In this document: positions 1 through 64,000 of the stretch, in pieces
Layout of the letters: every line of letters starts with the position of its first letter
How positions within the stretch are numbered: position 1 is the stretch's first letter
DNA from: Syntrophomonas sp.
GTDB lineage: Bacteria; Bacillota; Syntrophomonadia; Syntrophomonadales; Syntrophomonadaceae
Direction of reading: 5' to 3'
DNA length: 64,000 bases
NCBI GenBank assembly: GCA_016841425.1
Contig: JAENZE010000004.1
Coordinates: forward strand, 165,740-229,739
Notes under the pieces: model-generated
What the model was told of the DNA's origin: nothing
Databases searched by the model: none
What the model saw: only the letters and a program-made list of their open reading frames with translations
Position numbers and translations under genes: made by a program

Positions 1-459
1 TTCACTTAAGACTATTTCTTCTATCTCTTCTGGCTTAAAGTTTGTATCAATTGGAATAGTCCGGGCAACTTCCTCCATGACTATATCCTTTGAACCAACC
101 AGGGTTGAATTATTAACCCCGAGTAATAATTCCTCAGGCTCTAAATTATCCCTGCTTTTATTCTTATTTGGATATCGGTTATCGACTTTATCAGCGGCCT
201 TTTCGAGCTTGATATCTTCAAAATTAGACAGTATAGTATCGATAATAATAAGCGATAATCCTACGGCTGCCGCATAGAACAACATAATCCATTTAAGAGG
301 GATCCATAATAATAAATAGGGGAGAGGAATAGCAAGAATATAAGCATATAAGGTTGTTGAAACTAATAGCCTAAGCCTTTTTGGTTTGTCTTTGCAAAAA
401 AAATAAATTATTGCTAAAATAGTTATATTTAACAACAACAAAATCTTCTGATATTGCAA
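1..459 (-). CDS. Unknown membrane protein, N-terminal part (runs off left edge)
   Basis: An open frame of 153 codons runs from a TTG at 457-459 to the window edge without a stop. An AGGAGG sits seven bases upstream of the TTG, which supports this start. The first 85 residues contain at least two hydrophobic, probably membrane-spanning stretches rich in Leu, Ile and Tyr; the rest is charged and soluble-looking and contains the segment VGSKDIVMEEVARTIPID. I do not recognise the family and the C-terminus is missing. The frame on the opposite strand at 77-277 is judged a shadow of this gene. Confidence 0.6.
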   Translation of the reverse strand, partial: MQYQKILLLLNITILAIIYFFCKDKPKRLRLLVSTTLYAYILAIPLPYLLLWIPLKWIMLFYAAAVGLSLIIIDTILSNFEDIKLEKAADKVDNRYPNKNKSRDNLEPEELLLGVNNSTLVGSKDIVMEEVARTIPIDTNFKPEEIEEIVLSE

Positions 460-742
460 ACCTTATCCTCCTCATAGCAATGCTAAGACAATTTCTTCGA
501 CAAAAGTTTGTCAAAATCCTTTCTAACATTTAACTATGCAGGAATATTTTTATAATAATTTTTCTGGTTTCTCTATAATTTTTTATTAAGGAAACACCCA
601 TCGGTTTGCCGGTTAGTATGTTACAGTTGATTCCACGCTAATTAATCTCATTCAATCCAAAGCGATGTTAATAAAATTATTTCCAAATCTTAATTCTACT
701 GCAAAACCCGACCCAACTGATGTTCGCTTATCACCTCACCAA

Positions 743-1693
743 TCATCCATTATTGATGTCAAGACCTTGCCTTTTTATTATTTTGTCTTCCAGCGCTGCC
801 AGTATACGAGTTTTAGCCAGCGAGAACAGTAATAAACCTGACCAGATAATGGCGAAAGATAACAAATGTCCCCTGGAAAATGGTTCATGATAAACAAAGA
901 CACCTAATAATAATGTCATAGTAGGGCTTATGTATTGTAAAAATCCGATCACGAACAGCGGCAGCCGCCTGGCACCAGCTCCGAACAGGAGAAGCGGTAT
1001 AGCGGTTACCACGCCTGCTCCACTCAAGAATACAGTGTTTGCGGATAATGTAAAATGAAATGCTCCTGAGCCGATCCTATTTAAATATATTAAATAAAAA
1101 ATGGCAAATACACTGGTTAACATTGTTTCTAGAGTTAAGCCGGTAACTGCGCCTATTTTTATAGTTTTCTTAAATAATCCATACAATCCAAAAGTTATAG
1201 CCAGGACTATAGCTACCCATGGAAAAGCGCCATACTGTAAAGTCAGACTTAATACCCCTGCTGCTGCCAGAAAAAACGCCACCAGCTGCCATAGAGACAA
1301 TCGCTCTTGTAAAAAGAGCATACCCAGCAATACGCTTACCAGAGGATTGATATAGTAGCCCAGGCTGGTTTGTATGATATGGTCATGGTTGACCGCCCAT
1401 ATATAAGTACCCCAGTTAAGATTAAGAATAAGACCAGTTATGAAAATTCCCAGTAAGGTCCGAGGGCAGCGGGCTAACTCCTTTACCTCAATCAAAAAAG
1501 CTTTTGCTTTCCCGTTAACAGCCAGGAGACCCCACAAGAAGATAACCGACCAGACTATCCTGTGAGCCAGTACTTCGACAGCAGGTACATTTTGTAGAAG
1601 TTTCCAATAAACAGGCAGTATGCCCCACAGTATGTAAGCTCCACCGGCAAAGATTATTCCTCGATATTTTTCATTATCTTGTCTCGACTTCAT
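743..1693 (-). CDS. rarD: RarD-type EamA/DMT-superfamily permease
   Basis: A 316-residue integral membrane protein with about ten hydrophobic segments, the usual length and topology of the drug/metabolite transporter superfamily. The N-terminal pattern GGAYILWGILPVYWKLL and the following VEVLAHRIVWS are typical of the RarD subgroup (named for chloramphenicol sensitivity in Pseudomonas). The second EamA half ends in a TM segment followed by a basic cytoplasmic tail. The substrate is not known for the family. It stands alone, divergent from the stress protein downstream in plus coordinates. A second, more distant DMT permease lies at 46887-47807. Confidence 0.85.
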   Translation of the reverse strand: MKSRQDNEKYRGIIFAGGAYILWGILPVYWKLLQNVPAVEVLAHRIVWSVIFLWGLLAVNGKAKAFLIEVKELARCPRTLLGIFITGLILNLNWGTYIWAVNHDHIIQTSLGYYINPLVSVLLGMLFLQERLSLWQLVAFFLAAAGVLSLTLQYGAFPWVAIVLAITFGLYGLFKKTIKIGAVTGLTLETMLTSVFAIFYLIYLNRIGSGAFHFTLSANTVFLSGAGVVTAIPLLLFGAGARRLPLFVIGFLQYISPTMTLLLGVFVYHEPFSRGHLLSFAIIWSGLLLFSLAKTRILAALEDKIIKRQGLDINNG

Positions 1694-1919
1694 AATGCTG
1701 CTCCGTTAGGTTATTTACTCAGTATATTATAGGCCGGTATATTGTATGGAGCAATGCATAAAATTGCTTAAGAGATATACTAATTAAACATCCTGACTCG
1801 TTTAACAGCCACAGGGGGCACAAATTTTTATTCTAATAGTTTCTAAGGCAGGGAATTCTCAGGTTTATTACGAATTTAATTATAAAAAATAAAATTTTTA
1901 TCCGAAGGAGGAACTGATC

Positions 1920-2348
1920 ATGTTTAAAAATATACTGGTTCTTGTTGATGGATCTGAATTCTCTATAAACGCTGCACGAGCAGCAGCATCTATGGCAGAC
2001 CTATATTCAGGAAAGCTGACCCTGCTTCATGTGGTAGGCAAATCTTTTAGCAAGACTACCATGCCTGATCTGGAACAGGAAATTGCCGGTCTCAGAGCTG
2101 AAGGCAGTCAAATACTGGCTGACGCCATAGCTGCCACAGGAAAGACAGAAGAAGAAGTGGAGGCAATTCTATCATGGGGAAATCCTATAGATATAATTTT
2201 AGAGGAAGTAGCGGATAAGAATTATGACCTGATTGCCATGGGCAGCAGGGGATTGGGGGCTATTAGAGGATTACTGATGGGCAGCGTAAGCGAACGGATA
2301 GCTAGATCAGTCAAATGTCCGGTATTAATAGTAAAAGAGCTAAATTAA
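1920..2348 (+). CDS. Universal stress protein, UspA family
   Basis: A 142-residue single-domain Usp protein. It opens with FKNILVLVDGSE, the first beta strand and acidic nucleotide-binding position of the family, and ends with the glycine-rich ATP-binding pattern around GSRGLGAIRGLLMGSVSERI followed by CPVLIVK. These residues place it with the ATP-binding Usp branch, usually a cytoplasmic dimer helping survival in energy or redox stress. A strong ribosome site (AAGGAGG) lies eight bases before the ATG. It is monocistronic and converges on the CAP-domain gene; the hairpin at 2597-2624 lies between them. Confidence 0.93.
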   Translation: MFKNILVLVDGSEFSINAARAAASMADLYSGKLTLLHVVGKSFSKTTMPDLEQEIAGLRAEGSQILADAIAATGKTEEEVEAILSWGNPIDIILEEVADKNYDLIAMGSRGLGAIRGLLMGSVSERIARSVKCPVLIVKELN

Positions 2349-2596
2349 AAAGCTTAGTTTATATAAAGGTCTGGTATATGTCTTTGCTTCTGTTACGGCT
2401 GGATAAGCAAGATGTTCCTCAACAAATAAGCAGTAACTAGAGGAGTATAGTGGATAATTCAAAGTATGCATACATTTTACCGACAGCTTTAAGACAGCTC
2501 TGTATTCGCCTTGCGATCAACATAAATGTATAGACGAACGTCTGCCTCCGTTAATCAAAACCTAATATGGTATAAAGTAATTTTATAAAATAATAA

Positions 2597-2624
2597 ATAA
2601 AGGGCAAGCCTGCTTGCCCTTTAT
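2597..2624. terminator. Bidirectional hairpin terminator
   Basis: ATAAAGGGCAAG and CTTGCCCTTTAT form a perfect 12-bp stem with a four-base loop, with A/T-rich flanks on both sides. It sits in the convergent gap between the universal stress gene (+) and the CAP-domain gene (-) and can end both transcripts. Nothing else was recognised in the 2349-2689 gap. Confidence 0.75.
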
Positions 2625-2689
2625 CTATTAATCTTTCGTCTGAAGCTTGCGATCGTATATGGCTAAATAGCCTCATTCAAAATTCTATC

Positions 2690-3490
2690 CTAATTTGTAA
2701 ACCATTGAGTTACATATAGATAATACCCTTCCTGATAGAACCCTAAACCAACTTTTTTGAATCCAGCATTCAGTATATTAGCCCTGTGTCCAGACGAATT
2801 CATGAACGCGTCATGGGCACCTTTCACGCTGCTGTTTTTGGCTATATTTTCCCCTGCCAGATTGTAGGCAATACCAAGACTTTTCATCATATCAAACGGA
2901 CTGCCGTAAGTTGGTGATGTATGGCTGAAATAATTGTTTACTGCCATATCCTTGGACTTAAGATAAGCTCCCTGGCATAGTTTTTCATCCAGAACTAACG
3001 GTGCTACATTAGCCTTGGCACGCTCAGCATTAATATATCCCAGCATTTCATTCTGCATCGAAGATGGCACAGCGTCTGGTTCTGGCTGAGGACTCGGAGC
3101 AGGTTGCGGTACCGGCACTGGTGCTGGCTGTGGATTGGGAGCAGGTTGCGGAACAGGAGCAGGTTCCGGCGTTTTAGGAGTCGGAACTGCTGATGGTTCT
3201 TGAGTCTTTGGTACAGGGGTTATGTATTCTGGATTAAGCGGTACGCCGTTAATTTTGATTATCGGCGTTGAAGAATTGGTCCCGGTATTAATTTGGGTTG
3301 TCCTTTTCCGGAGGATTTTAATAGCTCCGGAACTTTTACTGAAATAATAAGTATAGTTAGTTGCAGAGTTGCCTGACCATACTAGTTTTGTAGTGCTGGT
3401 AGCAGGTGTGGTACTGGTGCAGGCCAATATACTGCCGGCCGGCACAAGAACAAAGGCTAGCATTATTAAACTACTTAGAAATTTTTTCAT
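2690..3490 (-). CDS. Secreted CAP-domain (SCP/PR-1, YkwD-like) protein
   Basis: A 266-residue exported protein. Residues 1-24 are a signal peptide (basic start, hydrophobic core, ending SILAC, which resembles a lipobox, so a lipoprotein is possible). A Ser/Thr-rich stretch follows, then a Pro-rich linker (about 85-145) with repeated P-x-P-A/E units suited to spanning the wall. The C-terminal 115 residues are a CAP domain: MLGYINAERAK at its start, the metal/active-site-like HTSPTYGSPFDMM, GENIAKN, and SSGHRANILNAGFKKVGLG. The role of bacterial CAP proteins is poorly defined; some are made during sporulation. The ATG has an AGGAGG ribosome site. Confidence 0.9.
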   Translation of the reverse strand: MKKFLSSLIMLAFVLVPAGSILACTSTTPATSTTKLVWSGNSATNYTYYFSKSSGAIKILRKRTTQINTGTNSSTPIIKINGVPLNPEYITPVPKTQEPSAVPTPKTPEPAPVPQPAPNPQPAPVPVPQPAPSPQPEPDAVPSSMQNEMLGYINAERAKANVAPLVLDEKLCQGAYLKSKDMAVNNYFSHTSPTYGSPFDMMKSLGIAYNLAGENIAKNSSVKGAHDAFMNSSGHRANILNAGFKKVGLGFYQEGYYLYVTQWFTN

Positions 3491-3717
3491 ATTTTATTAC
3501 CTCCTTGTCCGTACCTTAACTCATCCCCAATACGCTTGGCTAGTTGAATATTTTACCAGCTATCTTACAGCAGTGCCGGATTAAGGTACTGTTGGGCATT
3601 TGTAATCACCAGAGGAAAATTATTCCACATTCCCATGTATTCTTCCAACCTTTACCGCCAATTAAATAACCTTTACGATCATTTTTCAAATTATTTTCAC
3701 TTTATTGCAACAAAATA

Positions 3718-3745
3718 AAAAGAGTCTTCATTGTTAAAGACTCTT
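3718..3745 (-). terminator. Rho-independent terminator reading leftwards
   Basis: AAAGAGTCTT and AAGACTCTTT form a ten-base-pair stem with an eight-base loop. On the minus strand the stem is followed by TTTTATTTTG, so it fits the end of the tlp transcript, which would then carry the repeat element at 3766-4078 in its 3' part. Confidence 0.65.
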
Positions 3746-3765
3746 TAGGTTTATTTAAAATAGTG

Positions 3766-4078
3766 GGTGGCGGAGAAATGACTTTACTACTATTGGAACA
3801 TGATCTCTCTTCTTTTGAACCACCGAATATAACCTTACATGGATTAATTAACTTGAATTAACTAACTTGGGTTAACTAACTTTAATCAACTAACTGTATT
3901 TACTAATCTGGGTTATAGTTTTGGGCTAACTAACTTGGATTAACTAACTTGAATTAACTAACTTGGGTTAAATGCTTTGGTTTATCTAACTTGGTTTAAC
4001 ATAATGTGACTTGGATTTAATAACATTTCCTGGGTACCTATAACGTTCTTACCTTGAAATACTTATTTCTCCGCCACC
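3766..4078. repeat. Tandem-repeat element bounded by 14-bp inverted repeats
   Basis: The sequence GGTGGCGGAGAAAT at 3766-3779 recurs inverted at 4065-4078. Between them, 3842-4025 holds about a dozen degenerate copies of a roughly 14-base unit close to TTGRRTTAACTAAC, with drift towards the right end. No reading frame or hairpin explains it. The layout resembles a miniature inverted-repeat element or a protein-binding array. No clear target duplication is visible at its borders. The rest of the 3491-4128 gap contains only the terminator at 3718-3745. Confidence 0.6.
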
Positions 4079-4128
4079 TAATTTCATTATATGGTCCTTC
4101 GAACAAAAAATCAATAGAGTAAATGGTA

Positions 4129-4356
4129 TTATTCATAACCCCGCTCTCTATCGCCTGCTTCGTCCCTGATTTCCTCTCTGAAACCTTCCAGTGCTTCTTC
4201 TCTTCTTCTGTTTTTAGCTTTTAATGACTTTTTCTCTTTCTCATTTTCGGTCTTAGCAATTCTTTCCTCTGTAAGTTCAATATTCTGGATAGTATGGTCT
4301 ATACTTTCCTGTATTCTTTCTACATTATCTCGCCGGTCATCAGGATTACGTTTCAT
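4129..4356 (-). CDS. tlp: Small acid-soluble spore protein Tlp
   Basis: A 75-residue, highly charged protein. PDDRRDNVERIQ near the N-terminus, the helical middle (TIQNIELTEERI), and KNRRREEALEGFREEIRDE near the end match the layout of Bacillus Tlp, a minor spore protein made in the forespore. It marks the host as a sporulating Firmicute. An AGGAG site precedes the ATG. In spore formers it is normally transcribed by a forespore sigma factor; I could not define such a promoter with confidence here. Confidence 0.88.
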   Translation of the reverse strand: MKRNPDDRRDNVERIQESIDHTIQNIELTEERIAKTENEKEKKSLKAKNRRREEALEGFREEIRDEAGDRERGYE

Positions 4357-4645
4357 ATTTAATCAGCTCTCCTTTTCTCTATTTATTTGATTTCTAATAT
4401 TCTTTGATATTTATCGTTTCTCCATACCATCAACTGCCCTATAGTAAGACTTGTTGTTTCTCGATGCTTTATATACGGTTTCATCAATGTTTCAGATAAA
4501 AAATAGAATTCTATCTGATTAATTAGAGTATAAGGACCTTTCAATCATAAAATAATCTTGGACCTATTCGAGACTTAAATCTGATGTACAGTGAGGGCAT
4601 CTGCTGCTTCCAGCATATTTTGCTGTATTCTGCTATAGCAAAGCA

Positions 4646-4714
4646 ATAGGGGTCAGACATAAACTTACTAACTTATTAGTCTTCCTGTTTAGTAAGTTTA
4701 TGCCTGACCCCTAT
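4646..4714. repeat. 26-bp-arm intergenic palindrome (REP-like)
   Basis: Arms 4646-4671 and 4689-4714 are reverse complements with one mismatch; each contains AGGGGTCAG(A/G)CATAAAC. It lies just past the stop of the DNRLRE gene and may act as its terminator. The flanking GGGGTCAGG core is like palindromes spread in many genomes by RAYT-type transposases. The remainder of the 4357-4722 gap shows nothing recognisable. Confidence 0.65.
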
Positions 4715-4722
4715 CCAGCTTT

Positions 4723-5250
4723 CTAAGGTCTCACATAATTAACTATTAATCTAGGTGCTCTACTAGATTCACTGCTATAAAATCCTACCAGAGAATTAAT
4801 ACGTTCATTACCTCGCAGCATGATTCCCAGGTTTGAGCTGCGTCCACTGTACCACCTTCTGACCAGAGAAGTTATATCGAGGGTTATGGTTGAACCTGGG
4901 CGTCTGGCAGAAGAAATCCTGAAACTGAATACACTTAAAGATCTGGGCTGGTTGTTCCAGGTGACAGTAGATTCATTCCAAAATTGCAGGACTCGCCGCA
5001 GGCTGGCTCTAATGCTTCTGCCAGATGGTATTTCATTTCTGTATACTGTCAGCCTCAGGCGAGCTGACACAATACGCCTGCCTGAAGGAATGGACCCCAA
5101 AGGAAACTGCAGCAGAGAACGGTAGTCGTCTCCAATTTGCTGGTATTGACTGATATACAAAAAAGAACTGCTGCCAAAGTTTTGATTAGGATAATACTGG
5201 GATATATAAGCATCTTTTAATGGAGTTATATTTCTAATAGTCAAAAACAA
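4723..5250 (-). CDS. DNRLRE-domain protein
   Basis: A 175-residue protein consisting of one DNRLRE domain, a beta-rich module found in surface and structural proteins. Characteristic parts visible are DAYISQYYPNQNFGSSSFLYI at the start, RSLLQFPLGSIPSG, STVTWNNQP and the terminal RAPRLIVNY. There is no signal peptide, so it is either cytoplasmic, part of a spore or other assembly, or released by a non-classical route. Proteins of this stand-alone kind occur in Clostridia, often near spore-coat-like genes, but nothing here proves a coat role. It is monocistronic and flanked by two palindromic repeats. Confidence 0.75.
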   Translation of the reverse strand: MFLTIRNITPLKDAYISQYYPNQNFGSSSFLYISQYQQIGDDYRSLLQFPLGSIPSGRRIVSARLRLTVYRNEIPSGRSIRASLRRVLQFWNESTVTWNNQPRSLSVFSFRISSARRPGSTITLDITSLVRRWYSGRSSNLGIMLRGNERINSLVGFYSSESSRAPRLIVNYVRP

Positions 5251-5316
5251 TTACCCCTTTCTGTAATTTTTACTAGTACATATTATTAAATATGGTATAT
5301 TTTTGTGTCCTTTGTA

Positions 5317-5380
5317 GTCAGGTACCAACTTACTAAGTTATGGAAATAGACTAGTATTAGCTGGTAAGATGGTACCTGAC
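5317..5380. repeat. 17-bp-arm intergenic palindrome
   Basis: GTCAGGTACCAACTTAC at 5317-5333 is repeated inverted with one mismatch at 5364-5380. It lies between the divergent DNRLRE and uvsE genes, so it is unlikely to be a terminator; a REP-like repeat or regulatory dyad are both possible. Confidence 0.55.
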
Positions 5381-5432
5381 GGCAGATAAAAGGGTAAACT
5401 AAATGAGATAAAAATAGAACGGGGATGATTAT

Positions 5433-6689
5433 TTGTCAATTGGTTTTGCATGCTTGGTAATTGGGAAATTAAATACATCTCTTTCTCACTGTCGGATAAA
5501 AAATGCGACTACCAGTAACCTTAGAATGATAGCGTGTGCCAACCTTCTAGCTTTGGAGGCTATGATCGATTACAATATACAACAGGAAATCTCACTTTTT
5601 CGTATCAGCTCGGATATTATCCCATTTGCTTCTCACCCGGAGATTAAATTTGCCTGGCAGAGGGAATTCGGGGAGTGTCTTAAGAGCATCGGCAGCAAGA
5701 TAAAAAGGGCCGGACTTAGAGTGTCTATGCACCCGGGACAGTATACCGTACTTAATTCTCCCCAGGAGCAGGTGGTGGAAAAGGCTATAGCTGATTTACG
5801 GTATCATGCAGCATTTTTGGATGCACTTTCAGCAGGCCAGGAGAGTAAAATCATACTTCATGTTGGCGGAGTATACGGCGATAAAACTAAAGCCTCTGCT
5901 GCCTTCATAAAAAACTATAAGCGTCTAGACCCGCATATACATCGAAGACTGGTTATAGAAAACGACGACAATAATTACTCGGTAGAGGACGTACTGCAAA
6001 TATCACGAGCTACTGGAATCCCTGTGGTGTTTGACAATCTGCACCATCTAATTAACCCTTCTCTACAGGACTATAGTCAGTATGAATTGATCAAGTTGTG
6101 TGGCAGTACCTGGAAAACTGATGACGGCAAACCTAAGATTCACTATTCTCAGGTCAAAGCAGGAGGCAGCAGGGGATCTCATTCCGATACCATTGTTGTT
6201 CGTGAATTCTTAGATTTTTATACGGGCTTACCAGATAAGGATATAGATATCATGCTTGAGGTCAAGGACAAAAACCTTTCCGCAATTAAAAGTATTAATG
6301 CAGTTCATCCAGATCTTCCCGTTCGACGACTGGAAGAAGAGTGGGCCCGGTATAAATATCTGGTTCTGAGTAAATCTGCCTCTATGTATAATGAGATACG
6401 AAATATGCTGAGAAACAAGCACCGGGTTGACACAGTCCACTTTTATGAGATGATCGATAAAGCAAGAACGCTTCCAGAAAATAGGGAAGCAGAGCTAAAT
6501 GCGGTTCAGCATGTTTGGGGATACTTGGATCAGGACTGCTCAGAGGCAGAATGCAAGCGGTTTCAGAAGCTTTTACAGCAGTACACAGAAGGTACCACTC
6601 GGGTCGAATCACTTAAAAGGCATTTATTGAAATGTGCTTTTAATCAGAATGTCCAATATTTGAAAAATTCTTATTATTTCTATATATAG
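5433..6689 (+). CDS. uvsE: UV DNA damage endonuclease UvsE
   Basis: A 418-residue TIM-barrel endonuclease that nicks DNA 5' of UV photoproducts and some abasic sites, starting an alternative excision repair. The family signature is spread through the first 300 residues: SIGFACLVIG, LFRISSDIIPFASHP, SMHPGQYTVLNSP, ILHVGGVYGDK and VIENDD, which supply the metal-binding His, Glu and Asp residues. Typical UvsE proteins are about 300-320 residues, so the last 100 or so residues are an extra C-terminal region of unknown role. The TTG start is preceded by GGGGATGA. It is a single gene. Confidence 0.92.
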   Translation: MSIGFACLVIGKLNTSLSHCRIKNATTSNLRMIACANLLALEAMIDYNIQQEISLFRISSDIIPFASHPEIKFAWQREFGECLKSIGSKIKRAGLRVSMHPGQYTVLNSPQEQVVEKAIADLRYHAAFLDALSAGQESKIILHVGGVYGDKTKASAAFIKNYKRLDPHIHRRLVIENDDNNYSVEDVLQISRATGIPVVFDNLHHLINPSLQDYSQYELIKLCGSTWKTDDGKPKIHYSQVKAGGSRGSHSDTIVVREFLDFYTGLPDKDIDIMLEVKDKNLSAIKSINAVHPDLPVRRLEEEWARYKYLVLSKSASMYNEIRNMLRNKHRVDTVHFYEMIDKARTLPENREAELNAVQHVWGYLDQDCSEAECKRFQKLLQQYTEGTTRVESLKRHLLKCAFNQNVQYLKNSYYFYI

Positions 6690-6701
6690 AACCAAGATGA
6701 C

Positions 6702-6713
6702 AGTGACGTCACT
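6702..6713. promoter_or_regulatory. 12-bp perfect palindrome upstream of lhgO
   Basis: AGTGACGTCACT is a perfect palindrome 65 bases before the lhgO start and just after uvsE. It could be an operator for lhgO; no matching regulator is in the window. Confidence 0.3.
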
Positions 6714-6778
6714 TACAATTCCTTTGGCAAGGTACATTCAATAAAGCAGCTGGGATATTTTCCCTGGAGAAAGGTATT

Positions 6779-7051
6779 ATGGACAAATTAGATATCGCTA
6801 TTATTGGGGCTGGAGTAATAGGTCTTGCAATAGCCTGTGAACTTGCTCTTAAAACAAATAAGACCCTGGCAGTAATTGACAGCAGTCGGAGATTTGGACA
6901 GGGAGTGTCCAGCCGTAACAGTCAAGTAATTCACTCCGGCGTCTATTATGCTCCCGAAATGCTCAAGAGTATATTATGTATAAAAGGTAATAGATTACTC
7001 TATAAATTCTGTGAAAAGAATAGAATACACCATCAACGGTGCGGCAAGTGA
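6779..7051 (+). pseudogene. lhgO: 5' fragment of L-2-hydroxyglutarate oxidase-like gene, split by prophage
   Basis: The N-terminal 90 residues of an FAD-dependent oxidoreductase of the DAO/LhgO family. It has the Rossmann dinucleotide fold (IIGAGVIGLAIACEL, residues 8-22) and the family motif RNSQVIHSGVYYAPE. The frame is open up to AAG at 7046-7048; the next bases, TGA, are already prophage and act as a stop. The rest of the gene resumes in frame at 43481. Joined, the two parts give 368 residues, the normal length of this family, which oxidises L-2-hydroxyglutarate to 2-oxoglutarate. As found, the fragment lacks the substrate domain and should be inactive. Confidence 0.92.
7044..7048. repeat. 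5-bp target-site duplication, left copy
   Basis: GCAAG directly precedes the prophage terminus TG. The same five bases follow the other terminus at 43476-43480. Five-base duplications are made by Mu-type transposition. Confidence 0.92.
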
Positions 7052-7074
7052 TGCTTCGCAAATTTTTTGAGAAT
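7049..7074. repeat. Prophage right terminus (imperfect inverted repeat)
   Basis: Read inward from each end, the two termini share TG at positions 1-2 and TTT(A/G)AGAAT at positions 18-26, with other scattered matches. The partner is 43450-43475. This is the likely core recognised by the transposase. Confidence 0.7.
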
Positions 7075-7160
7075 TTTTCTCATATTTTTTGTCCCATGCT
7101 TTTTTGTAATTTTATGCAAGTAATTTCCTAAACTTCTTTCTGTAAAACTACCCAATCGAT

Positions 7161-7418
7161 TTAAAATCTACCTCCTAAATTAAAGTGTTCTTCAGGAGAA
7201 AGATCTTCTTTTTTAATGTATACTCTACCGTCCCAAAACCAACTTAAGAATGTCTCAAATATCCATTCTATAATTGGATGATTTAAGACTCCTATAACTT
7301 CACCACAATTCTTACAGAGTACACCCTTGAATGGCTTACACATGATATAAACATCAATATAATCCGGTTTATTACAACAGGTTATAATTTCATATCCATG
7401 CACCTTTATGTTATTCAT
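7161..7418 (-). CDS. Small Cys-containing prophage protein at the right end
   Basis: An 85-residue protein, starting at the ATG at 7416-7418 because GGAGG lies five bases upstream. It has a CxxC (LCKNCG) and other cysteines near the N-terminus (ITCCNKP), so it could bind zinc. It is the last gene before the right terminus and directly follows the Dam remnant. In Mu this position holds com and mom, where Com is a small zinc protein needed to translate the DNA-modifying Mom; the resemblance is positional only, and I do not recognise a family. Confidence 0.5.
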   Translation of the reverse strand: MNNIKVHGYEIITCCNKPDYIDVYIMCKPFKGVLCKNCGEVIGVLNHPIIEWIFETFLSWFWDGRVYIKKEDLSPEEHFNLGGRF

Positions 7419-7430
7419 ACAAGCCTCCAA

Positions 7431-8200
7431 TTAACGTGATATAGGATAGTTATATATAAGTAATTCACGATATGTATTATCACTTTTATACCGTGTTAAC
7501 AAGTTATGTTGACGAACGACTTCTTTTATCTGATAGTCTTTATACAAGTCCCTTATATATTCAGAATCGTTATATGATAACAGAAATCGGCCTTTGATGG
7601 CCTGAATACATCTGAATAGACGCCGGTGGTCCTCCTCACTGAACTCAACCTGGTAGTATTTCTCTGACCCGTAGTATGGCGGGTCAAGATAGAAGAAAGT
7701 ACCTGGGCGATCATAGACATTTATAAGGTTTTCAAAATCCTTGTTTTCAATAATGACCGACGATAGTCGAGTTTGTACACGACTCAGGTATTCATACATA
7801 CTTAGAACATCTTTCTTAATACCTCCATAGCTGCGGCCATTTGAGCCATATGATATCTTTAACAACAGGTAGAAGCGCGCAGCTTTTTGAATATCAGTGA
7901 GCCCTCTAGTTTGTATTTGAGATTTATAGTCTTCAAATGTTTCCCGAGAATTCATCACCCATTCGAGTTCGCGCTGAAGCTCGGAACCATGATATTTTAC
8001 ACACCGGAATAAGTTGTGGAGATCACTATTATAATCATTGTATACTTCAATTGCTGCGTTGCGTACTTATCCCGGTAAAACATAACCCAGGCGGCCCCAC
8101 CAAAAACCTCAACATAGCGATCCAGGCCGTCAGGAATCATTTCAGCAATAGTTTTCTTGAGGTAATTCTTGCCTCCGATCCAACTAATAAAACTATTCAT
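7431..8200 (-). pseudogene. DNA adenine methyltransferase (Dam, D12 class), frameshifted
   Basis: The 5' frame (8200 down to about 8050) gives FISWIGGKNYLKKTIAEMI and RYVEVFGGAAWVMFYRDKYA, the SAM-binding motif of D12 N6-adenine methylases. A different frame continues from about 8060 with EVYNDYNSDLHNLFRCV through to 7431, carrying the catalytic DPPY (LDPPYYGSEKYY). The two overlap in a one-base (-1) offset near 8050-8065. No canonical slippery heptamer is present there, so this looks like a one-base deletion (or a sequencing error) rather than recoding. If functional it would methylate GATC-like sites and protect phage DNA. Confidence 0.82.
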
Positions 8201-8285
8201 TACTTCATCTCCTTATTTAAATAAAATCTATTGGTTGCTACGTCATTGAATAGCTTGATATATATTTAATTGTACATTGGTTTCA

Positions 8286-8708
8286 CTACTGACCTAAATA
8301 AGGTGGTTTTGGTTTTTTCTTTATACCTCCCATATTCGCGTCATAAATTGCTTTTAAGTTTTCCTGGTCACTGAGGGGTTTGTCAGGATTATAACCAGTA
8401 ATAGAGGTCTGTCCTGACAGCTGCAGGTCAAGCTGGAGCTGTACGCTATCAACCAGGGCATACTTTTCTATATAGTTACTGTCAATCTCAGCATTAAACT
8501 CTTCTACTGTGTCTAATGCAATTACTCGGGTATCGCTTAACAGCTTTGATGCTTTAGCCTGATCAAGAACAATTGCAAGAGTAACTGGCACGGTCCCGTC
8601 CAGAAATTGATATTCAGGACTGACCTTGATTCCAAATTCGTTTTCGATATTGCCCCTTGCTTTATCGCCTAGCACATCAATTAAGTTGCCTTCAATTTTT
8701 AAATACAT
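8286..8708 (-). CDS. Prophage protein of unknown function downstream of the tail fibre
   Basis: A 140-residue soluble protein with no family I recognise. The N-terminal half is mixed alpha/beta; the C-terminus is basic and Pro-rich (KKKPKPPYLGQ). It follows the tail fibre gene by ten bases with its own AGGAGG, so it is in the same late transcript. Position suggests a fibre assembly factor or accessory tip protein, but the sequence does not prove this. Confidence 0.6.
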   Translation of the reverse strand: MYLKIEGNLIDVLGDKARGNIENEFGIKVSPEYQFLDGTVPVTLAIVLDQAKASKLLSDTRVIALDTVEEFNAEIDSNYIEKYALVDSVQLQLDLQLSGQTSITGYNPDKPLSDQENLKAIYDANMGGIKKKPKPPYLGQ

Positions 8709-8718
8709 ATTAGTCCTC

Positions 8719-10374
8719 CTATTCTTTTACATAAGTAACCCCTAGATATACTATTTCATCAGGAGTTGGGAACTCTTCAAGCTCGGTACTTATAACCAAT
8801 TGCGTGTAACCTTTAAGACCTCCTACCCCTATAGGACTGCCGGTAGGACTTGAAGCACTATTGATACTTGCCAACGTATCTGGATTTAGTTCATAAAGGG
8901 TGTCATTGCTAGACACGCTGTTATAAAGTCTATCAAACATGCCTCCTATGCCGTAGGGGTTTAAACCTGGGCAGGAGGCACTATTGATACTTGCCAAAGT
9001 ATTTGGATTTAACTCATAGTTATTGTCACTAGATGTATCGCAGTTATAAAGTCTATTAAACATACCTCCCACGCCATAGGGATTACTGCTGGGGCTTGAG
9101 GCATTGTTAATGCTTGCTAAAGTATCTGGATTCAATTCGTAAATTTTATCAGTAGTAATGTCGCAATAATAAAGTCTGTCAAACATACCGCCTATTCCCC
9201 GGGCATTTGTAGTTGTGCTCACACTGTTAACTACCGCAAGAGTGTCGGGATTTATCTCATAAAGTATATCCGTATTGGATTCTACAACATAAAGTCTATC
9301 AAACATACCGCCTACATCACTGTCGCCGGGATGTGCGGCATAGTGAATAACTGCAAAAGTGTTGGGATTTAATTCGTACACTCTTGGCTGCGTACCTTCG
9401 GTATGATATAGCCTATTGGGATCGTTTGTATTAGTAACTACCTCGATTAAAGTACCAGTAACTCCAAATATAGTGACATCTTCTTTTATATTCGCGGACA
9501 CCAAGTCAGCATCACCATATACTACCCCGCTACCGCTATGCTTGCCGCCTAGTATAGTCTGATTCGTCGTGCCAGGGGTTACATTGACCGTGCCCCTGTC
9601 TATCATGGTACCCGTAATATCGCCAGCATCTACGCTGGCCGTTTTGCCGGCTAGAATATCCGCAGCAGTAGCGTCACCGGCTGCGTCGCTACCCTGTGCA
9701 ATAAAATTTGTGCCATCATACCTCACAGTATAGATACCACCGTTTTTTAAATTACTGACGGCTACTCCGTTAGGCTTTTTAATAGACTTAGCGCCCTTAC
9801 CGTTCCAGTTTAATGTCGCGGCCCCAGAGCTGTCTGCGTTAATCTTAAAACTGACGGCCATACCCGCGGTCAGGGCTGAGATAGCGGGGGTAGCCAAAGA
9901 GTAATTATTGCCGCTATTGGTAGTAGTGCCGCCATAAGGAATCTGGAGCGTATAGTCAGCCAAATGCGCTGTAAGGTTTACTTGGACTGCATCCACAGTA
10001 TCCTTTCTGGCTATATCTGCGTCTGCAGACGGAGCTGCTACTTGAGCTCGACCTGCTGCATCCCTAAGCATTAACCGGTTAGCTGTAGCTGCCGCTGTGG
10101 CGCTGTGCGGGTCAGTCACAGCTGCGTGGGTATCCGTATATTCCTCAGCTGTGACAAGGGCTGCAGCTGCCGCTGCGGCAGCTTTATTGGTAGCTCCTAC
10201 AGGTGTTTCATGTCCACTATGAGGAGCTGCAGCACCGGCATGAGCCATAATAGCATCTTCATTTTCTTTTAGCTGGGCATCTACACCATCCATATTGTCA
10301 TTGATTTCGCCGATATCAGCAGTTTCATTGTCGGCTGGCTTTGTAAAGCCATAGTTTTCTGTATATTCTGGCAC
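8719..10374 (-). CDS. Tail fibre protein with five C-terminal tandem repeats
   Basis: About 551 residues if translation begins at the GTG overlapping the TAG of the upstream gene (AAGGATGG precedes it); an ATG start 11 codons earlier is possible. The N-terminus (PEYTENYGFTKPADNETADI) is a tail-fibre attachment pattern common in Firmicute phages. Ala-rich helical and collagen-like middle parts follow. The last 230 residues hold five tandem units of about 40 residues, each with RLY, YE(L/I)NP(D/N)T(L/F)A and GGMF. These look like propeller blades and probably form the receptor-binding tip. Confidence 0.85.
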   Translation of the reverse strand: MPEYTENYGFTKPADNETADIGEINDNMDGVDAQLKENEDAIMAHAGAAAPHSGHETPVGATNKAAAAAAAALVTAEEYTDTHAAVTDPHSATAAATANRLMLRDAAGRAQVAAPSADADIARKDTVDAVQVNLTAHLADYTLQIPYGGTTTNSGNNYSLATPAISALTAGMAVSFKINADSSGAATLNWNGKGAKSIKKPNGVAVSNLKNGGIYTVRYDGTNFIAQGSDAAGDATAADILAGKTASVDAGDITGTMIDRGTVNVTPGTTNQTILGGKHSGSGVVYGDADLVSANIKEDVTIFGVTGTLIEVVTNTNDPNRLYHTEGTQPRVYELNPNTFAVIHYAAHPGDSDVGGMFDRLYVVESNTDILYEINPDTLAVVNSVSTTTNARGIGGMFDRLYYCDITTDKIYELNPDTLASINNASSPSSNPYGVGGMFNRLYNCDTSSDNNYELNPNTLASINSASCPGLNPYGIGGMFDRLYNSVSSNDTLYELNPDTLASINSASSPTGSPIGVGGLKGYTQLVISTELEEFPTPDEIVYLGVTYVKE

Positions 10375-10919
10375 TATATCACCATCCTTGTCTTGAGTTC
10401 GCCCCATGTTCCGGTTGCGGCCTCTTCCCAGGTAATGGTTTTAACCTCTTCCCAGGTTGTATAGGTGTATTCATATACCACTTCCAGGTGAGCTGGTTTA
10501 ATTTCCTCTATGGCGGCCTCTAAATCTTCTATGTTGGGGGGTATCCCCCTTATATCAATAAATTTAATCGTGAATGAATACTCTTCAGCATTTTCTATAA
10601 CATCCACGGTCCCATATACATAACTCTCAGAGACATTTTTTATGAGACTTATTGTTATGGTACCGACGCCGCGGATCTTTGATTTAATTCTGCTTCTTCG
10701 TTGATCGTCAGGCTTTCCTACATAAGAGCTGAGTCCATAATCCTCTTCCCATAAATCAAGACCCTCGGTGGCAGTTTCAACAAAGAGTTGCTGGATTAGG
10801 TCATCCAGATTAGTAATATAAAGTCCTATTGCTTCTGCAAATACCTCTATAACCGCTGTGAGGAGTTCCTTTTGAAAACATTCAGGAAGATATTTCATTA
10901 GATCAGGGGCTTCAGCCAT
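10374..10919 (-). CDS. Baseplate/tail protein, Mu gp48-like (DUF2313)
   Basis: A 181-residue protein starting MAEAPDLMKYLPECFQKE, with DDLIQQLFVETATEGLDLWEEDYGL, a pattern typical of the gp48/YmfQ family that links the baseplate wedge to tail fibres. It sits between the baseplate J protein and the fibre, as in Mu. Its C-terminus has a short duplicated TWEE motif (YTTWEEVKTITWEEAATGTW). The stop overlaps the probable GTG start of the fibre gene. Confidence 0.85.
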   Translation of the reverse strand: MAEAPDLMKYLPECFQKELLTAVIEVFAEAIGLYITNLDDLIQQLFVETATEGLDLWEEDYGLSSYVGKPDDQRRSRIKSKIRGVGTITISLIKNVSESYVYGTVDVIENAEEYSFTIKFIDIRGIPPNIEDLEAAIEEIKPAHLEVVYEYTYTTWEEVKTITWEEAATGTWGELKTRMVI

Positions 10920-10922
10920 TGT

Positions 10923-12023
10923 TTATTCCTCCGGTTCAGATATTGATACAGTTCCTATAATCGGCACTTCTTCATCCTCAAGCAATACGTTTGCAGTCGT
11001 GCTATTGAGCTGTAGATCACTATAATCCAGGACACCGTCAGTACTCAACAGGATGGTTCCTACTCTCGCATAGCTTACATAATCCTGTTCAAAGGCTATT
11101 TCCTGCAGGTATTCTTCCAAGGCTGCTTCAAAGGCATCCTGTACATCAGCCAAAACTGCCGCAGGAGCCAAAATAACCGTTGCACTCACACTGGTTTCTA
11201 ATCCACTGGCACTATCTACAGTTACTGTCGCTCCGATAGGTCGCATCGTTTCTATATACTCCGCTACCTCTGTGACCAGTTCTGTTTCTGCCGGTTGTTT
11301 TTCAGTATCCACAATAACTACCTTGACGGTACCTGCTCCATCCCAGAGCGGAAATATCTTGGCCCCTCCCACACCTGTAACCTGCAAAGCCCACTGCATG
11401 TAATGCGATGCATTTCCAGATGTAGCTGGAAGTTGTATCTGTGCTAAGTAGCGGGCGCGCAAGGTATCGTCAGATTCTTCATTAGTTCCGCCGGTCAGGC
11501 CGGGGGATGCCACAGTCCAGAGTTCAACCAGGCTCACGGCCACACCCACCTGTTTTAAGGTAATGTCTGTCTGTATATTCCCATCAGAGCCCACATTTAC
11601 AGCCTGCACTGGTACGTCTATGCTCATGGTGCCGGATAACAAGGTCACATCTTCAATACTTGCAATCTGGACCTGGCCGTCTGTAGTCTCGAAAGTCGTG
11701 CCCTCTGGGATAAGCTGGCTAAAAGGCGCTGGAGTACTTCTGGAAGCGGTCACAACTCCGGTAGCTGCTGAACCTGCAGCCCTGGTTAAACCTAACTCTG
11801 CCACGCGCAGATCCAAGTATTCACCGGAAGTAGTAGCGGCAAAAAAGAGATTCAATATCTGTTCGGCAAGATAATATCCTTCATCCAACTGAACTGCGAC
11901 CAATTCAATTAAAGTGCGGATTATAGAACCCGGATTCATATCAGTAATTTTAGTGTCCCTGCCAGCCAGATCAGTCATCATGTCTGATAGAATATCATTA
12001 TAATTCTTAAAGTCCATTGTCAT
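10923..12023 (-). CDS. Baseplate J-like protein (Mu gp47)
   Basis: A 366-residue baseplate wedge protein. I place the start at the ATG at 12021-12023, which overlaps the upstream TGA (ATGA) and follows GGGAGGTGG. Typical elements are DMNPGSIIRTLIE and VQLDEGYYLAEQIL near the N-terminus, and GGTNEESDDTLRARYLAQIQ in the middle, a hallmark of the Baseplate_J family. It probably interacts with the gp46-like product encoded just before it and with gp48 just after, forming the contractile-tail baseplate. Confidence 0.92.
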   Translation of the reverse strand: MTMDFKNYNDILSDMMTDLAGRDTKITDMNPGSIIRTLIELVAVQLDEGYYLAEQILNLFFAATTSGEYLDLRVAELGLTRAAGSAATGVVTASRSTPAPFSQLIPEGTTFETTDGQVQIASIEDVTLLSGTMSIDVPVQAVNVGSDGNIQTDITLKQVGVAVSLVELWTVASPGLTGGTNEESDDTLRARYLAQIQLPATSGNASHYMQWALQVTGVGGAKIFPLWDGAGTVKVVIVDTEKQPAETELVTEVAEYIETMRPIGATVTVDSASGLETSVSATVILAPAAVLADVQDAFEAALEEYLQEIAFEQDYVSYARVGTILLSTDGVLDYSDLQLNSTTANVLLEDEEVPIIGTVSISEPEE

Positions 12024-12403
12024 ACCAGGTCCACCTCCCATACCAGATTATCTTCTCCCGGAGTATTTAGAACTAGATAAGAGATACTAAAGACGGCCTT
12101 CCTGTTCTCCATGTCAATACTGATGTCCACTTTCTTAAGCGTGATCCGGGGCTCCTGTCCAAGACACTCCTGGAGAGCAGCCAGTGTTTTACCTTCCCAT
12201 GTACTGTCCATTGGCTCTGACAGATAATCATGCAGCGGATTTCCATATTCCGGATGAGAAAATAACCCGCCCAGCGGAGTTTCTAATCTTCGCTGTAGAG
12301 CAGCCTTTACATTTTCTATATCCTCCATGAGAGCCAGATCCCCCTGTGAGGTAGTGCGCAGATCCAGCCCGGCCAGGTCCACTCCTAGTTTAGGATTTGT
12401 CAT
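12020..12403 (-). CDS. Baseplate wedge protein, Mu gp46-like (GPW/gp25-related)
   Basis: A 127-residue protein with VDLAGLDLRTTSQGDLALMED, then ALQRRLETPLGGLFSHPEYGNPLHDYLSEP, the conserved core of the gp46/XkdS group related to the gp25 lysozyme-like baseplate subunit. The conserved HPEYGN pattern sits at residues about 50-55. It is translationally coupled to the gp47-like gene by an ATGA overlap. Confidence 0.87.
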   Translation of the reverse strand: MTNPKLGVDLAGLDLRTTSQGDLALMEDIENVKAALQRRLETPLGGLFSHPEYGNPLHDYLSEPMDSTWEGKTLAALQECLGQEPRITLKKVDISIDMENRKAVFSISYLVLNTPGEDNLVWEVDLV

Positions 12404-12415
12404 ATTGATATCTCC

Positions 12416-12814
12416 TTAAAACCGGGCAATTACCCGGCCCTGGTTCACATCGCCATTTAAGAATACCACTACAACCTCATCGCCAACCTTCATACTTCCG
12501 TAAGTAATATTATTGATGCTTGCTGATGAGATATCCAGTAAATCGGCACTCATTTCCTCCGCGGCCCAGCTGGAAAAACTGCCAGGGCAAAATTCACCGG
12601 CCCCTACTGTACCAGCACTAGCCTGTACTGTACTGGCACTTACCGTATCCATTGATACCTCCTGCATATTAACTGATGTCTCATACAGGAGATTAGAAGC
12701 TACCGGTATCCAGTCAGTTTCTATCTTGAATAGCGGCAGAAATACTTTAGCCCTGGAATTTGCAGTGTCTAAAGTAGTTATAATGCCTGCCTGCGGTAAT
12801 CCAGTATTCTTCAT
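12416..12814 (-). CDS. Baseplate spike/assembly protein V-like (Mu gp45)
   Basis: A 132-residue protein. The first 40 residues (AGIITTLDTANSRAKVFLP) and the last 25 (VGDEVVVVFLNGDVNQGRVIARF) form the OB-fold pattern of phage baseplate spike proteins. The middle Ser/Thr/Ala-rich stretch is probably the start of a short beta-helical needle or a linker. It is shorter than Mu gp45, so a separate tip may exist. Its ATG overlaps the end of the gpD-like gene. Confidence 0.75.
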   Translation of the reverse strand: MKNTGLPQAGIITTLDTANSRAKVFLPLFKIETDWIPVASNLLYETSVNMQEVSMDTVSASTVQASAGTVGAGEFCPGSFSSWAAEEMSADLLDISSASINNITYGSMKVGDEVVVVFLNGDVNQGRVIARF

Positions 12815-13875
12815 TACGCTGTTTTCTCCTTGCTGCCATATAGATCCTGGCGGTACTGCTCAGCCGAGTCCGGCCTGATACTCGTTATATCGAATGTGGT
12901 TTTGTATCCAGAAGACTTACTCAATTCATGCGTTGCCTTCTCAATATAATAGGTTTCATTAAATCGACCGCAGCCATTGGTTCTAACTCGTTTTTCTGTA
13001 AGCATCTTTTGATTGCCTACACATGATCCGGAACCAGTGATCACCATTCTCGAAAGTTCTTTTAGGCGCTTTTCAGCATACTGTTGGGCCAGGGCGTATG
13101 TAGTTGCTTTGCTCTCATATATAACTCTTTCCCTAACCTGGCCGCCCATAGCTGCCAGGACCTGCTCGTTTACAGCTGATGCTTCAATCAAAGTTTTATT
13201 CTTGCCCCAGTGGCGAATCGTCACTTTATTCACCACTCCTACTACCGAGTCATCAAATTCGATTTCACAGTTAGCCTGGCCGGGTACCCGGTAAAATAGA
13301 TCAGCTACTATAGTATCATCCTCTTCTGACCTGGGACCAAAGTAGAGCTCCTTATCCTTGTTGACATAGCACACGAAACCTTCACGATCTGCCAACGCTT
13401 GCAGCACTTCCCATTCCTTTTTGTCTGTTACCAGTTCTTTGTCTACAACCACAGTGGTGGTTGTAATCTTAGGAGTTAAGCCATATTTAAGAGCCAGTAT
13501 GCCAGCTATCTGGCTGGACGTCCGGGAAGCATAGGCTATGGAATACTCAGTGTCAATCATCGGAGCCGAGTAGTCTCGGCCAATAAGCTGCACCGTCATA
13601 GAGCTGCCGAACTTAGGTTTCACACCATCCACCATTCCGGTGAACACATGCTCCAGTTCGCTTTTTAACCAGGACTCCGGATTTTGCACATACCCTAGAT
13701 ATATCCGTACTTCCTGCTGCTTGCGAAACCAGTCGCTTAAAAACTTATCATTCTTAAACTCTGCTGAAAAACTATCAGCAGCCAGGTATAAGGTGTCTTC
13801 AAAAGATACCACGCTTAGATCATCCCAGCGAACGTCTACGCCTGCAACTTCAACGATTGCCCTTGGTGCGTCCAT
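12814..13875 (-). CDS. Baseplate hub protein, gpD/XkdQ-like (Mu gp44)
   Basis: A 353-residue protein of the late-control-D/gp27-like hub family. It starts with a beta-rich domain (VDVRWDDLSVVSFEDTLYLAADSFS), has ALADREGFVCYVNKDKELYFGPR in the middle, and ends with a domain that includes TFDITSIRPDS. The hub joins tail tube and spike. It lies between the LysM protein and the spike gene, the standard order in contractile-tailed Firmicute phages. Confidence 0.85.
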   Translation of the reverse strand: MDAPRAIVEVAGVDVRWDDLSVVSFEDTLYLAADSFSAEFKNDKFLSDWFRKQQEVRIYLGYVQNPESWLKSELEHVFTGMVDGVKPKFGSSMTVQLIGRDYSAPMIDTEYSIAYASRTSSQIAGILALKYGLTPKITTTTVVVDKELVTDKKEWEVLQALADREGFVCYVNKDKELYFGPRSEEDDTIVADLFYRVPGQANCEIEFDDSVVGVVNKVTIRHWGKNKTLIEASAVNEQVLAAMGGQVRERVIYESKATTYALAQQYAEKRLKELSRMVITGSGSCVGNQKMLTEKRVRTNGCGRFNETYYIEKATHELSKSSGYKTTFDITSIRPDSAEQYRQDLYGSKEKTA

Positions 13876-13887
13876 AGTCTCAGCTCC

Positions 13888-14469
13888 TTATGCAGGAATG
13901 TTTATCACCTGTCCGATTTGCAGTGTCCTGGGATCTGATATCCCGTTTAAATCTGCTATCTCTCTCCACCTGGTACCAGTCCCCAAATAGCTTGTTGCAA
14001 TCGCCCAGAGTGTGTCACCTTGCTTGATGACATAGGTCTGACCGGCAGATTCTGCAGCCGTTTCTTCTATAGTTTCAGCTGCAGTAACTACTGTGGTTGT
14101 AATAATCACCGGCGGGATTTTTTCTTTTACCAGTTCTATAGAATACTCAACACGGTTTTTCCGAACCACATTCCAGGGGAAGGATCGGATTCTCACTTTA
14201 ATTGAGAATTCTGGAAAGTCTGAAACAACCAGTTGAACTGCCTTGCCAGTATTTTTCATAGCCTCTATTTGTATAGCCTTATCATAAGCATCATCACCAT
14301 CCAGATAACCGGACCAGGTAATATTAGTCTCATCCGGTCCCATATCCTGATGTTCAGGTTCGCCGCCGGGAATATCAATCTTAGCGATCACACGGGGATT
14401 CGAATACTGTATTCTATTTCTAGGGCCAGGAGTAAATAAAACATCTCCCAACAGGACTTTTGTTGCCAT
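13888..14469 (-). CDS. LysM-domain tail protein (XkdP-like)
   Basis: A 193-residue protein. The first 120 residues are a beta-rich tail domain that includes GDVLFTPGPRNRIQYSNPR and RVEYSIELVKEK. A Thr/Ala-rich linker leads to a C-terminal LysM domain (about 147-193; YVIKQGDTLWAIATSYLGTG, ending QIGQVINIPA) that binds peptidoglycan. Such proteins link tape measure and hub and may touch the cell wall at injection. It lies between the tape measure and hub genes. Confidence 0.88.
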   Translation of the reverse strand: MATKVLLGDVLFTPGPRNRIQYSNPRVIAKIDIPGGEPEHQDMGPDETNITWSGYLDGDDAYDKAIQIEAMKNTGKAVQLVVSDFPEFSIKVRIRSFPWNVVRKNRVEYSIELVKEKIPPVIITTTVVTAAETIEETAAESAGQTYVIKQGDTLWAIATSYLGTGTRWREIADLNGISDPRTLQIGQVINIPA

Positions 14470-14481
14470 TTATTATCACCT

Positions 14482-16674
14482 CTATGGAATACTAAATCCC
14501 AGATCCAGGCGCGGGTCTCGGGATTGAGTATACTTGTCCAGCAAAGGACTGCTCAGTTTCTGGCTTACCTCTTTGGCTGCTTCCTTGGGATCGGTTGATT
14601 GTATGTTGATATTATACTGCCGGTTATCATTGCCACCCTTTATATCTACGGGTTTGGGTTTGGGTTTGCTAGATTCAGCGGCATTCTGAGCACTTTCTAT
14701 CCACGCTTTAGCATTGTCTATTGCTTCAATTTCCAGCGGGTCCATACCCAGGAATTCACGTGCCTTGTTCACGAGCTCCAGCATGCCTTCTGCTTTTTCT
14801 ATTATGGATGCGAATACTCCTAACACTAATTCTCCTATACGATTAAAGAGCTCTAACATAAAATCCCTAAAACCCATAAAATTAGTTTTCCATGCGACTA
14901 TGCCAGCTGCAATCAAGGCTGTTACTCCAAGGATGATCCAGCCTATCGGACCCAGTCCAATCAACCAGGCTACTGCCATTCTGGCCCCCATAGCTAATGC
15001 CTGTCCACCTAGTCGGACTAATCCGCCCCCAAAGCGGCCTACAATACTCAGTACGCGTGTCAGAATAGGTCGGCCAAAAGCAACCGCCTGCCATAAGGAT
15101 CTGAATATCCCGGAACCGTTTCGGAAATACTTGAATGCATCATAAAACCCGTGTGCGCTGCGTGCGGCATAGGTCAATACTTTGCTTGCCTTCGTTAATG
15201 CTATTCCTAAATCACCAAATAAGAATTTTCCTCCACCTATAATGATTTTCCCTATCGCAAAAGCACCAAATAATTTAATCATTCCGGTTACCAGTTTAGG
15301 GTGTTCATTAGCAAAATCTCCTACTGCGTTTACAAAATCAATTGTTTGTTGTACCATAACGCCTACTTCATTAGTAAGAGGAGTCCCGCTTTGGGTCATA
15401 ATGGTCTCCCAGCTTCCTTTCAGGGTCTCCACTTTGCCCAGCAGAGTTTCCTGCCAGGACAGCACCTGGTTCTGTATACTTTGGGCTCGTTCCGCCTGGG
15501 TCACCATTTGTTCATAGCTGCCTTTGCCTGGTGTGGCTAAAGCAATGGCAGCCCGCATGCCTTGAACCCCAAAAACATCCTTGAATTGCTGCATGGCAAT
15601 AAGTTTGTTTTTTGCCCCCAGCAATTCTTCTATCTCTTCCTGGGGCAGCAGATTTCCATATTTGTCCCGCATATCTTCAGGCTTTATACCTGAATTAGTG
15701 TACAGCACTTCCCTGAGTTTCTGTACCAGCATTTCCGCGCTGCGGATCTGCCCCTGCTCATCAAAGAGACTGTTAGTTCCACCGCTGACGCTGATCTTGC
15801 CGGAAGATAAAGTCTTCACTGTGGCTCCTTCCAGCCAGCCCATGTTCTGTAATGCCGTCCTGGCTTTAGGTGTGATCTTATCTAGATTAATCAGCATATT
15901 ATTCAGGTAGGTTCCGGAAGAATCACCCAGGCCCAGGTTATGCAGCGTGCCCAGCAGCAAAGTAGTTTCGCCCACTTCCAAACCCAGGGTTTTGGCTGTC
16001 ATTCCAGTCTGCTGCAGGTCATTCATTATATCTCCCACACCTGCGCTGGAAGCATTGGCCGCCCTGTTTATGTCATCCGCCACTTGCAGCAGCTCGCTCC
16101 CCTGCAATTGAAACATATTGGTGATCTGTGATACTGCGTCACCTGCTGCCGTTGGTGCTATCTCCGCTGTCTGGGCCAGGTACAGAGCCGCCTGGGCTCC
16201 TCCATCCAGCACATCCTGGTAGGCCATGCCGTTTTTAATGAGAGCTAACTGGGCCTGGGCAGCCTCCATATTATTAAAAGTAGTTATTGCACCTAGCTCC
16301 AAGGCCTGGTCTGTTAGGCCTTGCATCCGTTCCTGTTGCTCAACCAGAGGAATATTGGCATCATACAGGGCGTTCTCGACCTTTGTCATTACTCCCTCGA
16401 AGTTAGCAGCCTGTCTGAGCATTTCTTCCACCGGAACCAGCATTGCCATTCCGCCCTGTATACTTTGCAGCCCACTGGTCTTTAGTTTGCTGAAATTATT
16501 CATACTGGTTTCCAGGTTTTTGATCTTCTGATCGTAGCGGTTGACTTCGTCTCCGGCCTTGGATATCTGGGAGGCAAATGTCTGCACATTTCTTCCAGCA
16601 TTATTAAGTGCTGATGGCATGTTGTTGACCGCTGTTAAGACCAGGGCTACGGTCATGCTTGTGCTGGATGACAT
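14482..16674 (-). CDS. Tail tape measure protein
   Basis: A 730-residue protein, the longest of the prophage. The N-terminal 450 residues are helical and match the TP901-type tape-measure core, with MEAAQAQLALIKNGM, GDAVSQITNMFQLQGSEL and SAGVGDIMNDLQQTGMTAKT. Residues about 460-600 hold several hydrophobic helices (for example LIGLGPIGWIILGVTALIAA), expected of a protein that leaves the tail tube and enters the membrane. It sets tail length; the length suggests a tail of roughly 110 nm by the usual proportion of 0.15 nm per residue, an inference only. Confidence 0.93.
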   Translation of the reverse strand: MSSSTSMTVALVLTAVNNMPSALNNAGRNVQTFASQISKAGDEVNRYDQKIKNLETSMNNFSKLKTSGLQSIQGGMAMLVPVEEMLRQAANFEGVMTKVENALYDANIPLVEQQERMQGLTDQALELGAITTFNNMEAAQAQLALIKNGMAYQDVLDGGAQAALYLAQTAEIAPTAAGDAVSQITNMFQLQGSELLQVADDINRAANASSAGVGDIMNDLQQTGMTAKTLGLEVGETTLLLGTLHNLGLGDSSGTYLNNMLINLDKITPKARTALQNMGWLEGATVKTLSSGKISVSGGTNSLFDEQGQIRSAEMLVQKLREVLYTNSGIKPEDMRDKYGNLLPQEEIEELLGAKNKLIAMQQFKDVFGVQGMRAAIALATPGKGSYEQMVTQAERAQSIQNQVLSWQETLLGKVETLKGSWETIMTQSGTPLTNEVGVMVQQTIDFVNAVGDFANEHPKLVTGMIKLFGAFAIGKIIIGGGKFLFGDLGIALTKASKVLTYAARSAHGFYDAFKYFRNGSGIFRSLWQAVAFGRPILTRVLSIVGRFGGGLVRLGGQALAMGARMAVAWLIGLGPIGWIILGVTALIAAGIVAWKTNFMGFRDFMLELFNRIGELVLGVFASIIEKAEGMLELVNKAREFLGMDPLEIEAIDNAKAWIESAQNAAESSKPKPKPVDIKGGNDNRQYNINIQSTDPKEAAKEVSQKLSSPLLDKYTQSRDPRLDLGFSIP

Positions 16675-16733
16675 ATTTTACCTCCCTTTACTTTTTATTT
16701 ACATCCGAATATACTAAATATGAGGTGATTGTT

Positions 16734-16937
16734 ATGTTTAGTTTTATAGATAGTGTTATTAAGCTTATTGTTGGTATTCCAATAATGATTTTCTTTGTAT
16801 ATGTTTTTGGAGCATTTGGCCATTCTTTCTTCGGTGGTCCTATGTGGTTATGGATGGTTGGCATTGTGATCTTAGGTATTTTAGCAATAGTAGAAGAATT
16901 AAATAAATCGAAGTCTAAAGAATCTCAAATTGATTAA
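16734..16937 (+). CDS. Small membrane protein on the opposite strand (candidate moron)
   Basis: A 67-residue protein with two hydrophobic helices (LIVGIPIMIFFVYVFGAFG and LWMVGIVILGILAIVEEL) and a charged C-terminus. GAGGTG lies five bases upstream of the ATG at 16734, so this start is preferred over any upstream one. It is the only plus-strand gene in the late region, between tape measure and tail chaperone, and its flanks are A/T-rich. This is the usual setting of a moron expressed from the lysogen. Superinfection exclusion or another envelope effect is possible; no family was recognised. Confidence 0.68.
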   Translation: MFSFIDSVIKLIVGIPIMIFFVYVFGAFGHSFFGGPMWLWMVGIVILGILAIVEELNKSKSKESQID

Positions 16938-16955
16938 TTCTACTACCCCCAGGCA

Positions 16956-17446
16956 CTAATCCCCTGGGGTTTCCATTTCTTCTGCCAGCCATTCAAAGCT
17001 GATCCACACTGCTTCTTTTTCCAGGTCCGTCATGGACAGCCATTCCTGGTATCCTACATTACAATTCCTTGCTAATTGGACCCACCTGTAGAGGTCCGTC
17101 CTTTCAGCAAAAAAGCTGCAGCATCCTTAGCCTTATTCCGGGATTCTTCATCCATTCCAAACATTTCATCAAAGACCGACCGGAAGAATAAAATGTCTTT
17201 CTGGGTCCAGGTATCGAACAGCTTTTTGTAATCGCCATCCGTTGCTTTGCCATCCACTTCTGTAATGCACTTAGCAGCCAGATAATCATCCACCATCATG
17301 GCATCCGATAATGCCCGGTCTGCGCTTATCTGCGTCATCTGCAGCACGTTGTTGCGGTCAGCTCCTACAGGAGCCCTGAATGTAATCTTTGTGCCGCTGG
17401 GGAGTTCCAAAGGTCCATATACTACCGCATTACTCATATCAATCAA
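16956..17446 (-). CDS. Tail assembly chaperone with -1 programmed frameshift
   Basis: The unshifted product ends at 17072 (124 residues). At codons 112-113 (TTT TTG) the heptamer T TTT TTG is in the exact register for -1 slippage. After the slip the frame stays open for 50 more codons and ends with TAG at 16956-16958, giving a 163-residue long form. The extension (AERTDLYRWVQLARN, then MTDLEKEAVWISFEWL) looks like real protein and fills the gap before the tape measure gene. Paired short and long chaperones that bind the tape measure are known from lambda gpG/gpGT and many other tailed phages; the position matches Mu gp41. Confidence 0.88.
17108..17114 (-). promoter_or_regulatory. Slippery heptamer TTTTTTG for -1 frameshift
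   Basis: On the minus strand the reading is GCT TTT TTG CTG, so the heptamer T TTT TTG is in X-XXY-YYZ register. It joins the short tail chaperone to its 50-codon extension. Confidence 0.85.
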
Positions 17447-17460
17447 TACCTCCTAATAAA

Positions 17461-17898
17461 TTAAGCTTCCACCAAACCTTCAGCCTTGAAGGTCAGGTCT
17501 TTCTTTACTACACCTTTGCCTGCTGAAACGGATATCGATATCTCCGGGATCACTACCTGCTCAAACTTATAGCGCCCACTTAGTCCCTTGGCTGCATTCT
17601 TTATAGTGGTAATCACTACAAATCTCGGACTCTCAGGAGGCTCTTCGCCACGACGCAGAGTACTGGTTCCAAAAACTGACTCTACCACATCCATAGAGAC
17701 CCAGCCGCGTTTCAATTTACCTTCAATACTGATTTCGCCATCCAGTATCTGAGCAATTCTTTCGCCTAATTCCAGGTAGTTTTCAGTGTCATTCTTGACC
17801 GAAAACTCTACTTCCTGATACTCCCCGGCCAGACTGGGACCGGTTGCACCCATCACCAGGACACTTACGTCAAAACCCTGAACTGGTTTTTTACTCAT
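17461..17898 (-). CDS. Tail tube protein (Mu gpM-like)
   Basis: A 145-residue protein placed between sheath and chaperone, where the tube protein belongs. The middle contains YQEVEFSVKNDTENYLELGER and QILDGEISIEGKLKRGW, typical of tube subunits of Firmicute myophages. Six tube subunits form each ring of the inner tail. Its ATG overlaps the end of the ferredoxin gene by eight bases, so the two are probably translated together. Confidence 0.83.
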   Translation of the reverse strand: MSKKPVQGFDVSVLVMGATGPSLAGEYQEVEFSVKNDTENYLELGERIAQILDGEISIEGKLKRGWVSMDVVESVFGTSTLRRGEEPPESPRFVVITTIKNAAKGLSGRYKFEQVVIPEISISVSAGKGVVKKDLTFKAEGLVEA

Positions 17899-18139
17899 CC
17901 AGTTCGCCTCCTTCCTTATCCTCTTCCTGCGGTACCTCGCTTACATAGTTATTGACAGAAGTTGTTTGTGTCTTAGGAGTCTGATATATAAGGCCGATAG
18001 GGCAGGCAGATACACAAACACCACAATCTATGCATTTATCAGTAATAGTCACTCCCAACCCATTAGGGGTTATAGCATCTACCGGGCATACGGCCAGGCA
18101 GTTACCGCAGCCTGGGCAGCCATCCTTAACTTGATACAT
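17891..18139 (-). CDS. Two-cluster [4Fe-4S] ferredoxin-like protein inside the tail operon
   Basis: An 82-residue protein with two perfect CxxCxxCxxxCP motifs: Cys 8, 11, 14, 18 and Cys 36, 39, 42, 46. Spacing is that of bacterial 2[4Fe-4S] ferredoxins. A C-terminal 30-residue tail (SEVPQEEDKEGGELDE) is acidic and extra to the family. GAGGTG precedes the ATG. It lies 12 bases after the tail sheath gene and overlaps the tube gene by eight bases, so it is an integral part of the tail operon. It could be a structural tail part or an electron carrier; no electron-transfer partner is encoded in the prophage. Confidence 0.9.
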   Translation of the reverse strand: MYQVKDGCPGCGNCLAVCPVDAITPNGLGVTITDKCIDCGVCVSACPIGLIYQTPKTQTTSVNNYVSEVPQEEDKEGGELDE

Positions 18140-18151
18140 TATTTCACCTCG

Positions 18152-19555
18152 CTATTCATCGCCGGTAAGCCGTGTAACCTGTTGGTCAATATAATCCGCA
18201 GCATATGTTGGACGTACTCGATAATTCACATTTAGCTTGCGGGCTTCAATAGTCTCAGCGGTATTATTGGTATCATCACAGATAGTTGGTTTAAAATCAT
18301 ATATTTCACCCTCAGTCTTAGCAGCTGCCAGGTAGTTGTCTATCTGTGCCGCCAGGGACGCGCGCAGACTTGCAGTATTATTCTCAGAGACAGCCCATTG
18401 GGTAGCGTTATAGATTTCCATTTCCAGCTTATCGAACTGGCGGCGGATATTAGTCTGGGACCAGGCTGAATCCGTTGATAAAGTAACTCCATTGCGAACC
18501 CTGAAGCCCCGGCCATATATTAAAGAAATAGGGCTGATCCTGGCCTGAGTCAGTGCCTTGATCTCTGATGCAGCTAAAAACCTTTCCATTTGGTTTACGC
18601 CTAATAACTGCTTATTAGAAGGACTCTGATTAGCAGCCAATACTGATAAGAGCCCGGCATAAACTCCATCCGGCGCCACAAATTGTCCAGCCTGCTCGGT
18701 TAATTCCAGCCACGGGTATGCCAGTATTCCACGCTCACTATCAATATCAGCAGTTTCCAGCACTGCGGCGGTAGGTGTGACGCCAGAGGCCGTGTTTAAT
18801 ACAGCCATCCTGGCCCCGTATTCTATTTCCGTATTAGCGCAATGGGTCAAGAGTGCATTCCGTATTGTGGTGCTGTACTGCTGCGCACAGATCACGAGGG
18901 CGCAGGAAACAGTATCAAGTACTTTCAGACCGGAACGGTTGCCGCTCCCGTCAATGGTACCAACATAATCGGCATCTTCAGTCACAGCTCCATCATCTCC
19001 ATCAGCGAGCGGAGTAGAGGATAAATTAGCGGGTATATCTGATGCACCATCAGCTGCCGCTGCCGTTACAAAAAACGATGCAATATCACCCACATTAGCA
19101 AGAGTTAAATTATCAAAGGTTTCTTGCTGGCTGCCACAGGTGATCACCAGCTTAAAAGTACTTTCCAGGGTACCATCTGCTACAGCAGCATATATTTCGT
19201 TACCCCAGGTACCCGGAGTTGCAGCAGTTAGAACTACAGAATTGCCACTTTCTGAATCCAGCAATGTAATGGCTGCGCTATCTAAGGACGCGCCTCCGAC
19301 ACGCACCACATAAAAATCATTGGCTCCTTGAGCCATGGCCCCAAGTATGGATAAATAACCAGTCAAACCACTTGTATAGCCCCCGAAAATACTTACTAAC
19401 TGAGATAGGGAGCTTATTAGCTGCGGTGAATTCACCGGGCCTTTTGAGAACGTTCCTACTACTCCAATTCGAGCCAGGCTTACGGCTGGTATAACTCTGG
19501 TTCCCACATCGCTTTCATCTATCGAAACTCGGGGGGCAATATACTCCAATGTCAT
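18152..19555 (-). CDS. Tail sheath protein (Mu gpL-like)
   Basis: A 467-residue contractile sheath subunit. Family features include the N-terminal TLEYIAPRVSIDESDVGTR handshake arm, GVVGTFSKGPVN, and near the C-terminus YGRGFRVRNGVTLSTD and IRRQFDKLEMEIYNATQWAV. It shows that the phage is a myovirus. It begins the tail gene set and is followed by the ferredoxin instead of directly by the tube. Confidence 0.93.
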   Translation of the reverse strand: MTLEYIAPRVSIDESDVGTRVIPAVSLARIGVVGTFSKGPVNSPQLISSLSQLVSIFGGYTSGLTGYLSILGAMAQGANDFYVVRVGGASLDSAAITLLDSESGNSVVLTAATPGTWGNEIYAAVADGTLESTFKLVITCGSQQETFDNLTLANVGDIASFFVTAAAADGASDIPANLSSTPLADGDDGAVTEDADYVGTIDGSGNRSGLKVLDTVSCALVICAQQYSTTIRNALLTHCANTEIEYGARMAVLNTASGVTPTAAVLETADIDSERGILAYPWLELTEQAGQFVAPDGVYAGLLSVLAANQSPSNKQLLGVNQMERFLAASEIKALTQARISPISLIYGRGFRVRNGVTLSTDSAWSQTNIRRQFDKLEMEIYNATQWAVSENNTASLRASLAAQIDNYLAAAKTEGEIYDFKPTICDDTNNTAETIEARKLNVNYRVRPTYAADYIDQQVTRLTGDE

Positions 19556-19599
19556 GTTATCCCTCTTTTCTATGAGAAAATTTGTTAACCATTTTTCTG

Positions 19600-20085
19600 T
19601 TATTCGTAACTTTCAGCGGAGACATTAACAGATGTTGCTATCGGATTGTCAGCATCCTGATCGGCATACCGTTCTGTATAATACTTCAATCTAAAATCCA
19701 ACTCGGCCAAATGTACCAGCAGCGATTTGCCTCCATCAGCCGTAGCATAATTGATTTCGTGTACAAAACCTTCATCCGCTGCACCTCCCAGATTATGCTG
19801 CTGGGTCAGTATATTCCTGACTGCCTGTGCCAGGTCCCGGACTGCAGCTTCTCCGGCAACCGGGTCCGTATTCTTGACCCAGACTAAAATGTTCATATAC
19901 GCAGTGACCTCATCCATATCACGATCATAAACGTCATAGACTTCCTTTTCTATGCCTATAGATCCGCCAGTGCTTGCCAGGGTAAGCAAGCTGTTAGCTT
20001 TCTTCCATTCTCTGATTTCGGTCAGTTCTGGTGCCGTGCTTAATACTTCATATACCAGGTCAATTATTTCCGGTGATGTGGTCAC
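19600..20085 (-). CDS. Tail terminator/head-tail connector protein (Mu gp37 position)
   Basis: A 161-residue protein between the gpG-like and sheath genes, the place of Mu gp37. It starts TTSPEIIDLVYEVLSTAPEL and contains a beta-rich middle (DRDMDEVTAYMNILVWV) and a helical part (AVRDLAQAVRNILTQQ), the layout of tail-terminator proteins. The assignment rests mainly on gene order and fold impression. It probably caps the tail and joins it to the head. Confidence 0.65.
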   Translation of the reverse strand: MTTSPEIIDLVYEVLSTAPELTEIREWKKANSLLTLASTGGSIGIEKEVYDVYDRDMDEVTAYMNILVWVKNTDPVAGEAAVRDLAQAVRNILTQQHNLGGAADEGFVHEINYATADGGKSLLVHLAELDFRLKYYTERYADQDADNPIATSVNVSAESYE

Positions 20086-20088
20086 TTC

Positions 20089-20721
20089 CTACCTCCAATA
20101 CTTATTACCCGTAACGTCAGCATGGTTGGCAGCTTCCATAATGTAATCCTTAGTAGCCCTCATCATACTGGTCTTATCCTCATCCTGTAAAACCAGGTAC
20201 GGCCTTGCCGGAATGGTTACTTTCTTCAGTTGCAGGAAGCCCCCGCCTCCTAATGGAACCAGCAGCGCCTTGGCGTTCTTAGGCCTAATGTCTCCCCCTA
20301 ACTGGTGGATTCTCGCATAGGGGAGGGAAGAGCCAATCTCAACACTGCTTCGGGATATTTTGCCTACCACTATAGATTTTTTTAGATCACCTTCCCCCTG
20401 GAGAATCTTCCTGCTGCCATGTTTAGCAAGGTAATTACTTTCCCATGTTGATTTTGTTTTTGAACCTTTCAGATTTTTATATCCTTTTTTGTCCCGCAGA
20501 CGATCCAGAAGCTTACCTGAATAGATTTCCTGGGTAAGCGTACTAATTGCTTTCCATTTATCTGGACGTCCTTCAGATTCAAAGTTGCGGGTAATCGACC
20601 CGAGTATGATATGGCCAAGAGTACCCATTAAAGGGCGGGTATTTACGCCGCGGGCTTCCATATCCGCTATTACATTCATAACTGCATCTGTGCCTTTAGC
20701 CTCGACATGAAAAGTTACCAT
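20089..20721 (-). CDS. Virion morphogenesis protein, Mu gpG-like
   Basis: A 210-residue protein with LMGTLGHIILGSITRNFESEG and DKWKAISTLTQE, the start pattern of the phage virion morphogenesis family (Mu gpG, P2 gpS), then LPYARIHQLGGDIRPKN and IPARPYLVLQDED, also typical. It is involved in tail completion or head-tail joining. In Mu gpG lies next to gpF before the protease; here it has moved after the capsid genes. The ATG overlaps the DUF1320 gene by seven bases. Confidence 0.85.
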   Translation of the reverse strand: MVTFHVEAKGTDAVMNVIADMEARGVNTRPLMGTLGHIILGSITRNFESEGRPDKWKAISTLTQEIYSGKLLDRLRDKKGYKNLKGSKTKSTWESNYLAKHGSRKILQGEGDLKKSIVVGKISRSSVEIGSSLPYARIHQLGGDIRPKNAKALLVPLGGGGFLQLKKVTIPARPYLVLQDEDKTSMMRATKDYIMEAANHADVTGNKYWR

Positions 20722-21146
20722 TCCTGTATAATCCTTTCTATAGGACTTGTGCTTTTACTGGTGCTGCTGATCGCAGGTGTACTATCATTACCTGGTATAG
20801 TTGCCAGCTTAATCCCTGGTAAACCATCTAGCTGCTGCTCTTTTAAAACCAGTGCCAGATCACCATCAGCTCTCTTAAGAGATTGGTTGCTTAGATTAAT
20901 TTGATCCTGGCCCAGCTGGTTTGAAAATGTTTTGGCAATCAAAAACCCTGCAGCCATATCCTGGGCGATAGTCTTTATTATCTCCGGTACCGGAGATATT
21001 AAAGGCACAACATATCTTGCTTTTAAAGCTGCATCTATCCGGCTTTGAGCCTTTATAATCTGCGGCGTGATAATATTATCCGCTATGATATTTTCATCTT
21101 CCAGGAGCTCACTTACATCCCGGACGTTTTTAACAGTACAATACAT
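20715..21146 (-). CDS. Head-tail connector protein, Mu gp36-like (DUF1320)
   Basis: A 143-residue protein with the N-terminal MYCTVKNVRDVSEL, helical PQIIKAQSRIDAALKARYVVPL and IIKTIAQDMAAGFLI, the pattern of the DUF1320 family (Mu gp36). These proteins form the adaptor ring between portal and tail. It directly follows the major capsid gene, as in Mu. Confidence 0.85.
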   Translation of the reverse strand: MYCTVKNVRDVSELLEDENIIADNIITPQIIKAQSRIDAALKARYVVPLISPVPEIIKTIAQDMAAGFLIAKTFSNQLGQDQINLSNQSLKRADGDLALVLKEQQLDGLPGIKLATIPGNDSTPAISSTSKSTSPIERIIQEW

Positions 21147-21205
21147 AAATGCCCGGCGGGGTTCTGCCCCGCCGTCACCTCACCTTCATAGCCGCTATGG
21201 CGGTT

Positions 21206-22222
21206 TTATGCTACCTTAGCCGATACTATCCAGTTAGGATGGAACACTCGTGGCAGACCATAGATGCCTACTGTAATATCCACAAAGGGGTTCTTATTCT
21301 CTCCAGACTTATCTTCGATAACAGCAAACTTACCAGGCTGCGGCTTCTCTAAAGTACCATTATGTAAACTGATGGTAGAAGCAAAATCCATCATTAATTC
21401 ATTGGCCGGACCTTGGCCGCGGATTACGAAACGGCCATCCGGAATAAAGGGATGGAAGTTAAGCTCTTTATCGACATAACCTTCATCATATGCATGGAAA
21501 TTCAACTTGGGGAATATTAGCTTTAATGCTTCAGCAATATTGTCTGCGCTCAATAACTTGGCATACTGGGTGTTCTTTAGCAGATGGATGATTTTTCTGT
21601 TCTTAGCCAGGTACCCGGCAGTCGTCATATTAAAATATGCTTCTACTCCTCTGGCGCCGGTGCCGCGGAAGAGCTGCATCCAGGACATAATATTAGTCAG
21701 CGGATCAGCTGTAGTAGGTGCACTCCATAACGCTGTCCCTTCTAATTCAGGCATATTCCCTTCCGGTAGTGAATAATCAACAGTATATTTAACGCCATTC
21801 TCATCAACAACCAATGAACCGGCTACCAGCGGCTGCCAGCGCAGCCATTCAAGCCTAGTTTCCAGGCGGTCATCCATTTCCTTTGCCCGTTGCAAAACTT
21901 GGTCACGTCCTGCCCGTTGGTTATAGGTACCTGCCTGGCGTGCAAAGAGCAGTTCAGATTCATTAATGCGGTAGGTTTCTTTCCAATACCCAGTTCCCAT
22001 CCGTTTGCGGCTTTGTCCGGCCAGAGTGACTACCTTTGGATCAGTACCGATTTTATGTGCCAGAGTCATTCCAGTAGTAGCTTCCAATACATCAAATTCA
22101 ATATCCTTGGACCAGTAATCGCGTACCGGGCAGAACGTTCTTCCTATAAATAGTGTGGGATCTGCCACCCGGTTGCGCACTACATGACTTACTTCCTGCG
22201 TGGTTGGGAAAATTAAAGACAT
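21206..22222 (-). CDS. Major capsid protein (lambda gpE-type)
   Basis: A 338-residue HK97-fold capsid protein of the gpE family. Marks are FIGRTFCPVRDYWSKDIEFDV near the N-terminus, RAKEMDDRLETRLEWLRWQ (the long helix), AYFNMTTAGYLAKNRK and the C-terminal GIYGLPRVFHPNWIVS. It follows the decoration and protease genes. Mu uses gpT for this job, so the capsid here is an alternative type within a Mu-like plan. Confidence 0.9.
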   Translation of the reverse strand: MSLIFPTTQEVSHVVRNRVADPTLFIGRTFCPVRDYWSKDIEFDVLEATTGMTLAHKIGTDPKVVTLAGQSRKRMGTGYWKETYRINESELLFARQAGTYNQRAGRDQVLQRAKEMDDRLETRLEWLRWQPLVAGSLVVDENGVKYTVDYSLPEGNMPELEGTALWSAPTTADPLTNIMSWMQLFRGTGARGVEAYFNMTTAGYLAKNRKIIHLLKNTQYAKLLSADNIAEALKLIFPKLNFHAYDEGYVDKELNFHPFIPDGRFVIRGQGPANELMMDFASTISLHNGTLEKPQPGKFAVIEDKSGENKNPFVDITVGIYGLPRVFHPNWIVSAKVA

Positions 22223-22240
22223 CTTATTATTCCTCCTTTT

Positions 22241-23272
22241 CTAAACGGGCACAATAGTGACCGTATCAACAACTCTTGCACCCAGTGAACTCTTGGCATA
22301 TGCATCCATACCCACCAGCATATTGGTATGAAAAACTCCACCCAGGTAGGCCTCAACATTTACGGCTGCTGATTGATCGAGTACGTTTTCATTCAGGATT
22401 ACAGCCGGTATAACATTGATATCAACCCCATTTGCAAGAGAAGCTGCAGCAGCAGCAGTAACTGTACCTTCTCCCGTACTATCCCCGTAATCATCCCCGG
22501 AAACTAGCGCGGCTGCACTCTCGTCTGCTGCCACAGCAGCCAGAACTTCTGCAGCTGTAGAACTTGGAGTTGCATCCTCTCCATTCGCAAGAGACACAAT
22601 CTCATCGGTAACTGCTGCGGCCCCTGTAGATTCACCAGTATCCTCGACACCTACCAGGGCATTGGCATCCTCATCGGCTTCTATGGCTGCAATAACCTGG
22701 GCAGCCGTGGTGGTAATGTCTCCAGCTTCATCGGTCGCCAGGCTAACGATTATGTTGTTGCCATTTACGGTAATCGCCAGATCCTGGCTGACAGCTCCGG
22801 GATCTTGCAAAACAATTAGGTTATTGTTCCCTAAAACTCCAACCAGTTTACTGGTCCAGGTTAATCCGTTGTTACTGCCTTCCACCCCACTGGTACCTGA
22901 AGCATACGCGCCTCCAGTGGTAGCCAGATTTATTGTGATATCAGTACCAGAAACCGATACTGATAAAGCAGCACTTGGAGTCTTCGGATCAACAAAGGCA
23001 ATGGTAATATCATTACCATCCGCTCCGGCAGTAACCGCAGTCCATATGATTGCATTGTTATCATCGACAACACCGGTTATTATACTTGCAGCGGCTGCAG
23101 CTACATACTTCTCATAACTATCCGCATCATTTTGTCCCAATATAGTTCCTGCTAGCAGGTCTCCCTGGCTTGCAGCCAGCAGGACAGATATGATAGGTCC
23201 TGCAAACCCGAGGAAAGCCAGTATTTTTCGATCCTGATAAGTCTCAACAGTCTGTATTCCAGGATTTATCAC
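22241..23272 (-). CDS. Repeat-containing head decoration protein (probable)
   Basis: A 343-residue, Ala- and Asp-rich protein. The first 65 and last 65 residues look like a capsid-associated shell (IQTVETYQDRKILAFLGFAG and FHTNMLVGMDAYAKSSLGAR). Between them lie about three degenerate repeats, each with a strand pair (ITINLAT or NIIVSLAT), then a helix of the type TAAEVLAAVAADESAAALV, then SLANG. Such modules occur in many phage structural proteins and probably project from the head. Position between protease and capsid supports a decoration or stabilising role. Confidence 0.7.
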   Translation of the reverse strand: MINPGIQTVETYQDRKILAFLGFAGPIISVLLAASQGDLLAGTILGQNDADSYEKYVAAAAASIITGVVDDNNAIIWTAVTAGADGNDITIAFVDPKTPSAALSVSVSGTDITINLATTGGAYASGTSGVEGSNNGLTWTSKLVGVLGNNNLIVLQDPGAVSQDLAITVNGNNIIVSLATDEAGDITTTAAQVIAAIEADEDANALVGVEDTGESTGAAAVTDEIVSLANGEDATPSSTAAEVLAAVAADESAAALVSGDDYGDSTGEGTVTAAAAASLANGVDINVIPAVILNENVLDQSAAVNVEAYLGGVFHTNMLVGMDAYAKSSLGARVVDTVTIVPV

Positions 23273-23290
23273 TATCTATACACTTCCTTC

Positions 23291-24313
23291 CTACAGCACA
23301 TAAGTGCCGTCTTCGTTTACCTTGCCGCCCATGGCTATAACGTCTTCATCAGCCAGCTTTTTAATGGCTTCAGGCGAATCCACTGGCTCTTCTTGTTTGC
23401 CGATCTGAGCCATCTTGATGCGATGTTCTTCCGGCATAGCTTCCAGGGCAGCATACATCTGTTCAGCCAGGCTAATCTCTTTGTTATCAGCCAGTTTGAT
23501 CATAGTAGTTTCAGCTTCAGGCGATGCCAGCAGAATACTTTTCACCTGTTCACACATCGCCGGGGGAATGCCTTTTGCTACCAGCTCAGCCAGGCGGCTT
23601 TCAACTTTGGCAGTCCAGGCAGAATTCTCGGCAGCCGTGATTCTGCTTTCTGCCAGAGTTAGTTTTTCCTGGGCGGCAGTAAGCTGGATTTTTAAGGTAT
23701 CTACGTCACTCAGCTTCTTGCGTTCATCATCTGTCAATCCAACAGCAGCAGGAACTGCTTTCATACTCTCTACAAACTTTGTCAGAATTTCTGAAAACTT
23801 CTTTAACAGGGTGTCATCCACTTCTTTTACCTCCTCTTTTTCGCACTCATAATCCAGGTATAATTCATTTGGGTGTTCTGCCAGAGCTACAGTATCTGGC
23901 AGCCGGGTTAAAAATGGTTCATTGGTTAGCCCGATCGCCATTAGGGCAGGACCAGCTTGTGCACCGGTTTCCTTATTAACGTAGTTCTCCTGGTATTCAG
24001 GACTGGCGAAGCGGTACCTTTTATCTCGGATGGCCGTTACTATTGCTTCCCCGGTGGGATGAGCCAGAGCATATAATACCGGTCCTTCCTGGACAATGTC
24101 ATATACCCACGCTTCAGCCGGAGCATCCCCAAAGGTGGGAGCCCCATCCTTACTATGTCCCAGCCGGATATACGGGGGACGTCCTAATACATTCTTCTTA
24201 AAATTGCTTATTATCGAGTCAAACTTCTCCTGGGTACCTTCTAATGGACCATATCCTGGATGCTTCCATTTTCCCAATCTGAAAAAAGGTACCTTGATCG
24301 TCTTATCCGCCAC
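23291..24313 (-). CDS. Prohead protease/scaffold, Mu gpI-like
   Basis: A 340-residue protein. The N-terminal half is a Mu gpI-type protease: FFRLGKWKHPGYGP, YIRLGHSKDGAP (putative catalytic His) and YRFASPEYQENY (putative catalytic Ser). The C-terminal half (about 180-260) is a charged coiled-coil scaffold with KIQLTAAQEKLTLAESRI. It cleaves scaffold during head maturation and probably itself. An internal start could make a separate scaffold, as in Mu gene Z, but no clear site was chosen. Confidence 0.85.
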   Translation of the reverse strand: MADKTIKVPFFRLGKWKHPGYGPLEGTQEKFDSIISNFKKNVLGRPPYIRLGHSKDGAPTFGDAPAEAWVYDIVQEGPVLYALAHPTGEAIVTAIRDKRYRFASPEYQENYVNKETGAQAGPALMAIGLTNEPFLTRLPDTVALAEHPNELYLDYECEKEEVKEVDDTLLKKFSEILTKFVESMKAVPAAVGLTDDERKKLSDVDTLKIQLTAAQEKLTLAESRITAAENSAWTAKVESRLAELVAKGIPPAMCEQVKSILLASPEAETTMIKLADNKEISLAEQMYAALEAMPEEHRIKMAQIGKQEEPVDSPEAIKKLADEDVIAMGGKVNEDGTYVL

Positions 24314-24501
24314 AGAATCAACCTCCTTGCTCAGGATTAAACATTAGTAAAATATTCCTCTGATTTCTAATTAAACCCCGTTAGTAACCGTTAGTAACAA
24401 TAGCCTGGTATGTTTGTCCACATCTGCCCATAATTTTCCTTGTAGCGCCTTACAGAGCCTATATCTATGTAAAATGTTAGCTAACACCCATTCTATAGGC
24501 A
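24314..24501. other. Non-coding gap near the centre of the prophage with repeats shared with the left end
   Basis: This is the longest gap in the late region. It holds a direct repeat GTTAGTAAC (24380-24388 and 24390-24398) and CTAACACCCATT (24481-24492). Both recur in the left terminus: CTAACACCCATT at 43210-43221, GTTACTAAC (inverted) at 43275-43283, and the longer ATTGTTACTAA (inverted) at 43134-43144. It lies between the gpF and gpI genes, 17.3 and 19.0 kb from the two ends. Mu has its strong gyrase site at the centre, also before gene I, so an equivalent function is a fair hypothesis. Confidence 0.55.
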
Positions 24502-25332
24502 TTATGCCGCCCACCCTTTAGGAAGGGGAGCTGTATAACTCCAATCCAGGTTTTTATCTGCGATCAGCTCCGGCTGATAGGCAGAGTACACTGGATTTAA
24601 TACCGACCTGCATCTTCCATGCAGCGGTGGAGTGTTCGATGATATATCAGGATTATCCATTCTCATCAACAGCCCGTGACGACTGGTACATATGGGGGAA
24701 GTCCTGGAGTCTATGATTGCTGAGAATTGCACATAATCCACCTGATTCTCGGCATATCCCGTTAGTCGTCCCCGGTTATAACTGTAGGTAGTTTCCGTGG
24801 TAGTGATCAGCGAGGCCCGATCCTGGTTGCTATTCAGCAGGTTTTCCAGGGCATCCTCAGCTTCATTGCGGGGAATCCCGGTCAGGAATTGGGTCATAAT
24901 CTTTTTCATTCCTGACAGCAGCTCCCCACTTACATCACCAGCCAGATATACCGAGCGGGATTCCATGGCCTTGATAGCCTTCTCAGGAATTACCCGAGGG
25001 TCATCATCATAACTAAAGTTAAATCCAGGATAATCTGCCAGCTTGCGCCCTTTATAAGTTTGGTGTAGATCCTGACAGAGGATCTGTGCATGAGCCTGCC
25101 CGGCTGCCAGTATTTCTACCGCGTGATTACTGAGTATCCTTCCTAAGCGGCCAGGGCTGACATCTAACTCCGGTACTTTGTCTAAAACCTTGATGCCACC
25201 TAATTTTTGGAGACGCTCATATTCCCGCCAGGGGATGCTGTCGTATGCTAGGTTAAACCAGCTATGCCACCGGGATAATAATCGGCCTTCCGCTTTATCC
25301 AGTTGTTTGAATAAACGGTCCTGGTTTACCAT
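24502..25332 (-). CDS. Minor head protein, Mu gpF/SPP1 gp7-like
   Basis: A 276-residue head morphogenesis protein. The C-terminal pattern DSRTSPICTSRHGLLM and TPPLHGRCRSVLNPVY is the conserved core of the gpF/gp7 family, with Cys and His residues that may bind metal. The protein associates with the portal and enters the head. Its ATG overlaps the stop of the portal gene. It is shorter than Mu gpF, which has extra parts. Confidence 0.88.
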   Translation of the reverse strand: MVNQDRLFKQLDKAEGRLLSRWHSWFNLAYDSIPWREYERLQKLGGIKVLDKVPELDVSPGRLGRILSNHAVEILAAGQAHAQILCQDLHQTYKGRKLADYPGFNFSYDDDPRVIPEKAIKAMESRSVYLAGDVSGELLSGMKKIMTQFLTGIPRNEAEDALENLLNSNQDRASLITTTETTYSYNRGRLTGYAENQVDYVQFSAIIDSRTSPICTSRHGLLMRMDNPDISSNTPPLHGRCRSVLNPVYSAYQPELIADKNLDWSYTAPLPKGWAA

Positions 25333-26603
25333 TATTCTTCCTCCTCCTGGTGGGCGCGCAGGTATCTACTGTACGCATCTGCTGCCACCGACTGAGCTGT
25401 TGGCTGGCGATCAGGCAGCCCCATGCTATCGCGGGCAAACTTAAAATCATCTTCCACCGTGGAATCCATAAACCCGGCATTAACCAGGTTAAGGAAGACC
25501 TCAGAGAGAAGCTTCAGCTGCTCTTCACTCGGTTTGCGCCGCTGGAAGTCTCCCCAATCTTTTTGATTCCCAAAGTTATATGTAATAAGCCTCGCTATAA
25601 GCTGATCCAACAGGCTTTCTTTAAGCTGGGTATATAAGGCCTGCGCCATCAGCATAAAACCATCGAAGTGAGATTGGCCCAGGGCCAGGCTGCCAGACCT
25701 GGCTCCTTCATCGAAAACCAGTGATGGAACTAAAAGCCCGCGGGTCAACATCTTATTGTAATAACTTACCGCTCCGTTAAATGCATCTCCGGTGCCAGCT
25801 CCCCCTGAAGCTACAGTATCTACTTTAGGCAGTTGTCCGCTGCCAGATGAGTTTTCCCTGGCTGAAAACACCAGGGCAGTACCGTTTTGTATATTTTCCA
25901 ATACCCGAGTGGCATAATCTAACTGGCTAATTTCTGTGTTGGTTTCTGGATCTTTCACCATTCCATCCGGTACCACCGCGGCCAGAATTGGGGTACCAAA
26001 CTTATCCAAGGCTCGGACCCACATCTTGAGAACCGCATCCTTTAGCAGCCAGTTCTTACGGATAGGCTTAAAAGCACTTTTCCCATAATAATTGTTAAAG
26101 CGCTTTCTATATGAAAACACCATGCACTTCTCAGATGGTATGTCTACTCCCAGAGCCTGTAGCTGGTTTACCTGCCTGATCATCTGCAAACGACCACGTT
26201 CATTAACGTGGAAGGTGACTGAATAGGGATGGTAGGTAGCAAGATAATCCAGCACCAGATTGCGTTGGTTAGCCTTCCATATGATTTCGGTAGCGGAATA
26301 ACCAGCCCATACAGCAGACAGAATGTCCTCACAGGCCAGGGCCAGGCTGCCATCCATCCCTTCAAAACAGTCATATACAAAGGTTTCTATTTTCTCATCC
26401 GGGTGGGTATACTCACCCAGGAAAGAGATTACAGCCAGGGTTAGAAAGTAAAAGGCAGCCGACACAGTTTCATCTGTATCCAGCATCCTCTCATACTCTA
26501 AGACTAGGGTAGCATCAGGATTTAATACCGCCCCATCGAAAAGGTTAAAAGTACTTTGTAGTTGGCTGCCTATCTGGCCTATTTCCGGGTTATATACCGC
26601 CAT
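25332..26603 (-). CDS. Portal protein, Mu gp29-like (DUF935)
   Basis: A 423-residue portal protein of the DUF935 family. Marks include TLVLEYERMLDTDETVSAAFY near the start, GYSATEIIWK, DKFGTPILAAVVPDG and LALGQSHFDGFMLMAQALY. Twelve copies form the ring at the head vertex through which DNA is packaged. It follows the large terminase gene by 16 bases and overlaps gpF by one base. Confidence 0.92.
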   Translation of the reverse strand: MAVYNPEIGQIGSQLQSTFNLFDGAVLNPDATLVLEYERMLDTDETVSAAFYFLTLAVISFLGEYTHPDEKIETFVYDCFEGMDGSLALACEDILSAVWAGYSATEIIWKANQRNLVLDYLATYHPYSVTFHVNERGRLQMIRQVNQLQALGVDIPSEKCMVFSYRKRFNNYYGKSAFKPIRKNWLLKDAVLKMWVRALDKFGTPILAAVVPDGMVKDPETNTEISQLDYATRVLENIQNGTALVFSARENSSGSGQLPKVDTVASGGAGTGDAFNGAVSYYNKMLTRGLLVPSLVFDEGARSGSLALGQSHFDGFMLMAQALYTQLKESLLDQLIARLITYNFGNQKDWGDFQRRKPSEEQLKLLSEVFLNLVNAGFMDSTVEDDFKFARDSMGLPDRQPTAQSVAADAYSRYLRAHQEEEE

Positions 26604-26619
26604 GTATTATTGCCTCCAT

Positions 26620-28257
26620 CTACCAGTCTATTTCTGATGCTATGTTCTGACCTACCACTTTGCCTCCAGTAATACCGCCTTTTTGTCTGCGCCCCCCGGT
26701 TATAAAGTCCAGGGCCAGGCGGGCAGAGTTGATAGCCATTCCAAAATGGTTCTCTACCTTCTTCTTGTAGCTGATCCGCTTTTGACCATCAGCACTTGTG
26801 CCTTCTTCTTTCACCAGTTTCTTAAGGTGCCTTTTTATCTCATCCGAGATTTTCTCTTCTTCCACATTCCTGGGCTTAAAGAGCAATGCCTGGGGCGGAT
26901 TAAGCGCAAATAGGGAAGTAGTCTCATCCAATGATTCATCCCTATCCACCTGGATCACCAGAACTTCCTTTTCATCTTCACCTTCGGTGGTTTCTTTGTA
27001 GTTTGATTTAAAGTACTGAATAAATCCCACTGCCTGGGTTAGAGCTCTTACAACCCGCTTAGATTCTGTTTTATAAGGCATAGCATCTATTATCAGGCAG
27101 CCCACGTTATATGCTATTTCCCAGCGGGGAATATAACTGAGCAGGTCTTCCACATCTATGTGAAAAGCAGCTATGATTCTGAATCCGTCCCCATAAGGAG
27201 CCAGTACAGCTATATGTGCATTGTCACCCATATCAATTCCAATCGCACAAGGTAGGTCTGAACTGTCCTGGAAATAGTAATCACTGGCTGCCTCGACTAT
27301 TTCCAATGTCTTCGAGTTAATGGGCTGCATGTTGCCGCTGTCCGCAATACCCAGAGCGCTTCTTCTCACCCTGGCTACTTTTTCCGGTTTCCCCTGGGCT
27401 TTTTTCCAGCGGTTCCATATTAGATCAATGCGGGCATCTTTAATTGCCAGCTGAGGTACCCGGTACCCTCTTAAATCAGTTCTTTCAGGATGCTCCGCGA
27501 TCCAGCAGCCGCGATCAACGTTCAAGGGCTTTCCACACTTGACGCAGTATATGTGAACCTTGCCGCCCCTGGATCGGGCATCCTGGATATTATCCGGGAA
27601 CTCTTCTTCCGGAATAGACTCCCGGCCACAGCCTTCACAGCTTACAGTCCATTTGCGCATATCGCTTTCGCGGTACAGTTCGTCAATACCATCCTCTTCA
27701 TAGATAGGAGTACTGAAATATTTTTGCCAGCCCAGTTTGGAAGCCAGTATCCTATCCTGGGCCAGGTCCATATTCTCCCGATTGATCAGGGCCACTTCAT
27801 CAAATAGGACTTCATCTGCCGGTATAGATATGGCTCCGGTTTTGCTCACCAGACCCAGCATATAAAAGAAGTGGGTACCTATTTGTTTTAACCCGGCCTG
27901 GTCAGTTCCAAGCATCCGCGTCTTAAGATACTGGCTGCGTTCCACATACGGATCAAAGCGGGTCTGCCCAAACCGGTTTGCCATCTTGTCCGTGGGCAAG
28001 TAGTAGATCAAGTTGGCTTCAAGCAAATCTACCATATAAAAGGAATGAGCCAAGAATAAAGTACTGAACCCGGTCTGAGCTCCTTTCTCAACCGTAACAT
28101 GGGGATGTTCGAAAATATCCTCCACGATATCACGCATAAAGGGTCGGGAATAGACCAGGTAAGGGGAGCGGTCATCCAACACTATATGTCGGCTGCAGTA
28201 CTCTTCAAAACTTATTCCCGCCTGGCTGCTGCCAACCAGATCCTTAAGTAGCCCCAT
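26620..28257 (-). CDS. Large terminase subunit, Mu gp28-like
   Basis: A 545-residue packaging motor. The ATPase half has a Walker A-like EKGAQTGFSTL (about 57-67) and an acidic segment LFDEVALINRENMD. A zinc ribbon follows (CEGCGRE and CVKCGKPL). The nuclease half starts IGIDMGDNAHIAVLAPYGD, with the expected acidic residues, and continues to LIIDAMPYKTESKR. It cuts and pumps DNA during headful packaging, with the gp27-like partner encoded just before it. Confidence 0.92.
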   Translation of the reverse strand: MGLLKDLVGSSQAGISFEEYCSRHIVLDDRSPYLVYSRPFMRDIVEDIFEHPHVTVEKGAQTGFSTLFLAHSFYMVDLLEANLIYYLPTDKMANRFGQTRFDPYVERSQYLKTRMLGTDQAGLKQIGTHFFYMLGLVSKTGAISIPADEVLFDEVALINRENMDLAQDRILASKLGWQKYFSTPIYEEDGIDELYRESDMRKWTVSCEGCGRESIPEEEFPDNIQDARSRGGKVHIYCVKCGKPLNVDRGCWIAEHPERTDLRGYRVPQLAIKDARIDLIWNRWKKAQGKPEKVARVRRSALGIADSGNMQPINSKTLEIVEAASDYYFQDSSDLPCAIGIDMGDNAHIAVLAPYGDGFRIIAAFHIDVEDLLSYIPRWEIAYNVGCLIIDAMPYKTESKRVVRALTQAVGFIQYFKSNYKETTEGEDEKEVLVIQVDRDESLDETTSLFALNPPQALLFKPRNVEEEKISDEIKRHLKKLVKEEGTSADGQKRISYKKKVENHFGMAINSARLALDFITGGRRQKGGITGGKVVGQNIASEIDW

Positions 28258-28827
28258 TTAATCCTCCATCATTCTGTTTGCTACTCGGTCAGCCACTTCC
28301 ATCAACCGCTTGCTTAATTCCGGTTCCTGCCCGGAAAGCTCAGCTCTGACTTCTTTCTTAAACAGTTCCAGGGCCACCTTGGCCCGCTTTTCAATCTCAG
28401 CTTTTACGCGTTCTTTGTACACCTTTGTACGGCTTAGCGATACTATTAACCGTCCGGCCTCGGCCAGATCCATCTGGTCAAACTCTTCCTGGGCCGTGGC
28501 GATCTTTTCAGTCAGGGAAGTGATCAACATTCTCATGGACGCCTCGGTGTAATCCACATCCGGGTTATCCTTCACGGCTTCCACCAACATCCGGGTTTGT
28601 TCTTGAACTTCGGAGAGCCTTTTAGCTACCGCATTCTGCCGCAAGGCATACCGTCCCACGGCGGACTTGGATATCTCATAGCCCTGCTCTTGCAGATATA
28701 GTGCTATTTCCAGGTATGTATTGCTGGTATCCATCAGCATCAACCGGACCATGTTTTTCTGATCTTCCGGCAGCGCATCTATTTTGCAGCGTATGCGGGT
28801 GCGCTTTTTCTTGCCGTCCTCACTCAT
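28258..28827 (-). CDS. Small terminase subunit, Mu gp27-like (DUF3486)
   Basis: A 189-residue helical protein. RCKIDALPEDQKNMVRLML and YLQEQGYEISKSAVGRYALR form a helix-turn-helix typical of DUF3486 proteins; long helices follow. Its stop lies immediately before the large terminase start. It recognises phage DNA at the left end in transposing phages. Confidence 0.88.
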   Translation of the reverse strand: MSEDGKKKRTRIRCKIDALPEDQKNMVRLMLMDTSNTYLEIALYLQEQGYEISKSAVGRYALRQNAVAKRLSEVQEQTRMLVEAVKDNPDVDYTEASMRMLITSLTEKIATAQEEFDQMDLAEAGRLIVSLSRTKVYKERVKAEIEKRAKVALELFKKEVRAELSGQEPELSKRLMEVADRVANRMMED

Positions 28828-29133
28828 CTATATATCAACTCCAGCATCCTGTATGGTCCCCTCTAGGAGATCTACACCCTTGGCTGTAAGTTCTACCATG
28901 TCATCATCTTCAAACCCCTGGATGCATCCCTGGGTAAACTTGATATATCCTTTATCCCGCAAATAGGAGACCACTTTAGCAACGTCTGCCTCGACGGTCA
29001 TCCCTTTAGTTAATAGAGATGTTTTCAGGTTTTTAAGCGATATAGGGGCCGGGTAGAACAGTGCTATAGTTCTAAGGAACTGCCCCCTGAGCATTTTATT
29101 TTTAGCCACCTGTATGCCGTCAGTATGGTTCAC
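28828..29133 (-). CDS. Winged-helix protein (Mu gp26 position)
   Basis: A 101-residue protein with a winged-helix pattern: LRTIALFYPAPISLKNLKTSL, then KVVSYLRDKGYIKFTQG and MVELTAKGVDLLEG. It is in the slot of Mu gp26, between the coiled-coil protein and small terminase. It may take part in packaging or late gene control. Its start overlaps the end of the gene before it by four bases. Confidence 0.75.
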   Translation of the reverse strand: MNHTDGIQVAKNKMLRGQFLRTIALFYPAPISLKNLKTSLLTKGMTVEADVAKVVSYLRDKGYIKFTQGCIQGFEDDDMVELTAKGVDLLEGTIQDAGVDI

Positions 29134-29519
29134 GCTCCTTGTCTCCTTTCCATAATCGTGTCATATATCTTATCCAGCTTTCTATCAATGCCAGATATTG
29201 CGCGGATAAAGTCATCCTTCAAGGTGAAGTTTTTATTTACATGGTCCCGGTATGCGTTTAGATCCCGCTGCAGGTCCTCGTATTTTTCCTCCGTACCCTG
29301 AATCCGTTTATCCAGCCGGTCTTCCAGGGCCGCAGTGCTTTTCTGCACTTCCCGTTTAAAATCGTCCAGCTTGTCATCCAATTTTTTCTCCAAGCTCCCG
29401 ATCCGCTTATCAGTGCCGGTGATCTTATCTTCAAAACCCTTCTTCAGGTCTTTCAGGAAATACCCTATTGCACCTAAGAGCAGCATGATGATGGTTTGTA
29501 CAACCCACGTTGCAGTCAT
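29130..29519 (-). CDS. Membrane-anchored coiled-coil protein (Mu gp25/DUF2730-like position)
   Basis: A 129-residue protein with one N-terminal membrane helix (VVQTIIMLLLGAIGYFL) followed by about 90 residues of charged coiled coil (GSLEKKLDDKLDDFKREV). This is the layout of DUF2730 proteins of Mu-like phages and also of spanin- or XhlA-like lysis proteins. Place between the holin and terminase genes suits either. The start overlaps the holin stop by one base. Confidence 0.75.
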   Translation of the reverse strand: MTATWVVQTIIMLLLGAIGYFLKDLKKGFEDKITGTDKRIGSLEKKLDDKLDDFKREVQKSTAALEDRLDKRIQGTEEKYEDLQRDLNAYRDHVNKNFTLKDDFIRAISGIDRKLDKIYDTIMERRQGA

Positions 29520-29914
29520 TAATGATTCTCCTCGATAAAGTTGCTATCGTCTTCAATCGCTTTCGCCCATTCCTCTCCCAGTTCGTCCTTGATCTCCCTT
29601 AAGATAGCCTCAATTAAGTCGCTCATAGTCTCCGTAGATACCTTCAGACCTAACTGTGCAAGTTCGCGGGAAAGAAACGCCAGGGCTGCTTCTTTTTTCT
29701 TGGCTCCGCCATAATTGCGGTATGCCTGTTCTGCATACTTAATGGCTAACTTTGTAATCAGCTGTATGTTCTCCCATTCAGCCTGTACCCTTCGCATGGC
29801 CTCCACACCCAGGTTGTTTTTTAGCCAGGCGACCAACATACCTATCCCGATCATGATCAGGAATAATGCAACATCCCATATGATTTTAAGAAGGAGATCC
29901 TCCATCATAGTCAC
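29519..29914 (-). CDS. Holin, LLH family
   Basis: A 131-residue protein with an N-terminal membrane helix (IIWDVALFLIMIGIGMLVAWL) and a cytoplasmic helical part holding LAIKYAEQAYRNYGGAKKKE, the conserved core of LLH-type phage holins. It would form membrane lesions that let the amidase reach the wall. It is adjacent to the amidase gene cluster. Confidence 0.87.
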   Translation of the reverse strand: MTMMEDLLLKIIWDVALFLIMIGIGMLVAWLKNNLGVEAMRRVQAEWENIQLITKLAIKYAEQAYRNYGGAKKKEAALAFLSRELAQLGLKVSTETMSDLIEAILREIKDELGEEWAKAIEDDSNFIEENH

Positions 29915-29924
29915 CTATCCTTTC

Positions 29925-30167
29925 TTATTCTGCAGGAGCAGGAGCGGGGGATATATCTATGTAATATTCCTTACCCACTTCTATCTGATCGGCAGCATAT
30001 TTGTTTATTGTTCCAAATTCAAAATTACCCCAGGGAGTATACTTAAAGAAGGCTTCGTTTTCCGGACTGCCAGAAGAAACTGGATGCATGGTTATTCTAT
30101 AACCATCCTCGGGTTTCCCAGCATTTGCCTCCTCTTTGTTTGTACATGTAAACTTACACCTTACCAT
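29925..30167 (-). CDS. Small conserved phage protein
   Basis: An 80-residue, probably beta-rich protein. The pattern GSPENEAFFKYTPWG followed by GKEYYIDISPAP is one I associate with small phage proteins of unknown role found across several phage groups. It lies between amidase and holin genes. I assign no function. Confidence 0.65.
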   Translation of the reverse strand: MVRCKFTCTNKEEANAGKPEDGYRITMHPVSSGSPENEAFFKYTPWGNFEFGTINKYAADQIEVGKEYYIDISPAPAPAE

Positions 30168-30186
30168 TTAACGCACCTGTCCTCTC

Positions 30187-30948
30187 TTAATCGTCTACGG
30201 CTGGGTCCATGCCCTCTGCAATTAGCTTCCGGTCGAACGCGCCACCACGGTAAAGGAATACAATACTCCTTACCTGGTCGTGACTTAAGTCAATTACATC
30301 ATCGTTACCTGATTTGTCTGAACCATCTCCGTTAATGATTTTGGCATCCATCAGGGTTTCTACCACATCACGGAAACCATAATTATTGGGGATGTCAGAC
30401 AGTCTCTCATAGCGTGTCACTTCTTCACCGTCCTCCTCGTTTATTAATCTCTTTTTAAAATCCGTCCAGGCATCTGACTTAATAACAAATGGTGCCGGGC
30501 AATTCTTGCCGGTTATGTCATAGTGCCGCAGCACATGATCACTATCTATGTCGTACACATTCATTAGATATTTGGTCAGTTCTATTGCCTGCTCAATCGT
30601 TATACCATCAAAGTACCAGTTATCGTTACTGTCTTTATGGCAGCACAGCTCAATTCCTATGCTATTGCTGTTTCGGCAGTAATTATGCCGATATACCCCA
30701 GTTTCCGAGCCACAATGCCAGGCTCTGTTTTTAAGATCAACACTTTGGTATATCGCACCATTCTCGGATTCATGCCCAACAAAAAAATGAGCAGAGGCTC
30801 CTAGTTTTTTATGTTCAGAGAAGTACTTAGCATTGGCTTTCGCGCTGCCAGTAGCTCCCACATAATGTATTACAATGAATTCAATAGACCGGTTTGATAC
30901 CTGGGTATAGTTGCTTTGATCACATGGATATGCCTTGTTAATATTCAT
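30187..30948 (-). CDS. N-acetylmuramoyl-L-alanine amidase (endolysin)
   Basis: A 253-residue endolysin. Residues about 15-155 form an Amidase_2 (PGRP-like) zinc domain: FIVIHYVGATGS with the first His, SAHFFVGH, RAWHCGSETGVYR, NSIGIELCCH and LRHYDITGKNCP with the later His and Cys ligands. It cuts the amide bond between MurNAc and the stem peptide. The last 90 residues (YERLSDIPNNYGFRDVVETL onward) are a separate region probably for wall binding. The ATG overlaps the stop of the 25-codon frame before it. Confidence 0.92.
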   Translation of the reverse strand: MNINKAYPCDQSNYTQVSNRSIEFIVIHYVGATGSAKANAKYFSEHKKLGASAHFFVGHESENGAIYQSVDLKNRAWHCGSETGVYRHNYCRNSNSIGIELCCHKDSNDNWYFDGITIEQAIELTKYLMNVYDIDSDHVLRHYDITGKNCPAPFVIKSDAWTDFKKRLINEEDGEEVTRYERLSDIPNNYGFRDVVETLMDAKIINGDGSDKSGNDDVIDLSHDQVRSIVFLYRGGAFDRKLIAEGMDPAVDD

Positions 30949-31022
30949 TCGTCAACACCTTCTGCACCTTCTCCAAACCCCTTGTTGTCAGCATCATCAT
31001 CACCGCCATAGTTGATAGACAC
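30945..31022 (-). CDS. 25-residue acidic leader peptide upstream of the amidase
   Basis: A GTG-started frame of 25 codons with GGAGGTG six bases upstream. The product (SINYGGDDDADNKGFGEGAE) is acidic. Its TGA overlaps the amidase ATG (ATGA), so its main role could be to couple amidase translation to that of upstream genes. No homologue recognised. Confidence 0.45.
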   Translation of the reverse strand: MSINYGGDDDADNKGFGEGAEGVDE

Positions 31023-31034
31023 GTAATTCACCTC

Positions 31035-31277
31035 CTATAAATCCCTGTTCTTATTAACTGTCTCGGAGGATAATCGGTCGTTTACAACCTTCGTTCTTTT
31101 TATTTTTGATAACATCCATAACTCTCCGGTTGTAAATGCAAACCAGGCACCGGTTAAAACATCAGGCTCCTTGCCGGTACGGTAAAATATGTACAAAACA
31201 ACAGCAGTAAAACCTAAATTTAAAATGACAACTAAAGTCACAATAAATTTAGAAAACTCGGCTTTGGGAATATTCAT
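31035..31277 (-). CDS. Small membrane protein of the lysis region
   Basis: An 80-residue protein, start chosen at the ATG at 31275-31277 because AGGAGG is five bases upstream. It has one strong membrane helix (IVTLVVILNLGFTAVVLYIFY) and a second hydrophobic stretch (GAWFAFTTGELWMLSKIK). It lies just before the amidase gene and could be a second holin, an antiholin or a pinholin-like protein. No family is certain. Confidence 0.65.
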   Translation of the reverse strand: MNIPKAEFSKFIVTLVVILNLGFTAVVLYIFYRTGKEPDVLTGAWFAFTTGELWMLSKIKRTKVVNDRLSSETVNKNRDL

Positions 31278-31324
31278 ATAAGCCTCCTGAAAACGTGCAG
31301 CTATGCTGCTTAATTTGGTTCCGT

Positions 31325-31492
31325 TCAATGAGTGCCTGCATACCATATGAACCATATGAGAAGCAGCAGCCAAAACAGACCCGATCTGGTTAGTACAGTA
31401 AGAAGGGCAGTGATAGATTCAATTATTCCGCTTACCGCAGCTGTCATGACCTCGGTAATATTCTTAAAAAACAATGTTACCTTATCCGCCAT
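31325..31492 (-). CDS. 55-residue single-span membrane protein, first gene of the late operon
   Basis: A short frame with AGGAG nine bases before its ATG (31490-31492). The N-terminal 25 residues are amphipathic (VTLFFKNITEVMTAAVSGI) and the C-terminal 20 are a membrane helix (LFWLLLLIWFIWYAG). It is the first gene after the terminator at 31518-31554. Size and place suggest a holin-like lysis protein. Confidence 0.62.
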   Translation of the reverse strand: MADKVTLFFKNITEVMTAAVSGIIESITALLTVLTRSGLFWLLLLIWFIWYAGTH

Positions 31493-31517
31493 TTTTATTA
31501 GACTCCTGTGTTAGCAC

Positions 31518-31554
31518 AAAAAAATAGAGCAAGGAAAATTTATATCCTTACTCT
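31518..31554 (-). terminator. Rho-independent terminator between Mor and the late operon
   Basis: AGAGTAAGGA and TCCTTGCTCT (minus strand, 31554-31526) form a ten-base stem with one mismatch, followed by a run of seven T (31524-31518). It would end the early/middle transcript after mor. If the late start lies near 31553, the hairpin would be at the 5' end of the late RNA. Confidence 0.72.
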
Positions 31555-31561
31555 AACCCGT

Positions 31562-31602
31562 ATTTTACTTAAATAGATTTAGAAAATTACTTTCTAGAAA
31601 GT
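31562..31602 (-). promoter_or_regulatory. Candidate Mor-dependent late promoter with 14-bp dyad
   Basis: The perfect dyad ACTTTCTAGAAAGT (31589-31602) abuts the mor stop. About 25 bases further along the minus strand is a -10-like TAAAAT (31567-31562) without a good -35 box. In Mu, Mor binds a dyad centred near -43 and replaces -35 contacts; here the dyad centre would be about 43 bases before the predicted start near 31553. Location and geometry are seen; function is inferred. Confidence 0.5.
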
Positions 31603-31603
31603 G

Positions 31604-31906
31604 TTAAAATAATACCCCCTGATCACTATCCGGGATCAAGTCCTGGAGTATCTGCCTGATCCATACCTCAGTTAAGCTGTACTTAATTGCCAGTTCCGTT
31701 ACATTACCTCCATCGAATTCTTCTCGTATTTGAGAATTTCTGATAGTTTTCAAGGTCCCATCCAGCTTCGGAAAATACACTGTAGTGCCCTGAAACACTT
31801 CTGCCAGTTTAATGATATTCAGTATCCCAATAAGTCCGCATAGTTTCCTGTATGGTTCCGGCAGCATCTCGGGAGTTACCTCGCTAATCCACGGTTGTAA
31901 TTCCAT
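31604..31906 (-). CDS. mor: Mor-family transcription activator
   Basis: A 100-residue protein of the Mor/C family. The N-terminal dimerisation part includes LPEPYRKLCGLIGILNIIKL and a beta strand (GTTVYFPKLD); the C-terminal HTH reads IREEFDGGNVTELAIKYSLT followed by EVWIRQIL. Mor turns on middle or late transcription in Mu. Only one Mor/C-type gene is present, so it probably takes both jobs. The ATG, with GGGAGG upstream, overlaps the gemA end by 23 bases. Confidence 0.9.
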   Translation of the reverse strand: MELQPWISEVTPEMLPEPYRKLCGLIGILNIIKLAEVFQGTTVYFPKLDGTLKTIRNSQIREEFDGGNVTELAIKYSLTEVWIRQILQDLIPDSDQGVLF

Positions 31907-32303
31907 TGTCAGCCTCCCTTGTCAATAAGGCTTTCAGCCCCTCAATAATACGCCACGCCTGTTGTTTTGTCATCCAGTCCGGGTTATCAACTCCAGCATA
32001 CTTTTTGCAGAATCCCCGAAGCCGGGCTGGATTGCCAGCCCAGCCCAGGGATCTTTCTATCTGCTGAATTTTATACATCTGTTTATCTGTTGCCATATGC
32101 AACGGCCTGCCCGTTGGAAGCATAACGCTTCGGTACCCTGACAAATCATCGATTATTGCTGCCGCTTCTTTTTTAGTCAGGCTGGATATATGCTCCTTTC
32201 GGCATCTGTTTTTAACCATGTCATGAAGAAGATCATTGTCTATCCCTTTTTTACGGGCCAGAGCATATATTTTTCTCATCTGTGGTTGTGTTATTTTGCT
32301 CAT
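31884..32303 (-). CDS. gemA: GemA-like protein (Mu gp16, DUF1018)
   Basis: A 139-residue protein. TQPQMRKIYALARKKGIDND, then HISSLTKKEAAAIIDDLSGY and WRIIEGLKALL are the marks of the GemA/DUF1018 family. In Mu GemA changes host gene expression and DNA relaxation; how it does this is not settled. It is the second-last gene of the early operon, just before mor, as in Mu. Its start overlaps the end of the previous gene by 53 bases, which is long but not rare here. Confidence 0.88.
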   Translation of the reverse strand: MSKITQPQMRKIYALARKKGIDNDLLHDMVKNRCRKEHISSLTKKEAAAIIDDLSGYRSVMLPTGRPLHMATDKQMYKIQQIERSLGWAGNPARLRGFCKKYAGVDNPDWMTKQQAWRIIEGLKALLTREADNGITTVD

Positions 32304-32550
32304 TCATCAGCAACTCCCTTGCTTGACATTTTGAAAAGATAGTTATTGCCACCCAACGATGCTTCCCCCTATGGTCCAGCACTACATAATGTGGAGCCCC
32401 CCGCAGCTTAACCCGGTATATGCTTTCGGACAGTTTATGGGTCGTGTTTTTTCTTAAGCTGCTTTTTATCCAGCATTTTTGAACTTCCGGCGGAGCATTG
32501 CCCACTCTCTCTTTATAGCGCTTCTTGAAGTGCTTAGTCAGGTATACCAT
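32251..32550 (-). CDS. Unknown basic prophage protein
   Basis: A 99-residue basic protein, start chosen at the ATG at 32548-32550 preceded by AGGAAGAGG. It starts VYLTKHFKKRYKERVG and has a beta-rich centre (YRVKLRGAPHYVVLDHRG, WVAITIF). The layout recalls small RelE-like or phage RNA-binding folds, but I see no sure match and there is no antitoxin beside it. Confidence 0.6.
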   Translation of the reverse strand: MVYLTKHFKKRYKERVGNAPPEVQKCWIKSSLRKNTTHKLSESIYRVKLRGAPHYVVLDHRGKHRWVAITIFSKCQARELLMNEQNNTTTDEKNICSGP

Positions 32551-32564
32551 AACCTCTTCCTGCT

Positions 32565-32681
32565 TCACGGCAGCCACCCCCAATGCCTGGCCGCCACCAT
32601 CGCTGCCGTATAATATCCGATTGCATATCCCAGGAATATTAATACCATCGTATTACATATAGCCGTTATCTTATTTTTCAT
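32565..32681 (-). CDS. 38-residue membrane peptide
   Basis: A short frame with AGGGGTGGTGA before its ATG. The product has one hydrophobic helix (MVLIFLGYAIGYYTAAMVAA) after a basic start and ends RHWGWLP. It lies in the early operon with close spacing to both neighbours. Function unknown. Confidence 0.5.
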   Translation of the reverse strand: MKNKITAICNTMVLIFLGYAIGYYTAAMVAARHWGWLP

Positions 32682-32696
32682 TGTTATCACCACCCC

Positions 32697-33611
32697 TTAT
32701 AGCCGGGCGGCGACCCTTAATATTAAATCTGCAGCAGTGTTTAATATTTCTTCCCTGGTAGCGTTTATGGTAATGTTATGGGTATGGGTATGGCTCTTAA
32801 TATAGCTGGCTCTGATTGAATCGAGTGTGTTCTCTATATCCTCCACTCTTTTTCGGATTGGCGCCAGGTAAAACTTGATGATCTTATGCATGGCTTCATT
32901 TTCCCTTTCTAGTTCCTCAAGATCATTTTTAAGATCATCTGCACCCTTGATCTGTTCATTCTCATTCTGAGTTTCGGTATCTGTTAAGGGGATAAGATCC
33001 TTGTTGTCTTCCGGGCCTGGGCCTGGATCTTTATCTAAACTATTCTGTGCTGGAATTGTCTCGATACCCGTGGCAGTTTCTGTTATTATTCCAGCGTCCT
33101 TCAACCAGCGTTTTATAGTAGGATGCGGAGCCTTATACTTCTCAACTAGCCGCGCTAATATATGTCCTGATTCTTCCCATGATTCTCTTAGTTCACCAGG
33201 GGTAGGAACTGCTGCAGCTCTTGAACCAGCCGCGAGGATGATTCCAGTTTCTCTCAGCCATCGTCCCATGGTGACATCACTTACCGAAGGTTCACATAAC
33301 TGCGCTGTCTTAGTGATGTTGCCCTCAGCTTTATTGAATATGCTTTCCAGATATTCTTTATCTGGTCTATTTATTTTAGCCATCTCGCTGCTCCCTTCTT
33401 TCCGTAAATTAATAACCCTTATTTCGTTGCTTTTTAAGTCATGGTCGTATATGGTATCTCGGTATTTTCCCAGGTCTATGACGGCGCAGGTTTTCTCTCC
33501 TTGGCTAATTTCTTTTACTATGCCGGTTCTGGTAATCCTTTTTGAACCCCGACCATTAGTTATATATGTAACTTCAATCCCTGGGACAAGTGCCGATATA
33601 TCCACATCCAT
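32697..33611 (-). CDS. DNA-binding protein with two HTH-like repeats
   Basis: A 304-residue protein. The N-terminal 75 residues form a small beta domain (GIEVTYITNGRGSKRITRTG). Two helix-turn-helix-like units follow: GNITKTAQLCEPSVSDVTMG with RWLRETGI, and a second ending HPTIKRWLKDAGI, both in the pattern of phage or Fis-type HTH. An acidic linker leads to a coiled coil (ELERENEAMHKIIKFYLAPI). It may regulate early genes or aid replication; the family is not recognised. Confidence 0.65.
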   Translation of the reverse strand: MDVDISALVPGIEVTYITNGRGSKRITRTGIVKEISQGEKTCAVIDLGKYRDTIYDHDLKSNEIRVINLRKEGSSEMAKINRPDKEYLESIFNKAEGNITKTAQLCEPSVSDVTMGRWLRETGIILAAGSRAAAVPTPGELRESWEESGHILARLVEKYKAPHPTIKRWLKDAGIITETATGIETIPAQNSLDKDPGPGPEDNKDLIPLTDTETQNENEQIKGADDLKNDLEELERENEAMHKIIKFYLAPIRKRVEDIENTLDSIRASYIKSHTHTHNITINATREEILNTAADLILRVAARL

Positions 33612-33613
33612 TG

Positions 33614-33826
33614 TTAGCCCTCCATGTTTTCGCGCTCTTTAGCCTGGCGCAGCAAGTAATTCAACCTTAAATCCGCCGCCTGGAATTCATGTATTGCAGC
33701 CTCGACAAGTTCAGGATCAGTAACTTCATTGATAATGCACATTGCATGCTGCCGGTTCTTTACAGCTGCTTGGACATCTGCTTGATACTGTGGTGAATCA
33801 CAAAATATCTCCGTTATCAAACTCAA
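33614..33826 (-). CDS. Small helical prophage protein
   Basis: A 70-residue helical protein (SPQYQADVQAAVKNRQHAMC, then AIHEFQAADLRLNYLLRQAK). Its length and charge pattern fit a DUF2508-like or small regulatory phage protein, but there is no certain match. It ends two bases before the HTH-repeat gene, in the same operon. Confidence 0.6.
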   Translation of the reverse strand: MSLITEIFCDSPQYQADVQAAVKNRQHAMCIINEVTDPELVEAAIHEFQAADLRLNYLLRQAKERENMEG

Positions 33827-33839
33827 TATACATCCCTCC

Positions 33840-34229
33840 CTATACAGCCTTCCGTTTTTTGATTATCAGACGATTAGCAACCATCTTGACCCCAAAAACC
33901 GACCTGTTCATTATGCTGGCTAACTCTTCAACGTCTGTAATCCCATCATTTATTAATTTCCGGATCTTCTTGTGCTCATCCTTACTCCAGGTCCCGAACT
34001 TAACTTTGCTCTGGGGGCGATGAGAAGCTTTGCGCTCGTCCCATCCCCCCATTACCTCAGCCTTGCAAGAAGGCTTATCTTCAGGCATATCTGCCTCAGT
34101 TTCGTCAGAATAAGGTTTGCATCCCATTGAGTTCCAAAATTCCTGGATGCGGCAGTAGCCATTGCCGTTTCGGTCCATATGTACGATTGGGTTCGTGAAC
34201 TGACCTTTTAGATCCCGACATCGTGGCAT
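33840..34229 (-). CDS. Prophage protein with C-terminal HTH/SANT-like region
   Basis: A 129-residue protein. I choose the ATG at 34227-34229 because GGAGGTGAAG is directly upstream. The C-terminal 50 residues (FGTWSKDEHKKIRKLINDG, EELASIMNRSVFGVKMVANR) look like a SANT/Myb-type HTH. The N-terminal part is Cys-containing and not recognised. It may bind DNA during replication or control. The gap to the next gene upstream (34230-34378) shows only a GC-rich stretch. Confidence 0.6.
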   Translation of the reverse strand: MPRCRDLKGQFTNPIVHMDRNGNGYCRIQEFWNSMGCKPYSDETEADMPEDKPSCKAEVMGGWDERKASHRPQSKVKFGTWSKDEHKKIRKLINDGITDVEELASIMNRSVFGVKMVANRLIIKKRKAV

Positions 34230-34378
34230 ATACTTCACCTCCATTAATTGGCTTGCCACCGGGTGCGCTTTCCCGGTTCGCTATAGCGATCTTCAGGTGG
34301 AAAGGAGCCACCTTCCCACGACTGCCCCATGGGCAGTTTCGGCATGGTATATATCATCCTTGGACCCCGAAACGGGCA

Positions 34379-34633
34379 TCAAATTGCCACGCTATCTAAA
34401 TCTAATCCCAACATCTCTAGTCGATTTGCCGCAGCAATGTATGTGCCCACCCAGCCAACATGCGTGTTATCGCTACGATGTTCACCGATGTAAACTTCAC
34501 CTTGCCGGGCCTCCACAAAAACAACACCATCTCTTATATTGGCTACAAAGTTATCCAAATCGGTCTTATGCACATTGCGCTCAAGTCGCTGCAGCAGTTT
34601 AAAAATCTTGTCCCCATAACTTAGGTGGTTCAT
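34379..34633 (-). CDS. Unknown prophage early protein
   Basis: An 84-residue protein (NHLSYGDKIFKLLQRLERNV near the start, WVGTYIAAANRLEMLGLDLD near the end). It begins two bases after the Cys-containing protein gene ends and shares the early operon. No family recognised. Confidence 0.55.
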   Translation of the reverse strand: MNHLSYGDKIFKLLQRLERNVHKTDLDNFVANIRDGVVFVEARQGEVYIGEHRSDNTHVGWVGTYIAAANRLEMLGLDLDSVAI

Positions 34634-34635
34634 TT

Positions 34636-34899
34636 CTATCCTCCCTTAAATCGTGCTGACTGAGGACATGTGGCAAAGTGCGGTATCCTGCCTCTTATTG
34701 TAGTATTGCTGGGGAATAATGTGTCTTGCGTAGCGGCAGTCCTGCTTCCCTTTACGACCCTGCCGTCATCAGTAACGATAGCTTCATGCTTTATACCATC
34801 AGGATCAATTTCTATGTAATCCGGATTTACGGGAATACTATTGCCTTTGGGCGTCTTTATCCAGCTGATCGCAGCGCCACAGCCACTGCATTTATCCAT
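34636..34899 (-). CDS. Small zinc-finger-like phage protein
   Basis: An 87-residue protein starting at the ATG at 34897-34899 (AAGGGATGG upstream). It has an N-terminal CxxC (KCSGCGAAISWIKTPKGN), an acidic middle and a later HFATCP, which together could hold one zinc. Proteins with this pattern (CxxC, then IxTxxGKxxPVNP) are common in Firmicute phages with no known role. Confidence 0.65.
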   Translation of the reverse strand: MDKCSGCGAAISWIKTPKGNSIPVNPDYIEIDPDGIKHEAIVTDDGRVVKGSRTAATQDTLFPSNTTIRGRIPHFATCPQSARFKGG

Positions 34900-34915
34900 T
34901 AGACCACCATCCCTT

Positions 34916-35134
34916 CTAGGCATTACCTTCCTTGTTTTCATCCTTATTTGCCAAGGCCTTGAGTGTAATACAATTGAAGTCTTCTTCAATCTCTACGCTA
35001 TTTAAAAGTGCTATACGACCGGCTTTTTTTCTGGTTCCTTCTTGCCATTCTATATTTATTTCTGTATCATCATTGAGAATACATAATATTGCACGTAGCT
35101 CTCTAACATTCACACCTTTACCCCTCCTTTTCAA
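34916..35134 (-). CDS. Unknown prophage early protein
   Basis: A 72-residue basic/acidic mixed protein (VRELRAILCILNDDTEINIE). The pattern suggests a small beta-alpha fold often found in phage early regions. AGGGGTAAAGGTGTG lies near the start. No family recognised. Confidence 0.5.
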   Translation of the reverse strand: MKRRGKGVNVRELRAILCILNDDTEINIEWQEGTRKKAGRIALLNSVEIEEDFNCITLKALANKDENKEGNA

Positions 35135-35142
35135 TTACTATC

Positions 35143-35346
35143 TTAAGTCACTTCTTTAACTCGTTTATTCCAAACTGCAGCTTGTGCTGCTTTGTTTTCT
35201 TTATGACTGCCATCCAATCTGTTTCTGAAACCATCGGTGCTGCAATGACAATTAGTACAAGCAACACTATAAAAATTTTTTGGATTTGCAAACTGACGAT
35301 ATTCAGCTGCGCTGCCACAAAAGGGGCACGGCTTTAATTGTTCCAT
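35143..35346 (-). CDS. Lar-like restriction alleviation protein
   Basis: A 67-residue protein with LKPCPFCGSAAEYRQF at the start, then VACTNCHCSTDG and AAQAAVWNKRV at the end. This is the Lar family pattern: two CxxC pairs forming a zinc ribbon and a C-terminal W-N helix. Lar of the Rac prophage lowers restriction by type I systems in E. coli; that role is family knowledge and not shown here. Confidence 0.82.
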   Translation of the reverse strand: MEQLKPCPFCGSAAEYRQFANPKNFYSVACTNCHCSTDGFRNRLDGSHKENKAAQAAVWNKRVKEVT

Positions 35347-35356
35347 ATTTCAGCCA

Positions 35357-35995
35357 CTACCCTTCATATTCAATGCCGATCTTCAAGCCTTCTTCCACAA
35401 TCAAGGCCAGCTTTAGGTCAGCCATAGCCTTGACAAATTCTGCTGTCCCTTCCGGGTACCCGGCCACCTCTAAGAGCTTGACGATCTTTTCATAGGCTAT
35501 GGCCTCGGAAACAAAATACACCCAGTGATCCAGGTTATCTATGCCCACGCTTTCCAGCACCTTGCGGTCTTTTTCGGGATTGCCCTTTAATTTCTTGCGC
35601 AGCACATTGGCAGTTTTCTCATCCACCTGCATCTGGGCTATTACATCAGCCAGTTTGATCTCAATGAATTCTCCGGTACATAAAGGACCTACTATTTTTT
35701 TAAAGGGATCGCTCATCTTATAATTGGTTTCCTGTTTGATAAAATCCCCGGTTATTCCACCCAGTACTGAATTTAGGAATGAATATGATACCATCTTGAC
35801 AGTATCAGGAGCCGTTATAATAGCCATATTGTTATTTGTGCCATAATACCGGACCGTTTTCAGCTTTGAATTCTCCAGGTCCGGAGCCGCAATCTCCTGT
35901 ATCTGAGCCTTTATTTTATCGATCTCCACTTTGGCTTCCTTGCTTAACTTATCCCACCTGGCTAACTCATCCACCAGCTGCTTACTCTCACTCAC
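35357..35995 (-). CDS. DUF3164 family protein
   Basis: A 212-residue protein. The C-terminal two-thirds (DPFKKIVGPLCTGEFIEIKL, AEFVKAMADLKLALIVEEGL) resembles DUF3164 proteins, which lie next to the transposition genes in many Mu-like phages and have no known function. It starts with GTG, eight bases inside the AbrB-like gene end. Confidence 0.65.
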   Translation of the reverse strand: MSESKQLVDELARWDKLSKEAKVEIDKIKAQIQEIAAPDLENSKLKTVRYYGTNNNMAIITAPDTVKMVSYSFLNSVLGGITGDFIKQETNYKMSDPFKKIVGPLCTGEFIEIKLADVIAQMQVDEKTANVLRKKLKGNPEKDRKVLESVGIDNLDHWVYFVSEAIAYEKIVKLLEVAGYPEGTAEFVKAMADLKLALIVEEGLKIGIEYEG

Positions 35996-36227
35996 TAATC
36001 AAACCTCCCAGCTCCTTAATGCATTCTCTACAAAAGCTTTTTCCCTGGTAGTTCACAACATCATGTTCGTTTTGACATATGAAACACCTGTCCATATGGG
36101 CTGTTATAATGATTTGGTTTCCGCTGGAATCAATATCCACTGCGTCACCGGGAAATAAATTGTGGTTTCTTCTGACCTCAGCAGGAATCGTTATCCCGCC
36201 AGATTTTGTGATCTTTTTAGACTTCAT
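35988..36227 (-). CDS. AbrB/SpoVT-type DNA-binding domain fused to a four-Cys motif
   Basis: A 79-residue protein. Residues 1-42 are a swapped-hairpin AbrB-like domain (KKITKSGGITIPAEVRRNHN, then GDAVDIDSSGNQIII). Residues 47-70 carry two Cys pairs (CFICQNEHDVV and SFCRECIKEL), spaced as in a zinc knuckle. It lies between the MuB-like and DUF3164 genes. It could be a local transcription regulator. Confidence 0.8.
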   Translation of the reverse strand: MKSKKITKSGGITIPAEVRRNHNLFPGDAVDIDSSGNQIIITAHMDRCFICQNEHDVVNYQGKSFCRECIKELGGLISE

Positions 36228-36236
36228 ATTTACCTC

Positions 36237-37229
36237 CTATGCATTAAAGCTCAAAACAATAGTTCCTAATTCTTCAACCAGATCCTCAGTGATCCTGTCC
36301 CCGCCGGTGGCATCCAGCAGCCGGGAAATAGCCTTGGTTAGCTGCCTTATGCCTCGGCTAATCCCGATCTCCACCAGCAACCTTTTGGCTCCGCTGCTGG
36401 CGTTTAATCCCTCCACAAACTGAGCGGCTTCTTCATTAGATATGCCAGACAGCCGCTGGAAGTACCCGATCCGGTCCCGAAGACGGGCCAGCTCTGGACG
36501 GCATTCGGCAGATATAAGGATGCGTTCGGCCAGGTTGTTATTGCCGCAGAGTACCACGCCTATACAGCGAGTTTTGTCATAGATGGCACGGATGGCTTCA
36601 TAGACTGCCATGCCTCTCAATAGGTCTGCTTCATCAAATATCAATAGGTGGGGATACTGCTTGAGATGTTTAACAATACGTCTCAAAAGAGTTGGGGAAG
36701 CACCCCGAGTTGGCAGCTCTAATTCTTCACAAATTTCCACCAGGACGCTCTTTTTGCTGCTGGTGTCATCGCAAGTTACAACGACACTTGGCAGGTCTGA
36801 GCGCTGAACGATTTGTTCAAAGGCATATGTTTTACCGGTACCTGGATCACCAGTTATCATCCCGAATTCATTCTTTTCCCAGCAGCGCTGGCATACTCCT
36901 AAAATACGCGCAGAATCTCTGGTATTAATCCACTCGGGTCGAATATATTCTTGCCCTTCGGGATATAGCTTTTCCACATGCTTTTCATCCTCTTCTTGCC
37001 ACCTGCCAATAGAAATGAGATACTCTCTAATAGCGGGATCTAATGCTCTGGGGCTAGAGTAATTTCCGCTGATGTACTGGCTTATGGCGCTGTGGCTTTT
37101 CCCCACAGCGTCAGCCACTACGCCGACCTTTGTCCCTTCGTTCCGTATTACGGAGTACAAGACCTTTTGTTCCTGTGACCAATCACTCATATCCGGTGCT
37201 TGTCTAAGCTCCCGTTCCGCTATTGCCAT
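36237..37229 (-). CDS. MuB-like AAA+ ATPase (transposition target protein)
   Basis: A 330-residue protein, start at the ATG at 37227-37229 behind GGAGG. An N-terminal HTH (about 30-55; VGVVADAVGKSHSAISQYIS) is followed by an AAA ATPase with Walker A GDPGTGKT (127-134) and Walker B LLIFDEADLLRG (D199, E200), and a C-terminal helical part. MuB forms ATP-dependent filaments on DNA, delivers target DNA to the transposase and protects the phage's own genome from insertion. It is encoded 17 bases after the transposase, as in Mu. Confidence 0.93.
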   Translation of the reverse strand: MAIAERELRQAPDMSDWSQEQKVLYSVIRNEGTKVGVVADAVGKSHSAISQYISGNYSSPRALDPAIREYLISIGRWQEEDEKHVEKLYPEGQEYIRPEWINTRDSARILGVCQRCWEKNEFGMITGDPGTGKTYAFEQIVQRSDLPSVVVTCDDTSSKKSVLVEICEELELPTRGASPTLLRRIVKHLKQYPHLLIFDEADLLRGMAVYEAIRAIYDKTRCIGVVLCGNNNLAERILISAECRPELARLRDRIGYFQRLSGISNEEAAQFVEGLNASSGAKRLLVEIGISRGIRQLTKAISRLLDATGGDRITEDLVEELGTIVLSFNA

Positions 37230-37246
37230 CAATCATTACCTCCTTT

Positions 37247-39379
37247 TTATTTGTGATAATTTCCTGCGGCTAAAATATATTCTTCAAAGCGGTTAGGTTT
37301 ATTCACCGCTTTTTGACCTGCTGCGCTGCCACCAGGATGAGGGCCTTTACTGCTGGCTGCCTTTTTGGCTGCGTCTTCTAAACCTGTTATATATCGGATA
37401 TCATTCCTGGATGACTGCATACTTCCTGTAGCCATTACCGGCCCGCCTGCTTGCCGTTTAGCAATTGCTGCTTCCAGGGTATTTTCCCTGGTACTGCGAA
37501 GATTCTCCTTAACTTCTTTTTTGCGGCTGGCACGTTTACGCATGTTTCTGCTTATATCATCCTGTGTAGCATCCCATGCCAGCAGCTCCCGGTTAGTAGC
37601 GGTGCATACATACTGCCCATTGGCTGGATTAAAGATCAGCAGCTCTCCGATCCGGTTCGGGTCGTAGCGGATCACCACCTGGCGGCCAGTATATTTGTCC
37701 AGTTCCGGATGTGTGTAATAACGCCTGCGGTTTCCGCTGCCAAAGCGCTGTATGCCGGAGCTGTATACCTTGGCTTTTTCCATGTCCATCAGACATATAT
37801 CCAGGGTCCTTTCATCCGGAACGCCCTGGCGCACCGCGGGAGTGCTTTTATATTTCTGCAGGGGAGTCATGCCCAGGGTGCTGTGGACGGTATTATGATA
37901 TACATCCAGGTAGGTTTCAAATAGGGCACATAATTCTTCAATATCTAACAATTCACCACGCTGAGCCATGCTCTGTTCATCCAAACCATAGGGCCGGTGC
38001 TTGTTATCCTTCCCGCAGTAGCCGGGCAGATAACGTGAAAACTGGTCGGTCATAGTGCCGTACCAGCGTTCCTGGTGTGCCTTGGCCCAAGGGGAATAGG
38101 GCAGAGCGAATTGAGTCTTTATATCCAGTATTTCGCAGGTGCTGCGCACTTCCCGCGAATATCCGAAACCTTCGCATTTAAGGCCTTTCTTGACTTTGGA
38201 CTTGTAGTCTTCACCGTTGTCTATATACAGCAGGCCGGGCATACCCTGTACAGGGGATATGATACCAGCGTTTTGTTCTAAAACATCGTGGTCCCATCCC
38301 AGGGAACGAATGCTCCTAGTCATGGCTGGGCTGATAGGGCCATCCCAAGACGGCAGCATTTTCTGCAACATGCCGTGGCGCAGAGCCAGGCCGATGGTAC
38401 GCCCATTGGCTTGTACCGCGATTGTCCAGCCCACTATTGCCCGGCTGCAGACATCAATCCAGGTAGTTAGCCATGGTCTTATTGCCCGGCCCTGGTAGGT
38501 TATAAATACATCCATCCGGTGATGGTCGCCCATCCAGACTTGATTTACGAACTCTGGTTCCTTGCGTAAGATCTTTTCAGCAAAGCGCTTTACATATTCC
38601 GCTTCACCTTCGCGTCCGAGGCATACCAGGTCCGGCTGAGTCTTTTCCAATTCTTCTATGACCCTGTATACCGTTGCCCGGCTGGGTGCTTTGATGCTGG
38701 TAATTTCGCAGTATTTTTTTGCCTTACGGTGTACATGGGCTACCTTCGGTTTATTCAACTGCAGGTACTCAGCTATGATCAGTTGCTCCAGCTCTTCAGA
38801 AACTGCTCTGCGTTCCGTACCTACTCCCAGACTGGGAAGCTTGCGCATTAAAGCAGCAGTCCCACCGTCTTTATACAACCTGACCCAACGATACAGAGTC
38901 TTGTCTGAGATGCCATATTGATCAGCTATTTGAGCTGCTAATTCTCTTTTTCCCGGCTTGTCTTCTATATCTAGAAAGGCTTGCACCGCTCTGACTTTTT
39001 GTTCCGCATCTCTCATCATTGCCTCAAACCTCTTTCCACCCACCAGGGCTTTTAATTCCGCCAGGTTTACAGCTGCTGCACTAGACATCCTTTCCTTCTC
39101 CTTAGCTGCTGGTTCATCAGCTTCTGCATAATTAACCTGGGCGGAGATCAGTATTTTTTCCTGCTGCTTCTCATGCCAGCGTTTCTGAGCCAAAGTCGTG
39201 AGTGAAGACAGTCCCACCAGGTAGCGTTTACCCGCATTACCACCACGTGAAGGAGACTCATCTATTCTAGCCTTCCATTGCTTAGAACCAGCCTTAATAA
39301 GGGCTGTCTTTCTTGACACTCCCTCAAGCTCTGCTGCTTCAATAGTTGTTAGCCATACTTCTTTCGCCACTATCTGCAC
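37247..39379 (-). CDS. MuA-like DDE transposase
   Basis: A 710-residue transposase. The N-terminus (VWLTTIEAAELEGVSRKTAL) is the Mu-type winged HTH that binds the enhancer. Residues 140-245 hold further HTH domains for end binding (QIADQYGISDKTLYRWVRLY). The catalytic core has D285 (WMGDHHRMDVF), D387 (LYIDNGEDY) and E437 (AHQERWYG), the DDE triad. A beta-barrel and a basic C-terminal tail follow, the latter for MuB contact. It cuts the ends at 7049 and 43475 and makes 5-bp duplications. The start is a GTG. Confidence 0.95.
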   Translation of the reverse strand: MQIVAKEVWLTTIEAAELEGVSRKTALIKAGSKQWKARIDESPSRGGNAGKRYLVGLSSLTTLAQKRWHEKQQEKILISAQVNYAEADEPAAKEKERMSSAAAVNLAELKALVGGKRFEAMMRDAEQKVRAVQAFLDIEDKPGKRELAAQIADQYGISDKTLYRWVRLYKDGGTAALMRKLPSLGVGTERRAVSEELEQLIIAEYLQLNKPKVAHVHRKAKKYCEITSIKAPSRATVYRVIEELEKTQPDLVCLGREGEAEYVKRFAEKILRKEPEFVNQVWMGDHHRMDVFITYQGRAIRPWLTTWIDVCSRAIVGWTIAVQANGRTIGLALRHGMLQKMLPSWDGPISPAMTRSIRSLGWDHDVLEQNAGIISPVQGMPGLLYIDNGEDYKSKVKKGLKCEGFGYSREVRSTCEILDIKTQFALPYSPWAKAHQERWYGTMTDQFSRYLPGYCGKDNKHRPYGLDEQSMAQRGELLDIEELCALFETYLDVYHNTVHSTLGMTPLQKYKSTPAVRQGVPDERTLDICLMDMEKAKVYSSGIQRFGSGNRRRYYTHPELDKYTGRQVVIRYDPNRIGELLIFNPANGQYVCTATNRELLAWDATQDDISRNMRKRASRKKEVKENLRSTRENTLEAAIAKRQAGGPVMATGSMQSSRNDIRYITGLEDAAKKAASSKGPHPGGSAAGQKAVNKPNRFEEYILAAGNYHK

Positions 39380-39393
39380 TCACCACCTTGCAT

Positions 39394-39633
39394 CTACTTA
39401 CCGTCTACAACATTCAGTACTGTATCTATCTGCATAAGCAATCCCATATTGCTATCATCTATACTGGCTTTTACCATTCTTAATGTCGCATATAGTATTG
39501 GTGCTGCTGCTATCAGCTCGACATCTTTAGGGTCCTTGACCAGGGCCACAATATTCCCGCTGGAGTCTATCACCGGTATCAAGGGCTTGTATGTATTATT
39601 GATTTTTACTGCCATCCATCCGAAATTGTTCAT
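39394..39633 (-). CDS. Small prophage early protein upstream of the transposase
   Basis: A 79-residue protein with PLIPVIDSSGNIVALVKDPK and a helical end (AAAPILYATLRMVKASIDDS), a pattern common to small phage proteins of unknown role. AAGGAG precedes the ATG. It leads straight into the transposase gene. Confidence 0.65.
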   Translation of the reverse strand: MNNFGWMAVKINNTYKPLIPVIDSSGNIVALVKDPKDVELIAAAPILYATLRMVKASIDDSNMGLLMQIDTVLNVVDGK

Positions 39634-39725
39634 GCATCTTGCTCCTTATTAAAGGTTTTACCGTCCTCCCCGGAGAAGTAAGATTTTACCTATAACCAAC
39701 CCCACCGGAGAGGAGGTGAAAGATT

Positions 39726-39965
39726 TTGGATAAACTATCCTCTGAAATACTTAAAAGTATTTACGATACTCGTATAGGATACTTATTTTCAGTTGAGCCT
39801 ATCACTGAAAAACTAGGTTTAACTTATATGGAGTTTGAAAAATACGCCCGTTCTCTACACCGTCAAGGACTAATTGATCTTTACGAAGTTACAGGCCCTC
39901 AAAGTATTGAGAATATTGGCTTGACTAAAAAAGGCTTTAATCTGGTATCTTCAAACCATCCTTAA
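39726..39965 (+). CDS. Reverse-oriented winged-helix-like small protein (candidate moron)
   Basis: A 79-residue protein encoded against the early operon. A strong GGAGGTGA precedes the TTG start. The helical pattern (LTYMEFEKYARSLHRQGLID, then IGLTKKGFNLV) resembles a winged helix. The 3' end overlaps the next minus-strand gene by 29 bases. Opposite orientation, own ribosome site and A/T-rich coding suggest independent expression in the lysogen. Confidence 0.62.
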   Translation: MDKLSSEILKSIYDTRIGYLFSVEPITEKLGLTYMEFEKYARSLHRQGLIDLYEVTGPQSIENIGLTKKGFNLVSSNHP

Positions 39966-40161
39966 TAAATTTTGCGTTACGAATTTCAAATAAGGATTCT
40001 GATAAGTGGTAAGTCTGGCTTATATTTGTCCGAAAGAATCCCATGAAAAATTCGCAACAAAACCTAATAACTCTCATGTTTTCAGCTATTTCCATTAATA
40101 GCTGGTTATTCGAAAGATCTTGCCGCTCTCCCTGGGCGGCTTCTTCTTTAACCTCGTTCAT
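39937..40161 (-). CDS. Unknown prophage early protein
   Basis: A 74-residue protein with an acidic N-terminus (NEVKEEAAQGERQDLSNNQL) and a hydrophobic centre (MRVIRFCCEFFMGFF). AAGGGGG lies ahead of the ATG, which supports it in spite of the tail-to-tail overlap with the plus-strand gene. No family recognised. Confidence 0.55.
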   Translation of the reverse strand: MNEVKEEAAQGERQDLSNNQLLMEIAENMRVIRFCCEFFMGFFRTNISQTYHLSESLFEIRNAKFIKDGLKIPD

Positions 40162-40163
40162 CC

Positions 40164-40319
40164 TTAAGCCCCCTTTAACGTTCTTACCTTGCCAGATGTT
40201 TTGTTAACTACTTGAAAGACTCCGTTGTGATCAGTGACCACTAACCAGTTCTCAGGCTTTAATCCGCATTGTCCCATCCTGATTTTCTGCGCCTTGGTAG
40301 GCTTCTTTCCATGCTTCAA
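40164..40319 (-). CDS. 51-residue phage protein (DUF6906-like), TTG start
   Basis: The frame starts with TTG (40317-40319) and reads KHGKKPTKAQKIRMGQCGLK, then PENWLVVTDHNGVFQVVN and a GKVR end. This HGKKPT-x-x-QK ... L-x-PENWLV pattern is widespread among small Firmicute phage proteins of unknown function. It is two bases from the next gene. A run of about 90 bases (40320-40408) ahead of it holds a GC-rich segment. Confidence 0.72.
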   Translation of the reverse strand: MKHGKKPTKAQKIRMGQCGLKPENWLVVTDHNGVFQVVNKTSGKVRTLKGA

Positions 40320-40408
40320 ATAATCACTTCTTTCCTTTTATTTAGGCTTCCGCCGACCGGGTTATTCCCGGTTTCGCCTGGTTGCCAGCCAGGCTCATCG
40401 GGGCGGGT

Positions 40409-40888
40409 CTAGCTGCGCATGCGATTCAGGAATTCTCTGACCTCTTTTTCCTTCCGTGATAAGTCTCGCTTAACCTGGTCTATCCTGCCCAGCTCGGCCA
40501 GCAGAGCTTCTTCTGATTCTAATATGTAGCATTGCAGCATCCTGGCCATGGTGCGTATAGGTTCGGTATAACCGGTTACGTGGCAAAATGCGGGCAGGTA
40601 TTCAGCAGGGAAGCGATGCAGTTCTTTTGACTCTGCCGTCCATGAATCCAGCTGGCTCTTGGTTATTTCAGTTCCAACCAGTTCACTCATATGAGCAGCC
40701 ACCTCATATCTGGACAGAGAGCAACGTTTTAGGCCTTCAGATAGTTCACTCCTTAACCGGCAGGATAGATTGAAGCTTCCTGGAGCAACCACGCTGATCC
40801 GCTTCTTCTCATCTTCCCGGACCAGATCAAATAGACTGGGCTGAGCCTCGTTCGTTTTATATGTCCTTGGTCTTCTTTTCCTTCCCAC
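40409..40888 (-). CDS. Conserved protein of Mu-like phages, unknown role
   Basis: A 159-residue protein. A basic start (GRKRRPRTYKTNEAQPSLF) is followed by a helical domain with SRYEVAAHMSELVGTEITKS, LDSWTAESKELHRFPAEYLP and AFCHVTGYTEPI, a sequence pattern I associate with early genes of Mu-like phages, and a C-terminal coiled coil. It could be a DNA-binding protein of the early region; no function is established. Confidence 0.7.
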   Translation of the reverse strand: MGRKRRPRTYKTNEAQPSLFDLVREDEKKRISVVAPGSFNLSCRLRSELSEGLKRCSLSRYEVAAHMSELVGTEITKSQLDSWTAESKELHRFPAEYLPAFCHVTGYTEPIRTMARMLQCYILESEEALLAELGRIDQVKRDLSRKEKEVREFLNRMRS

Positions 40889-40901
40889 CGTTTTTCACCA
40901 C

Positions 40902-41135
40902 CTATCTAAAGCATTCTCCTTGACAGACAGCTCCTGTAATCTGAAAAATGATAGTCTGTCTTTCTTTTGCTCTGTGAGACTTTTTGATATCCGAGCGAAG
41001 CTCCAGGTACAAACTATCCAGCTCAATATCGTTAAGATTTTCTAGGTGGACCTTAACCGCCTGGCTGCCTCTCTGTTTATTTTTTCGTGCAGCTGCCGCC
41101 ACCCTGAATATTTCTAATGCTGCCTCACTGGCCAT
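40902..41135 (-). CDS. Unknown prophage early protein
   Basis: A 77-residue basic, helical protein (VAAAARKNKQRGSQAVKVHL, then LYLELRSDIKKSHRAKERQT). Tight spacing to both neighbours shows that it belongs to the early operon. No family recognised. Confidence 0.55.
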   Translation of the reverse strand: MASEAALEIFRVAAAARKNKQRGSQAVKVHLENLNDIELDSLYLELRSDIKKSHRAKERQTIIFQITGAVCQGECFR

Positions 41136-41148
41136 CCTGCTTGCCTCC

Positions 41149-41538
41149 TTATAAGTTAAGCACCGGCTTAACCACCTGCTCGTATAGGTCTCCCACCTTG
41201 TATTCGGTTTCGCCCTGGGCTCTTTTGTCCTCCATAAATTTCTTGATTTCCAGGGCCAGTTTTAATGTCTTTAATACTCCGATCTGTTCGGACGTTATTT
41301 GAGTTTCGTATTCTGAACTTGGTATCATCAAGGCGATAGCTTCATATAAATACCGGATATCGGAGTATCCATTAAAGCTCTCATAAAACTCCTTCTGAAC
41401 TTCCTGAGCAAACTTCTTGCGATTAAGCCTGGTTTTTACTGGAGGTATAATACCTCTCTGCCGTAGATCTTCCCGGACTTCAGCTCTAAATTTCTTCTCT
41501 TTATTGGTAAGCCTTTTTTTCTTTCCCGCCATTGCCAT
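41149..41538 (-). CDS. Unknown basic prophage early protein
   Basis: A 129-residue helical protein with a very basic N-terminus (GKKKRLTNKEKKFRAEVRED) and several amphipathic helices. It could bind nucleic acid. It lies between two other small early genes. Confidence 0.55.
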   Translation of the reverse strand: MAMAGKKKRLTNKEKKFRAEVREDLRQRGIIPPVKTRLNRKKFAQEVQKEFYESFNGYSDIRYLYEAIALMIPSSEYETQITSEQIGVLKTLKLALEIKKFMEDKRAQGETEYKVGDLYEQVVKPVLNL

Positions 41539-41544
41539 GTTCCT

Positions 41545-41748
41545 TTAATATAGTGCCTTGCGGGTCACATCCAAAATAATGGCCCCGAAGCTGTCCCCTT
41601 CAATATTCACTTGTTTGCTGTAGCCGTTTTTAAAAACGATTTTAACTTGACTGCCATCCTCGCTAAGTTCCAGCCGCTTTACATCCAATTTAGCATTAGA
41701 TAGGGTTACTGCTAGGGTTCCCTCCACGAATTCTTTTTTTGTTAACAT
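41545..41748 (-). CDS. Unknown small prophage early protein
   Basis: A 67-residue protein (KEFVEGTLAVTLSNAKLDVK, then VKIVFKNGYSKQVNIEGDS), probably beta-rich. AGGAGG lies ahead of the ATG. It follows the Ner-like gene after a 160-base gap (41749-41910) in which I see nothing definite. Confidence 0.55.
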   Translation of the reverse strand: MLTKKEFVEGTLAVTLSNAKLDVKRLELSEDGSQVKIVFKNGYSKQVNIEGDSFGAIILDVTRKALY

Positions 41749-41910
41749 AGCTTACCTCCTTAATAACCGTATTCCTGGCCCCTGCCCTCAAATGTCAATC
41801 AGTAGATTGCCTTTTTTCAACTTTAAGTCTAAATATTTCCAATTCATCGACATTGCCATCATTTTCGCCCTGTGTTATCCTTAAAATGCTTAGACATGTG
41901 AATAAAGCCG

Positions 41911-42165
41911 TTAGCTACTTGGCCATATCTCTTCTTCGCTGCGGCCTAGTGCCTGGGCTATATATCTGCGTATGCGATACCCTTTGTATCTGCTGCTGGG
42001 GCATTGATTTATAATTTGCGTTATCGCTGATCCAGTTACTCCAGCTGCGTCTGCTATTTCTCTGATCGTTACACCGCGTAGTATTAGTTCAGCCTTGATC
42101 TGTCGGGATGTCATGCCCTTGCGATTCGCACTGTCTTTATTAGCCAGGGCTCCGGTACTGCTCAT
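41911..42165 (-). CDS. ner: Ner-like HTH regulator
   Basis: An 84-residue protein. The HTH reads IKAELILRGVTIREIADAAG, then TGSAITQIINQCPSSRYKGY and ends RRYIAQALGRSEEEIWP, the pattern of Ner/Nlp regulators. In Mu, Ner turns down the early promoter and the repressor gene once replication starts. It is the first gene of the early operon, divergent from the repressor, with the palindromes at 42200-42251 between them. Confidence 0.82.
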   Translation of the reverse strand: MSSTGALANKDSANRKGMTSRQIKAELILRGVTIREIADAAGVTGSAITQIINQCPSSRYKGYRIRRYIAQALGRSEEEIWPSS

Positions 42166-42199
42166 TCAAATCCCTCCTCGATGAGTCTTTCCGGGTCCA

Positions 42200-42251
42200 G
42201 TGTCTAATCTATAAAAGATTATAGACACAGTATAAACTGCTACTCAGTAGC
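42200..42251. promoter_or_regulatory. Early control region with two operator-like palindromes
   Basis: GTGTCTAATCT (42200-42210) and AGATTATAGACAC (42216-42228) form an imperfect dyad, and GCTACTCAGTAGC (42239-42251) is a perfect 6-bp dyad about one base. Both lie between the Ner-like and repressor starts, where repressor, Ner and the transposase enhancer contact Mu DNA. The AT-rich TATAAA-type segments here may be -10 boxes for the divergent promoters. Confidence 0.6.
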
Positions 42252-42276
42252 AAGTCAAGGCCAATAACTTGAAAGA

Positions 42277-42801
42277 GTGGAATTTAATGTGCCAAATCTT
42301 GGAGACAGAATAAGAGAATTACGAAAAGCGCTCAATTTGTCTCAGGAGCAATTCGCCGATAAATTGGGAATAGGTCATGCTCACGTGTCTAAAATTGAAA
42401 AAGGCAATGGGACTCCCTCTGAAATGTTACTCAGGAATATTTGCGGCGAGTTATATGTCTCTCGTACATGGTTAACTACCGGTGAAGGGGAAATGTTCCT
42501 TTCAGCTGAAGATATAGTTAAGGAACAGATAGACCGCCTGGGGGAGCGTGCTTTCTACCAGGCACTAAACAGCCTGCAGTCTGATCAGGCGGTAGTGGTT
42601 ATGGAAAGTGCTTTAGTATATCGGGCAGAGCTCGATCCTGATCTGGATGATATGATTAGATTTTTGAAGTCTCTATGGATGACTGGTGATGAAAAGTTGA
42701 AGGCCTGGGCGGTGGTTCAGTTTTCCCGCGCGTTTCCTCCGGATATTAAGGAAGAGATTTTAAAAAAAGGTACAGAAAATAGTGACCAGGCCACCGGTTA
42801 A
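42277..42801 (+). CDS. Lysogeny repressor, XRE-type HTH
   Basis: A 174-residue protein (170 if the second GTG at 42289, which has AGAGTGG eight bases upstream, is used). The N-terminal 65 residues form a Cro/CI-type HTH: LGDRIRELRKALNLSQEQFA, KLGIGHAHVSKIEKGNGTPS, then RTWLTTGEGEMF. The C-terminal helical part (about 75-160) has no peptidase residues, so release would not be by LexA-like self-cleavage. It faces away from the early operon and probably keeps the prophage silent. Mu's own repressor is of a different fold. Confidence 0.85.
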   Translation: MEFNVPNLGDRIRELRKALNLSQEQFADKLGIGHAHVSKIEKGNGTPSEMLLRNICGELYVSRTWLTTGEGEMFLSAEDIVKEQIDRLGERAFYQALNSLQSDQAVVVMESALVYRAELDPDLDDMIRFLKSLWMTGDEKLKAWAVVQFSRAFPPDIKEEILKKGTENSDQATG

Positions 42802-43475
42802 ATTGACCGTTATAACCCGCCATTGCAACGATTGAATAAATCATGATAGAATAATAAGTGCTAAATCAATTATTAAACCGGCTCTATTAGAGTCTTCCTT
42901 TTGGGATCGCCTACAAAATTACATTGGGCAACGGCCAGGTAATTCACCTGGCCAATCTTCACTGTACTGAACTGTTGAACTGTATAATTATGCACCGCCT
43001 TGTATATTTATGCATAATTTTATTAACGATATATAATTGTGAAAAATCCGCCACAATTTTTGTAACATCGGATATACCTTGCTTATAAAGGGGTTCTCCA
43101 ATTCCCCAATTCCCCAATCCAAGTTCCCCAATAATTGTTACTAAATATTGCCGCGCGGACACGATTTTATAAAATGCCCAGGGCTACTTTTATATTTTCG
43201 TTAAATTTTCTAACACCCATTAACATTAGGTTTCTAGTAAGTACTTTAATAAAACTAACCAGGTTCTAACCATCGTTACTAACAAAACCCGGCCAAAATA
43301 TTAAAACCCTGGTCAACGAGAAAAACCAGGAGATTTTATTAAAATTCCGTCTCATAGAAAATGTCCGCCGAAAATTATAGGACCCACCTTAAAATACCAT
43401 CATCCCGGACATTCCCCGCCATTCCCGTTTAAAATCGTCTTATCCCGGTATTCTTAAATCCTGTGAAACTTAACA
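42802..43475. other. Prophage left end, non-coding, with hairpin and candidate transposase sites
   Basis: No convincing gene in 674 bases. A perfect eight-base-pair hairpin (GGCCAGGT/ACCTGGCC, 42933-42953) may end the repressor transcript. Closer to the end are three boxes starting TTAAAAT: 43339-43357, 43389-43408 and 43429-43448; the last two also share ATCCCGG at the same spacing and are 40 bases apart. Short repeats of the type CAATTCCC occur at 43098-43130. The motifs shared with the prophage centre are also here. The minus-strand frame at 42959-43162 is not supported. Confidence 0.6.
43450..43475. repeat. Prophage left terminus (imperfect inverted repeat)
   Basis: Read inward from 43475 it starts TG and carries TTTAAGAAT at positions 18-26, matching TTTGAGAAT at the same distance in the right terminus (7049-7074). 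Confidence 0.7.
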
Positions 43476-44317
43476 GCAAGCTTATTATAAGTACTAATGA
43501 CAGCAGCCAAGATAGCCTTGATCTGCTGTACACACAGGTTATAAAGAAAGAGATCAAGGTAATTCCTCTCTCTAAACGAGAAGCTGAAGTTTTAGAGCCT
43601 GAAATCAACTGCCATTCTGCTCTTTTGTTTCCAGATTCGGGTACGGTTGATGTTCAGGATTTAATGCGAGCACTTTATTATCACGGCCGTCAAGCCGGAG
43701 TATTTTATCTTTTTGATTCGACAGTTCGGGGAGCAACCTATACGGGAAGTCATTATCAATTGGAAACAAACAAAGAGGTAATTGAGGCCCAAATAGTAAT
43801 TAATAGTGCAGGTTTAGGAGCAGATACAGTTGCTTCCATGCCGGGGATTGATACCGAGCATGCTGGATATAATCTTAACTACTGTAAAGGCGAGTACTTC
43901 CAGATAAATCGTAAAATGAATGTAAACAGACTTATATATCCTTTACCAGATGAGGTAAGTCTGGGTATTCACCTGAGCTACGATTCGCAGCGACGGATGC
44001 GCTTAGGGCCTAATGCCCATTACGTGAATAATATCGATTATCATGTTGATGAGAGTCATAAAGAAGAATTTTTCAATGCTGCCAGCAGTTACATTCCAAA
44101 TCTGAAGTGGGATGACATTAGTCCTGATTTTGCGGGTATCAGGCCTAAGCTGCAGGCACCGGGAGAAGAGATAAGGGATTTTATTATTATTGATGAGAAG
44201 ACAAGGGGGTACCCGGGGTGGATCAATTTGATCGGTATAGAGTCCCCGGGTCTGACTTCCTGTCTGGCTATCGCTGCATATGTAAGAAAAGAACTGTTAG
44301 GGGTACGGGGCTGTTGA
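43463..44317 (+). pseudogene. lhgO: 3' fragment of L-2-hydroxyglutarate oxidase-like gene, split by prophage
   Basis: True lhgO sequence begins at 43481; the preceding six codons, from a GTG at 43463, come from prophage DNA and the duplicated target. The fragment covers about 278 residues with LIPLSKREAEVLEPEI-like and ALLFPDSGTVDVQDLMRALY segments, NSAGLGADTVASMPGI (second part of the FAD site), YCKGEYFQINRK and the C-terminal GYPGWINLIGIESPGLTSCL, all typical of LhgO. It has no proper ribosome site. It continues in frame from 7048 if the prophage leaves precisely. Confidence 0.9.
43476..43480. repeat. 5-bp target-site duplication, right copy
   Basis: GCAAG directly follows the terminal CA of the prophage and matches 7044-7048. 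Confidence 0.92.
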
Positions 44318-44340
44318 TACCCTCAGATGAGTGAAATTAT

Positions 44341-44390
44341 TGGCTCACCTATTGATCGGATTATTATTCCCAAATCAAAATGGTGAGCCA
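44341..44390. terminator. Convergent-gene hairpin
   Basis: TGGCTCACC (44341-44349) and GGTGAGCCA (44382-44390) can pair across a 32-base A/T-rich loop, between lhgO (+) and the beta-propeller gene (-). TGTTTTCC follows on the plus side. A bidirectional terminator is likely but the loop is long. Confidence 0.45.
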
Positions 44391-44445
44391 TCACTGTTTT
44401 CCTTCGTAAACTAACCGAGTAGTGGTTAAGAACTTCTCAGTTGGA

Positions 44446-45513
44446 TTAAAGAACAGCCAAGCCTTGAGCGCCCAGTGTAGGAAGACCCACATTGTCAACC
44501 ACCTGAATTAATATCAGCTTACCATCTCTTCCAATGTAAAATACACTGATCGAACCCTGGTTACCGTTCAGCACATAGAAGTTGCAGCCATCCTTACTTA
44601 TACCACTATCAATTGGGGCTGCTATTTCGTCCAGGGTGCTGTATACGATATCTGAAAGAACCAGCCTTCCGTTGTCTTTAATACGATAGGTCGTGATCGT
44701 TCCGCTGCCGGTGTTGGATGTATAGGCAAAAGGCCCATGCCTGGAAGCCACTACCCAGCATACTGCGGTCTGGCCGTTAGGAACCGAACCACTGATGGTA
44801 TCCAGTGTACCATCATTTTCAACCTCGTAAGATGATAGGGCATTGGCACCTGCTTCCGAAACCAGCAGGATTTCCTTGGGTAAAAAGACGGAACCAAATG
44901 GACCTGCACCACTGGACTCGTTGACGGTTGGTCCCGTCAGGGTGCCGTCACGATTAACCTGAAAAACGCTAAGACGGTTGGTTGATAGTTCGGAAACAAC
45001 TAGCTGACTGCCATCGGAACTGAATACTACACATGCCGGTTGAGCGTCAGGAGTACTCAAAGCACGGGTAGAGTTCTTGATTCGCCGGAGATGACCGTCC
45101 CTGGTAACCCAGAAGCCTGTCACGTTGGAATCAAAGTTTTGCTCAGCATTTCCTATATTAGATACGTATAGAAGGTTATGAAAAACGCTGAGGCTGTTGG
45201 GCATAACACCACCTGAGCACTCTACATCCACCAGGGTTAGTGCACCGTGCTCACTCACACGAAAACTGCTGATGCTGTTGCTGCCAGCATTCACAGCGAA
45301 CAGGAAACATCCATCACTGGATAAGATAAGTGATCCCTGGGACTGGAGCGGGTCTACTACTGCAACGCCAGTACCGCTTCCTCCGGTGGGGAAGGCTTTC
45401 ATACGGGTGAGCCTCCCATCCTTATCCCGATAAAAAGCGATGACTGCATTATCTTCTGCATTAGTCATGGCATATACCGTGCCATAATGATGTATATAAT
45501 TATTTCTAATCAT
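44446..45513 (-). CDS. Lactonase-type seven-bladed beta-propeller protein
   Basis: A 355-residue protein of the lactonase (6-phosphogluconolactonase, Pgl-like) propeller fold. Blades recur about every 48 residues with the pattern FLFAVNAGSNSISSFRVSEH and LVVSELSTNRLSVFQVNRDG. There is no signal peptide, so a cytoplasmic place is likely. Family members open sugar lactones or act in unknown roles; several repeats of the type AYTSNTGSGTITTYRI also resemble YVTN surface propellers. The specific substrate cannot be given. Confidence 0.8.
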   Translation of the reverse strand: MIRNNYIHHYGTVYAMTNAEDNAVIAFYRDKDGRLTRMKAFPTGGSGTGVAVVDPLQSQGSLILSSDGCFLFAVNAGSNSISSFRVSEHGALTLVDVECSGGVMPNSLSVFHNLLYVSNIGNAEQNFDSNVTGFWVTRDGHLRRIKNSTRALSTPDAQPACVVFSSDGSQLVVSELSTNRLSVFQVNRDGTLTGPTVNESSGAGPFGSVFLPKEILLVSEAGANALSSYEVENDGTLDTISGSVPNGQTAVCWVVASRHGPFAYTSNTGSGTITTYRIKDNGRLVLSDIVYSTLDEIAAPIDSGISKDGCNFYVLNGNQGSISVFYIGRDGKLILIQVVDNVGLPTLGAQGLAVL

Positions 45514-45736
45514 CTACAATCCTCCTTTATAAAATATAATAGGGTACGTAATATAGTATTCATTTACTGGAGGTATTGTTATATGCTGGAATAATTATTA
45601 CATTGGCAGTAACTTAAATCGGCAGAATGTTATACAGTTAACCTGATCAGAGCAGGAAATTATTATAATTACTAGAATATAATACGAAATAGCTCCTTGG
45701 GGATGAAAGCTTAAGGTTAGCGCAGGGGGAAATGTC

Positions 45737-46450
45737 ATGCAGTTATCATTTCAGTATGAATACAACACGATTCTATTTGATGTTTCATATAGCAGGAGAA
45801 AGACTATTTCCATATCTGTAGCAGCTCCAGGTTTGGTAAGGGTGGCAGCCCCTGCAGGTCTATCGGAAAAGGAAGTAATCAAACACGTCAAGCGCAAAGC
45901 CAGATGGATTGTTCATAAACTCGATGAGGTTCAGAATACTACTACTACACCGATGAAGAAGCAATTTATTAATGGAGAGCCATTTATGTATCTGGGCAGT
46001 AATTATCCTTTACAGCTGATAATCGATGCAGGGCTTAAAAATCCTGTGGTAGAACTGTACCGTGGTAAGCTTATGGTTACTTCTCCAACCGGGGATAAAG
46101 AAGCTATTAAGAAAGGAATCGAGGTCTGGTACCGTATCAAAGCCCGCGAGCAGTTCAGGGAACGACTCGAATACTACCAGCCCATAGTTGGAGTTATACC
46201 AACAAAGGTTAGAATTAAAGATCAGCAGAAAAGATGGGGAAGCTGCAGCTCCTTGGGTAATCTTAATTTTAACTGGAGAGCGGTTATGGCTCCTTCGCCT
46301 GTACTGGACTACCTAATCGTTCATGAACTCTGCCATCTGGTCCACCTCAACCATTCTCAGGATTTCTGGCATCTGGTCTGTTCTATTATTCCTGATTATA
46401 AGGAAATGCGGAACTGGTTAAAGAAAAGTGGAAGTCGGTTGAGTATTTGA
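45737..46450 (+). CDS. YgjP-type (SprT-like/M48-related) zinc metallopeptidase
   Basis: A 237-residue protein. The N-terminal half has VSYSRRKTISISVAAPGLVR and VIKHVKRKARWIVHKL, as in the DUF45/YgjP family; the C-terminal half has RWGSCSSLGNLNFNWRAVMA and the zinc motif VHELCHLVHLNHSQDFWHLV (HExxH plus a third His). It is probably a cytoplasmic metallopeptidase of unknown substrate; in some genomes it sits with type I restriction genes, but not here. Confidence 0.88.
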   Translation: MQLSFQYEYNTILFDVSYSRRKTISISVAAPGLVRVAAPAGLSEKEVIKHVKRKARWIVHKLDEVQNTTTTPMKKQFINGEPFMYLGSNYPLQLIIDAGLKNPVVELYRGKLMVTSPTGDKEAIKKGIEVWYRIKAREQFRERLEYYQPIVGVIPTKVRIKDQQKRWGSCSSLGNLNFNWRAVMAPSPVLDYLIVHELCHLVHLNHSQDFWHLVCSIIPDYKEMRNWLKKSGSRLSI

Positions 46451-46467
46451 TGCTGGCAGAATAAGAT

Positions 46468-46800
46468 TTAATCCTCCACAATTTCCAGTGCCCCTGATTT
46501 TTCCATGACCGCCTTAACCTTTTGGATCGAATGTTTGGGGATTTCGACTACCACAAGAATACCTTCCTGGTTTTGCAGGCCATTAATGCCCTCGATATAT
46601 GTTTCAGGAGCATCTATGTTTATACTCTCTGTTTTTGTTTGAACCAGAATTTCCTCTTGCAGAACTTCATTCTTATTGTCGCGCTGCTGATCATCCATAT
46701 TGCAGATAATCATATCTTTGCGGCTGAAACCCATGTTTTTGAGGGTATCGACCAGAAAACTGACTTGCTGGCTGTCCGGCATAATTGCTGCCAATCGCAT
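46468..46800 (-). CDS. Conserved-looking hypothetical protein
   Basis: A 110-residue acidic protein. The N-terminus (RLAAIMPDSQQVSFLVDTLK) and the C-terminus (GILVVVEIPKHSIQKVKAVM) look like beta-alpha units of a ferredoxin-like or general-stress-type fold, joined by a charged linker. GGAGGTG lies ahead of the ATG. It converges on the metallopeptidase gene. I do not recognise the family. Confidence 0.7.
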   Translation of the reverse strand: MRLAAIMPDSQQVSFLVDTLKNMGFSRKDMIICNMDDQQRDNKNEVLQEEILVQTKTESINIDAPETYIEGINGLQNQEGILVVVEIPKHSIQKVKAVMEKSGALEIVED

Positions 46801-46886
46801 ATTAACACCTCCGGGTTTAATTTAACCGGAAAGTAGGATTTCTAAACCATATTAAAGCAGGGGAAAATTCAACCCAGCAGATATCC

Positions 46887-47807
46887 TCAGTCGATCTTAG
46901 TCTCAGCCGCAGGCTTTAATGCAAATCGGGGGTTAGTGGTAAAAAACACTCCACCAATTACGAAAACTGCACCTATAAGTTGAGGCAGAGTTATTATCTC
47001 ACCTAAAAGCAGAAACGCAAAAAAAACTGTAAATATTGGAATCAAATTCATAAACACCGATGCCCGGCTCGGTCCGATAATACTTACTCCTTTAAGCCAG
47101 GCTGCCAGAGCTATGACGGCCACTACAATAACATAAGCAATAGCCGCCATCATTTCCCACGAAACGGAATTAAACTGATTAGCATGGTATTGCGTTATTC
47201 CAAAGGGCATAAAGTAAAGTGCCGCAAATAAAGTGGCATAAGCTGTAACATGTAAAGCTGAATACTCCAAGGTAGGCCTTCTTCCATATATCGTGTAAAT
47301 AGCCCAGCATGTGGCGGCCATTACCATCATTATATCCCCGCTATTTAATTTTAGTATACTTATCGCTGCCCAGGACCCTTTGGTGATTACCCATGCCACC
47401 CCAAATAGGGAAAATAATACTCCCAATAGCTGTACGCAGCTCAACTTTTCCTTGATTATTATCCTGGAAAATATAATGGTTATGATCGGAGTGGTAGCAT
47501 TTATCAACGAGCCATTGATAGCGGTAGTATACTTAAGGCCTGTATACTGAAGAATATTAAAGCCAAATATCCCTACGAATCCAAGGAAAGCAAGCATTTT
47601 ACCATTGTCCAGCGTTAGTTTTTTTCCAGTGGTTAAACGCAGCACTGTCAGCAGCACTGCTGCGGCTAGTATGGATCGTACAGTCACAACTACCAGATGG
47701 GGCATTTCTTGAACTGCGTAGCGAACCGCAACCCAGTTACCTCCCCACAAGATAACCGCACTCAACAGGTATATGTACGCTAATAATTGATTATTTTTAT
47801 TTATCAA
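46887..47807 (-). CDS. EamA/DMT-family permease
   Basis: A 306-residue membrane protein with ten hydrophobic segments in two EamA halves. The motifs AVILWGGNWVAVRYAVQEMP, KYTTAINGSLINATTPIITI and AATCWAIYTIYGRR are typical of the drug/metabolite transporter superfamily. The substrate cannot be read from the sequence. It is a single gene, upstream of nothing obvious in its own direction. Confidence 0.88.
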   Translation of the reverse strand: MINKNNQLLAYIYLLSAVILWGGNWVAVRYAVQEMPHLVVVTVRSILAAAVLLTVLRLTTGKKLTLDNGKMLAFLGFVGIFGFNILQYTGLKYTTAINGSLINATTPIITIIFSRIIIKEKLSCVQLLGVLFSLFGVAWVITKGSWAAISILKLNSGDIMMVMAATCWAIYTIYGRRPTLEYSALHVTAYATLFAALYFMPFGITQYHANQFNSVSWEMMAAIAYVIVVAVIALAAWLKGVSIIGPSRASVFMNLIPIFTVFFAFLLLGEIITLPQLIGAVFVIGGVFFTTNPRFALKPAAETKID

Positions 47808-47895
47808 TTCAAAATCTTCCTCTATCGCTTTTATCTATTTATCCTGCAGTACCTTCATTACCAATTAATATGCTTTAGTTATCATATTAAGTAAA

Positions 47896-48681
47896 TCACT
47901 TATCACCTGGATGCCACTGTTCGCTCTTTCCCAGCAAATAAATCATAAAAGGGCTATTCCTGTAATCAAAACTCCCTTGGGAATAATCTCCATATAATTT
48001 ATGCACCGTAAAACCTGCCCGTTTAGCCAGGTACTCAAACCTATCCTTTTCTATCAGGCTAAAAGCGATATCTATCTGACGCTCCAATAACAGTTCACCA
48101 GATTTGTTGTTAATCATATAGTATTGAGTGCCTATTATCATACTTCGACCCTGGTTAATTTGTTCCTTGGAATACAGAACAAGAGTTTGTTCATTCGGCA
48201 AAAGAAATTCTCCGCGTAATACCTTTTCTCCTGTAACAACGCGAGTTCTCGGTCCAGGATTATGCAGCGTACAAATGAAAACTCCATCATCTTTGAGGTG
48301 GGCATTAATTCTTTCCAAAGCAGCCACCTGTTTTTGCTCCCCGATTAATTCCATGAAGGAGTGGAAAGGAATGAAAATGGCATCAAACCTGCTGCCCAGA
48401 TCAAGCTTGCATACATCCGCTTCTACCAAACGAGCCTGCAGGTTATTGCTGGAAAGTTTATCCTTAAATTGCTCTAACATTTTCGCAGAGTAATCTACGC
48501 AGGTTAATGAGATGCCTTGCTTAATCAGAGGTATGGAGACACGTCCTGTTCCGCACATTAATTCTAGAACTTGACCTTTTAGTCTCCCTAATTGGTTCAA
48601 ATAAAAGGGGATATCAAGATCGGTGGTTACATAATAATCGTAGATATCCGCTATATCATCAAATTCAATCGGTCTTTTCAA
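47896..48681 (-). CDS. Class I SAM-dependent methyltransferase
   Basis: A 261-residue protein with the usual methyltransferase core: VLELMCGTGRVSIPLIKQG (SAM loop, residues about 35-53), LTCVDYSAKMLEQFKDKL with the acidic ribose contact, ARLVEADVCKLDLG and FDAIFIPFHSFMEL. The beta-sheet-rich C-terminal part (GELLLERQIDIAFSLIEKD) is as in many small-molecule methylases. The substrate is not known. GAGGTGAGA precedes the ATG. Confidence 0.88.
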   Translation of the reverse strand: MKRPIEFDDIADIYDYYVTTDLDIPFYLNQLGRLKGQVLELMCGTGRVSIPLIKQGISLTCVDYSAKMLEQFKDKLSSNNLQARLVEADVCKLDLGSRFDAIFIPFHSFMELIGEQKQVAALERINAHLKDDGVFICTLHNPGPRTRVVTGEKVLRGEFLLPNEQTLVLYSKEQINQGRSMIIGTQYYMINNKSGELLLERQIDIAFSLIEKDRFEYLAKRAGFTVHKLYGDYSQGSFDYRNSPFMIYLLGKSEQWHPGDK

Positions 48682-49174
48682 CCGGTCTCACCTCCGTTAT
48701 TATTAATCCTAATTATCCAGCTCTATTACCTGTGGTATGCTTCACAAACAGCTGAGATAACGAGTGCAATACTATAAGCTCTTCTCTGCGCCTCGATAGT
48801 TGAAGGAAGTCACCATCTATCTACCAAAGTTAATCTTTATATAGCTCCATGCAGCTTAAATGTCATCATATATTTTTTATGATATCGTCACATATCACAC
48901 TACCATTGATATGCATTAATTTACTATATAGCATCTCTTGCTGCAGGGGAATGAATCCGACTATACTGTTGTATGTTTGCTATAGACATTATTATATAAG
49001 GAAATGAAGCAGAAAGCTTCTAATAAGCTAAATAAGCTCATTTTTATCCCAAGTCTAATCAAGGTTACAATACCTGGTCTTATAGATTATTTTCCATTTC
49101 ATGCAGCACTAGATACATCGAGCATACTGGTATGTATTACTAATAGCTGGTAGAATTATGGTGAGAAACAAATA
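48682..49174. other. Non-coding stretch, nothing recognised
   Basis: About 490 bases, A/T-rich, with stops in all frames. No hairpin with a T-run, no riboswitch-like pattern and no repeat shared with other parts of the window was seen. Promoters for the flanking genes probably lie here. Confidence 0.5.
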
Positions 49175-49420
49175 TTGTGTAAGACGCTGGAGGTGAGTAT
49201 TCTGCCATCAATCGAACAATTTATAAAAGCTATCATCTTCATCGTTTTACTGCTGATGATAGTATTTAATAAATCCGCAGTTGAAAGCATGATGATTAAT
49301 CTAGAGTACAATTTCAATATGAATGTAAGTAATAGGTATAAAGTATTCATCCGATACTTATATGTTACTACCTTATCCGGGTTAATGTTGTTTCTTGCCT
49401 GCGGCAGGCTTTTAAATTAA
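49175..49420 (+). CDS. Small two-span membrane protein
   Basis: An 81-residue frame from a TTG; GGAGGTGAG inside it suggests that true translation may start about ten codons later at a non-ATG codon. It has two hydrophobic helices (AIIFIVLLLMIVF and YLYVTTLSGLMLFLACG) separated by a polar loop with NLEYNFNMNVSNR. No family recognised. The overlapping minus-strand frame has no ribosome site and was set aside. Confidence 0.45.
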   Translation: MCKTLEVSILPSIEQFIKAIIFIVLLLMIVFNKSAVESMMINLEYNFNMNVSNRYKVFIRYLYVTTLSGLMLFLACGRLLN

Positions 49421-49497
49421 CAGCAGGCCTCTTTTCCGCGAATTCCCATTATGGAACAAAACCTAGAGGGATAATATTATAATATTTACAATGTCAG

Positions 49498-49548
49498 GGG
49501 GATGGGATTGTTGGTACCTTTAAAAAGGGCGTCAACAACCCCATCCCC
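49498..49548. terminator. Long GC-rich hairpin upstream of the sigma-54 regulator
   Basis: GGGGATGGGATTGTTG (49498-49513) pairs with CAACAACCCCATCCCC (49533-49548) with one mismatch. There is no clear T-run on either strand, so it might be a terminator for the small membrane gene, an RNA structure, or a repeat. Confidence 0.5.
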
Positions 49549-49702
49549 TTAACACTCCCATCATGTCTTATAAATAGTAATATTTACTGTGCTTTTAGCT
49601 GGAATACATCTAAAAATCCCCGCCAAATTATGTTATTATTCTAGTAGATATTGTCGAATTAAGGTACAAGAAAGATAAATATTATCTGATTTGAGGTATT
49701 TT

Positions 49703-52387
49703 ATGGATAATTTAATTGAAGTAATCGGAATTAGAGAAGAATACTGTACTAATTGTCATCAGTGCATAGCCGTATGTCCGGTAAAAGTCTGCAGTGACGG
49801 AAGCGGGGCTGTCGTAAAATTCAATAACGATTTATGTATCGGCTGCGGGCGATGCATCGAAGCCTGTATAAAGAGTCACGGTGGCATAATTGAAAAAAGC
49901 GCGCGATTTGCTATCGATGATGCTCTATCGTTTGCAGCTGATTTGCCTGGACATAATATTATAGCCCTCATAGCTCCATCAGCTCAGGGTAATTTTGATC
50001 TGCAGAAGTTAATTACCGCTTTAAAACTCCTGGGTGTTAAGGAGGTATATGATGTATCGTTGGGCGCGGAAATAGCTATAACCTGCTATCATGATGCCAT
50101 AAAACATGGGAATATAAAAACGCCGGTAATAGCACAGCCCTGCCCGGCAGTGGTCAAGTATATAGAACTTCATCATCCCAATTTAATAGAATACCTGGCA
50201 CCAATAGGCAGTCCGGTTCACAATCTGGCCGTTTATGTGAAATCACTGCATCCTAATGCTGAACTAGCGTTTATATCTCCCTGTCTGGCTAAACGAAGGG
50301 AATTTCAGGACAGCGGGCTAATCAAATACAATGTTATCTACCAGTCGATCCAAAAAATCCTGCAGGATAATAATATAAATTTGGATTCTCTGGAAAATGG
50401 GGAATTTGATAATATGGTACCGGCTGGAATAGCTACCAAGTTCTCTGCCCCCGGCGGCTTGAAGGAATCGTACCTGTACCACTATCCCGATACGCCTGCC
50501 AGCAGTATCGCCAAAATAGGAGGATCGGGTATTTATGAAGATTACCTGGCTGATTTAGAAAACTCTATAAAAAATGGCAGTTCGCACCTGCCTCTGATAG
50601 TAGACATTCTTAGCTGTGAAAACGGATGCAATATCGGACCTGGTTGCATCAATAAATCACTGGCTAAAGTTGAATACTCAGTGACCAGACGTTCAGAAAT
50701 AGAAACGAGGAATCAAGAAACTAACCAGCAATTGATAGATTTTTTAAGTGATATTACTAAAAAACTGGATTTCGGGTATCATCACTATCGAGATAAATCA
50801 CAGCAGAACCAGCTAAGAATGCCAACTGAAAATGAATTGCAGAAGATATATTTCGAGATGCATAAGCTGGAAGATAAAGACTTTAGGAATTGCGCCGCAT
50901 GTGGTTATAATTCCTGTTATCAAATGGCATTAGCAGTTTTTAACGGCTTAAACAAGGCTCAAAACTGTCACCTTTATCAGGAAAAGGAACTGCGCATAGA
51001 GCAGCAGGCTTTGAGAAGTTTGCATTATGAATTGAGCAATGTTTTTGATACTATGTCTGATGGGGTAATTGTGCTTGATAACCAGGGAATCGTATCGCAA
51101 TATAACCCTGCTGCCCTGAATATCACTGGTTATTCAGACGAAGCACTTATTGGTATCCATGTGGTTGATCTTTTCAGTGGGAAAGCGCCCTATACTCTTA
51201 AACTTCTACAAACCGGACAACCCTTTTACGATAAGGAAATCCTGCTGGATGGTAAACACCGGCAGATTCATGCTACGGCCTCAGGAAAACCTATATTTGA
51301 TGAATTTAACCGCGTCAATGGTGTTACTATAATCCTGAGACCAATCGCACAGGTGCATCAGTTGGTAAATACTCTAACCGGGGCACAGGCCAGTTTTACA
51401 TTTGACAGTATAATTGGAGAAGACAAACAACTAAAAAAATCAATTAAGCTCGGCATGATGGCAGGCACCAATGACTCCAATGTACTGCTTCAGGCTGAAA
51501 GCGGCACAGGAAAAGAAGTATTTGCCCAGGCTATTCATAATCACAGCTTACGCAAGAATGGACCTTTCGTAGCTCTTAACTGTGCAGCACTGCCTAGAGA
51601 GCTTATTAGCAGTGAGTTATTTGGCTATGCGGAAGGAGCTTTCACAGGTGCCCGACGCGGGGGAAGACCAGGTAAATTTGAATTCGCCAACGGAGGGACG
51701 CTCTTACTGGATGAGATAGGTGATATGCCGCTGGAACAGCAGGCAACTCTCCTGCGCGCTATCCAAGAGAAGGCAATACTAAGGGTGGGCAGCAATACCC
51801 TGATAAAAGTTGATGTCAGAATAATTGCAGCCACCAATCAGGACCTTCTGGCACTGGTTGAGCAGGGAAGGTTTAGAGCTGATCTATACTACCGGCTCAA
51901 CGTAATAAATATTTTTATCGCTCCACTACGTGAAAGACGTAAAGATATTGAACTGCTGTTTCAACATTTTTTGAAACAGATGGCTCCTAAATTTAACCGT
52001 GATATTACCAGAATTGATCCCTCGGTAATAAAATGCCTGGAAAACTATGATTGGCCGGGCAATGTTCGTGAACTGCAAAACGTAGTTGAGAGAATACTAT
52101 TGGTTACTGAAGATGATCAGGTGACTATAGAACATCTTCCCCGGGAAATTGCCAGTGCAGCTGTAGGCTATTCGGCAAAAATCGGTGAAAATTCAACTGA
52201 GATTAATAATTCTCCGATGCTTTCCAACCGAAATGCAAGGAAACTATATGCTCTGGAGCAGGAGAAACAACGTATAATAAGGGCACTAAACATGCATGGT
52301 GGCAATGTGACCCGGGCTTCAATTGAATTGGATATGTCCCGTAATACCTTGTATAGGAAAATGAAGACCCTTAATATTCACAATTAG
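49703..52387 (+). CDS. Sigma-54 activator with hydrogenase-like Fe-S sensor domains
   Basis: About 894 residues (ATG at 49703 behind GAGGT). Order: two [4Fe-4S] motifs (CTNCHQCIAVCP and CIGCGRCIEAC, about 15-55); an [FeFe]-hydrogenase large-subunit-like domain (about 70-330) with AQPCPAVVK, ISPCLAKRREF and LSCENGCNIGPGC in place of the H-cluster loops; a four-Cys Fe-S motif (CAACGYNSC and AQNC, about 397-422); a PAS domain (about 440-545); a sigma-54 AAA+ domain with ESGTGKE and GAFTGA (about 570-800); and a Fis HTH at the end. It should activate sigma-54 promoters in response to redox or hydrogen, most likely those at 52555 and 60112. Confidence 0.93.
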   Translation: MDNLIEVIGIREEYCTNCHQCIAVCPVKVCSDGSGAVVKFNNDLCIGCGRCIEACIKSHGGIIEKSARFAIDDALSFAADLPGHNIIALIAPSAQGNFDLQKLITALKLLGVKEVYDVSLGAEIAITCYHDAIKHGNIKTPVIAQPCPAVVKYIELHHPNLIEYLAPIGSPVHNLAVYVKSLHPNAELAFISPCLAKRREFQDSGLIKYNVIYQSIQKILQDNNINLDSLENGEFDNMVPAGIATKFSAPGGLKESYLYHYPDTPASSIAKIGGSGIYEDYLADLENSIKNGSSHLPLIVDILSCENGCNIGPGCINKSLAKVEYSVTRRSEIETRNQETNQQLIDFLSDITKKLDFGYHHYRDKSQQNQLRMPTENELQKIYFEMHKLEDKDFRNCAACGYNSCYQMALAVFNGLNKAQNCHLYQEKELRIEQQALRSLHYELSNVFDTMSDGVIVLDNQGIVSQYNPAALNITGYSDEALIGIHVVDLFSGKAPYTLKLLQTGQPFYDKEILLDGKHRQIHATASGKPIFDEFNRVNGVTIILRPIAQVHQLVNTLTGAQASFTFDSIIGEDKQLKKSIKLGMMAGTNDSNVLLQAESGTGKEVFAQAIHNHSLRKNGPFVALNCAALPRELISSELFGYAEGAFTGARRGGRPGKFEFANGGTLLLDEIGDMPLEQQATLLRAIQEKAILRVGSNTLIKVDVRIIAATNQDLLALVEQGRFRADLYYRLNVINIFIAPLRERRKDIELLFQHFLKQMAPKFNRDITRIDPSVIKCLENYDWPGNVRELQNVVERILLVTEDDQVTIEHLPREIASAAVGYSAKIGENSTEINNSPMLSNRNARKLYALEQEKQRIIRALNMHGGNVTRASIELDMSRNTLYRKMKTLNIHN

Positions 52388-52448
52388 ATAAGCAATTGTA
52401 CCAGAACTGTAACTAAATCGCTATGGCACACAATATTCATGGCAGTTA

Positions 52449-52463
52449 TGACACAGTTTTGAA
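52449..52463. promoter_or_regulatory. Candidate upstream activator site for promoter 1
   Basis: TGACACAGTTTTGA lies about 100 bases before the -24 box. ACAGTTTTGA recurs exactly in the second promoter region at 59988-59997. Position suits binding by the sigma-54 activator. Confidence 0.5.
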
Positions 52464-52507
52464 ACAACATCAAGTTTTAAATGATAAATCCATGTAATTT
52501 ATGTAAC

Positions 52508-52535
52508 GCCCCTGAATAGGGGCATTTATTTTTTT
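52508..52535 (+). terminator. Terminator after the sigma-54 regulator
   Basis: GCCCC-TGAATA-GGGGC followed by ATTTATTTTTTT. A near copy lies at 60052-60084 in front of the second sigma-54 promoter. It should end the regulator transcript before promoter 1. Confidence 0.8.
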
Positions 52536-52554
52536 CTACTGGTTTTTCTTCAGG

Positions 52555-52572
52555 TTGGCATGCTATTTGCAA
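52555..52572 (+). promoter_or_regulatory. Sigma-54 (-24/-12) promoter 1
   Basis: TTGGCATGCTATTTGCAA matches the sigma-54 consensus TGGCAC-N5-TTGC: GG at 52557-52558 and GC at 52569-52570, exactly ten bases apart. It lies about 100 bases upstream of the first paralogous gene and probably also serves the beta-oxidation genes behind it. Confidence 0.88.
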
Positions 52573-52668
52573 TAGTTTGAAACAAAGTAAAAGTAAAACA
52601 CAGAAATACTTAATTGGCAGTCTTGTGAAAGGCATAACGATCACAAGCATTAGAAAGGAGATGGGATT

Positions 52669-53214
52669 ATGGCTACAGTATTAGAAAAAATGCCGAACTA
52701 CTCTAACAATGTTGTCGATAAGACGGAAAATTTGAATTTATGTCCTCGTTATATGAATGACGTATATTCTCTGGGGACAAATCTGCAGTATTATTTAGGG
52801 GATATTTATATGCATTTGGCAAAATCGACACAGGGAGAGTTAAAGGACCAGTATGAGAAGATGGCATTTGAAGAGCTTATCATTAAGGATGAGATACAGA
52901 AGGTCTCTAATGCTCGTCTGAACGAAATGCTGGGGGATTTCTATAATAGCGGCGGAGCAGTTGTTGAATTGCCTTTATCTCACAAGCTATCCAAAGAAAC
53001 ACAGCCCTTTTTTAACCGTATTCTGGATAACTTCACCAAACAGGTTGAGAGTTCAACCGTCCTGGCCGCCAACGGCACCATCAGCGCCGGTAAGCTGGAA
53101 AATATGGTTAAATATGATATTATCGAAATGTATACTAATATGAGCAAATTGTTCCCGGAAGAAGAGATAGTGAAAGCCTTCAATAAATTAATCACTATAA
53201 GAGAAATGATTTAA
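52669..53214 (+). CDS. Unrecognised helical protein, paralogue 1, behind sigma-54 promoter
   Basis: A 181-residue soluble protein, predicted almost fully helical. GAAAGGAG lies ahead of the ATG. It is about 60 percent identical by eye over its length to the product of 60237-60785; shared stretches are VLEKM-NYS, MNDVYS-G-NLQYY-GDIY, FTKQVESS-VLAANG and YDIIEMYTNMSKLF. The long helices with spaced Glu/Gln recall ferritin-like or four-helix proteins, but no ExxH pairs are present. It is the first gene after sigma-54 promoter 1 and precedes the crotonase gene, so a role in butyrate metabolism or its membrane or redox coupling is inferred. Confidence 0.85.
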   Translation: MATVLEKMPNYSNNVVDKTENLNLCPRYMNDVYSLGTNLQYYLGDIYMHLAKSTQGELKDQYEKMAFEELIIKDEIQKVSNARLNEMLGDFYNSGGAVVELPLSHKLSKETQPFFNRILDNFTKQVESSTVLAANGTISAGKLENMVKYDIIEMYTNMSKLFPEEEIVKAFNKLITIREMI

Positions 53215-53338
53215 GTTTCATTGGAGTCAACAGGTTCTTCATTGAAAAAATCTATGTAATAAAAAAACGTGCAGGAATATATAAAGATATCGGACAGGAA
53301 ATGTTGTATATGGATATTTATTAAAGGAGGTGATGTTT

Positions 53339-54121
53339 ATGACCTACGAAAACTTGTTGCTGGAAAAGGAAGATAGAATAGCAACATTGTACATTAACAG
53401 ACCCAAAGCGCTTAATGCGCTCAACAAGGAAACACTCCTGGAGCTGAAAGATGCTATAACCAGTATTGCTCAAGATGATGATATAGATCTGCTAATCATA
53501 ACAGGTGCAGGAGACAAGGCCTTTGTAGCTGGTGCAGATATAGCTTATATGCAGAATCTGCCCGCTATGGAAGCTCGTGCTTTTGCAGCTCTTGGTCAGC
53601 AGGTATTCATGATGATTGAGACTATGGAAAAACCAGTTATTGCAGCCGTTAACGGTTTTGCTCTCGGAGGCGGATGTGAATTAGCAATGTGCTGTGATTT
53701 TCGGATCGCCTCTGTGAAAGCTAAATTCGGACAACCTGAAGTAGGCCTGGGCATTATACCAGGTTTTGGCGGCACCCAGCGTCTTACCCGTTTGATTGGG
53801 GCCGGTATGGCCAAGCAGTTGCTTTACACTGCTGACGTCATAGGTGCTGACGAAGCTCTTCGTATAGGTCTGGTTAATTCAGTACAAACGCCCGAAGAAT
53901 TGATGGATGTTGTGAAGGCAACTGCAGGTAGAATCCTAAGCAAGGGTCAGGCAGCCATAAGACTTTGCAAAGCCGCCGCCAATGAAGGTTTGCAGACCGA
54001 TATTAATAGAGGCATGACTATAGAGGCAGATGCATTTGGTCTTTGTTTTGCTACGGCTGACCAGAGGGAAGGAATGACTGCTTTTATTGAAAAGCGTAAA
54101 GCCGACTTTACCGGTAAATAG
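53339..54121 (+). CDS. crt: Enoyl-CoA hydratase (crotonase)
   Basis: A 260-residue crotonase. I choose the ATG at 53339, eight bases after AGGAGG. It adds water to crotonyl-CoA to give (S)-3-hydroxybutyryl-CoA. Marks are [17 protein letters not shown] (CoA/oxyanion), [20 protein letters not shown] with the first catalytic Glu, and [20 protein letters not shown] with the second. It starts the run crt-hbd-thl-acd-CoA-transferase. The 125 bases before it have no terminator, so it is likely on the same transcript as paralogue 1. Confidence 0.95.
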
Positions 54122-54164
54122 ACTGAAAACTGCTGTGTTGGATAAAATTATGGGAGGTAATTAT

Positions 54165-55007
54165 ATGAAGATAATGGTACTAGGAGCAGGTACTATGGGA
54201 GCAGGCATTGTTCAGACCGCTGCACAAGCCGGCTTCGAGGTTATAGTACGCGATATTAAACAGGAATTTGTTGATAAAGGGATTACGGGAATCAATAAGA
54301 TCCTGGGTAAGAATGTTGATAAAGGCAAAATGACTGCCGAAGATAAAGCTGCGGTTATGGGCAGGATTTCCGGGACAGTTGATATGGCTGCTGCGGCAGA
54401 CTGCGATCTGGTTATTGAAGCTGCTCTGGAAGTCATGGAGATTAAGAAAACTATTTTCAAAGAGTTGGATACTATCTGTAAACCCAGCTGCATTTTAGCC
54501 AGCAACACCTCGGCTTTGAGCGTCACCGAAATCGCCGCCGCTACTGGCAGAGCAGACAAGGTGATCGGCATGCACTTCTTCAACCCGGTACCAGCCATGA
54601 AACTGGTAGAAATCATCCGGGGAGCTAACACCAGCCAGGAAACTTTCGATGCCATTAAAGACCTTTCTGAAAAGATGGGTAAGGCTCCGGTGGAAATCAA
54701 CGAAGCCCCCGGCTTTGTTGTTAACCGTCTATTGATTCCCATGCTCAATGAAGGTATGTATGCATTAATGGAAGGGGTAGCCAGTGCTACTGACATTGAT
54801 ACTTCCATGAAGTTTGGCGCTGGACATCCTATGGGACCGCTGGCTCTGGCCGATATGATTGGACTGGATATCTGCCTTTTAATAATGGAAACCTTATACA
54901 AAGAGTTTGGCGACCCCAAATATCGTCCTTGTCCGCTGCTGGTTAAGATGGTCCGGGCTAATAAGCTGGGACGTAAGACTGGTGAAGGATTCTTCGACTA
55001 TAAATAA
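54165..55007 (+). CDS. hbd: 3-Hydroxybutyryl-CoA dehydrogenase
   Basis: A 280-residue enzyme starting at the ATG at 54165 (GGGAGGTAA upstream). It converts (S)-3-hydroxybutyryl-CoA to acetoacetyl-CoA with NAD. The N-terminal Rossmann motif is [13 protein letters not shown]; the active-site His is in [18 protein letters not shown]; the C-terminal helical domain has [19 protein letters not shown] and DIGLDICL-like segments ending [11 protein letters not shown]. Length is normal. It lies 43 bases after crt. Confidence 0.95.
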
Positions 55008-55030
55008 TTATTAGAAGGGAAGTGAACGTA

Positions 55031-56221
55031 ATGTCAAGAGAAGTAGTAGTAGCAGGAGTATGTCGTACCGCATTAGGAACCTTCGGGGGTGCGTTAAAAG
55101 ATGTTAAGGCCGTAGAATTAGGCAGAATCGTAATGGAAGAGTCCATCAAAAGGGCTGGAATTAAACCCGAACAGGTTGAAGAGGTAATCTTCGGCTGTGT
55201 CTTACAGGCAGGACAGGGACAAAACGTAGCCCGGCAGTCCATGATACATGCTGGAATCCCTATTGAAATACCAGCTTTCACCATCAACAAAGTTTGCGGA
55301 TCAGGTATGAAAGCGGTACATCTGGCAGCCCAGGTCATTAAAGCCGGGGATGCAGATATAGTGCTGGCTGGCGGTATGGAAAACATGAGCGCTCATCCCT
55401 ATTACCTGCCCAATGCCCGGTGGGGATATAGGATGAACATGGTAAAAGGTGATCTCATAGACGGCATGGTTTATGACGGATTATGGGAAATCTTCAATGG
55501 ATATCATATGGGTATGACTGCCGAGAATGTGGCAGAACAGTGGGGCTTAACCCGGGAAGAACAAGATGACTTTGGCTACTTGAGCCAGGTTAGAGCTGCA
55601 GAAGCCATTGCCTCAGGCAGATTTAAAGATGAGATCGTGCCGGTAGTAATTAAAGGTAAAAAGGGTGACACAGTATTTGATACTGACGAGCATCCCAGGA
55701 TGACTACCCGGGAAAAAATGGCTACCCTGGGCACCGCCTTCAAAAAGGGCGGAACCGTTACTGCAGGAAGTGCTTCCGGAATAAACGATGGTGCAGCTGC
55801 CATGATCGTAATGTCCAAAGAAAAAGCTGATGAACTGGGAATCAAACCGATGGCAAAGATAGTAAGCTACGCCTCCGGTGGAGTAGATCCTTCAATTATG
55901 GGTGTTGGCCCGGTACCAGCCACCAAAAAAGCGCTTGAAAAAGCAGGTATGACCGTAGACGATATCGATCTAATAGAAGCCAACGAGGCATTTGCTGCCC
56001 AGTCACTGGCTGTAGCCCGGGACTGCGGATGGGCTGACAAGATGGAAAAAGTAAATGTAAACGGCGGAGCTATCGCCCTGGGTCATCCGATTGGGTCTTC
56101 TGGAGCCAGGATAATGGTTACACTGCTATATGAGATGCAAAAACGCAATGCCAAAACCGGGCTGGCCACACTCTGTATAGGCGGCGGCATGGGAACCACC
56201 ACCATATTTGAAATGCTCTAA
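55031..56221 (+). CDS. thl: Acetyl-CoA acetyltransferase (thiolase)
   Basis: A 396-residue thiolase; the ATG at 55031 follows AAGGGA. It splits acetoacetyl-CoA with CoA to two acetyl-CoA (or the reverse). The nucleophile is Cys 89 in [15 protein letters not shown]; His 352 ([14 protein letters not shown]) and Cys 382 ([14 protein letters not shown]) complete the active site. It is 23 bases from hbd, in the same operon. A degraded repeat of its 3' end lies downstream at 56335-56381. Confidence 0.95.
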
Positions 56222-56334
56222 AATAAGAACAACCCTTATTTAAACCTGAAATGGTCCCAGCGTGAACCAAATTATGAATTATTTTACTCTGCCCCAGGAA
56301 CATAAAACGCAACCTTAATATCTGCCTGGGTTCA

Positions 56335-56381
56335 TATTGTATAGGCACAGCATGGGATGTACCACTATATTGGAGTTATAC
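56335..56381 (+). pseudogene. Degenerate copy of the thiolase 3' end
   Basis: TGTATAGGCACAGCATGGGA and the following CCACTATATTGGAG align with the thiolase end (TGTATAGGCGGCGGCATGGG, then CCACCATATTTGAA). About three quarters of bases match over 45 positions, with small gaps. It suggests that a second thiolase gene once followed and was largely deleted. The rest of 56222-56484 has no frame of note. Confidence 0.5.
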
Positions 56382-56484
56382 TAGGATTAACCGTAGCATC
56401 ATATCGAAGCTGCTATTACTGGCAGCACAAACGCGGAAATGATTGAAGCATTTAATTAAATAAAATATATAGGAGGTTATTGCA

Positions 56485-58317
56485 ATGCCGCATAATAATT
56501 ATCTGTACCAAACTCGGGACATTAAGTTCCAGATTAAAGAATGGCTTGACATGGAAAAACTTTTATCCCTCGATGCTTACAAAGAATACTATGGAATTGA
56601 TGATATTGATTCGTTCCTCGATGTTAACTACAAAGTCTGCCGCGACGTGATCTGTCCGGCCAACAAGGATGCCGATGATCCCGGTATGAAGTATGTGGGC
56701 GGCAACGAACATGCAGTCGTAAGCCCCGAGGTCTTCAAAAGTGTCTACAATACAGTTATGGAAGCCGAGTTGGGCCCGCAGTTCGGCTACCGCGGAGAAG
56801 GCAAAATACCGCTGTCCTGGTACGCTCCAATCCTGGAAATGCAGAGCGGTGCATCCCCGGCTATAGTAATGTTCTGGTGTCTGACCCAGGGTGCTACCAC
56901 CGTAATCCAGAAATATTGCAGCCAAAAACACCAGGATATGTTCCTGCCCAAGATGTTTACCGGTGAATGGGGCGGTACCATGTGCCTGACCGAACCAGGT
57001 GCAGGATCAGAGGTCGGCGCTGTTGCCAGCAAGGCATTTCCTACCGATACTCCAGGTCTTTGGAAGATTAAAGGGCAGAAGTGCTTCATAACCTCCGGCG
57101 ACCATGACATGGCTGAGAACATTGTCCACCTCGTGCTTGCCAAATGCCCGGGCGCAAAAGAAGGCACCGCAGGCATTTCACTCTTCCTTGTTCCCAAGTT
57201 CTGGGTCAACGATGATGGCTCCCTGGGCACATGGAATGACGTAACCTCCGTCGGCATCGAGCACAAGATGGGTATTCATGGCTCTTCCACCCTCACCCTG
57301 GCCTTTGGTGAAAACAACAATTGCCTGGGCTGGATGGTAGGCGACGTAGACCCGGTAGACGGCAAAGGTAAAGGGATGGCTCAGATGTTCCAGTATATGA
57401 ACGAAGAACGTCTGAACACCGGGTTATTCTCCCTGGGTGCCCTGGGTGCAGCCTATTACGCAGCTCTGGATTATACTAAGGTCCGCGTACAGAGCAAAAA
57501 GTCCACCGATCCGAAGGGCCCCAGCGTCCGAATCATTGAGCACGAAGACGTCCGCCGCATGCTGCTGCTGCAAAAGGCTCAGATGGAAGCTATCCGGGCA
57601 CTGATTTATCAGACCTACCTCTATGTCGATCTGTCCCATGATGCTGCAACTCCTGAAGATAGGGAATACGCTGACGACATGTTTATGATCAATAACCCGC
57701 TGTGCAAGGCCTATTCATCAGATATAGCCTGGATTTGCACCGAGCAGGCGATCCAGTGCCACGGCGGCTATGGTTTCATGGAAGAGTATGCCCCGGCTTC
57801 CCTGGCCCGAGACTGCAAGATCTACTCCCTGTGGGAAGGCACCAACTTCATTCAGTCGCAAGACTTTACCGGCCGCAAATTCACCATGAAGGACGGCTCA
57901 CCGTTCAAGAAGTGGCTGGGGGAAATTGCTGATTTCATCGCCAATCAGAAAACTCCAGAATTCGAGGCTGAATTCGCGATGATGGACGATGCCTTCACCG
58001 CTTTCAACTCAATTGTCGATATGAATGATGCCTGGCAGGCTGGCAATAAGCAAATGAAACAGCTATTCGCAACCCGGACCATGCATGCCGGTGCGAGAAT
58101 CTACTGCGGTAAGCTGATGCTCTCCCAGGGTCTCCTGGCTGTCAAAAAACTCGCAGACCTGGGCGACGACCACTTCGATGCCAACTTCTACAAGGGCAAA
58201 ATCGCCAGTGTCAAGTTCTATGTCATGAACGTTGTTCCCGAAGTCTTCGGATTCGAGAAGGCCATGAAGGCTGCCGACACCAGCGCTATTGACATAGCCG
58301 AAGAGCAGTTTATGTAA
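56485..58317 (+). CDS. Acyl-CoA (butyryl-CoA) dehydrogenase
   Basis: A 610-residue FAD enzyme of the long acyl-CoA dehydrogenase class with an extra C-terminal helical domain (about 470-610), longer than the 380-residue Bcd type. It oxidises butyryl-CoA to crotonyl-CoA. Visible are MCLTEPGAGSEVGAVASKAF (FAD/substrate contacts), CFITSGDHDMAENIVHLVL, GGYGFMEEYAPASLARDCKI, and SLWEGTNFIQSQDF with the likely catalytic Glu. AGGAGG precedes the ATG. Electrons probably go to an ETF encoded elsewhere, a hard step for a syntroph because it needs reverse electron transport. Confidence 0.93.
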   Translation: MPHNNYLYQTRDIKFQIKEWLDMEKLLSLDAYKEYYGIDDIDSFLDVNYKVCRDVICPANKDADDPGMKYVGGNEHAVVSPEVFKSVYNTVMEAELGPQFGYRGEGKIPLSWYAPILEMQSGASPAIVMFWCLTQGATTVIQKYCSQKHQDMFLPKMFTGEWGGTMCLTEPGAGSEVGAVASKAFPTDTPGLWKIKGQKCFITSGDHDMAENIVHLVLAKCPGAKEGTAGISLFLVPKFWVNDDGSLGTWNDVTSVGIEHKMGIHGSSTLTLAFGENNNCLGWMVGDVDPVDGKGKGMAQMFQYMNEERLNTGLFSLGALGAAYYAALDYTKVRVQSKKSTDPKGPSVRIIEHEDVRRMLLLQKAQMEAIRALIYQTYLYVDLSHDAATPEDREYADDMFMINNPLCKAYSSDIAWICTEQAIQCHGGYGFMEEYAPASLARDCKIYSLWEGTNFIQSQDFTGRKFTMKDGSPFKKWLGEIADFIANQKTPEFEAEFAMMDDAFTAFNSIVDMNDAWQAGNKQMKQLFATRTMHAGARIYCGKLMLSQGLLAVKKLADLGDDHFDANFYKGKIASVKFYVMNVVPEVFGFEKAMKAADTSAIDIAEEQFM

Positions 58318-58415
58318 AATTTAATTGGAACTTGACCTAAGGCAGGAAACTATTCATGTTCTTACCTGAAAAACGAAATATCCAATTAAAGATCTGAAAA
58401 CTCAAATATCTTTAT

Positions 58416-58445
58416 GAGAGCGGAACCGGCTCAGGTTCCGCTCTC
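58416..58445 (+). terminator. Twelve-base-pair hairpin after the dehydrogenase gene
   Basis: GAGAGCGGAACC and GGTTCCGCTCTC form a perfect stem with loop GGCTCA. There is no T-run, so it may only slow transcription or protect the upstream RNA; the CoA-transferase gene could be partly uncoupled from the operon. Confidence 0.6.
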
Positions 58446-58521
58446 AATAAGTAAAGCCTTGACAGAGCGGTTTTATCATAATCGTGTGTGTTGTTATAAA
58501 TGATTAAAGGAGGAAATTTAC

Positions 58522-59865
58522 GTGTATCAGAGATGGTTAGATGAATATAGAAGCAAATTGGTTACTGCTGATGAAGCAGCCAAGTTAGTAAAATCAGGAG
58601 ATTGGGTAGAATATGCATTTGGAGTAAACGGTTCCTATGATTTTGATCAAGCCCTAGCTAAAAGAAAAGATGAATTATATGATGTAAATATAAAATGTGA
58701 TATCGGATCTTACCGGCATTTTACCGCGGAGGCAGACCCCACCGGAGAGATATTTACCTGGAACAGCTGGCATGTGGCAGGTCTGGATAAAAACTTCATA
58801 GGCAAGAACCTGTATTATATCCCCATGAAATTTCATGAAAACCCCATGATGACCAGAAAAGACATTATTCCGAATAATATTACGGTCGTTATGTGTACTC
58901 CCATGGACGAAAAGGGATATTTTAATTTTGGAGCCAGTGCAGCTACCACCTGGGCTGCTATGGAAAATACAGATAAGATAGTTATTGAGGTTAATGAGAA
59001 GATGCCCAGATGCCTGGGTGGAAACCAGGAATGCATACATGTTACCCAGGTAGATTACATAATTGAGGGAAGTAATCCCGACCTGCTGGTACTTGGTGCA
59101 GCAGTTCCCAGTGATATTGAAATAAAAATTGCAGAACACATCATCGAAAAACTTTACGATGGGAACTGCATTCAGCTGGGCATAGGCGGAACTCCTAATG
59201 CAGTCGGAAACATGGTGGCAGCATCTGACTTGAAGGACCTGGGCGTTCATACCGAGATGTATGTAGATGCATATTTAGAGATGTACAAAGCAGGAAAGAT
59301 AACCGGAGCCAGGAAGAAACTGGATAAATATAAACAGGTCTATTCCTTTGCTATGGGAAGCAAGGAGTTATATGATTATATCGATAATAACCCCGGGCTG
59401 GCATCATATTCAGTCGATTATACCAATAACCCTTACATAGTAGCTCAGATTGACGATTTTGTATCTATAAACGCCTGTATCGAAGTAGATCTATTTGGCC
59501 AGGTCTGTGCAGAGAGCGTAGGCACCAGGCATATAAGCGGTACCGGCGGACAATTGGACTTTGTGGAAGGTGCATATAAATCCAAAGGCGGCCAGAGTTT
59601 TGTGTGTCTGCCCTCCACCATCGAGAGCAAAGGGGAAGTAAAGTCCAGGATTTGTCCCATACTGAGTCCGGGAGCAATTGTTACTGATCCGAGAACTGCT
59701 ACCCATATGCTGGTAACTGAATATGGGATAGCCAATATGAAAGGAAAGAGTACCTGGCAGAGAGCGGAAGCACTGATAAATATCGCTCATCCAGATTTCA
59801 GAGATGAACTAATCAAAGAAGCAGAAAAAATGAATATCTGGCGTAAAGTTAATAAAATGAAATAA
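58522..59865 (+). CDS. Butyryl-CoA:acetate-type CoA-transferase
   Basis: A 447-residue CoA-transferase of the acetyl-CoA hydrolase/transferase family (4-hydroxybutyrate or butyrate CoA-transferases). The CoA-binding loop GIGGTPNAVGN and the likely catalytic Glu 245 in GVHTEMYVDA are present, with HISGTGGQLDFVEGAYKSKG and RTATHMLVTEYGIANMKGKS in the second half. It can activate butyrate with acetyl-CoA or release butyrate, so it links the pathway to the free acid. AGGAGG precedes the GTG start. Confidence 0.92.
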   Translation: MYQRWLDEYRSKLVTADEAAKLVKSGDWVEYAFGVNGSYDFDQALAKRKDELYDVNIKCDIGSYRHFTAEADPTGEIFTWNSWHVAGLDKNFIGKNLYYIPMKFHENPMMTRKDIIPNNITVVMCTPMDEKGYFNFGASAATTWAAMENTDKIVIEVNEKMPRCLGGNQECIHVTQVDYIIEGSNPDLLVLGAAVPSDIEIKIAEHIIEKLYDGNCIQLGIGGTPNAVGNMVAASDLKDLGVHTEMYVDAYLEMYKAGKITGARKKLDKYKQVYSFAMGSKELYDYIDNNPGLASYSVDYTNNPYIVAQIDDFVSINACIEVDLFGQVCAESVGTRHISGTGGQLDFVEGAYKSKGGQSFVCLPSTIESKGEVKSRICPILSPGAIVTDPRTATHMLVTEYGIANMKGKSTWQRAEALINIAHPDFRDELIKEAEKMNIWRKVNKMK

Positions 59866-59946
59866 AGCTGCGAGATTAGATATTACCCGAATTACTCCTG
59901 GTCTTAAGATCAAATTTTAAACTATCAGCAGCAAAATGGTTGTGTC

Positions 59947-59997
59947 TCAAAAGTGTAACTCTATTGCAATATCATATTACAAGTCTTACAGTTTTGA
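59947..59997. promoter_or_regulatory. Candidate upstream activator dyad for promoter 2
   Basis: TCAAAAGTGTAA (59947-59958) faces TTACAGTTTTGA (59986-59997); the halves are inverted with one mismatch. ACAGTTTTGA also occurs at 52453-52462 near promoter 1. The right half is about 120 bases upstream of the -24 box. Confidence 0.55.
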
Positions 59998-60051
59998 CAC
60001 AGTCATGTGACAATTTTCGATTATAATGTTTCATAACAATAATTTTGTAAT

Positions 60052-60084
60052 GCCCCTTAAATAGGGGCATTATTATTTATTTTA
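60052..60084 (+). terminator. Terminator after the CoA-transferase gene
   Basis: GCCCC-TTAAATA-GGGGC followed by ATTATTATTTATTTT, a near copy of the one at 52508-52535. It ends the catabolic operon before sigma-54 promoter 2. Confidence 0.78.
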
Positions 60085-60111
60085 ATAAATTATGCTACCT
60101 TCTTATTTAGC

Positions 60112-60128
60112 TGGCATATTATTTGCAA
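60112..60128 (+). promoter_or_regulatory. Sigma-54 (-24/-12) promoter 2
   Basis: TGGCATATTATTTGCAA has GG at 60113-60114 and GC at 60125-60126, ten bases apart, as in promoter 1. It lies 109 bases before the second paralogue. Confidence 0.87.
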
Positions 60129-60236
60129 CTACATAAAGACAAAGAGAGCAAGATGAAGGTAGTACCAAAGCAGCCCATTATGTGAATGTATTAACGAGAA
60201 CAAATGTTTTTAGCAAGCAGAAAGGAGATGAAAATT

Positions 60237-60785
60237 ATGGCTAAAGTTTTAGAGAAAATGTCGAATTACTCCTGCGAAAGCGTCGCCAATGTGACACAGC
60301 CTGTTCCCTGTCCCCGTTCCATGAATGATGTGTATTCTACTGGTATCAATCTTCAGTATTATATTGGTGATATTTACCTGCAGTTAGCTGAAGTTAGCCA
60401 GGGAGAACTAAAAAAGCAGTACAAGAAGATGGCCGTTGCTGAGCTGGAAACAAAGCAGAAGATAGGTGAAGTCAATAATGCTCGTTTAAATGAATTATTG
60501 TACCATTTCTATAACAGCGGAGGGGCCATAATCGAACCGCCTCTATCTTCCAAGCAGTCCAAAGCCATACAGCCATTTTACAACCGGATTATGGACACCT
60601 TCACTAAGCAGGTGGAAAGTTCGCTGGTGCTAGCTGCTAATGGCAGTATCAATCCCGATAAGCTGAAAAGTATGATTAACTATGACATTATCGAGATGTA
60701 CACCAATATGAGCAAACTATTTAAGGTGGATGAGATAGTAAAAGCCTTCAGTATTTTAATAACTATCAGGCAAAATGCTCGGTAA
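60237..60785 (+). CDS. Unrecognised helical protein, paralogue 2, behind sigma-54 promoter
   Basis: A 182-residue protein; the ATG at 60237 (AAAGGAG upstream) aligns with the start of paralogue 1. It shares VLEKMSNYS, MNDVYSTGINLQYYIGDIY, NNARLNELLYHFYNSGGAII, FTKQVESSLVLAANGSI and YDIIEMYTNMSKLF with the first copy. The two have drifted most at residues 14-27. It has no signal peptide or membrane helix. Promoter, leader and gene appear to have been duplicated as one unit. Function unknown. Confidence 0.85.
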   Translation: MAKVLEKMSNYSCESVANVTQPVPCPRSMNDVYSTGINLQYYIGDIYLQLAEVSQGELKKQYKKMAVAELETKQKIGEVNNARLNELLYHFYNSGGAIIEPPLSSKQSKAIQPFYNRIMDTFTKQVESSLVLAANGSINPDKLKSMINYDIIEMYTNMSKLFKVDEIVKAFSILITIRQNAR

Positions 60786-60853
60786 TCAAGATAATTTTGA
60801 GAAGTTAAACCTATAAACAGTAAACTAATTTTAAGAGAAAGGTGTGAGAGATT

Positions 60854-61129
60854 ATGTTAAGTCTAAAAAGCGTTATTTTCCGCTACGCTATATGTCTGGG
60901 CTGTTTCCTGCTCTCGGGCAGCGGCACAATTACTGGTTGGCCCGCAACCATATGCGGAGTATTCGGAACAATTGAATTAGCCTGTGCCTTACTCAGGTAT
61001 TCACCCCTTTGTGAGCTCCTGGCCGTTTTTGGACTGAAAGTTCCAGAACTAGTTATGGCTGATAGCCTTAAATACAAACCAAATACTAATCCTATTCCAG
61101 CTTCACCATCGCTAAAGAAAGCGATCTAA
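60854..61129 (+). CDS. Small membrane protein, DUF2892-like
   Basis: A 91-residue protein with two hydrophobic helices (FRYAICLGCFLLSGSG and TICGVFGTIELACALLRY) and a SPLCELLAVFGLK end that recalls the CPxYxLLG pattern of DUF2892 (YgaP-type membrane anchors). It follows paralogue 2 by 68 bases with AGAAAGGTG ahead of the ATG and is ended by the terminator at 61156, so it belongs to the promoter 2 transcript. A role beside paralogue 2 at the membrane is possible. Confidence 0.7.
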   Translation: MLSLKSVIFRYAICLGCFLLSGSGTITGWPATICGVFGTIELACALLRYSPLCELLAVFGLKVPELVMADSLKYKPNTNPIPASPSLKKAI

Positions 61130-61155
61130 CTAAACCAATAACACCACACTCCTTT

Positions 61156-61185
61156 GAGTACCTCTATCCGGGGTACTCTTTTTTT
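61156..61185 (+). terminator. Rho-independent terminator
   Basis: GAGTACC and GGTACTC form the stem and seven T follow. It ends the promoter 2 operon. Confidence 0.9.
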
Positions 61186-61345
61186 AGTACATCGGCAGCA
61201 GGCAGCTTCATGACAGCCCATAGGTCTAACTGCTCCTTTTCTGCTAAAAGGGATGAATTTATGAACCTTAACCCCGCCGTGCATGAGAATATTCATTTGC
61301 GGTACAATCTAATTAACAGTAACTAGATTAAAGGAGCCAATAGGC

Positions 61346-61834
61346 ATGGCAAATAAAAGAACCTTCAGAAGCTTCAGCCAGTTCTGGCAGGAACTGTTTT
61401 TCATGCTGAAAAACCGTAAACAGATCAGGGCAGCGATGCGAAATAGTCACATATTACCAGCCTTCCGGGAGCGGCTTATGCTGGCGGTGACATCAGTTAA
61501 TGATTGCCGTTATTGTTCTTATTATCATATCCAGCTGGCTTTACAAGAAGGTATAAGCAGCGAAGAAGCCAGTAAACTGCTGCAGGGCAGTTTTGAGAGT
61601 TGTCCGTCTGAAGAAGCTCCAGCCCTGCTATATGCACAGCACTGGGCAGAAAGCGATGGTAACCCCAGCAGTGAAGCTGTTCAAAGAATCATTGATAATT
61701 ATGGTGAACAGACCCTGCATGACATCGATATACTTCTGCATATGATCCGTATGGGTAATTATATGGGGAATGCAGTAGATATTATTCACGAAAAGATGCC
61801 TCTAAGAAAAAAACACCGCCCGCAGGCACCATAG
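61346..61834 (+). CDS. AhpD/carboxymuconolactone decarboxylase-like protein
   Basis: A 162-residue helical protein. The motif VNDCRYCSYYHIQLAL gives the CxxC plus His of the AhpD-type redox site, preceded by FRERLMLAVTSV, as in the CMD/AhpD family. AhpD proteins act in peroxide defence by a thiol-disulfide relay; many relatives have unknown partners. AAAGGAG lies ahead of the ATG. It stands alone after the catabolic locus. Confidence 0.85.
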   Translation: MANKRTFRSFSQFWQELFFMLKNRKQIRAAMRNSHILPAFRERLMLAVTSVNDCRYCSYYHIQLALQEGISSEEASKLLQGSFESCPSEEAPALLYAQHWAESDGNPSSEAVQRIIDNYGEQTLHDIDILLHMIRMGNYMGNAVDIIHEKMPLRKKHRPQAP

Positions 61835-61975
61835 TTCAGATCGAAAATACCAGGGCGAAGAGATACTTACCTTTGTACCCACCAAACAATATTCGAACCT
61901 GGTCTTATGTTCAGCAGAACTGGTAATAGGAACCACCTATAATGTTTACTATGGAGACACCTCTAGCCTGCACAA
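61835..61975 (+). pseudogene. Remnant of a carbohydrate-binding-domain protein (C-terminal end)
   Basis: An open stretch without a start reads YQGEEILTFVPTKQYSNLVL, then CSAELVIGTTYNVYYGDTSS. This matches the C-terminal pattern of clostridial secreted carbohydrate-binding-domain proteins (cthe_2159-like; FxPxKxYxxLVxSSxxLxxGTTYxVYxGG). Upstream parts are missing, so it is a left-over of a deletion or rearrangement. Confidence 0.45.
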
Positions 61976-62104
61976 TCAACTTCCAACTGCTCGCCTGGTT
62001 TACGATGAATGTGCATGCTTTCTTTGGTCTTGGTTGTGTACTGCTGATAATGATGACAGAACAGGGGTAGTGCATATTTGGATTCTACAAGAAGAATCAT
62101 CAAC

Positions 62105-62193
62105 TGGCTCTCTACTATCCGGAAACGCGGCTCATTATGACCGGATTTGTGGCTCTTATTTCCCGGAACAATGGCTCATTTAGAGCCGGATTA
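62105..62193. repeat. Four tandem 22-bp repeats, possible insertion-sequence end
   Basis: Units starting at about 62105, 62129, 62151 and 62172 share TGGCTC, seven to nine variable bases, then CCGGA(A/T). Multiple internally repeated ends of this type are typical of IS21-like elements. No transposase is present near it, so only an end would remain. Confidence 0.45.
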
Positions 62194-62357
62194 TTCACAG
62201 TTCTTCTGGTTGCGTGAGCTTCTGTAGTGGAAATATAAAAGGGATAGATTTTGAAGACATTGAAAGATGAGAGGCTATCCACAAGATAGTTTGCGCGATT
62301 AACAAGTAATTAGCAGCGGTATTATTTTAAAGGCATAAGCCAAAACTGGCGAACCGC

Positions 62358-62402
62358 AAGAACCGTCCCCTTGGTTATAAAGAACCGTCCCCTTGGTTAT
62401 AA
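62358..62402. repeat. Two tandem copies of AAGAACCGTCCCCTTGGTTA
   Basis: A 22-base unit is repeated twice. GAACCGTCCCC-type palindromic words are frequent intergenic repeats in Firmicute genomes and are often linked to RAYT transposases. The region 61976-62502 otherwise contains no supported gene. Confidence 0.6.
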
Positions 62403-62502
62403 TAATGTAATTTTATCGGAAATTAAAAGGGAATATTTTACACTGTGAAGAAATAGTCTAATCATTAGGTTATTATGTGGGAATAGAATTGAATTTGTAT
62501 AG

Positions 62503-62715
62503 ATGAAAGAGATCGGCTACCGAGATTTTTCCAGGGATAATTATAAATCAGAGATATTAAGTATGCTTACCTCTTTTAAACAAAAGATCTCTCTAAATGA
62601 TTACGGAGAACTGTGCTCACTTTGTGAAGAAGTGTTAAATGGTCAAGTATTCGATGATGCTAGCTTTAATAAATTTTGTAAAAAATTATCCTTGGGAATA
62701 GAAGAGACTGAATAA
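62503..62715 (+). CDS. Hypothetical small protein
   Basis: A 70-residue acidic helical protein (SEILSMLTSFKQKISLNDYG, then FDDASFNKFCKKLSLG). There is no good ribosome site before the ATG, and it lies in a degenerate region. It may be real but weakly supported. Confidence 0.35.
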   Translation: MKEIGYRDFSRDNYKSEILSMLTSFKQKISLNDYGELCSLCEEVLNGQVFDDASFNKFCKKLSLGIEETE

Positions 62716-62860
62716 ATATAGCTTTTGACATAACTCTAGCTTCTTGTAATGTTTATTGGGACTACCGATTTGGCTAATAACATGAAGCCCGGATATAAGT
62801 CATTGATACTAATTATTTATATAACACGCAGATAGACAGAAATTTAGAGGAGGTAGGAGG

Positions 62861-63211
62861 ATGTCATTTTCGGAAATAAGTATTTATCAGGTAAAGCCAG
62901 ATAAGACGAATGAGTTTGAAGCTATTATGACAGAAGCTGTTCAAATGATGAAAGTAATAGACGGTTGTCAATCTCTTCGACTTATACAGCGTACACACTA
63001 TATAAAGGATATGAAAACTATTAAGGATGGGCTTCAACCTGACAAACTTACTCGTATTGTAAAATGTGTTCGCTATGCACTCTACTGGGAATTCGATACA
63101 GATAAAAATTATGGTAAAGCTCAAAAACAGTTGTATGAAAATCATTGGAAAGCGATAGAAAAGTGCTTGATTGTTCCGCATGATAAAATCTTAGGTGAAG
63201 TAATCATTTAA
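62861..63211 (+). CDS. ABM-like dimeric alpha/beta-barrel protein
   Basis: A 116-residue protein. FSEISIYQVKPDKTNEFEAI and VIDGCQSLRLIQRTH at the start and ALYWEFDTDKNYGKAQKQLY, HWKAIEKC later form the antibiotic biosynthesis monooxygenase (ABM) pattern of ferredoxin-like folds. No haem or substrate residue can be named. A strong GAGGAGGTAGGAGG precedes the ATG. Confidence 0.75.
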   Translation: MSFSEISIYQVKPDKTNEFEAIMTEAVQMMKVIDGCQSLRLIQRTHYIKDMKTIKDGLQPDKLTRIVKCVRYALYWEFDTDKNYGKAQKQLYENHWKAIEKCLIVPHDKILGEVII

Positions 63212-63325
63212 CAGTACAAGACCGCTTAATTCTCTTATCGGTATAACGTAAAAATGGGAGTTCCAATTTGAAAGAATGTTTTAATTCCTTATGTATTAGC
63301 GATAGTGAAAGGAATAGCAATAAGT

Positions 63326-63826
63326 ATGAAAAAAGGAATAAAATTTTATAATGTGCTGTTTCCATTATGGTTTCTGCTGATATTTCCAATATCTTGGCTT
63401 GTTGTCTTGCCTGCTAATTTTCTGATTGATAGTATAGTACTGCTTATGACACTTAAATTACTAAAGCAGCATGATATTTTGAACACTTATAAGAAATTAA
63501 TTATTAAAGTATGGATATTTGGTTTCTTATCAGATTTTATCAGTGCAGGATTTATGTTTTTGACCCAGATTGTTGAATTTGGGGATTGGTGGTATCATCA
63601 CATCGCGAACCCAGTGGCTTATAATCCATTTGATAACCCGTACTCGTTATTTTATGTTCTGTTAGCTATTATCATAGCGGCAGTATTTATTTATTTCTTT
63701 AATATAAGGTACTCATTCAATAAAATGGGAACTGATACTGCTGCTAAGAAGCAGATTGCTCTAAGTCTTGCCATTTTCACAGCACCGTATATTCTGCTGT
63801 TCCCCAGTCAAGTGCTATATAAGTAG
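63326..63826 (+). CDS. Unknown integral membrane protein
   Basis: About 166 residues from the ATG at 63326 (a GTG seven codons earlier is an alternative). It has four or five hydrophobic helices, among them LFPLWFLLIFPISWLVVLPA and LFYVLLAIIIAAVFIYFF, with a WWYHHIANPVAYNPFDNPYS loop. No family with known function is recognised. Confidence 0.7.
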   Translation: MKKGIKFYNVLFPLWFLLIFPISWLVVLPANFLIDSIVLLMTLKLLKQHDILNTYKKLIIKVWIFGFLSDFISAGFMFLTQIVEFGDWWYHHIANPVAYNPFDNPYSLFYVLLAIIIAAVFIYFFNIRYSFNKMGTDTAAKKQIALSLAIFTAPYILLFPSQVLYK

Positions 63827-63992
63827 AGATATTGTTTAGCAACCGATTACGTATCAAAGTTAATATATCAACTTCCATCGTCCATACTTTAAGCTACCTA
63901 GTAGGTTAATAATGGGTATATGAACGATTAAAGTGGCATTTCTTATTATTTATATATGTGTTTATAGCAATCAATTGAAAGAAGGTCATAAA

Positions 63993-64000
63993 ATGAACAC
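63993..64000 (+). CDS. Start of a further gene at the right edge
   Basis: ATGAACAC runs off the window; GAAGG lies ahead of it at a suitable distance. Only two codons are visible. Confidence 0.4.

Follow-up and report, generated by a model that had tools for sequence, protein, structure and literature searches.

What does a ferredoxin gene do between those for the sheath and the tube of a contractile phage tail? This question is raised by a prophage in the window, the 64,000-nucleotide stretch of Syntrophomonas sp. DNA analysed here. An 82-residue 2[4Fe-4S] ferredoxin, recognised by its ORF, Pfam matches and AlphaFold core, is encoded there at 17891-18139 (translation beginning MYQVKDGCPGCGNCLAVCPVDAITPNGLGVTITDKCIDCGVCVSACPIGLIYQ), between the gene of the tail sheath (18152-19555, 467 aa; PF17482 and phrog_23, the latter with an E value of 4e-52) and that of the tail tube (17461-17898, 145 aa), all on the minus strand. 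The preliminary description had pictured a stand-alone ferredoxin stitched into the tail operon, and both distances it gave are correct: a gap of 12 nt separates the sheath gene from the ferredoxin gene, which in turn overlaps the tube gene by 8 nt. The ribosome-binding site of the ferredoxin gene reads GAGGTGA (18144-18150, minus strand), and that of the tube gene, AGGAGG (17907-17912, minus strand), lies within the ferredoxin gene. Across the relatives, the start and stop of the ferredoxin gene are likewise tightly fitted to the sheath and tube genes, and the tube ribosome-binding site is found inside the ferredoxin gene or shortly behind it. Judging from this arrangement, the ferredoxin gene probably sits in one translation chain with sheath and tube. 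Its G+C content is 0.466, compared with 0.47-0.48 in the neighbouring genes.

The surrounding prophage is Mu-like, as it contains relatives of MuA, MuB and the Mu portal, gp27 and gp48 together with protein F, protease, capsid, sheath, tape measure, gp25 and baseplate J, and it shows no obvious damage. The assignment of the 17461-17898 product as the tail tube is backed by its position and by its predicted fold, the model of which (mean pLDDT 74, a moderate value) has the tube of the C. difficile R-type bacteriocin as its best PDB match (6gkx, E 6e-5). The tube gene is followed by that of a probable tail assembly chaperone (17072-17446, minus strand), a function suggested by its position, which is kept in this order in 24 of 28 loci, and by a gene for a 730-residue tape measure protein (14482-16674, minus strand; PF10145, phrog_28). 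Sheath, tube, chaperone and tape measure thus occur in the same order as in the tail module of Mu, but there the sheath is directly followed by the tube, whereas here an extra gene stands between them. A run of six T near the end of the chaperone gene makes a programmed frameshift possible, as in other tail chaperones, and downstream of this gene, in another frame, positions 16956-17070 encode EWLSMTDLEKEAVWISFEWLAEEMETPGD, which resembles the ORF at the same place in locus L027, MSLKEWLSFDDLTREAVCLAVEDLADEIKED.

All eight cysteines of two clusters had been claimed for the protein, and eight were found, in two full CxxCxxCxxxCP motifs. The translation matches the Pfam families Fer4 (E 2e-13) and Fer4_10 (E 7e-13), and AlphaFold predicts a core with a pLDDT of about 95 and disorder from residue 59 onwards. 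The core (residues 1-54; 17978-18139, minus strand) holds all the cluster cysteines; its best PDB match is the C. acidurici ferredoxin 1FCA (1.0 Å, TM 0.91 over the 55-aa target). By motifs and predicted fold, the window protein is a clostridial-type 2[4Fe-4S] ferredoxin, on which the clusters presumably assemble. Unlike 1FCA, with which they share both motifs, the phage copies are encoded in a tail operon, have a variable C-terminal stretch and in one clade carry CxxCxxCx5CP. This unusual spacing, with two extra residues in the first motif, was observed in L038, L039, L040, L063 and L144 and is kept across Desulfosporosinus and Alicyclobacillus phages. The eight cysteines are retained in all 21 aligned copies and in three further ones, even where the identity of the tube proteins is as low as 33-50%.

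The C-terminal tail of the window ferredoxin (residues 59-82; 17894-17965, minus strand, its end overlapping the tube start) is predicted to be disordered, and the C-terminus has a net charge of -6. The acidic C-terminus noted earlier is therefore present in this copy, but it is no family feature and was rejected as a functional one, because the C-terminal charge ranges from -8 to +11 among the relatives. The stretch after the last cysteine likewise varies among them, from 15 to 53 residues. A recurring C-terminal TG[VAS] was also discarded as a motif, since it is apparently the tube gene's conserved PVQG start, seen in another frame.

The iron-sulfur precedent in phage tails to which the preliminary description had pointed stands: the tail-tip protein gpL of lambda holds a [4Fe-4S] cluster in its C-terminal domain (Tam 2013; PMC10721106), with Cys173, 182, 205 and 212 as ligands, and the role of lambda-type tail-tip clusters is given as open (PMC10721106). 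An iron-sulfur cluster in a tail gene product is common to both cases, but gpL is a single-cluster tail-tip protein, whereas the protein considered here is a stand-alone dicluster ferredoxin encoded between contractile sheath and tube. It does not show the single C-terminal four-Cys cluster of gpL, and in Pfam it matched dicluster ferredoxins only, with no match to gpL. Literature searches of open-licence PMC papers revealed no description of a ferredoxin between sheath and tube, and the family seems to be undescribed.

A search of viral contigs with the single window ferredoxin sequence gave only one unrelated match, which was not beside tail genes. Relatives, many of them prophages or metagenomic contigs, were gathered with tube and sheath queries in IMG/VR and in one-genome-per-species sets. 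Pattern-based scans of the collections, from which the counts of distinct phages derive and which miss distant members, identified 24 distinct ferredoxins, the window copy included, in IMG/VR contigs and Bacillota genomes. The search of relatives' tail operons that had been proposed for this locus thus found the ferredoxin at the place between sheath and tube in all 24 cases, although the contig of L044 ends inside the ferredoxin gene and its tube is not seen. Neither a second nor a displaced copy was found in the loci checked, and no dicluster ORF lies near the 30 sheath loci of other kinds. Twenty-four copies at exactly one place are far beyond chance, so the window ferredoxin is not a stray host gene. 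Among the carriers' hosts, those with names are Pelotomaculum propionicicum, Desulfocucumis palustris, Desulfosporosinus acididurans, Desulfofundulus thermosubterraneus, a Lutispora MAG, Alicyclobacillus fastidiosus and Aneurinibacillus, and of the 16 genomes found with the same tube, 13 also have the ferredoxin (all 10 from outside the Bacilli searches and 3 of 6 from within them). The two Aneurinibacillus prophages (L058 and L059) are related, reside in one genome and both carry the gene; their sheaths diverge more than their ferredoxins or tubes.

The dN/dS values of 0.07, 0.085, 0.15 and 0.19 obtained for four close pairs point to purifying selection, saturation being too high for a useful value in distant pairs, and the ferredoxin gene is accordingly seen as a conserved, syntenic member of the tail module. 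Its distances correlate with those of the tube (Mantel 0.33, 0/2000 permutations) and weakly with those of the sheath (Mantel 0.19, 67/2000 permutations). Ferredoxin trees were built on about 55 columns. On this alignment the sheath topology lies 34 lnL units below the best tree, compared with at least 251 for 60 shuffled topologies, which argues that the descent of ferredoxin and sheath is largely shared; an exact match to the sheath tree was rejected, however (AU p 0.001), which leaves a share of recombination or noise. A single origin separate from the host ferredoxins was not rejected (AU p 0.354), which on only 55 columns makes it no more than tenable. A stable operon inherited vertically might by itself account for the conservation of place.

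Sharing this sheath and tube does not always mean having the ferredoxin. The gene is cleanly missing from about eight phages that have the same tail, including those of Sporomusa and Tumebacillus and an isolated Alicyclobacillus phage, MMB025, whose sheath is more distant, and no ferredoxin was found elsewhere in such phages within the stretches read (some kilobases each way). Presence and absence require three changes on the sheath tree, and the non-carrier L042, whose tube shares 90% identity with a carrier's, has clearly lost the gene within a carrier clade. Because of these clean absences, one of them nested among carriers, the gene is, as far as sequence comparison tells, long retained but dispensable, and the tail can manage without it. 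The ferredoxin is the one variable widespread gene family in an otherwise colinear tail module and alone clearly separates carriers from non-carriers. Acquisition along with a partner was rejected, as the distribution of the ferredoxin is not matched by that of any other widespread family in the module. Among the columns of sheath and tube, none follows its presence convincingly, and sheath disulfides were dismissed as its target, since non-carrier sheaths have no fewer cysteines. Aneurinibacillus and Alicyclobacillus fastidiosus are aerobes, and Sporomusa is a strict anaerobe. A switch by which the phage of an anaerobe would respond to oxygen or redox state, as suggested in the preliminary description, does not fit this host distribution, in which aerobes carry the ferredoxin and the Sporomusa phage lacks it.

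We give about an even chance to the reading that the protein is an accessory ferredoxin of the tail module, co-translated with sheath and tube and acting on or in the tail. It would belong to a single contractile-tail module, found in Bacillota phages that are Mu-like or related to these, and the message of this module would yield sheath, then ferredoxin, then tube in translation, presumably late in infection. The product would have the fold of a clostridial-type 2[4Fe-4S] ferredoxin, followed by a short flexible C-terminus, and would most likely work on or in the phage tail, its presumable site of action, whether as a small protein bound to the virion or as an assembly factor for sheath and tube. 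A tail-related role is favoured because the ferredoxin is placed in the sheath-tube translation chain, is the sole variable widespread family of the colinear module and is distant from host ferredoxins, and because no partner enzyme was recognised in the prophage and carriage is indifferent to the host's relation to oxygen. What counts against action at the tail is that the C-terminal stretch, a natural docking element, is unconserved; together with the clean losses and the lack of a tracking sheath or tube column, this also speaks against an integral structural role.

The main rival is an auxiliary metabolic role, in which the protein would serve host or phage enzymes as a low-potential electron carrier late in infection and would only be housed in the tail operon; we consider this unlikely, albeit worth serious consideration. 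The predicted structure is that of a canonical electron-transfer ferredoxin, repeated clean loss suits an accessory function, and a 4Fe-4S ferredoxin has been reported as a probable auxiliary metabolic gene in Nitrospirota viruses of Lake Baikal (PMC7678222). That phage-borne ferredoxin, however, is 86% identical to the host's (PMC7678222), whereas the best host ferredoxin of the own genome is 46% identical to the window copy over 46 residues, which is no close likeness to a host metabolic gene, and the tail-module ferredoxins are fixed in place. Moreover, the hosts already have 25-64 ferredoxin-profile matches per genome, carriers infect aerobes and anaerobes alike, and the gap between sheath and ferredoxin genes is too small for the latter to form a transcription unit of its own. 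Neither a redox partner enzyme nor a partner pathway was recognised when the main prophage proteins, several of which have no Pfam match, were scanned with Pfam.

We consider it improbable that the ferredoxin is built into the virion tail as a redox-active part, with clusters on sheath or tube serving as a switch or as stored electrons; the clusters would then act in tail assembly, contraction or DNA entry, and such a part, if real, would be a tail component of a new kind. Still a little more doubtful is a role in host takeover or counter-defence, coupled to the synthesis of the tube, in which the protein might for instance shield free tube subunits from tube-recognising defence sensors such as DSR2. 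Co-translation with the tube and a patchy loss as an arms-race gene would show are in line with this idea, and the structural matches of the tube model include DSR2-tube complexes, but the core is under strong purifying selection, unlike most anti-defence genes, and the conserved cluster ligands would be left without explanation. As for the recent capture of a host ferredoxin that has no function, the hosts are rich in ferredoxins, but 24 distinct same-site copies, purifying selection and neighbour-like composition leave this hardly any credence, and the test set beforehand, absence from relatives plus signs of a recent host-gene insertion, came out in favour of a conserved phage gene.

An accessory tail ferredoxin would represent a case of iron-sulfur clusters in tails independent of lambda-type tips, and as carriers and non-carriers with nearly the same tube protein exist, the role of such clusters becomes testable. 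In addition, the case warns against automatically taking a ferredoxin found in a viral contig for an auxiliary metabolic gene. Two further genes of the window were noted in passing. Near the prophage end, 7431-7958 encodes a D12-class DNA adenine methyltransferase whose match to the family covers the C-terminal half alone; the gene is probably truncated. An 898-residue host protein (49691-52387), adjoining beta-oxidation genes, has a 4Fe-4S region at its N-terminus and, by eye, an iron-hydrogenase-like domain, a PAS-like region and a sigma-54 activator domain.
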